Source of the DNA: a virus
Strand: one strand, 5' to 3'
Virus record (IMG/VR): IMGVR_UViG_3300025141_000607
Location: 1 to 27,084 of that record
Length of the DNA: 27,084 bases
Part shown: piece after piece, positions 1-27,084 of the stretch
Layout: each line of letters begins with the position of its first letter
Numbering within the stretch: the first letter of the stretch is position 1
Program-made: the position numbers and the translations under genes
Notes under the pieces: generated by a model
Database searches by the model: none
The model's input: only the letters and a program-made list of their open reading frames with translations
What the model was told of the DNA's origin: nothing

Positions 1-552
1 AATGAAAACAGTTGCTCCACCAGCAGTTAAAGACTTGTTTGGACCAGTTACGCTTAATTGAGACGGGTTATTGGTATTTGCATTGGTATTAGCAGTGCCA
101 GATAAAATGTCAGTCGTAAATATTGGACTTGCATTGCCAATCCCCACTTTCTTCGCTGACGCATCAACAAACAATGCATCAGTATTGATTGTTAGATCAC
201 CACCGAACGTGGCACCTGTTGTTGTTGTTGTTCCTTCATTGCAAACTGATTGCAGATCTTGCGCGGCTGGTATCGCTGCCGCTAACTTCGCAGGCGTAAC
301 GATTGTTGTGTCATCCGTTCCCGTTGTTACTTGTGCGCTCGTTGCGATTTGAGCAATGCCCTTAACTGTCTCTGACGCATCTGGTTCAGAGCCAGGCCCT
401 GCTAATTGGACAATGTTGCCGTCTGAGTCCTGGATATAAGCAGCCGGGCTGCCCGAGTTGCAATTAAGGGCCAGCTCACCTACGGCTATATCCGCAGTGG
501 TTGGCGCATTGTTTAGAACTGTTGAATTTTTGAGCTTAATACGTGTAGCCAT
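1..552 (-). CDS. Tail fibre-like protein, N-terminal part (cut by window edge)
   Basis: An open frame runs from an ATG at 552 leftward to base 1 without a stop, giving 184 residues of an incomplete protein. It begins MATRIKLKNSTVLNNAP and continues with a GELALNC segment, then the stretch SETVKGIAQIATSAQVTTG followed by VTPAKLAAAIPA, a pattern that is very common in phage tail fibres and tail collar proteins. The rest is rich in Thr, Asn, Gly and Ala, as in trimeric beta-rich fibres. It is the most distal gene of the visible late region, next to another fibre gene, so a receptor-binding or side-fibre role is likely. No good ribosome binding site precedes the ATG. The receptor-binding end lies outside the window. 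Confidence 0.75.
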   Translation of the reverse strand, partial: MATRIKLKNSTVLNNAPTTADIAVGELALNCNSGSPAAYIQDSDGNIVQLAGPGSEPDASETVKGIAQIATSAQVTTGTDDTTIVTPAKLAAAIPAAQDLQSVCNEGTTTTTGATFGGDLTINTDALFVDASAKKVGIGNASPIFTTDILSGTANTNANTNNPSQLSVTGPNKSLTAGGATVFI

Positions 553-572
553 TGCCAATACCTGGCGGAGAA

Positions 573-591
573 CACCTCACATTCGGAGGTG
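573..591 (-). other. Short stem-loop between two fibre genes
   Basis: Six bases (573-578, CACCTC) pair with 586-591 (GAGGTG) around a seven-base loop, between the stop of the upstream fibre gene at 620 and the ATG at 552. There is no U-run after it, so it is a weak terminator candidate at best. It might instead be an RNA-processing or pausing element. Confidence 0.3.
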
Positions 592-619
592 CTCCAAGTC
601 TACTTATTCCTAAGGAGGG

Positions 620-2158
620 TTAATAAGTGCCCCCATCAAGCATGCTGACGTTATCCCATAGGGCATTGCTGCCATAAACCAAAATATCTCCTTCTACGGG
701 GTTGGCAATGCTTACATCGAGCAGGTCGCTCAAATGGTCGTAACTACTGCCGCCACCGCCGCCAATGGTGTTAATCCTTACCCAGCCTTCCGCTAGAGAA
801 ACACACAACACCCAGTCACCTGCGTCATAAGAAACGCCAGGGGTAGCTGCTATTACATTGCCAGCGACATCAACAACAACATACAAACCACCGAGAATGT
901 CAGTGGCAGCCGGGAGAGCCTGACCAATAACCAAGCCCCCCGTGGTTCCCGCCTGAGTAACACCAGTTATGGATCCGGTGCTCGCGTTAATCGTGCCGCC
1001 AAACCTCAAGTTATCAGCAGACAATCGGCCGAAACCTACCGGGGTCCAAGCGTTCCCGTTCCACATGCGCAGTTGCGCGGTTGATTCTTGAAACCACAAG
1101 CAGCCGGTAAAAAGGCTTGCATCCCCTGTGCCCGGTGATGCCTCCTGAATAAAAGAAATCGAGTAATCATCTAGTTTTTTTCTCTCCAATGCATGATCTG
1201 CAATCCTGGCAGTATCTAGAGATCCACTGGTAAGAATCTCTGCGGGGAGGCTAGGAATATCAGTTGAGATCAGCGTGGTCCCGCTTGTAACTACCCCATA
1301 GGTGTTAACCGTCACCTTCGTGAAGGTTCCAGTAGTGTCTTGATTGATGAGGCTGATTACTCCAGTTCCATCAACTGCCAAACCAGTTCCAACAGTTACC
1401 GCCCCCGCCGTCTCAACAGTTGCCAGAGGTAAATCACCCGCTGCGACAGGGCGATATGCTGTTACCAAGCCCTTGGCATTAACTGTGCAAAGCGAATATG
1501 TTGTTGTCAACGTGATGTCGTTGTCAATCTCTAGCTGCGAGCCATCCATCCGAAGGCCATCGCCTGACACTGAAACAGCACCTTTTGTGCCTCCTGCAGT
1601 CGGCAGGTCATCAGGCGCAATCACCCTGTAGCCAACTACCCCTGCGGCATTGGTTGGGCCGGCAAGGAATTGCGCCGCAACCGTCGTGTTGTCAAGCGTG
1701 GTATTTAGCACCACGTTTCCACCCGTCTGAACAGGCGTTACGTCAACCAAACCACTGCCAGCCGACAAGGTGTAAATAGAACTGCCCAGATCAGACCATG
1801 CTGAGCCCGTCCAGATATACGAATGCCCGTTTTCGTTATCTCGCCTTACTTGACCAATAAAATCCCCATCCCCCGGTGAGCCTGTCGCGACCACACCACT
1901 GCTGTTGTCAGCGAGCTTAGGGGCTGTTACCGCGCCAGCCGCTAACTCCGTGGTCGTTATCGAACCAGACGGGATTGCATCTACTGCAGTGTTAGAGATG
2001 CTGCCCGCAGGGAACATTGGCGCAATGCCCAAGGCAAGCTGGGCAGCGGTGAGACTCTTGGTCTCGCTCGCGCTTAAGTCTGCTACAGCTACAGGATCAG
2101 TCTCCTGCAGTAACGACCCTGACAAGGGTGGCAGTTGACTAATTTTTAGGTCTGCCAT
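620..2158 (-). CDS. Tail fibre / receptor-binding protein with internal repeats
   Basis: A 512-residue fibre-like protein. The N-terminus (MADLKISQLPPLSG, then DPVAVADLSASETKSLTAAQ) matches, from memory, a virion-anchoring segment recurring in cyanophage fibres. Residues about 132-310 form three degenerate modules of about 60 residues sharing a pattern of GL..DG, VN..G.VT and DLP/DIP.LP. Two further segments around residues 115-122 (YIWTGSAW) and 364-371 (RMWNGNAW) are another internal repeat. A Gly run (GGGGG) precedes the C-terminal domain. The protein ends in LDGGTY, and the collagen-like protein at 20036-21349 also ends GGTY. It is likely a trimeric adhesin at the tail tip. The start ATG lies 46 bases beyond the previous stop. 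Confidence 0.82.
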   Translation of the reverse strand: MADLKISQLPPLSGSLLQETDPVAVADLSASETKSLTAAQLALGIAPMFPAGSISNTAVDAIPSGSITTTELAAGAVTAPKLADNSSGVVATGSPGDGDFIGQVRRDNENGHSYIWTGSAWSDLGSSIYTLSAGSGLVDVTPVQTGGNVVLNTTLDNTTVAAQFLAGPTNAAGVVGYRVIAPDDLPTAGGTKGAVSVSGDGLRMDGSQLEIDNDITLTTTYSLCTVNAKGLVTAYRPVAAGDLPLATVETAGAVTVGTGLAVDGTGVISLINQDTTGTFTKVTVNTYGVVTSGTTLISTDIPSLPAEILTSGSLDTARIADHALERKKLDDYSISFIQEASPGTGDASLFTGCLWFQESTAQLRMWNGNAWTPVGFGRLSADNLRFGGTINASTGSITGVTQAGTTGGLVIGQALPAATDILGGLYVVVDVAGNVIAATPGVSYDAGDWVLCVSLAEGWVRINTIGGGGGSSYDHLSDLLDVSIANPVEGDILVYGSNALWDNVSMLDGGTY

Positions 2159-2204
2159 GCTGTGGCGAATAGTATTAAGGCCAGTCTATTCCCCCTCGTT
2201 AGGC

Positions 2205-3065
2205 TTAATCGTCCTCTAGTTCAATGCGGCCTAGATCCTCCTGCAAGAGTGGGTCAGTGTCTTCTTGGACTAAGAAACCAGGAAGGCGCCCTATTTTCAT
2301 TCGGATCTCGCCAGATGTTACAAAATCAATTCGGGTTCTGATAGGAACCCCTGGCTCAAATGCCATTGAAACATTAGTAACTATGCAAACCGGAACATCC
2401 CACCAAACAGACTCACTCACATCTGTGTATAGGTTGAACCGACCAGCAAAGCTGCTGCCTTGCTGCATACGAATAACTAACTCTGCAAAATATTGAGAAA
2501 TCTCATATTGAGATGTGCAGTCGTTAGTGCAAAGGCGCCTCTCGTATTCCCAAAAGCAATCGAGTGATCCTTGCCCGCTAATCAAACCAGAAGCGTAATT
2601 GCGCTTAAACTCATCCCCTAGACTCGTTAGGTCTACTGCCTCCCGATTGGTCGTAAACTGGTAGTTCTGTATTTTAGAGACAAACCTATAATCATCGTTT
2701 GAGGTAGCAACCAGAATTTGCTGTGTACTGGTAGGCGCCGTAAGGGTTAAAGCATCGCTCAGTTCTCCATTTATTGCTTCAGAGAATGTATCAAACAACC
2801 GAATGCCGCCCGCCTCATTAATGCTGATATAGCCAGCCCAGTCTGGGTAGTTATGACCCGCCACTAGCTGTAGAGTGCTTTTATCTTCCGTGTATATGTG
2901 TACTCGGTCGCCTGTTATTAACGCTCCAGAATCAAAATCAAATGAAAACCGCTTTAGAGAAACATTAACATCAGCAGCGTCTAAATCTGACGAAAGAGGG
3001 GCATTCAGGCTCGTCCGTTTGATCTCGACTGTTCCCGTATCACCTAAATATATCCCGCTTGTCAT
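2205..3065 (-). CDS. Distal tail protein with tail-tube-like domain
   Basis: A 286-residue protein between the fibres and the J-like hub. Its middle section (about residues 130-175) carries the pattern NYQFTTNREAVDLTSLGDEF followed by SGLISGQGSLDCFWE. This is the same layout as the 149-residue neighbour and the main tail tube protein (beta strand, D.TSLG, then G.GS..CFW). That suggests a tail-tube-fold domain adapted to the tip. Four Cys occur, two of them in RRLCTNDC. The C-terminus is acidic. The start overlaps the previous gene by four bases (ATGA, 3062-3065), so translation is probably coupled. A baseplate or distal-tail role is inferred from position and motif only. Confidence 0.65.
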   Translation of the reverse strand: MTSGIYLGDTGTVEIKRTSLNAPLSSDLDAADVNVSLKRFSFDFDSGALITGDRVHIYTEDKSTLQLVAGHNYPDWAGYISINEAGGIRLFDTFSEAINGELSDALTLTAPTSTQQILVATSNDDYRFVSKIQNYQFTTNREAVDLTSLGDEFKRNYASGLISGQGSLDCFWEYERRLCTNDCTSQYEISQYFAELVIRMQQGSSFAGRFNLYTDVSESVWWDVPVCIVTNVSMAFEPGVPIRTRIDFVTSGEIRMKIGRLPGFLVQEDTDPLLQEDLGRIELEDD

Positions 3066-3511
3066 AACACCACCCCGGTTGGTGCTCCGTTAAAGCTAAA
3101 CCCTATGTTTGCTGCAGTAACTTCACTCTGAGACATTGACATAGACGCCTGAGTAATAAGTACCTCACCTTCCACATACCTACCGCCAATACTGCCATCA
3201 GCAATCTTTAATCGAAGAGTGATGGGAACAGTATGAGGTGCAACACCAGGCGTGTCTCCTACCAACCTCTCGTGAATGATGTTGGTTAACAGGGTCGATG
3301 CACTACCACCCGAACCAGGCAGCGTCTGGTGATAAAAGACAGAACAAGTTCCACTAGTGGACCTAAGCCCGGGAACCAGAGTTGAATCCGTATCTCCTAA
3401 CGAGGTGGTATCGAGACTCGCAACAGTCGTGCTGAATGCCCAACTCCTTACTTGACCCGCAATCTGTCCATTTATTAGTAACTGTCCATTAGGTCCCGAG
3501 TAGTAAGCCAT
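3062..3511 (-). CDS. Tail-tube-fold protein (second copy), distal tail
   Basis: A 149-residue compact beta-rich protein. It contains NGQIAGQVRSWAFSTTVASL followed directly by DTTSLGD and then STSGTCSVFYH, and ends in strands GEVLITQASMSMSQ and NIGFSFNG. This is the arrangement of lambda gpV/XkdM-type tail tube proteins. The gene is far from the principal tube gene at 11484-12263 and lies beyond the J-like hub, so it probably forms a short ring or extension at the tip. Its start shares bases with the stop of the 128-residue neighbour (TGATG at 3511), which implies coupled translation. The fold assignment is motif-based inference. Confidence 0.65.
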   Translation of the reverse strand: MAYYSGPNGQLLINGQIAGQVRSWAFSTTVASLDTTSLGDTDSTLVPGLRSTSGTCSVFYHQTLPGSGGSASTLLTNIIHERLVGDTPGVAPHTVPITLRLKIADGSIGGRYVEGEVLITQASMSMSQSEVTAANIGFSFNGAPTGVVL

Positions 3512-3897
3512 CAGATCGAAACCGCAACAAGATCGACCGTCACAGAAGAACGGCCAGGATAAATAGATTCTAGCCGCGGTTCATCGGCATATCTCCAAGA
3601 CGTGCCAGCCGGAGCATTAAGCGCATCTGCCGCTCCAGTCCATCCAGCTCTTAGTGCATTGCCACCCACTGAAAATTGAATAAACGTGCCCTTCATCTCG
3701 TCGTAATGATCCAGAAATAGTTGGGCTGTGGTGTCGGTCAGGTTGTTGTAAACCAACTGTAAAGACGCCCCTATTCTTTTATTGCCGTAGAGGATCCGCA
3801 CCTCAGCGCCGTCCTGAGCGTTATACGCCTTGGATGGATAGTTTCCAGAAGAGTAAGAGCGTCCACTAGGCGAAATATCACTTGGGAAAGCCATCAA
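3511..3897 (-). CDS. Conserved tail-tip protein (unknown exact role)
   Basis: A 128-residue protein beginning MMAFPSDISPSGRSY; the second Met (3894) is an equally good start. It has the segments DGAEVRILYGNKRIGASLQL and TTAQLFLDHYDEMKGTFIQF. From memory this looks like a family found next to the tail tip genes of cyanophage-like siphoviruses, but I cannot give a biochemical function. The pattern of strands and the DHYDEMKG helix resemble small tail-completion or tip-ring proteins. It overlaps the end of the J-like gene by four bases and is followed immediately by the tail-tube-like gene, so the three are co-translated. Confidence 0.6.
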   Translation of the reverse strand: MMAFPSDISPSGRSYSSGNYPSKAYNAQDGAEVRILYGNKRIGASLQLVYNNLTDTTAQLFLDHYDEMKGTFIQFSVGGNALRAGWTGAADALNAPAGTSWRYADEPRLESIYPGRSSVTVDLVAVSI

Positions 3898-6800
3898 TCA
3901 ACCTCCTTAAAACGACTGCGGTCGAGAACATCTGCCACAATCGTAGAGGCACCCGCAGCGTCAACAGGGAAGTGAGAAGCTGTTATATCGACAAGACCTT
4001 CCTCGGTTAGCGAAATTTCCTCCACTAAATAGACGCCATGTCGTGGGGTTGTTGGGTTTGCCGCTTTGGGCACGTTGAACAAAGCCCCAACCAGATCAGG
4101 ATCAGCAACTTGCCCATCAGCTATCTCAATGGTTTCCTCAGTTACCTCTGTTGAGCCTTGTCTGTAGACATAGGCAAAATGTGAGCCATCAGGAGGGGGA
4201 GACGCCGACAAGATCGAACCATCAGCTTTAACGACCCCATTAGCCAGCGCCGTATAAGGAGAGGCCGCGCTATCGAAGCGGATGTAATCCCCCGGCGATA
4301 GGGACAAACCAGCAGGCAATGTCTGGAATGAGATTGTGTGATCAACACGGCGACGCATACTCAGCAAGTACCGAGCCGCAACCATTGCGTGACTACGCCT
4401 AGTGCAAAACGCGCTCATGTCGTAATCCTCCTGATTGATTGAACCTGCTTGCGGTTCGTCCCACTCAACTAACACTGTTTCTGTCTCTACCAGAGCATTC
4501 CTCTTGCAACGCCTGTATTTCATTACGGCTCTAAACTTGCGCCTATCACCTTGAGGTAGATACTCAAGATCAAACGATCCTTCAATTATGTTTGAGTCAT
4601 TAAAGTATTGAGCAATAGGAACAGGCCCGGTAATAAGTTGACCGGCTGAATCAACAGGTAACCCAGGAACTAAAGCAAACTTGCCATTAGCAACAACAAA
4701 GTTTGTAAGGAATAAAGGAGCAATAGACGTAAGGTAATCACGGATGTTTACCCGATCCGAAATGGCGCCGTCGTAACGCATCCAGTAGTTTCGCTGAAAT
4801 CTCGCTGTTGCACTCAGCTTCTTTTTGTCTATAAGCTTTGAACCAATTTCGCCGCCCAGTCCTGCTCCTGTCTCTGTTAATAGGTAGTTAACAACATCAG
4901 CAAAATTATTTGACGGTCCAACATCGTTCTCAACTAATCGCTTTACATCCATTCCATTGGGCAACCAAACTTGAACTTGGTTAAACGTGCTCACCTGATT
5001 AAGTGAGCGCAGCTTGATTCCCAGCATCGTTAACTCTGGATAGGTAGCCGGGGAAGCATTGGCTTGGCTTTCGTTTATATAAACGATCTGATGCTCTGGC
5101 GCAGACTCGCAGGATTTACGCAACTCTGAATAAGCACTGCGCTCTTTCGCTTGTGCGTTCCACTCGAATGTGCGTGTACCGGCTGCGTCTTCAGTTATTT
5201 GTTGACATGAAACGCCAGTAATCTCAAAAGCTTGATCTGTGAAGGTAACTCCAAAATGGGCGCCATAGCCAGTGCTAGAAGGTGGAGGAGTGCCTGTGGA
5301 GTTCGGCCCTATAAATTTATGCACCTTCTGCCCTTCCCTCACCCCACCAGTGGAAGATTTAACCCAGATATTATCTATTCTCCATAGTTTTCTCGTCCCG
5401 TTGCGTGGCTTCCAGGATTCATCCATCAGAATACATGTGCCCGTAATTCCCATCGTTATTCGCACGCTAGAGTCAACGTCTATGTTGAATTGACGAGTAC
5501 GAACATCACCATTCCTGGCATGTTGAGAGGCTGGCATTCCAGTTCCCCAAAGATTACCTAAAATGCATTCCCAAAATGCTTGCTCCCTGCCACCATTCCT
5601 GCTTGAATCTACCGAGTGATTGCCCGTATGGATAAGCCCAGTAGCCGAACAATCTAGCCTAGTTATCATCCTTTCCTGGCCGCCGGCCTGCATCCAAGGC
5701 GCTACAAGTAAATCCTCTACAGGGAGAAGAGCAGCCCCAAATTCCAGCCGAAAGGTGCCATAATAGCTTGTATTCATTGTCACCGAACGCAGCGGCGCAG
5801 TCGGGTCTAGCACATAAGTAGTGAGAGGGTTTGTGTTCTTCGTGTCGATTACATCTCTGCTATCTTTCGGAATCAACCTGTACTCATAAGCCTCTAGTTG
5901 AGGATGCTGAATGCGGATATAGTTATAGGCATCAACAGGGCTATTGCCCCTTACACAGAACACCACGTTCCACAAGATCTCGAAGCCATCTACCGTGGTT
6001 CCTTGCACGCCGGGTGATGTGTCAGTTCCCTGTGAGTCGACACCAACTGGACTGTTGGGGTTACGGACTGCAAGAACAAAGAAGCTGCTACGCGGAAGAT
6101 ATAAGTTCATTGCCCCCGCATTAACCTGTATGCGGTGCCAGTCGTCGTGCTCTAGCCGAGACGGGTCGGGGATATTACTGAAGTTGCACAAGCCGTTTGC
6201 CTGTTGCCATACCTGGGATTTAATCCCCAGTTCTGTCACCTCAGTGGGTCGCGTGTTCTTGACTTGAGCAATATCTACTTTGCATAAATTGAACCAATTT
6301 GATCCCCTGTACTTTGTCAAATCAGGCTCAACGTCTCCTCCCTCCCACAGAATGAAGCTGTTGAGATTGTTCGTTCCTATTACACCAATAGTTCTGTTAT
6401 TCCCAATAAAATCAATGCAAGTCAATTGATAGTTAAAATCCTTCCCAGGTTGCCAAACGTCGGCAGGGCGTGACGTTACCCTGAAGATGGAACGATAAAT
6501 CATAAATATTTCTCCCCATCGCAAAAGAGAATCCGCTCGTTCTCTAATGCTGTTGCAGGTATCTTCTAAATCGTCAGCATTAACGCCTGACTCTGCATCA
6601 AAGTCCCCTTGTCCTATGAAGCTTCCACCGTTTATCTGATAAGTGATCGTGTCGCCCAAGTTAACTTCTAATTCGGTTGGCTCGGTGTAGCCAACCCCGT
6701 TAACGCTCACTACTCCACATTTAGGGCTATAAGCTCGCCCGGTTCCGTTCATTCCCTTATTTATCGCGTCGGCATTCCTTCCCGCAATCTTCCGCCTTTC

Positions 6801-7727
6801 ATTTTGCAGTCTCCTGTCTGGGTCGCCGTTATTGTCATTTCCCCGAGGGATTGAAACAACCCTCCAATTAACAGACCAGCGGCCACCATTAGGAAGGGGC
6901 TGATACACACCAAATGAACGAGTATTTGCTGGGGTTAGTGCCATCGAGAACCCCGCCTCGTTAAATCCGGCAAAGGTTGCACAGTTAAATATTCCTGCCG
7001 GCCAATCTCCTTGCTGCATCTGCCCATATAAAACATCAGCTAATCTCATGATGTTTTTGCCGTTCTGGCTGCTCCATGCCACGGCATAGTTGGCGGAATA
7101 AATGTTATCGATGGGCTGGCCACCAATAAAGATTCCCGGCAACTCAGGAGGAGTACTTACTTTGCTATTGCCTATCACCATCTGAGCCCGGATTGATTGA
7201 TAACTCCCGTTGCTTGTCATCCGAGACCACACCAATAGAGGTTCTGCTAAGAGCCCGCCGCTTGGCATTATCTGGCCTTCTACATCACTGTCTGGATCGT
7301 TTTCTTCATACCGTCCGAAGAGCAACGGGATACGGCTGCCCATCGTGGCGAGCTGTGGCGCTCCATCAAAACCAATGCTCTGATTAAACCGAGTGCGGCC
7401 TTTTTGATCTCCTAAGTTTCGTTGGGTGATCCCGTCATCGTTGTCTAGTGATGGTGGCTTTGGAGCCAACAACATTGAGATCCCGGTAAGAACAGCGCCA
7501 ATCGCCAGGTTGATCAGAATTGGCGTAAGAACCGGATCACAGCGAATGTCTGGGATGTGGTCATATTCAGCCGCACGCCGCCGGCCTTTGACTGCTATCT
7601 CTTCGGCAAACTTTCTATATTCCTGCTCCGAAATACCGAGTATCTCGATGAGGTGTCTTTCGTATGGGAGTAAAGGTTGCTCATAAGTGAAAGGGGCAAC
7701 CAATGCACTGCCTGCCGTGCTTTGCAT
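3894..7727 (-). CDS. Tail tip / central hub protein, J-like
   Basis: The largest gene of the window, about 1277 residues from the ATG at 7727. Near the N-terminus is a helical segment around LIEILGISEQEYRKFAEEI, then a hydrophobic stretch (VLTPILINLAIGAVL) followed by APKPP, as in proteins joining the tape measure to the tip. The second half contains GIKLRSLNQVSTFNQVQVWL followed by PNGMDVKRLVEND, then ANGKFALVPGLP and LSLSPGDYIRF. These match phage lambda tip attachment protein J (host-specificity) families. It would close the tube and trigger DNA release. The start is uncertain: the frame is open to a TTG at 7781, with ATGs at 7751 and 7727 and no convincing Shine-Dalgarno. Any of these overlaps the NlpC-like gene by over 130 bases, longer than the 4-base overlaps elsewhere. 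Confidence 0.85.
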   Translation of the reverse strand: MQSTAGSALVAPFTYEQPLLPYERHLIEILGISEQEYRKFAEEIAVKGRRRAAEYDHIPDIRCDPVLTPILINLAIGAVLTGISMLLAPKPPSLDNDDGITQRNLGDQKGRTRFNQSIGFDGAPQLATMGSRIPLLFGRYEENDPDSDVEGQIMPSGGLLAEPLLVWSRMTSNGSYQSIRAQMVIGNSKVSTPPELPGIFIGGQPIDNIYSANYAVAWSSQNGKNIMRLADVLYGQMQQGDWPAGIFNCATFAGFNEAGFSMALTPANTRSFGVYQPLPNGGRWSVNWRVVSIPRGNDNNGDPDRRLQNERRKIAGRNADAINKGMNGTGRAYSPKCGVVSVNGVGYTEPTELEVNLGDTITYQINGGSFIGQGDFDAESGVNADDLEDTCNSIRERADSLLRWGEIFMIYRSIFRVTSRPADVWQPGKDFNYQLTCIDFIGNNRTIGVIGTNNLNSFILWEGGDVEPDLTKYRGSNWFNLCKVDIAQVKNTRPTEVTELGIKSQVWQQANGLCNFSNIPDPSRLEHDDWHRIQVNAGAMNLYLPRSSFFVLAVRNPNSPVGVDSQGTDTSPGVQGTTVDGFEILWNVVFCVRGNSPVDAYNYIRIQHPQLEAYEYRLIPKDSRDVIDTKNTNPLTTYVLDPTAPLRSVTMNTSYYGTFRLEFGAALLPVEDLLVAPWMQAGGQERMITRLDCSATGLIHTGNHSVDSSRNGGREQAFWECILGNLWGTGMPASQHARNGDVRTRQFNIDVDSSVRITMGITGTCILMDESWKPRNGTRKLWRIDNIWVKSSTGGVREGQKVHKFIGPNSTGTPPPSSTGYGAHFGVTFTDQAFEITGVSCQQITEDAAGTRTFEWNAQAKERSAYSELRKSCESAPEHQIVYINESQANASPATYPELTMLGIKLRSLNQVSTFNQVQVWLPNGMDVKRLVENDVGPSNNFADVVNYLLTETGAGLGGEIGSKLIDKKKLSATARFQRNYWMRYDGAISDRVNIRDYLTSIAPLFLTNFVVANGKFALVPGLPVDSAGQLITGPVPIAQYFNDSNIIEGSFDLEYLPQGDRRKFRAVMKYRRCKRNALVETETVLVEWDEPQAGSINQEDYDMSAFCTRRSHAMVAARYLLSMRRRVDHTISFQTLPAGLSLSPGDYIRFDSAASPYTALANGVVKADGSILSASPPPDGSHFAYVYRQGSTEVTEETIEIADGQVADPDLVGALFNVPKAANPTTPRHGVYLVEEISLTEEGLVDITASHFPVDAAGASTIVADVLDRSRFKEVD

Positions 7728-7993
7728 ATCAGAAGGGCCCCGTCTTTCCATACAACAGAGAACCCGACCGGATCGGGGCAAACAATTACATCCCCATCGT
7801 AAGCAGGCGTACTAATACGCCTTCCCCAACGGATTAAATCCCTTCCCCATTTTCGCGGGGGCATTTCATACCAGCCGCGGTTTAGTTCTGGGGCGTCTAT
7901 TCCCATACGATCCAGGGCAGTCAAAACAAGATGAATGCAATCTGTTTCGCCGTAGACGTAAGGCGTACCGATTAGATCCGCCAAGTCCACCAT
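7595..7993 (-). CDS. NlpC/P60-like tail protein (possibly degenerate)
   Basis: A 132-residue protein starting MVDLADLIGTPYVYGETDC. This matches the N-terminal part of NlpC/P60 cysteine peptidases, which sit between gpL-like and J-like proteins in siphovirus tails and cut peptidoglycan at entry. Cys19 in ETDC is the expected nucleophile. The following DGDVIVC and FSVVWKDGALLI strands fit the fold, but the usual catalytic His at the start of the second strand is absent (Ser79 there). The only other His residues are 21, 97 and 110. The enzyme may use another residue or be structural only. The C-terminal 45 residues lie in the region overlapped by the J-like gene. Its start meets the stop of the gpL-like gene at 7993. 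Confidence 0.7.
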   Translation of the reverse strand: MVDLADLIGTPYVYGETDCIHLVLTALDRMGIDAPELNRGWYEMPPRKWGRDLIRWGRRISTPAYDGDVIVCPDPVGFSVVWKDGALLICKARQAVHWLPLSLMSNLYSHTKDTSSRYSVFRSRNIESLPKR

Positions 7994-8496
7994 CAGCGCA
8001 ATTGAATGTTTCCAGTAGTTGGCAAGCCTCCAACCAGGGCACGATGGAGCGTTCGGGTTGGTACGTCTCCGGTGACTGCATCCAAAACGCTGGATAATTC
8101 CACTGTCAACTGGGTGTCGTTCCAGCCGCCGGCAGTGCTAGACCCCGTGTACGTCAGAAGCGTTGTTGTAACTGCTCGTGTATCTGGATTCAAGATGTTG
8201 ACATCTACCTCTCCGACGTAAGGCAGGCGCCCGTAATTACTTGCAGTGTCGACCCCTCCTCTTAAAGCCTCGTCTAAATAACCACGAGAAAGAGCGGTGT
8301 TGGGAAAGACCAGTGTTGCCGGCGAAAGATCCCCCTGCCGGCTTGTACTCATGCCACTAAACCCGAACGGGACAAACGAATAATCAACCCCCTGATGGGT
8401 GACGTTTTCACTTAGATAGAAGTTCTGGAAAGCGTGAGCCAATCCCCCGGCGTCGTTGTAAAACCGTAAATAATGGCCAATGCTTAGGGTTGTCAT
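7993..8496 (-). CDS. gpL-like minor tail protein
   Basis: A 167-residue protein directly after the tape measure gene, overlapping it by four bases (ATGA, 8493-8496). It contains GFSGMSTSRQGDLSPATLVF and ends VPTRTLHRALVGGLP followed by TTGNIQLR. The order tape measure, this protein, NlpC-like, J-like matches the lambda H-(M)-L-K-J arrangement. The length and beta-rich pattern fit small distal tail proteins (gpL or DUF1833-like families). It probably sits in the ring below the tube. The exact family was not verified. Confidence 0.65.
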   Translation of the reverse strand: MTTLSIGHYLRFYNDAGGLAHAFQNFYLSENVTHQGVDYSFVPFGFSGMSTSRQGDLSPATLVFPNTALSRGYLDEALRGGVDTASNYGRLPYVGEVDVNILNPDTRAVTTTLLTYTGSSTAGGWNDTQLTVELSSVLDAVTGDVPTRTLHRALVGGLPTTGNIQLR

Positions 8497-10742
8497 ACTC
8501 CCACCTTCCTACGAGTCGAAGGGCTATTCCGCAGTCTGCCCAGAGCCATGGCAGACCCCATCTGGCCTCCCTGTTTTGCTGCTTTGGCCATACCAACTTG
8601 GAACTGTTCCTCAGTGACGAAGTTCATTCCGTTGATTTGAGTCACGTTGTAATTGACATCAACGGATCCGCCACCACCACCTCCAGCGGATTGACTCGAA
8701 CCCTCAGATCCAGATGGAATTACATCCTCTCCTCTAGCGCCTGAGTTCCAGCGATCCATTGCACCACCCATCTTGGAGGCTGGGATCACGTACTCGGACT
8801 GGCCACCCTCACCAACAATTGCGTTAGTTGGGCCTGAGACGTAGCCGCCATCGGCCATCTTCTTAGCCAAACCACTTCCCATTGAGAAGCCAGAGCTAAG
8901 GCCCTCGTCTGCGGTGATACCACCACCGCCACCAAAGGCGCCGCTCAGAACGCCAAGCGCTTTCAAGATCAACGCCTTGGCGATCATCTGGGTCGCCATA
9001 TCAATGAACGCCTTTCCAATATTTGCGAACATCTCAGAGAACGCCTCTTGTGCTGTTTTCGTTCCGGTGATTAATCCCGTTACAGCAGAACTCATGGAGC
9101 TTGCCAGTTCTGTTTCAACTGTCTGAGCAAGCGAAACGATCATAGACTCCGTATCTTTTAGCTCTGCTTCTAGCTGATCCATATAGTTTTCAACTGGCCC
9201 CTTTGCATCTTCCAATGCCTTCTTTCTGGCCTCTTCTTTCTTCCTTGCCTCTTCGGCTTCCTTGCCCTTTTTCTTCGCTAACGCATCCGCTAACGCATTC
9301 TCCTTGATGGCAGTATTCAAGCCCTCAAGCTTCGCTCTGGTTATTTCGTCTTCGATTCCTTTTAACTTTTCTCTGATGTCTGCATGTCTGAATTGAATCT
9401 TTAACGTCTCCTTGTCATAGTCCGTCAGCGAAGTCTTTAATTTGAACTCCCTCTCTAGAGAGGTTGTCATTGATTTGATTAGCCGCTCTTGCTTCTCTTT
9501 TTCAGCCGTCCGTGCCTTCTCAGCCGCCGCCGCCCCGCCGCCTACTCCTCCGACCGGTGGAGGTGATGTCAGGGGCTTGTCTTTTGTCTCAGGTGTTTTC
9601 TGATCGTAAGGAGACCACCCGCCAGCCTTCTTGAATAGCTCCTTTTCTTGTGAGGCGTAATCATTGCCGAAGTTGCGCTGGCCAGCAAACTTATCGCCGA
9701 TCCAGTTCATGGCGTTACGCATTTGCCCCAGCGTCTGGAGCATGACGCCCAGCCCTGGAATGGCATTAATGATTGCGTTATGGAAAGAATCAATACCAAT
9801 AGACGCATGCTCGGAACCGAGACCAACCCCGTTAAATACTCGGCTCAGCCCGTCCAAGAAATGATCAGCCTCTTCTACAACCTTGTTAGCTTCACTTATT
9901 GATGAGGTGAACTTATCTATCAGACCTATCAGAGGTTTCATTAATGCCTCTGATCCTGCTAAGGCTTCTTGAAGATCTCTAAATTCCTCCCCCAAACTAT
10001 CTAACGCCCCGGCTAAACCCGCATCTCCTGCCGCCTCAGCCGCTCCGCCATATTGCTTCTCTATTTCGGTAAGGATTAAATTCTGTGCTTCCAGCATTCG
10101 CCCAGATTCTTGCAACGTTTTTATCTGCTCTTTCTGTTGGTCGGTAAATACCGTTCCACTTCTTGCCAGATCAGTAACCCGCCGTGCTGGATCTTCTAAC
10201 GCTTTAGACAATTGCATCATCGCCCCGCGAAGATCCTGCCCCGTAATAGTCGCCACATCTGCCGCAGCCTTCGCCACTCTCCCGTATGAATCAACCCCAA
10301 TTCGCTGAAATGAGGTCATCAACTGGAAAGCTCTGGTGAAGTCTTCCTGATCAAATAGCGTTGACTTGCCAAGCTTGTCGGCAGCGTTAACCAGTCCCTC
10401 AAGATCCGCCGCCGTGCCCCCTAGGTTCTTGAGTCCATTCGTTAGCTGCGCCAGCAAAACTTCCCTTTCACTTGCTACCTGCAAGCTCTTGTTAAACAAC
10501 GACACCGCAGCCGTCAAAGTAACAAGAGGCAAAATTGCGCTCTTTAACGCGGCACCAAAACCATTAACGCCGGCCTGGGCAGAAGTAGCAGCCCGCCCCG
10601 TCTGCTTGATTGCGTTTGATGCCTTAGGCATGCTGCCCTTGACTCTGCTCGCCGCAGCATCAGTCTTGTTTAATGACTGCTGAAATTGATCTAGCTTTCG
10701 CGTAGGCGCTTGCAGCTTTAGAACCAGGGTCTCTACAGCCAA
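8493..10742 (-). CDS. Tail tape measure protein
   Basis: A 749-residue protein in the tape measure position. The N-terminal part is helical and Ala/Lys rich, followed by a hydrophobic stretch near residues 66-85 (SAILPLVTLTAAVSLF). A section FTRAFQLMTSFQRIGV then ITGQDLRGAMMQLSKAL matches the conserved prophage tail-length region. Residues about 410-520 are strongly charged coiled coil (EKARTAEKEKQERLIK and EEARKKEEARKKALE). The C-terminal part is Gly rich with YVSGPTNAIVGEGGQSEYV, the usual tape measure ending. At about 1.5 angstrom per residue this predicts a tail near 110 nm. The only in-frame start is a TTG at 10742. AAGGA lies one base before it, too close for normal use, so start efficiency may be low or coupled to the upstream frameshift product. 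Confidence 0.9.
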   Translation of the reverse strand: MAVETLVLKLQAPTRKLDQFQQSLNKTDAAASRVKGSMPKASNAIKQTGRAATSAQAGVNGFGAALKSAILPLVTLTAAVSLFNKSLQVASEREVLLAQLTNGLKNLGGTAADLEGLVNAADKLGKSTLFDQEDFTRAFQLMTSFQRIGVDSYGRVAKAAADVATITGQDLRGAMMQLSKALEDPARRVTDLARSGTVFTDQQKEQIKTLQESGRMLEAQNLILTEIEKQYGGAAEAAGDAGLAGALDSLGEEFRDLQEALAGSEALMKPLIGLIDKFTSSISEANKVVEEADHFLDGLSRVFNGVGLGSEHASIGIDSFHNAIINAIPGLGVMLQTLGQMRNAMNWIGDKFAGQRNFGNDYASQEKELFKKAGGWSPYDQKTPETKDKPLTSPPPVGGVGGGAAAAEKARTAEKEKQERLIKSMTTSLEREFKLKTSLTDYDKETLKIQFRHADIREKLKGIEDEITRAKLEGLNTAIKENALADALAKKKGKEAEEARKKEEARKKALEDAKGPVENYMDQLEAELKDTESMIVSLAQTVETELASSMSSAVTGLITGTKTAQEAFSEMFANIGKAFIDMATQMIAKALILKALGVLSGAFGGGGGITADEGLSSGFSMGSGLAKKMADGGYVSGPTNAIVGEGGQSEYVIPASKMGGAMDRWNSGARGEDVIPSGSEGSSQSAGGGGGGSVDVNYNVTQINGMNFVTEEQFQVGMAKAAKQGGQMGSAMALGRLRNSPSTRRKVGV

Positions 10743-10769
10743 TTCCTTATACGCAGGCGTAACTAGATT

Positions 10770-10934
10770 CTATCGCCGCCGCTTGGCAGCATTCATCGAC
10801 TTCTCGCGCTCTTGATTCTGCAGCTCAAAAAACACCAGCCACAAATGCACCTCTTCATACGTCATCTCTCGGCGGAGCTGGCCAAGCGTTAACCCCAGCT
10901 CCTTAGCAACAACTAGCTCAGCTACCAGCCCGTT
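10770..10934 (-). CDS. Tail chaperone T-extension, read after a frameshift
   Basis: This frame has no start codon. It opens just downstream of a TGA and overlaps the end of the 130-residue chaperone gene. It reads GLVAELVVAKELGLTLGQL, then REMTYEEVHLWLVFFELQ, and ends in a basic NAAKRRR. This is the recognisable T domain of gpGT-type tail assembly chaperones (Leu-rich helix, then EE..LW..FFEL). It must be made by a shift from the upstream frame into the -2 (equivalently +1) register. Its stop at 10770 lies 28 bases before the tape measure start, exactly where lambda-type T frames end. The fusion would be about 180 residues. The product was built from the sequence and is too short to appear as a long open frame. 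Confidence 0.8.
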   Translation of the reverse strand, partial: NGLVAELVVAKELGLTLGQLRREMTYEEVHLWLVFFELQNQEREKSMNAAKRRR

Positions 10935-11310
10935 TTTCTCTCGTAGTTGCCGCGCTAGAACTTTTCATGTCGGTTTCTTCCTCCACCTCTTCCCCATCCT
11001 GCAAAATCGCAAGCATCAACTTATCCAGGCAAGCTGCTTGAACAATATTCCTAAGCCTTGGGAGATCAGCGGCAGCGTTGAATTGGGCCTGCCCATCCTC
11101 ATCTAATGCTTTAGAGCAAAGGAGATGCAAAGCAAAATCCTGAGAATCTCCCCCATCAGAATTCTTAGTGGCTCTTTGTTTATCCGCAATCGTTAAAGGC
11201 TGCATATAAAAAGACCAGTCTTGGCCGTTATGCCATACCTCTTTGAAAATCTTCGTTTCGACTCCCGCGTACTTAATCAGTCGGTCTATTTGACGGATCG
11301 GCGCTGGCAT
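10918..11310 (-). CDS. Tail assembly chaperone, G-type
   Basis: A 130-residue protein between tail tube and tape measure, the position of lambda gpG. It reads IDRLIKYAGVETKIFKEVWH, then WSFYMQPLTIADKQRATK and ALHLLCSKALDEDGQAQF, which is the pattern of phage tail assembly chaperones (a gpG/XkdN-like group). It ends in an acidic then basic tail (EEVEEETDMKSSSAATTREK). It would bind the tape measure protein and direct tube polymerisation, without being part of the virion. The ATG at 11310 has no Shine-Dalgarno. A 35-codon frame with a strong one begins 70 bases upstream and ends inside this gene, so coupled initiation is possible. The shift site near its end gives the longer G-T fusion. Confidence 0.8.
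   Translation of the reverse strand: MPAPIRQIDRLIKYAGVETKIFKEVWHNGQDWSFYMQPLTIADKQRATKNSDGGDSQDFALHLLCSKALDEDGQAQFNAAADLPRLRNIVQAACLDKLMLAILQDGEEVEEETDMKSSSAATTREKRAGS
10932..10940 (-). promoter_or_regulatory. Candidate -2 (or +1) ribosomal frameshift site
   Basis: In the gene frame the codons are AGA GAA AAA CGG. If the tRNAs on GAA and AAA slip back two bases they re-pair with GAG and AAA, essentially perfectly, and translation continues AAC GGG CTG into the T frame. A +1 slip at AAA-C would reach the same frame. The overlap of the two frames is only about 45 bases, so the shift must occur here or very near. Confidence 0.6.
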
Positions 11311-11380
11311 GGAACTGATTTAATGGCTTGGCTAAAACTCTAGCTGTTACGCAGGCGAAAGGGGCAATGCCTTCACTCAT
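11273..11380 (-). CDS. Possible 35-residue leader peptide before tail chaperone
   Basis: An ATG at 11380 is preceded by GGGAGGGGGG, one of the strongest Shine-Dalgarno-like tracts in the window. The frame encodes 35 residues (MSEGIAPFACVTARVLAKPL, then NQFHASADPSNRPTD) and stops 35 bases inside the chaperone gene. The chaperone start at 11310 lacks a Shine-Dalgarno and lies inside this frame. It could act as a coupling leader rather than make a functional peptide. Nothing in the sequence suggests a function for the product, and a chance open frame is possible. Confidence 0.3.
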   Translation of the reverse strand: MSEGIAPFACVTARVLAKPLNQFHASADPSNRPTD

Positions 11381-11428
11381 CCCCCCTCCCATCCCTGCCG
11401 CGCCATTAGCGGCATCAATACACTAGGC

Positions 11429-11455
11429 AAAAAAAGACCCCGCCAAAGCAGGGTC
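11429..11455 (-). terminator. Intrinsic terminator after tail tube gene
   Basis: On the minus strand an eight-base stem (GACCCTGC with GCGGGGTC, one T-G pair) has a four-base TTTG loop and is followed by seven T. It lies 29 bases after the tail tube stop codon. It would reduce transcription into the chaperone and tape measure genes relative to the abundant tube protein. Confidence 0.88.
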
Positions 11456-11483
11456 AATCATGGGGATAAATCAATTAAACCGC

Positions 11484-12263
11484 TTAGCTCATATCAGCGC
11501 CAAGAACGTTGGTCGGGTTAGAGATGCTGTAAGTCAGCTCCCCTACCGTTGCATCGTCGGTGTTGACGCTTAAACTCATCCCTTCAATGCTGATGTCAGC
11601 CGCAATGAATAGAGAGGCAGTAAGGTCAGGGGCTGCAGGGGTTGCACCATTAGATACGGTATCAAGGAACAACTCAACCTTTGCACCATCCTGAACTCGC
11701 AGCATCGAATTCTGTAAGAGCCTATTGGCAAGACTTTGCTGATTATCTGTGAAGTAGATAGACATACTTCCAGAGCCTTCTGCAAAACCTGGCTGTTTCG
11801 TTTTGAAAGGTGCCCACTTAGAACCCGCAGTGTTTACGCCGCAGGGCAAGCATGTCACGTCAATCGATTCCCTGCTCAGATCGAGAGAGAATTCTTTCAC
11901 CGAGCAGACGGCCTCAAACTCACTAAATGACATGTTGAAGTGTCCGCCGCCTGTATCATCCGCATCGCCATTTAAGGTCAAAGCAGAACCGCCCTTAGTG
12001 GCGGAGAGTGTGACCGATGTTGACGAAATTGGTGATACGACGTAGTAAGTCGTCGAGGCCGTTATGGCGGTATCAAGGGTCGCAGTGCCCTCAACAACAA
12101 ACTCAACAGGGTCTCCAATCCTGTAATCAGACTCACTAGGCACAGCGACGGCAGTGCCAGCAGGAAAATCACTGGCCGTTAAGCACCATTGAGTAGCTGC
12201 CGGGACAAAATAAATGGAGCCAGATTGGCCGGTTAAGGCCGTATTACTACAAGAAATTGGCAT
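11484..12263 (-). CDS. Major tail (tube) protein
   Basis: A 259-residue protein placed after the tail terminator and before the chaperones, as expected for the tube subunit. The core reads VKEFSLDLSRESIDVTCLPC, then FAEGSGSMSIYFTDNQQ, and near the end LFIAADISIEGMSLSVNTDD, which is the strand pattern of gpV-like tubes. Residues about 45-110 are an added beta domain (GDPVEFVVEGTATLD, then TTYYVVSP and VTLSATKGGSALTLNGDADD), a module seen inserted in many phage structural proteins. It probably decorates the tube surface. AAAGG lies six bases before the ATG, and two tandem hairpins lie just upstream. A strong terminator follows, consistent with high expression. Confidence 0.85.
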   Translation of the reverse strand: MPISCSNTALTGQSGSIYFVPAATQWCLTASDFPAGTAVAVPSESDYRIGDPVEFVVEGTATLDTAITASTTYYVVSPISSTSVTLSATKGGSALTLNGDADDTGGGHFNMSFSEFEAVCSVKEFSLDLSRESIDVTCLPCGVNTAGSKWAPFKTKQPGFAEGSGSMSIYFTDNQQSLANRLLQNSMLRVQDGAKVELFLDTVSNGATPAAPDLTASLFIAADISIEGMSLSVNTDDATVGELTYSISNPTNVLGADMS

Positions 12264-12278
12264 TGATTGCCTTTGATA

Positions 12279-12317
12279 AACAACAGCGGGGGCGTTGTTA
12301 TCAGCGGGGGCACTGAT
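12279..12317 (-). promoter_or_regulatory. Tandem hairpins with C-rich loops in 5' leader of tail tube gene
   Basis: Two adjacent inverted repeats: ATCAG/CTGAT (12300-12304 with 12313-12317) and AACAAC/GTTGTT (12279-12284 with 12294-12299). Their loops contain the same CGGGGGC/GCCCCCG core, so the ten bases CAGCGGGGGC occur twice, 18 bases apart. They lie 16 bases or more upstream of the tail tube ATG and just outside its ribosome binding site. They could stabilise the mRNA or bind a protein. No U-run follows, so they are not ordinary terminators. Confidence 0.5.
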
Positions 12318-12356
12318 GCCTTGAGCCTAGGCAGGCATAAAGGGGTTTTATTTTGT

Positions 12357-12788
12357 TTACCCTTTCGCTGTGAATGAGGCAGACAGGACCACCTGCGCTA
12401 ATGGGTTAGCGCTGTCTAGTAATGGCGTAGGCCCTGAGATCTCGCCAACGCAAGCATTCACTGCCGGGTCTGCAGCCTTAAGCGTGTTCAGCGTTGACAT
12501 GCAAACTGCTGCCATGGATTCCAACCGCTTCATTCCTTGTTCTCTGGGTGTGTAGCAATTGACCTGAACAGCTCCTCTGACCAGCTCGATGTTGGATTCT
12601 TCCAGGCAAAGCACGGGCGCTGTCGTAGTAGGAAAGCTCACCTGCAAGATCACATATTCAGTTGCTGCACCTGTTCCCGGTGGTGTCTCCTGTACGTTCT
12701 GGAACATGACCGGAACCGGAGGCGTCATGGCCTGATACGCGGCCAAAATGTTGGTCTCAAATACTGCGCGGATGGTGGCAAAGCTCAT
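12357..12788 (-). CDS. Tail terminator protein
   Basis: A 143-residue protein in the slot of lambda gpU: after the gp10-like neck protein and before the tube protein. It begins with a helix (SFATIRAVFETNILAAYQAM) followed by PPVPVMFQNVQETPP and strands (TEYVILQVSF). A gap then leads to VRGAVQVNCYTPREQGMKR and a helix with ESMAAVCMSTL. This fits DUF4128-type tail terminators, which cap the growing tube and join it to the head. It overlaps the neck gene by four bases (ATGA at 12785-12788). Confidence 0.75.
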   Translation of the reverse strand: MSFATIRAVFETNILAAYQAMTPPVPVMFQNVQETPPGTGAATEYVILQVSFPTTTAPVLCLEESNIELVRGAVQVNCYTPREQGMKRLESMAAVCMSTLNTLKAADPAVNACVGEISGPTPLLDSANPLAQVVLSASFTAKG

Positions 12789-13192
12789 CGAATTAGGTTG
12801 AGATTGTTTTGAAGAATGGTGTTGAATTGTTGTTTCTGTTGCGTTGCGATATTGCTAAACCACATAGACGCGCCAACCCTGCCGCCTTTTCCATAAACAC
12901 CCCTTGTGGGGTCCAATGCAGTAATAGAGGCATAGTCAAGGTTATTGCTTATGTACCAACTCCCTTCGGCGGTGATCTTCTTTGAGTATTTGTTTAATAC
13001 CGGGCCGCCTTTCCAATCCTTTGGTTTCGTGCTCAGATCCATCGTGTTATGCCCCATATTCCAAGAGCTAGCGAGTCTGCCTGTATCTACTGGTGATGCA
13101 TCTACCAGCGCTGCGTGAGTCTTTTGCAAGTGCTCAGATACAGACTGATTTATTGCCTTCTTTAATTTCTTGCCGTAACGGTTCAGATTCAT
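12785..13192 (-). CDS. HK97 gp10-like neck protein
   Basis: A 135-residue basic protein. A helical N-terminus (LNRYGKKLKKAINQSVSEHL) is followed by DASPVDTGRLASSWNM, the hallmark P.DTG.L..S motif of the HK97 gp10 family. Then come NNLDYASITALDPTRGV and a C-terminal helix. These proteins act at the head-tail joint during tail completion. It overlaps both neighbours by four bases, so the neck genes form one co-translated block. Confidence 0.8.
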   Translation of the reverse strand: MNLNRYGKKLKKAINQSVSEHLQKTHAALVDASPVDTGRLASSWNMGHNTMDLSTKPKDWKGGPVLNKYSKKITAEGSWYISNNLDYASITALDPTRGVYGKGGRVGASMWFSNIATQQKQQFNTILQNNLNLIR

Positions 13193-13557
13193 GATGCCCT
13201 CGCCACAATCTTTGATGCGATCTCGCCCGCTGATCGGTAACTAGGCGCAACTGAAACTACCTTCCAAACCTGGCCGCCATACGTGATCCGGTCGGCTGTT
13301 GTCGGGGTATGCGGCAACCCTGAGGCCGTGTGTTGGATATAAAGGGTAATTTCATAAATCTCCTCTACCCCGCCTTGTTCACTACGGGTCGTGGCAATGA
13401 TCCCCGCCTTGATGTTGTAATCAGTAGCGCTAGGAGTCACCGTGCCCGTTGCTGGATCGTATGTGCTGCCGCTATTCCTTGTGTAGACAATTGCCGTAGG
13501 AAAAACCTTATCAATCAAGTTGACGGCTATGGGCTGGAAAGTCTTTGTAATGTCCAT
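13189..13557 (-). CDS. Head-closure / head-tail adaptor protein
   Basis: A 122-residue beta-rich protein. It reads NLIDKVFPTAIVYTRNSG, then YDPATGTVTPSATDYNIKAG and TPTTADRITYGGQVWKVVSV. The pattern of a Y/W-rich barrel ending in YGGQVWKVVSV is typical of SPP1 gp16-like head-closure (stopper) proteins, which plug the portal channel after packaging. The position, between the connector and the gp10-like gene, agrees. The start at 13557 lies two bases after the stop of a 56-residue frame and lacks a Shine-Dalgarno, so re-initiation is likely. Confidence 0.68.
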   Translation of the reverse strand: MDITKTFQPIAVNLIDKVFPTAIVYTRNSGSTYDPATGTVTPSATDYNIKAGIIATTRSEQGGVEEIYEITLYIQHTASGLPHTPTTADRITYGGQVWKVVSVAPSYRSAGEIASKIVARAS

Positions 13558-13559
13558 AA

Positions 13560-13730
13560 TTAAGGGGAAGCTGGCCCATAGGGGCCCCTCAGAATGGTTA
13601 CCAGTTTTTGAGTGCTAATCCCCCAGCGTTTAGCCAAGCCGGCGGCGTTACCCTTCCACCAAAAGCTAGACACACAGATCTGTGCCTCTAATGCTGTTTG
13701 AGGGGGGTAAGGATTAGGAGAGGGGATCAT
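13560..13730 (-). CDS. Small helix-turn-helix-like protein (56 residues)
   Basis: Found by hand translation. An ATG at 13730 overlaps the stop of the 49-residue gene (ATGA) and the frame ends at TAA 13560, two bases before the next start. It encodes MIPSPNPYPPQTALEAQICV, then a Trp-rich SSFWWKGNAAGLAKRWGIST and QKLVTILRGPYGPASP. The stretch GNAAGLAKRWGISTQKLVTI has the spacing of a helix-turn-helix. I do not recognise the family. Tight packing between two neck genes and the sensible composition argue it is real. Confidence 0.6.
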   Translation of the reverse strand: MIPSPNPYPPQTALEAQICVSSFWWKGNAAGLAKRWGISTQKLVTILRGPYGPASP

Positions 13731-13876
13731 TTAGCAGACCTCTTTTTAGTGTTGGGCTTTTTCTTGAGCTTCTTTGGTAGTGCTTTGCCTTTTGGTGTTT
13801 CAGCTTCCCAGCGTTTCGCCATGGCTGGATCATTAACCCTCATCCATTTACGTTGTGCCTCCGATCTGAATGGCAT
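13727..13876 (-). CDS. Small basic protein (49 residues)
   Basis: Found by hand translation. The ATG at 13876 follows AGGAG with five bases of spacing, a strong ribosome binding site, and overlaps the previous stop (TAATG). It encodes MPFRSEAQRKWMRVNDPAMA, then KRWEAETPKGKALPKK, and a Lys-rich tail. The pattern FRSEAQR.WM....P..A.RWE.ETP is one I recall from short proteins in many phages. The function is unknown; the charge suggests nucleic acid contact. Confidence 0.72.
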   Translation of the reverse strand: MPFRSEAQRKWMRVNDPAMAKRWEAETPKGKALPKKLKKKPNTKKRSAK

Positions 13877-14448
13877 TAGCTCCTAACCCTCAACAAGATC
13901 TTGCTAGAGCCATACGTGCCGCTAAGCCAACAGCTCAAAACGTCAGTAAGCCAAGGGAATTTCTGGAGAACTATTGGCGCTGATACATCAACCTTTTGAC
14001 CCATGTCTGCAGGGCTGAAATATTCCTGTTCCATCTCCCCTAGCTTCTGCTTTTTAATTGGGCCAGTCTCTGGCGCTATCCCTGGCACTCCTGGGATTAT
14101 TGCGGCCGGGTCATTAAATAAAGAAAGGGCCAAATAGCTGCAAGCCTGCTGTACTTGCAAAGGGATCGCAGAGCATGCCGACATAATGCCCTTACAAGTG
14201 CCCCCAGAACGTGGCCACTGAAGGCGCTGCTGTTTAGCTGCATCATTTGTTGCTGGATTGCAGCGATCTCCTAAAAACGTCAGCACCTCTAGCGCTTGAG
14301 TACTGGCCATCAATGAACTTTCTTTTTGCGCGGTCGTAAGGGCAACCCAATTTGCATCGCTCAAGGTATTAGCCCAGATCGCATCAGCCTCTGCAACCGT
14401 CACGTATGACGTGGCATCAGATGAACCTAAAGTCGCGTCAAATGCCAT
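13876..14448 (-). CDS. Head-tail connector (DnaT-like family)
   Basis: A protein of 190 residues from the ATG at 14448, which overlaps the stop of the preceding 45-residue gene (TAATG). A longer GTG start at 14478 is possible but less likely. It begins AFDATLGSSDATSYVTVAEA then DAIWAN and AQKESSLMASTQALEVLTF, followed by QWPRSGG. This is the standard pattern of the phage family named putative DnaT-like protein. That family lies between capsid and neck genes and acts as the adaptor attached to the portal. The name DnaT reflects distant similarity only and does not mean a primosome role here. Confidence 0.75.
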   Translation of the reverse strand: MAFDATLGSSDATSYVTVAEADAIWANTLSDANWVALTTAQKESSLMASTQALEVLTFLGDRCNPATNDAAKQQRLQWPRSGGTCKGIMSACSAIPLQVQQACSYLALSLFNDPAAIIPGVPGIAPETGPIKKQKLGEMEQEYFSPADMGQKVDVSAPIVLQKFPWLTDVLSCWLSGTYGSSKILLRVRS

Positions 14449-14585
14449 TAGCTCTCTTGGGAGTGGTAAACCGTCCACCCTTCCGCTAACAGTCTAAGCC
14501 GCGTCTCTTTCGCCTCACGAAGCGGAACGTCACGAACGTCTTGAACGCCGTTTCGGTAGATATAAAGCCGAATCAAACCGACCAT
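14448..14585 (-). CDS. Small protein of 45 residues upstream of connector
   Basis: Found by hand translation. The ATG at 14585 has CAGG about eight bases upstream, and the frame ends in a TAA overlapping the connector ATG. It encodes MVGLIRLYIYRNGVQDVRDV, then PLREAKETRLRLLAEGWTVY and HSQES. The composition is natural (beta start, charged helix, EGW turn). It is the first gene after the major capsid terminator. The function is unknown; a small structural or coupling protein is plausible. Confidence 0.62.
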   Translation of the reverse strand: MVGLIRLYIYRNGVQDVRDVPLREAKETRLRLLAEGWTVYHSQES

Positions 14586-14618
14586 CAGGAGACCTGGAAC
14601 CCACCCAGCCTAGGGAAT

Positions 14619-14648
14619 AAAAAAGCCCCTGATAGTTAAACCAGGGGC
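14619..14648 (-). terminator. Intrinsic terminator after major capsid gene
   Basis: A seven-base perfect stem (GCCCCTG with CAGGGGC) has a ten-base loop and is followed by six T on the minus strand, 50 bases after the capsid stop codon. This fits ending most transcripts after the highly expressed capsid gene. Confidence 0.88.
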
Positions 14649-14698
14649 CGTAGGTCCTTTGTCCGGCCTTCCGTTAGTCAGACCAGATTCAGATTAGA

Positions 14699-15802
14699 TC
14701 AAGCAACAGTGCCACCAAATGGGCTGTTGACTACTAGCTCAACTACCTCAACAAGTTGAGGGTCATAAGCCAGTGACCAGTTACCAGCAGTTGCAAGGGC
14801 CGCATTTGTAGGGTTGTCTCCTCCAGAACTCCATGAAGTGCCGATGATATGCATCAGGTTGCTATAAGAAACAGCCAAAGTGTCCTGTAGTGCGAGGATG
14901 TTGCGGTCAGATTCGATGTTTAGACCGAACTGTTGACCGGTTCTAACCACGCCTGGAGAGAACAAATAGCACACAAATTGTTCCTGCTCGCCAGTGGTTC
15001 CACGGATAGGCAACTGACTATCTGTGACGACATTGAGCCCAGCAAACTGTTTAACGGCTGTGGAAGATACCCCCACGCCTCCACCGCCCCATTGGATGGC
15101 GCCACCAGTTGATAGTGCTGAGGTCGAAAAAGTTAGCATGCCGATCTGATCCAAATACGCTGCACATTTGGGGTGCATTGCAATGGAGGTCAGATTGTCT
15201 GCTCTGTCGCTTAGCAGATACTTAGCTTCAGTTACATTCGCAGCATTAAGGTAGTTAGCCTCAGCAGCGCCAGTTGTCACACTCTTATCGAGTGCATTGG
15301 TTGCGGCTAGTGGGCCGCCGGGTCCAAGAAGGCCAGTAAGTTGTGAAACTAGCTTGCTAGTTAGCTTCTGGTTCATGGCTTCTGCCATCTGGTCTCTTAC
15401 ATGAGCCAGGGCATCTTCTCCAGTCTGATAACCAGAGAGATCATCCGCAGCATAAGCAAAGCCTCTATAAGTAATAGAGCTGTACTGAGTGCCCGCAGAT
15501 GTTTTTTGGGTCGTAAAATAGCCGGCTCCATTGGAACCCCAAGTAGCGCTTGAATCAATAGTCTCTTCTGTGTAGTCAAGGCTATTAAAGAAAGGCAGCT
15601 CAATCCTTGAGCCAACTGTGTTATTCATCCTTGAATCCAGGCCAAGGATGCCGGATTGAACAAAGGCTGATGTTTGCCAGATAGCCTCTTGCAAATACTT
15701 AGCAAAAGGTGCGCTAGTCGCTAATCTGGTTGAACTTCCAATGTCGCTAGTAAATGTGGCCGCGCCATTAGCGTTGCCAAAGTTTCCTTGGAAAACTCCC
15801 AT
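14699..15802 (-). CDS. Major capsid protein
   Basis: A 367-residue protein directly after the scaffold gene and followed by a strong terminator. It contains LATSAPFAKYLQEAIWQTSA, then GSRIELPFFNSLDYTEETID, TYRGFAYAADDLSGYQTGED and SIAMHPKCAAYL, and near the end SDRNILALQDTLAVSYSNLM. Long strands around FAGLNVVTDSQLP and the HP..AAYL motif are typical of coat proteins with the HK97 fold. It assembles into the icosahedral shell around the scaffold. No N-terminal pro-domain is seen, in keeping with a separate scaffold protein. Confidence 0.85.
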   Translation of the reverse strand: MGVFQGNFGNANGAATFTSDIGSSTRLATSAPFAKYLQEAIWQTSAFVQSGILGLDSRMNNTVGSRIELPFFNSLDYTEETIDSSATWGSNGAGYFTTQKTSAGTQYSSITYRGFAYAADDLSGYQTGEDALAHVRDQMAEAMNQKLTSKLVSQLTGLLGPGGPLAATNALDKSVTTGAAEANYLNAANVTEAKYLLSDRADNLTSIAMHPKCAAYLDQIGMLTFSTSALSTGGAIQWGGGGVGVSSTAVKQFAGLNVVTDSQLPIRGTTGEQEQFVCYLFSPGVVRTGQQFGLNIESDRNILALQDTLAVSYSNLMHIIGTSWSSGGDNPTNAALATAGNWSLAYDPQLVEVVELVVNSPFGGTVA

Positions 15803-15829
15803 TTGTCTGAGAAAAGTTAAAGAACGGGT

Positions 15830-16567
15830 TTATGTCTTCCCTGCTTGAGCTTTGAAACGGGCTGCCAAGGCTTGCTCCTCAGGTGACCCGCCTTCTAATT
15901 TCACAGCGAGAGAAAAGTTGCCGGTCGAGTAAGGGTTTTCTGTGACCCCTCCTGACCCGCCTGGTGTGGATCCAACGGCACCCATTCCCCTAGCGTTGCT
16001 TCCTTGGAACATGTACTCAAAATTGCTCCCAGGCTGTTTAGCCGATTCAACGAAACGTTCCATAGATGTCTCGACGCCCCCATCGAGAACAACTAAAGAA
16101 TCCCCGTCCAGTCGGAAATGCTCTTGGTTTAATTCAAATAAGTGCTCGGGTGTGATCACGCCTGCCTGACGGAAAGCTTGAACGGCCTGAGTCTTAATTG
16201 ATTGCGCTTTCTTGTCGCTCTCAGCCTGTGAAAGCTTTTGCTCTAAAGCTGAGATCGTCTGCTCCCTTTCAGCAACTGTTTGCTTCGTCTGCTCCCAGAG
16301 AGATTCAAAATTGCCTTCCTCAACGTGGCGGGCATCTTGAGCTTTCCTTTGTGTCTTTTGGACATCAGAGAGCTGACTTCTTAGCTGATCAATTTCGCCT
16401 CGGAGAGTTTTGTTGCTCTCACCCTTTGCCAAAAGATCTTGGTGCATTAACGCCATTTTCTGGCGTAAAGCGTTGGAATCTTCCGACTGGGCGGCGCCTT
16501 GTTCAGGTTGCATGGGCACGGCCCCGCTTTCATCCGTCACGGACGGTTGAACCTGTTGATCAGACAT
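15830..16567 (-). CDS. Scaffolding protein
   Basis: A 245-residue acidic protein between the minor head and capsid genes. Residues 1-30 are disordered and Gln/Glu rich. About 30-125 is a long coiled coil (NKTLRGEIDQLRSQLSDVQK, then EREQTISALEQKLSQAESDK). It is followed by a small domain with VITPEHLFELNQEHFRLDGD and LVVLDGG, and the Gly/Ser-rich end contains GGSPEEQALAARFKAQ. This is the usual layout of phage scaffold proteins (DUF4355-like), which guide shell assembly and then leave. No protease motif is present. Confidence 0.8.
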   Translation of the reverse strand: MSDQQVQPSVTDESGAVPMQPEQGAAQSEDSNALRQKMALMHQDLLAKGESNKTLRGEIDQLRSQLSDVQKTQRKAQDARHVEEGNFESLWEQTKQTVAEREQTISALEQKLSQAESDKKAQSIKTQAVQAFRQAGVITPEHLFELNQEHFRLDGDSLVVLDGGVETSMERFVESAKQPGSNFEYMFQGSNARGMGAVGSTPGGSGGVTENPYSTGNFSLAVKLEGGSPEEQALAARFKAQAGKT

Positions 16568-16591
16568 AAAGATTGAATGGGTTGATCGTTA

Positions 16592-16606
16592 AAGGCCACG
16601 GGCCTT
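16592..16606 (-). other. Six-base inverted repeat between MuF-like and scaffold genes
   Basis: AAGGCC (16592-16597) pairs with GGCCTT (16601-16606) around a three-base loop, 25 bases before the scaffold start. There is no U-run. It may be a pause or processing hairpin, or chance. Confidence 0.25.
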
Positions 16607-16649
16607 GTGCTTCTAAATATAGACGCTGTTCCTGCTTAGGCGTATCGAT

Positions 16650-17939
16650 CTAGTCTCTGTAATCATCAGGAGGCCATGGACCAAGATTCTCGTAATGCTT
16701 AAACCTGACTTTTGCGGGGTTAATCGTTTTGAGTTTCCCGGTTGTGCCTGGCGCATTAACTATCAGTTTATTTAGTGCAGCATCAGGCGGTAAACCGCTT
16801 TTGGTCATTTGCCGGAATCGTTCTGCTCTGACACTCCCAGCGTTACCAGTCCCAAAGAATGCCGCCTGTGTGGTTCTGTCTGATTGGTTTAGATAGTCGC
16901 CATAAGTAGGCCGCCGTTGATATGGCCCCGCCTTGATTTGCTCCGTCTTCCGGTAGTACCACTTGCCATCGACCTTGACCTTTGACGAGTAAACACCTTT
17001 GTCGCCCTTCTTGAATCCTGGCGGGCGCTTCCCTTTAGCCGTAGGCGGTGCAACCGCGATTCCTGTTCTTACGTCCTGAGTTTCATCAGGATCTATCAAG
17101 ACGACAGAACAACGGCAATTCCAATGAACAGGCCAATCAGGGAATTGTGCGCGTGTATTTCTTACCTTCCCATCAAGGGGGGCACACACTGGGCATGTTC
17201 TGGCATCCAAAGCCGCGACCCACTCAAACTTGAATTTCTTGCTAACTGGGTTGGCTTTCCACACCGACTCATCAACCTGGCGCTGCATGTCACGGATGCC
17301 AGTACGTGCAATTGAATTAGCCCAGCCCCGGATTTCTCTTGCTGCTGATTTTCCTCTGAAATTCAACTGACTAAACCCAGAGCGCCAATCAGTGTTCATC
17401 TTTTTCGCTATTCCGTCAGCTATATCAGCAGTAGGCTCCCCCTTGAGAATGCCCATTTTTACTTTCTTATCTATTACCCTCAGATTCGATTTCATCCATT
17501 GAGAGACGCCAGCATCAGTAGGGCCAAATAGATCATTTAACCGTTTACCCGTTACGAGGTTTGATCTCAACGCCATTTGAGTTGATTCTGCTAACGGCAT
17601 TACCTCCGCTCCTTGCAGTATCTGACCCGGTGGAACAATCGACTTAAGACCCTCAATAGCCGCGGCCTGCATCTCTGGCGCAGCTTCTACCATTCCATTC
17701 AAGACAGCAGTTGCTAGCTCGTCGTTATAGGGCTGCAATACAACCTGAATTTGAGGCATGATCTCGCGCCGCCATATCAGCTCTCGCATCAAACTCTTAT
17801 CAGGCAACTGCCCGACGATTTCGCGCACTCTTGACATGGCCTTAATGAAAGCCGGGTTCGTTGCCTTGATTACGGCTGCGGAGGCCTCCTCCATTGCGAA
17901 GGCTTGTCTAATGAACAGCTCTAGCTGTCTTTGATTCAT
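16650..17939 (-). CDS. MuF-like minor head / head morphogenesis protein
   Basis: A 429-residue protein with the Mu F-type core. Residues 239-277 read EWVAALDARTCPVCAPLDGK, then VHWNCRCSVV. Cys249, Cys252, His272, Cys275 and Cys277 form the usual zinc-like cluster. The N-terminal half is helical (MNQRQLELFIRQAFAMEE). The C-terminal tail is basic with GKWYYRKTEQIKAGPYQRR and may contact DNA. Such proteins sit inside the capsid near the portal and are sometimes ejected with DNA. It starts the scaffold-capsid block after the small accessory genes. Confidence 0.88.
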   Translation of the reverse strand: MNQRQLELFIRQAFAMEEASAAVIKATNPAFIKAMSRVREIVGQLPDKSLMRELIWRREIMPQIQVVLQPYNDELATAVLNGMVEAAPEMQAAAIEGLKSIVPPGQILQGAEVMPLAESTQMALRSNLVTGKRLNDLFGPTDAGVSQWMKSNLRVIDKKVKMGILKGEPTADIADGIAKKMNTDWRSGFSQLNFRGKSAAREIRGWANSIARTGIRDMQRQVDESVWKANPVSKKFKFEWVAALDARTCPVCAPLDGKVRNTRAQFPDWPVHWNCRCSVVLIDPDETQDVRTGIAVAPPTAKGKRPPGFKKGDKGVYSSKVKVDGKWYYRKTEQIKAGPYQRRPTYGDYLNQSDRTTQAAFFGTGNAGSVRAERFRQMTKSGLPPDAALNKLIVNAPGTTGKLKTINPAKVRFKHYENLGPWPPDDYRD

Positions 17940-17974
17940 CCCCGTCTATTCTGGCCTTAGTGATACCAATCTAA

Positions 17975-18235
17975 ATGGCCACAAAAATCGTCAGGACGCG
18001 CATTGGTTCAATGGTCGTTGAGTCAGAGGTTGAGGTTCCTGATCCGCCTAAGCAGCCATCAGCTAAAAAGGCAACACCTAAAGCATCACGTAAAACCAAA
18101 GCCATTACGACCGATGAGCCAAGCCTTGCAGAAGTCCTCTCAGGTGAAGTCGCTTTGGATGGAGATGGTGGAAGCGCGGGGAGCTGTGGCCTGGAAAAGC
18201 CAAGGACCAGCCGTAGGAATGGCCGCGATTCTTGA
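17975..18235 (+). CDS. Plus-strand small protein, possibly the front part of a frameshifted gene
   Basis: An 86-residue frame on the strand opposite all neighbours. It starts MATKIVRTRIGSMVVESEVE, then VPDPPKQPSAKKATPKASRK (disordered and Lys/Pro rich) and TDEPSLAEVLSGEVALDG, after which the composition becomes unnatural (Ser, Gly, Arg). From about 18150 the +1 frame looks better as protein. The sense of the reading is supported by the poor composition of the opposite frame (17971-18351). There is no good Shine-Dalgarno and no clear promoter. It could be a moron, a broken gene or two overlapping genes. Confidence 0.4.
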   Translation: MATKIVRTRIGSMVVESEVEVPDPPKQPSAKKATPKASRKTKAITTDEPSLAEVLSGEVALDGDGGSAGSCGLEKPRTSRRNGRDS

Positions 18236-18317
18236 CCTATTAGCTGAACGGCTCCCATCAGAAGACGGGTCTCTATGGCTCTCAACAGAAGCCGATAAAG
18301 CACGCGGCGACAGGTAA
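18114..18317 (+). CDS. Plus-strand small protein, possibly the rear part of a frameshifted gene
   Basis: A frame of 67 residues overlapping the previous one in the +1 register. It reads MSQALQKSSQVKSLWMEMVE, then ARGAVAWKSQGPAVGMAAIL and DLLAERLPSEDGSLW. The second half is a convincing helix-rich protein sequence. It may be the true continuation of the 17975 frame if a +1 shift occurs near 18150. It ends ten bases before a hairpin that could serve as its terminator. I do not recognise the family. Confidence 0.4.
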   Translation: MSQALQKSSQVKSLWMEMVEARGAVAWKSQGPAVGMAAILDLLAERLPSEDGSLWLSTEADKARGDR

Positions 18318-18326
18318 GAACAACAA

Positions 18327-18348
18327 AGCCGCCCGTTTTAAGGCGGCT
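18327..18348 (-). terminator. Hairpin terminator, first copy of a repeated element
   Basis: The stem AGCCGCC/GGCGGCT (seven bases) has the loop TTAAAACG on the minus strand and is followed by TTGTTGTT. It overlaps the stop codon of the 115-residue gene. On the plus strand it lies just after the 18317 stop but lacks a U-run there. A near copy lies at 18722-18739. Confidence 0.6.
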
Positions 18349-18685
18349 CACTTATACGCTTCAGAAAAGGCCTTGACTCGTGCGGGTGGTCAAACTTTTC
18401 GCCGATGTCTTCTAAGGCCACTTGATAAAGCCGGCAATGAAGCGCGGCCTTTGGCTCTTTTAACGCCTTGTGAGCTAGCTGAGTCAGGATTCGTCTTGCT
18501 GCGTCAACGCCTGCCACGGAATCCCTCGCCATTCTCATGATTTCTGAGACCTCATCAAACCCAGGAAAATAGCTGGCGTTATTAATGCGACCGTCGCCAA
18601 TGGCCATTCCAGGGATAACGGGAATACGTTCCTTCATGACAGGTGATGGGGAAGGATCACTCATGAGCCCGAGGATGGGTTGCAA
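18338..18685 (-). CDS. Hypothetical protein of 115 residues
   Basis: Starts at a TTG (18685) preceded by AGGGG with six bases of spacing, or at the ATG at 18664 which has no ribosome binding site. It contains KERIPVIPGMAIGDGRINNA, then GFDEVSEIMRMARDSVAGVD, AARRILTQLAHKALKEPKAA and LYQVALEDIGEKF. The C-terminal part is a helical bundle. I do not recognise the family. It sits in the accessory block before the MuF-like gene, bounded by hairpins on both sides. The Shine-Dalgarno falls inside a hairpin (18691-18709), suggesting limited translation. Confidence 0.6.
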   Translation of the reverse strand: MQPILGLMSDPSPSPVMKERIPVIPGMAIGDGRINNASYFPGFDEVSEIMRMARDSVAGVDAARRILTQLAHKALKEPKAALHCRLYQVALEDIGEKFDHPHESRPFLKRISEPP

Positions 18686-18690
18686 AGCTT

Positions 18691-18709
18691 ACCCCTAAGG
18701 ATCAGGGGT
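18691..18709 (-). promoter_or_regulatory. Hairpin enclosing the ribosome binding site
   Basis: ACCCCT pairs with AGGGGT around GATCCTT. The 3' arm is the AGGGG Shine-Dalgarno of the TTG start at 18685, so the site is hidden when the stem forms. Confidence 0.45.
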
Positions 18710-18721
18710 AGCAACGACAAA

Positions 18722-18739
18722 GCCGCCCGTTAAGGCGGC
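18722..18739 (-). terminator. Hairpin terminator, second copy of repeated element
   Basis: The stem GCCGCC/GGCGGC with loop TTAACG is followed on the minus strand by TTTGTCGTT. It shares ACAAAGCCGCCCGTT..AAGGCGGC with the hairpin at 18327-18348. The 250 bases between 18686 and 18939 hold this, the ribosome-site hairpin and the GC-rich terminator below; I see no gene there. Confidence 0.5.
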
Positions 18740-18866
18740 GATGCGACCGATCCTCATCAGCCCGCCCTTTTGAGGGCAGTACGACCTTTACAGGGGTTGG
18801 CCGGCCCAGGGATTGATTACCCTTCGCACCCAACGCGTTTCGATGCGCAAATCATACCCATAAAGG

Positions 18867-18904
18867 AAACCCCCCAGGGCACTCGTCAAAACGCCGGGGG
18901 GTTT
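18867..18904 (-). terminator. Strong GC-rich terminator after two-helix membrane protein
   Basis: Nine bases (AAACCCCCC, 18867-18875) pair perfectly with GGGGGGTTT (18896-18904), with an inner GGC/GCC pairing. On the minus strand TTTCCTTTATGG follows. It lies 36 bases after the stop of the 72-residue membrane protein gene. The symmetry could let it stop transcription from both sides. Confidence 0.75.
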
Positions 18905-18939
18905 ACCTAAAAGGGCCCAGGAAACCCTCGCCCGAAATC

Positions 18940-19158
18940 CTAGCGTTGCTTAGGCGTATTGCTGCTTACGCCAGTTAACAACGCAAGCGTCGTGCTGATC
19001 ATTACTGCAAAGGTGGTGTCATAACGCTGGCCTAGCTCTGGGCAAGCTTTTAACCCGCCGTGTGATCCGCACTGCCAGACGCCCCAACTGAAAAGGACAA
19101 TCTGGCTAGCGAAAACAGAGCCAAGCAGATAGAGCAAAAAACGCTCTCTAGCATTCAC
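18940..19158 (-). CDS. Two-helix small membrane protein, holin candidate
   Basis: A 72-residue protein. A charged start (MNARER) is followed by a first hydrophobic helix (FLLYLLGSVFASQIVLFSW). A Cys-containing loop (CGSHGGLKACPELGQRYDT) leads to a second helix (FAVMISTTLALLTGV) and a basic tail. The size and two-helix topology are those of small holins, but no endolysin gene is visible nearby, so the role is unproven. The two loop Cys could form a disulphide outside the cytoplasm. It overlaps the preceding gene by four bases and is followed by a strong terminator. Confidence 0.65.
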   Translation of the reverse strand: MNARERFLLYLLGSVFASQIVLFSWGVWQCGSHGGLKACPELGQRYDTTFAVMISTTLALLTGVSSNTPKQR

Positions 19159-19358
19159 TTCTTTTTGCGGGCCTTCCCTTGTGCTGAAGACTTATTGCCT
19201 GAGTAAGCCTTACGGCCTGCAGCCTTTTCAGTTCCCTTTGACTCATCACGGCGAGACTTGAGGCTCTGTGACTTCTTGCCGTTGCGAGCACCAAGGCTTT
19301 CGTTTAGCCGTGAATTAAAACCTTGCTTTTTCTTTGGAGCCATTGAGAAGAGGCGCAA
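19155..19358 (-). CDS. Small highly basic protein
   Basis: A protein of 67 residues from a TTG at 19358, which has GGAGG eight bases upstream, or 62 residues from the ATG at 19343 without a ribosome binding site. It contains FNSRLNESLGARNGKKSQSL, then KSRRDESKGTEKAAGRKAY and ends KARKKK. It is Lys/Arg/Ser rich and disordered. From memory this pattern (RLNESLG.RNG, SLKSRRDESKG) recurs next to head genes of marine cyanophages. It may bind DNA or be packaged. The stop overlaps the membrane protein start (ATGA). Confidence 0.68.
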   Translation of the reverse strand: MRLFSMAPKKKQGFNSRLNESLGARNGKKSQSLKSRRDESKGTEKAAGRKAYSGNKSSAQGKARKKK

Positions 19359-19374
19359 TCGTTACGCCTCCAGA

Positions 19375-19626
19375 TTAGTCCCGTCTCCATGGTCCCTTGA
19401 TGCCCATAGCGCCCCCTAATGGCCCATCGCCTGGCTCATCAATATGAATAGGGCCACGGGTTGGGTCAAGCCGTTCCATCTCCTTTGCTGCCTCCTCTAC
19501 CTCTCTATCCAGCTTGCGACCGAGAGAGGTTCTGAACTTCTGGGCCGCGGCATATCGCTGCAACTCATCCAACGCGCTAACGCTTGAATAGGTCCATGAG
19601 TATCTAGCGCGGGGTTGCTCTAGCCC
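19375..19626 (-). CDS. Downstream frame of a likely -1 frameshift fusion
   Basis: This frame is open far upstream of its first start codon (TTG at 19572, no ribosome binding site). It continues sensibly back to a slippery CCCAAAG in the preceding gene. Read from the slip it gives GLEQPRARYSWTYSSVSA, then LDELQRYAAAQKFRTSLGRK, a charged helix (LDREVEEAAKEMERLD), and a Gly/Pro-rich end (IDEPGDGPLGGAMG). Joined to the 49-residue membrane protein it makes a 131-residue membrane-anchored protein. If the fusion is not made, a 65-residue protein from the TTG is the alternative. I do not recognise the family. Confidence 0.6.
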   Translation of the reverse strand, partial: GLEQPRARYSWTYSSVSALDELQRYAAAQKFRTSLGRKLDREVEEAAKEMERLDPTRGPIHIDEPGDGPLGGAMGIKGPWRRD

Positions 19627-19632
19627 TTTGGG
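19573..19632 (-). promoter_or_regulatory. Candidate -1 frameshift signal: CCCAAAG heptamer plus downstream stem
   Basis: In the frame of the 49-residue gene the codons CTC CCA AAG GGC TAG contain C-CCA-AAG (19632-19626), a textbook X-XXY-YYZ site just before the stop. Fourteen bases downstream, CGCGCTA (19611-19605) pairs perfectly with TAGCGCG (19579-19573). The spacer is longer than the usual five to nine bases, but the slip heptamer is canonical. Confidence 0.6.
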
Positions 19633-19769
19633 AGTTTCTTTGGCTTTAGCGCCATCAAGGCTTGGAACAAAAGCTGAACAACTGAATTGGATTTCAGCTT
19701 GGACATCCCCACGATTTCAGATGCACCAGTCACCAGGATCCAGAACCAAGGCTCTTGCAAAAATTCCAT
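19620..19769 (-). CDS. Small membrane protein (49 residues)
   Basis: Found by hand translation. The ATG at 19769 lies two bases after the stop of the 84-residue gene (TAACGATG). It encodes MEFLQEPWFWILVTGASEIV, then GMSKLKSNSVVQLLFQALMA and LKPKKLPKG. There is one hydrophobic N-terminal helix, an LK.NS turn and a second amphipathic helix. From memory this type (LEFLQ.PW.W, SE, LK.NS..QL..QAL) is common in marine phage structural regions. The function is unknown. The final codons carry a slippery heptamer leading into the next frame. Confidence 0.72.
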   Translation of the reverse strand: MEFLQEPWFWILVTGASEIVGMSKLKSNSVVQLLFQALMALKPKKLPKG

Positions 19770-19771
19770 CG

Positions 19772-20026
19772 TTAGCGATGCGCAGGGATATGAACTGAGT
19801 CTACGACTTTGAAAGTGGTCTCAAATACTATCGGCAGCAAGATTGAAGCGACCAAGGCGATAACCAAAACCTGAGCCATCCGACGTTCTAAAGCGCTAAT
19901 CCTCTGGAAGATTTCGCGGCTGAGAGTCGTTAAACGCTCCTCTTCCTTTCCGACTTCAGAGGTAATCATGTCAACCTTGGTTTTTACCTCTGCAAGCTCT
20001 TTCGTAATTTGATAATCTTCGTTCAT
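19772..20026 (-). CDS. Coiled coil plus single C-terminal membrane helix (XhlA-like)
   Basis: An 84-residue protein. Residues 1-48 form an amphipathic coiled coil (ITKELAEVKTKVDMITSEV and LTTLSREIFQRISALERRM). Residues 51-70 are a membrane helix (QVLVIALVASILLPIVFET), ending in a short polar tail. The layout resembles haemolysin XhlA-type phage proteins that work with holins, but sequence identity was not checked. It is followed two bases later by the 49-residue membrane protein. Confidence 0.65.
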   Translation of the reverse strand: MNEDYQITKELAEVKTKVDMITSEVGKEEERLTTLSREIFQRISALERRMAQVLVIALVASILLPIVFETTFKVVDSVHIPAHR

Positions 20027-20035
20027 TGAGTTTTG

Positions 20036-21349
20036 TTAATATGTACCCCCCTCTATTGTGCCAAGCTCTAGCGCCAGATCTTTTGCAGTCCCGCTATTAA
20101 CGATTGGGGCGGTTACTGATACAGATTGAACGGCGCTATCTGCTAAAGCTCCCTGGGCAGTAGTAGCGGCCCCAACATCTGACGCGGCAAGAACTACCGC
20201 TCCCGTTTGGGAATTGACGCTCGTTACATCTGAAGTCGGGGTAACAAGCTCGATCCAGTCATTAATGCTTGCTGGATTGCTGCCGGTTATGACCCAAGTG
20301 TGCGAACTATCCGAACGAATGCAGAAGTCTCCCTCTTGGCCCGTTAGCGCAAGCATGGCCGCCTGATTTGCCACCGTCCCTAGGTATTGCGTCAGAGCTA
20401 CCGCCGGAATTTGGCTGGTAGGTACTACCCCATTAACTAAATCAGCCTTAGTAGCCAAGGCCGCTGATGCTGCATCGGCTGTTGCGCCTTGTGCTGCTGT
20501 CGCATAGTCGGTTGATGCTGTAGCCGCCGCAGTGCCAAGGGTTGGCTGATTTATTAGATCGGCATAATCACCTGACGTAGCAACAGCCGCCAACGTTGCG
20601 CCAATAATCGGATTAGCTGCTGTTCCGCTATTAACAATCGGAGCGGTGACACTGACACTTGCTACCGCACCACCACCACTGCCGCCGCCGCCGCTTGCCC
20701 CAGAGGCTCCCACCGGGCCAGATCTGAGTTGCATTGGTAAACCCCAGCCGCCTCGCTTGGCATCCTTAGAAAAAGCTTTGCCGCCTTTCCCGTCTGTTTT
20801 AGGCCCGTAGAAATCGAGGAATTGAGACCCCAAATCAATGTAAAAATCGCCGATATTCCCTAGTTCAGCTCTGGGGGGGCCTTCCCCTGAAAGGATCGAT
20901 CCACCATTTTTGCCTTGTTGCCCATCACTACCAGTTGCACCACGTTCGCCCGCTGGGCCGATAACAGAGCCTGCATCGACATAAGACCCATCACTAAACC
21001 CGATTAGCAAGCGCCCGTCACTAATGACCGCGGTTGTAATACCAACGGCAGGCGCGGGGGTTATGCCATTAATTCCATCCTTTCCATCCTTTCCATCCTT
21101 TCCGTCTAAACCCGGCAAACCCGGCAGGCCATCAATTCCGTCCCTGCCTGCCTCGCCTCTCTCTCCGTCCTTTGCCTTAGGCAATACAAGGGTTTCAATG
21201 GTGCCATCACTTAAGGCAATGAGAACGCTTTCATCGTCCTGCGTGATGCTGGCAATCCCGACACCATCCGCGCCAGCGTTCCCCGTAACAACCTTGGTCT
21301 CTGTTGATTCAAGCAACAGATTGAGTAGTTCAACGTTAGACAATGCCAT
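20036..21349 (-). CDS. Collagen-like fibre protein in the head module
   Basis: A 437-residue protein. Residues 62-97 are an uninterrupted G-X-Y tract with DGLPGLPG and repeated GKD triplets, and 131-150 are a second tract (GPAGERGATGSDGQQG). Between and after lie small beta segments and a Gly/Ser linker. A fibre-like region follows (GDYADLINQPTLGTAAATA, then ADAASAALATKADLV). The motif SVSVTAPIVNSGTA occurs twice (about 233-246 and 414-427). It ends IEGGTY, the last four residues being the same as in the tail fibre at 620-2158. Its start overlaps the portal stop. The location between portal and minor head genes suggests a head fibre or an adhesin made with head proteins. Confidence 0.75.
   Translation of the reverse strand: MALSNVELLNLLLESTETKVVTGNAGADGVGIASITQDDESVLIALSDGTIETLVLPKAKDGERGEAGRDGIDGLPGLPGLDGKDGKDGKDGINGITPAPAVGITTAVISDGRLLIGFSDGSYVDAGSVIGPAGERGATGSDGQQGKNGGSILSGEGPPRAELGNIGDFYIDLGSQFLDFYGPKTDGKGGKAFSKDAKRGGWGLPMQLRSGPVGASGASGGGGSGGGAVASVSVTAPIVNSGTAANPIIGATLAAVATSGDYADLINQPTLGTAAATASTDYATAAQGATADAASAALATKADLVNGVVPTSQIPAVALTQYLGTVANQAAMLALTGQEGDFCIRSDSSHTWVITGSNPASINDWIELVTPTSDVTSVNSQTGAVVLAASDVGAATTAQGALADSAVQSVSVTAPIVNSGTAKDLALELGTIEGGTY
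21073..21105 (-). repeat. Nine-base tandem repeat coding collagen GKD triplets
   Basis: Three perfect copies of TTCCATCCT (plus strand) and a fourth partial copy encode successive GKD triplets. Repeat slippage would change collagen length in steps of three residues without breaking the frame. Confidence 0.8.
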
Positions 21350-22959
21350 TAGTTTTTCTCTCCGTTATCCCTTGCTTTAGGTCTTAAGCGCTCCTCAAGA
21401 ATCTTTCTCATCTCTTCGTCTGATCCGTCGTCTTCGTCCTTCTCTTCTACCTCCACTTTTTCCTCTACTTCACCACCACTTCCCATCATGTTGGGCACCA
21501 AAGCCATGCTGTCCTGCTTCTCTTGAGCTGTTAGCTCTACCTCCTCCTCTACATCAATAGCGGGGAGGATTTCTCCAGTTTTCAAACATGACAACAAGGT
21601 GGCTTGTGTTATCGCTCCATTCATCCACAGTTGCATGTAATTTTGAATTTGTGCCCCGTCTAGCGTCTGCAAATTAAAGTCACGGTCAATCGTGACGCTT
21701 GGGGCTTCGATGCCTACATAGGCCGCGGCCATATCAAAAGCGTCTTGAATACATTGCTGCAAGTCTTGACTGACAACTGACAAAAGGGAATCACTATCAG
21801 AACGTGATAGCTCTTTGCTAGCAGCCGTCTCGGCGGCCATCTTCTGCGAGAAGAGCGTAGAGATGCCTAGATTCGACATCTGCTCCTCTAGCTGCGTTAT
21901 GTAGTTTTGCTGTGATTGAAACGCAGAACTAGCAGGCTCCACATAACTAGCCTTGCCATCAATTGGCAGCAGTAGCGCTGTATTAGCTGAAAGCCCTATC
22001 TCAGAATCAGCGTCATCAAATCCTTGGAGTACGAGGAGAGGGAGTGCCGCGATATGAAGGCTAAAAGACAAATCAGCCGTACGCTGACCATGAGCTATGT
22101 TCAAGTTAGCAATACTCGTTAACGGTGGCTTGCTGACTAGCTCTGCCACCTTCTGGCTATAAGTAACGGCTAGCGGGATTTCTTTTAAGCTCGTCTCACC
22201 TTCCTGGTAAACCTGCCAACCGTTCGCGCCTTCTCGATATACCCGCCAACGGCCTCTTTCTAATACGCGCACCTGAATAACTTCTTTGTCGCCGAACTCC
22301 CCGAGGTTTTCTGATACTCTCTCAAGAATTCTGACCATGCTCAATGGTGCGGTAGGGCTATCACCCTTGCGACGCCAACCAAGAATCTGATGGGGCCCAA
22401 CATTAATAAAATAAGGGCGCAGACCTCGTTGCCTTTCGTCAGCCAGGTTTAATGCAGCTTCTGTTGATGGATAATCGCAAAGAACTGCAGCATGGCCATA
22501 TAAGACAGAACGCAGAACTAAATTCCTAGCGAAGGCATCAACGCTTGTTCCAAAGCCATCAACATTCTGGGCGAAATCTTCCCAATAAGGGTCTAGCTCT
22601 CCGTCCTTATCCTTGCTCTGTAATTGAATTGGCTTGCGGCAAATAAGACCCGCTGCTTGTTCCGCGATTCTTACCGTATAAGGGCTGAGCGTTGCATGGC
22701 TTACTCGTCTTTCCCATGCTTCCTGATTCTCTGCTGGTTCTTGGGGAAGGAATACCGCGGCATTAGCCCTAAATGCTTGAGTGCCGCCAACGCATAGATC
22801 TATAGGCACCCAGCCTCGACTCATCATTTCAACAACAGATGTCACCCAGCTCGGATCATCCCCAGGATTAACCGCGGCTTCTGGTTCAACGTTTAAATTC
22901 TCTGGCGCATAAATCCCTGAGGGATATGAATCAACAGGGGTCGGGGTATTAGTTGGCAC
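21349..22959 (-). CDS. Portal protein
   Basis: A 536-residue protein directly downstream of the large terminase. It contains VEMMSRGWVPIDLCVGGTQA, then WERRVSHATLSPYTVRIAEQ, AAGLICRKPIQLQ and RNLVLRSVLYGHAAVLCDYP. Later come SLHIAALPLLVLQGFDD and a helix-rich wing with LEEQMSNLGISTLFSQKM. This pattern matches the DUF4055-type phage portal family. It would form the twelve-fold DNA gate and motor dock. The acidic C-terminus (EEKVEVEEKDEDDGSDEEMR) is typical. The start is a GTG at 22959 with GAGG about seven bases upstream. A terminator separates it from the large terminase gene. Confidence 0.85.
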   Translation of the reverse strand: MPTNTPTPVDSYPSGIYAPENLNVEPEAAVNPGDDPSWVTSVVEMMSRGWVPIDLCVGGTQAFRANAAVFLPQEPAENQEAWERRVSHATLSPYTVRIAEQAAGLICRKPIQLQSKDKDGELDPYWEDFAQNVDGFGTSVDAFARNLVLRSVLYGHAAVLCDYPSTEAALNLADERQRGLRPYFINVGPHQILGWRRKGDSPTAPLSMVRILERVSENLGEFGDKEVIQVRVLERGRWRVYREGANGWQVYQEGETSLKEIPLAVTYSQKVAELVSKPPLTSIANLNIAHGQRTADLSFSLHIAALPLLVLQGFDDADSEIGLSANTALLLPIDGKASYVEPASSAFQSQQNYITQLEEQMSNLGISTLFSQKMAAETAASKELSRSDSDSLLSVVSQDLQQCIQDAFDMAAAYVGIEAPSVTIDRDFNLQTLDGAQIQNYMQLWMNGAITQATLLSCLKTGEILPAIDVEEEVELTAQEKQDSMALVPNMMGSGGEVEEKVEVEEKDEDDGSDEEMRKILEERLRPKARDNGEKN

Positions 22960-23010
22960 CCTTTAGCCTCACTAGCCGTATTGAGCCAGTCTAAGGGGAG
23001 CATCCAAAGG

Positions 23011-23034
23011 AAAAAGCCCGGTAACCAGCCGGGC
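23011..23034 (-). terminator. Intrinsic terminator between large terminase and portal genes
   Basis: The stem GCCCGG/CCGGGC with loop CTGGTTA is followed by five T on the minus strand, 53 bases after the terminase stop codon. This would keep terminase transcripts separate from the abundant head transcripts. Confidence 0.8.
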
Positions 23035-23086
23035 CTCAAATGCCTAAACACACCTGAAACCAACCAATGATCCAGGCAGTCACAAG

Positions 23087-24448
23087 CTACCAGATCTGAG
23101 CAATCTTGGCCTTCGCCCGCCCAGTCTTCCATTGTCTAATTGCTGCAAGCCTATAAATGGCATAGCCAGCAGCATCACCGGCATGGCTCAGATCATCCAT
23201 CCCTACGCCTCCTTTGGCGGGTCGTCCTTTCTCGTCATAAGCGTGCTGTTCAAAGGTTCGGATCAAATGCGGGCAGCCATTACCAACCTTGATTTTTCCT
23301 TGCTCAATCAATGCCCTTACAGCGTTAATCCTGTCTTGGATGATTGGGTTGGATTGCTGCACCTGGACCTTGTGCCCGTACTTCTTGAGGATGCCTAAAT
23401 CTGATTCTTGAGCGGCTGCCGTGGCACGTTGTTTGCTAGCTGCATCTGGGATAAGGGTTAATAGGCCGCGGCGGAAGTGCTCGGGGTATAACTCAGCCAA
23501 GCCAGAGGCGATCTGTTGAGTGTCTCGATATACAGCCTCAGCAAAGAAATGGAACTCCTCACCACGTTTTACTAAATGCTGCGTGACACAGTTGCCAACG
23601 TTTAGATCAATGCCGACAAATACCGTATCTAATGGCCTGGGCTCTGTATCGGTGTAATTCAGGCTTCTGTCAAAATCTGGATATATGGCACAGCTCGCCA
23701 TGTTGACGAATTGGCCTTCTAGGTAGGCATTTATTAATTGAGCTGGGTAATTGCGTTGCAGCGATTCAATGAAGCCATCAGGTAGATGAGGGTTGTTCTT
23801 TGTCTTAACGCGAATCAGCCTTTTATCCGGTCCTTTTAGCTCCTCAAATTGCCGGTAACAGTATCGGAACCCTTCAGGCGTAGAGGCAATCGCTAGCTGG
23901 TTTATGTTGCCTGTTCTCATCCTGGCGAGGAACATTTCACCTGCCTTCTGTGCTGTCTCGGCGTCTGTTGTGTCGGCCTCATCCCAGAGCACAAAGCTAA
24001 TATTTTGACCTCTTACACGCTGCCAGTTAGAAGCTGATTGACAAAGAATTTTTAGGTCACCGCCTGGAAGCTTGAGATTAAATTCAGGTTGAGGGGAAAC
24101 GCGAAAATCATATTCAACGCCCCACCGCTCTAAAGCCTCATTCATTGCTGGGATTAATACCGTGCGAATCATTGGGAACGAAGGCTCGGCCATCATTGCC
24201 GTCGTCCCTGGATTAGATAGCCCTAGCCAGATTGCTTTACTGCAGAGCGCAAAAGATTTTCCACTACCGAACCCGCCGATGTAACCAAGAATGCGGTGGC
24301 TTTCATCTTTTACGAATTGCTTTTGTGCTGGCAATAGATCTTTCCAGATCCTTGCCTTTAATTCAGCGGCGGTGTAATTACATGGGCTTTCTGCCTGCTC
24401 AACTTTCTCAAGGATGTTGCCACCGGGGCAGTTAAGCAGAATGGTCAA
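23087..24448 (-). CDS. terL: Large terminase subunit
   Basis: A 453-residue packaging ATPase-nuclease. Walker A is GGFGSGKS at 58-65, Walker B VLWDEAD at 153-159 and the coupling motif ASTPEG at 188-193. The nuclease half begins VFVGIDLNVGN (Asp281), has LIPDAASKQR (Asp335), and ends GMDDLSHAGDAAGYA (Asp418, Asp419 or Asp425). All expected residues are present. It pumps DNA through the portal encoded next and cuts the concatemer. The length is normal. The start overlaps the preceding 84-residue gene (ATGA at 24445-24448). Confidence 0.95.
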   Translation of the reverse strand: MTILLNCPGGNILEKVEQAESPCNYTAAELKARIWKDLLPAQKQFVKDESHRILGYIGGFGSGKSFALCSKAIWLGLSNPGTTAMMAEPSFPMIRTVLIPAMNEALERWGVEYDFRVSPQPEFNLKLPGGDLKILCQSASNWQRVRGQNISFVLWDEADTTDAETAQKAGEMFLARMRTGNINQLAIASTPEGFRYCYRQFEELKGPDKRLIRVKTKNNPHLPDGFIESLQRNYPAQLINAYLEGQFVNMASCAIYPDFDRSLNYTDTEPRPLDTVFVGIDLNVGNCVTQHLVKRGEEFHFFAEAVYRDTQQIASGLAELYPEHFRRGLLTLIPDAASKQRATAAAQESDLGILKKYGHKVQVQQSNPIIQDRINAVRALIEQGKIKVGNGCPHLIRTFEQHAYDEKGRPAKGGVGMDDLSHAGDAAGYAIYRLAAIRQWKTGRAKAKIAQIW

Positions 24449-24699
24449 AATCTCTGGCTTTCTTCATGAGTCACAATGTATTCATCATCATCGTCAACGT
24501 GCCAAGGTTCTTCACTATCGGGGGGCCTTAAAGCAACGATCCAGTCTGGGTTACTTCTGTTTCTCATGTAACAAATGTATCCATCAGCCTCTAGTGTCTC
24601 GATAGTTTTTAAGTCCTCTCCCAAATCAACAGGAAGGGCGAACCAACCTTCAAAAGAATCGGTGAATCGTCTATCAATATGGAATTGATGCATTGTCAT
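24445..24699 (-). CDS. Hypothetical protein of 84 residues between terminase genes
   Basis: An acidic protein beginning MTMHQFHIDRRF, with GWFALPVDLGEDLKTIETLE, then ADGYICYMRNRSNPDWIVAL and a polar end EEPWHVDDDDEYIVTHEE. It looks like a small alpha/beta fold with an acidic tail. I do not recognise it. It overlaps both neighbours by four bases (ATGA), so it is co-translated with the large terminase and may belong to the packaging machine. Confidence 0.6.
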   Translation of the reverse strand: MTMHQFHIDRRFTDSFEGWFALPVDLGEDLKTIETLEADGYICYMRNRSNPDWIVALRPPDSEEPWHVDDDDEYIVTHEESQRF

Positions 24700-24911
24700 T
24701 GGAGCGGATCATCACAAGGGGCTAAAGGCTCAGGGATGTTTTCATAGGTAGCAATCAAACCGGTATAAATGCCTTTCATCGGATGATCTGTTTTGTCGCG
24801 GCCATCTTTGAAGAAAAGCTGCTCAAGGTATTTAACACGGTTGGTCATTGCTTCGATGTCTTGAGCGCCAGGAAGGCTTGGCATGAGTGGATCAGGTTTT
24901 GTCATAGTCAT
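24696..24911 (-). CDS. Hypothetical protein of 71 residues between terminase genes
   Basis: A polar protein reading MTMTKPDPLMPSLPGAQDIE, then AMTNRVKYLEQLFFKDGRDK and HPMKGIYTGLIATYENIPE. A central helix (MTNRVKYLEQLFF) is the main feature. No family is recognised. It lies two bases after the small terminase stop and overlaps the next gene, so it is co-translated. A packaging accessory role is a guess from position. Confidence 0.55.
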   Translation of the reverse strand: MTMTKPDPLMPSLPGAQDIEAMTNRVKYLEQLFFKDGRDKTDHPMKGIYTGLIATYENIPEPLAPCDDPLQ

Positions 24912-24913
24912 TG

Positions 24914-25270
24914 TTAGTTCATTATCTGAGCAATTTTGGCGGCTGAGTTAATACAACCTAGGGCGATATGGCCCTGACCGTTCTTGCGTGAATCCTTTTG
25001 GAGACTGGCTAGCTGGGATAGTAGCTCTGCGGTAAAGGTGCGTCGGTCGATCTCCCAATCTTCCTTCAACAGCTCCCGTGCTTTCTGTATGTAGTCATCA
25101 ACAGAGCGATCACTTACCCCCCATTCTTTCGTGCCGTACTGAAGAATCTCAGATCGCACTGCACCATTTGAAAGCATCCGCGCAACACGGTTTACACGGA
25201 TATGGACTTCCGCAGCAGTGGACTTCTTGTAAGGCTTTTTTCCCCCATAAGGCTTTTTCTTTGCTGCCAT
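24914..25270 (-). CDS. terS: Small terminase subunit
   Basis: A 118-residue protein with a basic start (MAAKKKPYGGKKPYKK). A helix-turn-helix follows, RVARMLSNGAVRSEILQYGT then WGVSDRSVDDYIQKAREL, and the end is a helical oligomerisation part (AELLSQLASLQKDSRKNGQG). This matches the DNA-recognition subunit of phage terminases. Its distance from the large subunit (two small genes) is unusual but not rare. The ATG overlaps the methyltransferase stop (TGATG), so the two are coupled. Confidence 0.75.
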   Translation of the reverse strand: MAAKKKPYGGKKPYKKSTAAEVHIRVNRVARMLSNGAVRSEILQYGTKEWGVSDRSVDDYIQKARELLKEDWEIDRRTFTAELLSQLASLQKDSRKNGQGHIALGCINSAAKIAQIMN

Positions 25271-26541
25271 CAGACTTCTAACTCCTCTTGGAAGTGCTCG
25301 GCAGATGGTTCACAGATGGCGGTATTGCCGGTGAAGTCTTCCCAGCGTTTCACTATTACGTCAACGTAAGCAGGGTCTAGCTCCATCATTCGGCAGTGTC
25401 GATTCTGACGTTCGCATGCGATAAGCGTTGTGCCAGTGCCACCAAATGGCTCCAAAACGATTGCACCTTGCTTTGAGTGAATTGGAATAAGCGTTTCAGG
25501 AACAAAGATAGGGAACGCGCCAGGATGCTTATCAAGAACTTTCGACTCGCCAGAATTAGCCGAATCTATGACGCCAAAACAAGAGCCATTGCAGCGCTCG
25601 TTAAACGATGGTTTTGGCGCTGCAAATGTGTAAATGTGTTCCCAATCTGCGGCAGCGCGGTTTGAGTTACGTGTCCACGGTGCAGAAACTTTCCCGTGAG
25701 GCTTTTTCCAAATACGTTGAGACCAAAGAACCCAACCAGATGCGCGAAATGCGTCGAAATAATTTCCCCCCATCAAATACTGACACGGCCCATCAGAACC
25801 AACAATTTCAGAACCGGGCACAATGTCAGCAAAGTTAATTACAGCATAGTTTTTAGTGTGAGCAGTGATTAATGGAATAACGTCTCTGATCAACTGAAGT
25901 GTTTTATCAAAGCTGTCTTTGTATGACTTGTAAGAAAGATTTACCCCGTATGGCGGGCTAGTGATGCAAATGTCAGCCTTCTTGCCATCCATCAGTCGTT
26001 CAACGTGCTGCGGGTTGGTGCTATCACCGCAGAGCAGGCGATGGTTGCCAAGGATCCATAGATCACCGGGTTTTGTTGTTGGATCTTCTGGTGTTTCTGG
26101 TACGTCGTCAGGATCAGTGTTGCCTTCAGCGGGGTCGAGCTTGTCGACGCTGAGGAGTTCGTCAAGGTCTTCTTGTGTGAACCAGTCGGAGATGTCGTGC
26201 TCTTCAGAGAGCTGATGCAGCATCTCCTGATCCCATTCGGACAGGTCAGCTGTGCGGTTATCAGCGAGAGCTAAGCCGACCTTTTCGTCTTCGGATAAGC
26301 CGGTGCGTTTTACGGCGATTATCTCGTCGCCATTGGTTTCGATGATGCGAACGTTTTTTATACCTGCGGCTTTAGCTCCTTCGATGGTGCCATTGCCTGC
26401 AAGGATTCTGTTTTCTTCATCAATAACGATTGATCTGGCTGTTCCGTATCGGTCTATTGATTCCTTAATAAGAGCGGCTGATTTCTCTGTTCTCTTGCGT
26501 GCATTTTTATGGTCACTAATTAGAGACTCAATTAACGGCAT
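25270..26541 (-). CDS. ParB-domain DNA methyltransferase (orphan, beta class)
   Basis: A 423-residue fusion. Residues about 1-110 are a ParB/Srx-like domain (IVIDEENRILAGNGTIEGAK, then LALADNRTADLSEWD). Residues 160-405 are a SAM-dependent methyltransferase with motif IV TSPPYG at 194-199 and motif I PFGGTGTT at about 365-372, in that order, which marks the beta class (N6-adenine or N4-cytosine). No restriction nuclease is nearby, so it is an orphan enzyme. It most likely modifies phage DNA against host restriction, or marks DNA for packaging, given its coupling to the small terminase. It is the first gene of the minus-strand late region. Confidence 0.9.
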   Translation of the reverse strand: MPLIESLISDHKNARKRTEKSAALIKESIDRYGTARSIVIDEENRILAGNGTIEGAKAAGIKNVRIIETNGDEIIAVKRTGLSEDEKVGLALADNRTADLSEWDQEMLHQLSEEHDISDWFTQEDLDELLSVDKLDPAEGNTDPDDVPETPEDPTTKPGDLWILGNHRLLCGDSTNPQHVERLMDGKKADICITSPPYGVNLSYKSYKDSFDKTLQLIRDVIPLITAHTKNYAVINFADIVPGSEIVGSDGPCQYLMGGNYFDAFRASGWVLWSQRIWKKPHGKVSAPWTRNSNRAAADWEHIYTFAAPKPSFNERCNGSCFGVIDSANSGESKVLDKHPGAFPIFVPETLIPIHSKQGAIVLEPFGGTGTTLIACERQNRHCRMMELDPAYVDVIVKRWEDFTGNTAICEPSAEHFQEELEV

Positions 26542-26597
26542 GTATGCAGCTTTTGCTTCTGGGGGGATGATAGCTGAACAGATGCGACGGCGTAACG

Positions 26598-26623
26598 GTT
26601 GCAGAAAGTTGCGGGAATGTTGC
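26598..26623. promoter_or_regulatory. Three GTTGC direct repeats in the divergent intergenic region
   Basis: GTTGC occurs at 26598, 26608 and 26619, with spacings of ten and eleven bases, each followed by a purine-rich A/G tract (GTTGCAGAAA, GTTGCGGGAAT, GTTGCGGGGGC). The repeats sit on one face of the helix between the divergent genes starting at 26541 and 26672. This is the layout of an operator or iteron bound cooperatively. The 130 bases here hold no gene. Confidence 0.5.
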
Positions 26624-26671
26624 GGGGGCGTAAGGGCGTGAGCATAGTCTTATGCGTTGACGTTTTTTTTA

Positions 26672-26842
26672 ATGGGTGAATTTTCGTTGCCTCAGCTCCT
26701 TATTTTGAGGGAAGCTTGCAAGGTTGCGGCCAGTACGGCCGAGCGTTTAAGCGAGAGTGGAGGACTTGGAGCTCCAGCTATAGCGGGCCGTGAGTTCCGA
26801 GCAATCGGCGAGCTAGTACAAGAACGAGTGAATCTTTACTGA
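26672..26842 (+). CDS. Small plus-strand protein of 56 residues
   Basis: Starts at the ATG at 26672 (a TTG at 26657 is in frame). It encodes MGEFSLPQLLILREACKVAA, then STAERLSESGGLGAPAIAGR and EFRAIGELVQERVNLY. It reads as two amphipathic helices joined by a Gly-rich turn. There is no Shine-Dalgarno: eight T precede the start, so initiation is unclear. It is translationally coupled to the next gene (TGATG). No family is recognised. Confidence 0.6.
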   Translation: MGEFSLPQLLILREACKVAASTAERLSESGGLGAPAIAGREFRAIGELVQERVNLY

Positions 26843-27084
26843 TGACTGTAATTAGCCTACGTAGCGAGAAGGCCAAGCGAAGCGGCCGGTTTAAGCGCAT
26901 GACGCTGAACTGGCGAGTACATGAGGAATATGACTTCAGGCTGCCTCAGATGAAAAGGATGAAGCGGAAGCGGTTTAGTAGCAAAAAGATCGGGGAACAT
27001 TTTGCGATTAGCGGGCAAAGGGTGGATCAGATATTGGAGAAAGCGGCGAAACGAAACGAGAGGGATGCCGAGGAATTGATTGGT
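26842..27084 (+). CDS. Helix-turn-helix protein, cut by window edge
   Basis: An ATG at 26842 overlaps the preceding stop (TGATG), and 81 codons run to the window end without a stop. It is very basic: MTVISLRSEKAKRSGRFKRM, then a segment with RLPQMKRMKRKRFSSKK followed by IGEHFAISGQRVDQILEKA. The last part has the spacing of a sigma-region-4-like helix-turn-helix. It may regulate the divergent promoter region. It belongs to an oppositely transcribed gene set beyond the window. Confidence 0.65.
   Translation, partial: MTVISLRSEKAKRSGRFKRMTLNWRVHEEYDFRLPQMKRMKRKRFSSKKIGEHFAISGQRVDQILEKAAKRNERDAEELIG

Follow-up and report, generated by a model that had tools for sequence, protein, structure and literature searches.

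Does the 49-codon gene lying on the minus strand between the portal and head genes of this virus encode a single small membrane protein, or does a ribosomal frameshift at its very end give rise to two? The window, that is, the whole stretch of DNA analyzed here, is a virus record of 27,084 bases. Its minus-strand genes run from a DNA methylase through the terminase, the portal, a collagen-like fibre, and an 84-aa coil/transmembrane (TM) protein to the locus in question, and continue past it through head morphogenesis, scaffold, major capsid, connectors, and tail. The position between portal and head genes given in a preliminary description is thus correct for the window, with the addition that the collagen-like fibre-type gene and the 84-aa gene also lie there. 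The 49-codon ORF begins at an ATG (19769) situated 2 nt past the stop of the 84-aa gene (TAACGATG), without a clear ribosome binding site (RBS) of its own, and ends with the codons CTC CCA AAG GGC TAG (stop at 19622–19620). Coordinates of the features are collected in Table 1.

Table 1. Features at and around the predicted frameshift locus of the window
Feature	Position	Strand	Remark
Short product, 49-aa membrane protein, phrog_22542	19620..19769	-	ORF scan and profile match
Slippery heptamer C CCA AAG (X XXY YYZ)	19626..19632	-	3 nt ahead of the TAG stop
-1 frame extension, 83 codons and TAA, GLEQPRARYSWTYSSVSALDELQRY...GPWRRD	19375..19626	-	
Predicted frameshift fusion, 131 aa	19375..19769	-	
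84-aa protein gene, coiled-coil and C-terminal TM	19772..20026	-	directly upstream of the 49-aa ORF
Lys-rich small protein gene, 3' of the extension in the window's clade, cluster c21	19155..19343	-	
72-aa protein, two hydrophobic stretches, cluster c15, kept in the window's clade	18940..19158	-	
7-bp stem from the preliminary description	19573..19611	-	present; not conserved, not above chance

The 49-aa protein clearly belongs to phrog_22542 (residues 1–45, E=1.8e-20 by profile match), a family without known function whose 49-position profile covers the short form only. Its sequence is hydrophobic, with two short predicted helices linked by SKLKS, and AlphaFold2 places these at residues 7–22 and 28–41 (pLDDT 74). 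In many relatives, too, the small TM gene follows a small coil/TM gene resembling the 84-aa gene; when a neighboring coil protein was considered as XhlA-like, its score fell under the cut-off.

The preliminary description had proposed that a -1 frameshift fuses the membrane protein to a charged downstream frame, and its account of the site withstands inspection. C CCA AAG is phased as X_XXY_YYZ requires, and no stop interrupts the -1 frame across it, from 19716 to a TAA at 19377–19375. When that frame was examined for ATG, GTG, and TTG codons, the first ATG was found at 19479, preceded only by TTG codons at 19572 and 19563 that carry no RBS, in keeping with the claimed lack of an initiation site. 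A slip at the heptamer would join 48 residues to 83, giving the 131-residue product originally calculated. One start codon would thereby yield two proteins: most ribosomes would terminate after the 49-aa hydrophobic, hairpin-like protein, while those slipping by -1 at the end of the gene would produce the 131-aa form with an 83-aa charged, helical, and probably cytoplasmic tail. Neither Pfam nor NCBIfam contains a match to the window's extension, PHROGs contains no credible one, and a profile search against the PDB returned weak matches only; it would thus constitute a protein family not in the databases searched. One match to phrog_3316 (E=0.003) was set aside as chance, as it was absent from six cultured isolates and from AP013546 and matched unrelated control genomes. 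AlphaFold2 models the extension as one long helix with low confidence (pLDDT 63).

To place the locus among its relatives, viral loci were gathered with a scan for the 49-aa protein (80), a profile (a further 80), and the S-CBS1 extension as seed (80 more), and dereplication at 95% left a non-redundant set of 144 viral loci that encode the small protein. A slippery heptamer lies within 6 nt of the stop in 116 of these (AAAAAAG in 104, CCCAAAG and GGGAAAG in 5 each, AAAAAAA and AAAAAAC in 1 each), so that the heptamer sought among homologues is indeed kept at the same place as CCCAAAG, AAAAAAG, or GGGAAAG. Scoring an extension profile against the three downstream frames at every locus showed that 110 of the 144 loci combine the heptamer with a homologous -1 extension and that 27 lack both; the remaining 7 are mixed, six having a heptamer without recognizable extension and one an extension without canonical heptamer. 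In none of the 144 loci was the extension found in any frame other than -1. The co-occurrence of heptamer and extension across the 144 loci exceeds chance (Fisher p ~2e-22, with shared ancestry ignored). Searches seeded with the extension only likewise recovered, wherever it was readable, a 0-frame TM gene ending in A AAA AAG, and once in G GGA AAG.

The exceptions are few. Among the heptamer-only loci, L028 and L161 have no extension and L013, L044, and L127 short, weak ones, while L004 is disrupted after about 15 extension residues; at 2540–2900 of that contig, the heptamer and these first residues are kept and the remainder is replaced, as if by insertion or recombination. L018 has the extension and reads GTA AAG AAG at the site, with no canonical heptamer; this sequence, also found in L019, is possibly a weaker A AAG-type site. 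In the extension-less relatives L006, L027, L158, and AP013546, the heptamer is missing as well, the last being an uncultured Autographiviridae genome with the short protein and neither site nor extension. Most extension-less relatives encode a similar Lys-containing end without a slippery site.

The phages with the locus comprise more than 100 relatives infecting or probably infecting cyanobacteria; in bacterial genomes, one binned contig only was found, with an A AAA AAG site. Site and extension occur together in six cultured Synechococcus phages (S-CBS1, S-CBS3, KBS-S-2A, S-EIVl, S-B28, and 7B11-B) that include siphoviruses and Autographiviridae. The predicted frameshift site is conserved in siphovirus- and podovirus-like Synechococcus phages and many uncultured relatives. 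The annotations of cultured phages examined missed or misplaced what would be the second half of the gene: in S-CBS1 and S-CBS3, the extension is a separate, truncated hypothetical gene (gp23 and gp22, respectively), and in KBS-S-2A it is mostly unannotated.

Substitution patterns indicate purifying selection on the extension, which in the tested clade acts from directly after the junction. In the -1 frame, the median omega (dN/dS) is 0.22 over 967 pairs, and the window and its relative L003 differ in the extension by a dS of 0.87 and a dN of 0.14. For codons 3–20 past the junction in a clade of 55 loci, pN/pS is 0.30 in the -1 frame, whereas the two other frames give 1.44 and 1.63. The preliminary description had set out the case of a frame not conserved between the heptamer and the first candidate starts; the opposite was found, the frame being kept from the heptamer on, including the stretch ahead of most candidate starts. 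Taken with the site and its co-occurrence with the extension, this selection supports the original proposal, and a programmed -1 frameshift most probably yields a short and a long membrane protein, both products and the translational event being predicted from sequence.

What might two such forms do? An endolysin gene lies within 1 kb downstream on the same strand in 90 of the 113 extension-bearing loci, which suggests that the membrane protein belongs to a lysis cassette and is made in two forms. The downstream genes match phage lysozyme, glucosaminidase, C39 peptidase, and endolysin (chitinase/GH19-like) families, and some extension-less relatives also stand directly before an endolysin (L049, L082, and L158). 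The small protein has predicted membrane helices, as holins do, and matched no holin family model; a two-helix membrane protein preceding an endolysin would most simply be of holin type, and the two forms are perhaps a holin and its regulator. With moderate confidence, the small protein can be placed in the lysis cassette as a holin-type protein whose minority long form would modulate the assembly or timing of the short one. A more specific version is tentative: the short form may make the membrane lesion, with the frameshifted long form acting as a built-in antiholin or endolysin adaptor at a ratio set by frameshifting. For the long form, regulation of the short form appears to be the first choice, followed by an endolysin tether and by translational coupling.

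Coupling would mean that frameshifting mainly brings ribosomes to the endolysin start, where slipped ribosomes end, tying endolysin synthesis to the frameshift rate. The geometry fits, as the extension stop overlaps the endolysin start by 4–32 nt in all but one locus where the start could be placed, with an ATGA-type junction in S-CBS3; however, the extension is selected as a protein and is kept in clades where no adjacent endolysin was found, making this an unlikely main purpose. Such an endolysin was not found in the window's own clade, and the extension-bearing loci from all the clades concerned are the window, L003, L005, L085, L021, L029, L033, and L042. The same clades speak against the long form as a membrane tether or adaptor whose cytoplasmic tail binds the neighboring endolysin, a role that we likewise consider doubtful. 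In its favor, most neighboring endolysins have a common N-terminal domain, the proposed binding partner, despite their different catalytic domains. Furthermore, L243 (2001–2966) has lost the stop codon of the extension, and its -1 frame continues into a GH19-like endolysin; ribosomes slipping there would synthesize an endolysin of about 370 residues anchored in the membrane. This single uncultured contig is compatible with a tether, although the fusion may be accidental or the result of a misassembly. The N-terminal domain also occurs as a stand-alone gene of about 60 aa in L029, L030, and L031 (near 2120–2305), with a match to phrog_10051. In the window, L003, L005, L006, and L027, the locus is accompanied by the 72-aa protein of Table 1, which contains conserved Cys residues, matches no family, and is another holin-like or lysis candidate.

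The extension could alternatively be an independent gene, translated from a non-ATG start or by reinitiation, with the heptamer merely encoding Lys-Lys. Some GTG, TTG, or ATG does lie inside the extension at many loci, and the S-CBS1 and S-CBS3 annotations adopt this reading, but the candidate starts fall at unconserved positions and are absent from the first 40 codons in 28 of 112 loci. No locus of the 112 has a -1-frame ATG between the upstream stop and the heptamer, both an ATG and an SD-like start within the first 40 extension codons were found in only two, and the extension lacks any ATG in 26 and any ATG, GTG, or TTG in 5. These missing ATGs, together with the pN/pS constraint ahead of many candidate starts, make independent initiation very unlikely. 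The codon choice at the heptamer is also far from synonymous expectation: the codon holding X ends in A at 103 of 112 loci, versus 28 expected from synonymous usage, the other nine being CCG or CTC and matching X in GGGAAAG or CCCAAAG. This holds while the amino acid encoded by that codon varies (Ala, Gly, Pro, Ser, Glu, Gln, Lys, Val, Thr, and Ile). The heptamer changes by lineage yet remains slippery, as in L237, which has GGGAAAG where its nearest relatives, with extensions up to 93% identical, have AAAAAAG. Transcriptional slippage on an A tract or a homopolymer sequencing error, for which AAAAAAG offers a short A run, is the least probable explanation, since the same frame relation exists at CCCAAAG and GGGAAAG without a long homopolymer and recurs in more than 100 separate contigs and six isolates.

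Stimulatory elements, as a 3' structure or an upstream Shine–Dalgarno (SD) sequence, are common at -1 sites and are not required. The locus has an in-frame X XXY YYZ heptamer before the stop and an open, selected -1 frame without an initiation site of its own; a stimulator of either kind was not found. The perfect seven-base stem proposed earlier does exist as a pairing (CGCGCTA at 19611–19605 with TAGCGCG at 19579–19573), but it does not hold up as a stimulator: the region folds no better than shuffled sequences (z -0.22), and in a comparison of the window with its three closest relatives only 57% of base-pair cells hold, with no compensatory change. Over the 60 nt downstream of the site in 112 loci, the mean z is -0.96 versus -0.91 in control windows 100 nt further on, and no convincing consensus stimulatory fold emerged from a clade of 56 loci. 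Strong hairpins were seen in a few loci (L007, L037, and L198) and may be local features. A search for an upstream SD-like stimulator found none. Stimulators can also be missing from phage frameshift sites described in the literature (PMC5009743, PMC3091744).

Frameshifting in dsDNA phages has been described for tail chaperones and for coat and tail proteins (PMC5009743, PMC10885494, PMC3711429). Like the coat genes of T7 and T3 and the capsid or tail-protein genes of Lactobacillus phage A2 and Listeria phage PSA, the present locus would generate two C termini from one start by frameshifting (PMC5009743); those products belong to the virion and carry Ig-like or other extensions, whereas here a small membrane protein would gain an unrelated charged, helical tail. 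Should the lysis role be right, the locus would also resemble the lambda holin/antiholin pair in that translation sets the ratio between two forms of one small membrane protein encoded in a lysis cassette. The lambda antiholin arises from a start two codons upstream (PMC3091744), and start choice therefore gives the two lambda forms different N termini, in contrast to the long C-terminal tail added here by the predicted -1 frameshift. Frameshifting is tied to the expression of a lysis gene in MS2 as well, where it occurs in the coat gene (PMC10885494); MS2 is, however, an RNA phage in which ribosomes that shift frame stop making coat protein near the lysis start, and no conserved fusion results (PMC10885494).

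A literature search on frameshifting with holins, antiholins, lysis cassettes, or cyanophages, with most subscription journals outside its reach, returned no earlier report; in a lactobacillus phage paper, a scan of the phage's two lysin genes had turned up no slippery site. While the class of mechanism is already known, its apparent conserved use in a small membrane-protein gene has not previously been reported in the literature searched. Should the locus indeed encode a lysis protein regulated in this way, it would provide the first known example of programmed frameshifting in the lysis cassette of a dsDNA phage, and the locus would offer a directly testable handle on the timing of cyanophage lysis.

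The closest resemblance in layout is to the tail assembly chaperones (lambda G/GT, P2 E/E+E'), where a small upstream ORF carries an X XXY YYZ heptamer close to its end and a minority of the product is extended at the C terminus, often with no RNA structure (PMC5009743, PMC3091744); the equivalent product is here a predicted one. Unlike the chaperones, the upstream ORF encodes a small hydrophobic membrane protein that has no chaperone family match and usually neighbors an endolysin. The locus is also, as first claimed, separate from the tail-chaperone position, lying between the portal and head morphogenesis genes rather than between the major tail protein and the tape measure. A tail-chaperone-like pair does occur in the window on the minus strand (11310–10770), between a tail protein and the tape measure gene (8493–10742). 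It consists of a 130-aa ORF (11310–10918) overlapped by a +1 (= -2) frame that ends at 10770 (...ARQLREKNGLVAELVVAKELGLTLGQLRREMTYEEVHLWLVFFELQNQEREKSMNAAKRRR); no canonical -1 heptamer was seen in the pair, so that a frameshift at this place would have to be +1 or -2.
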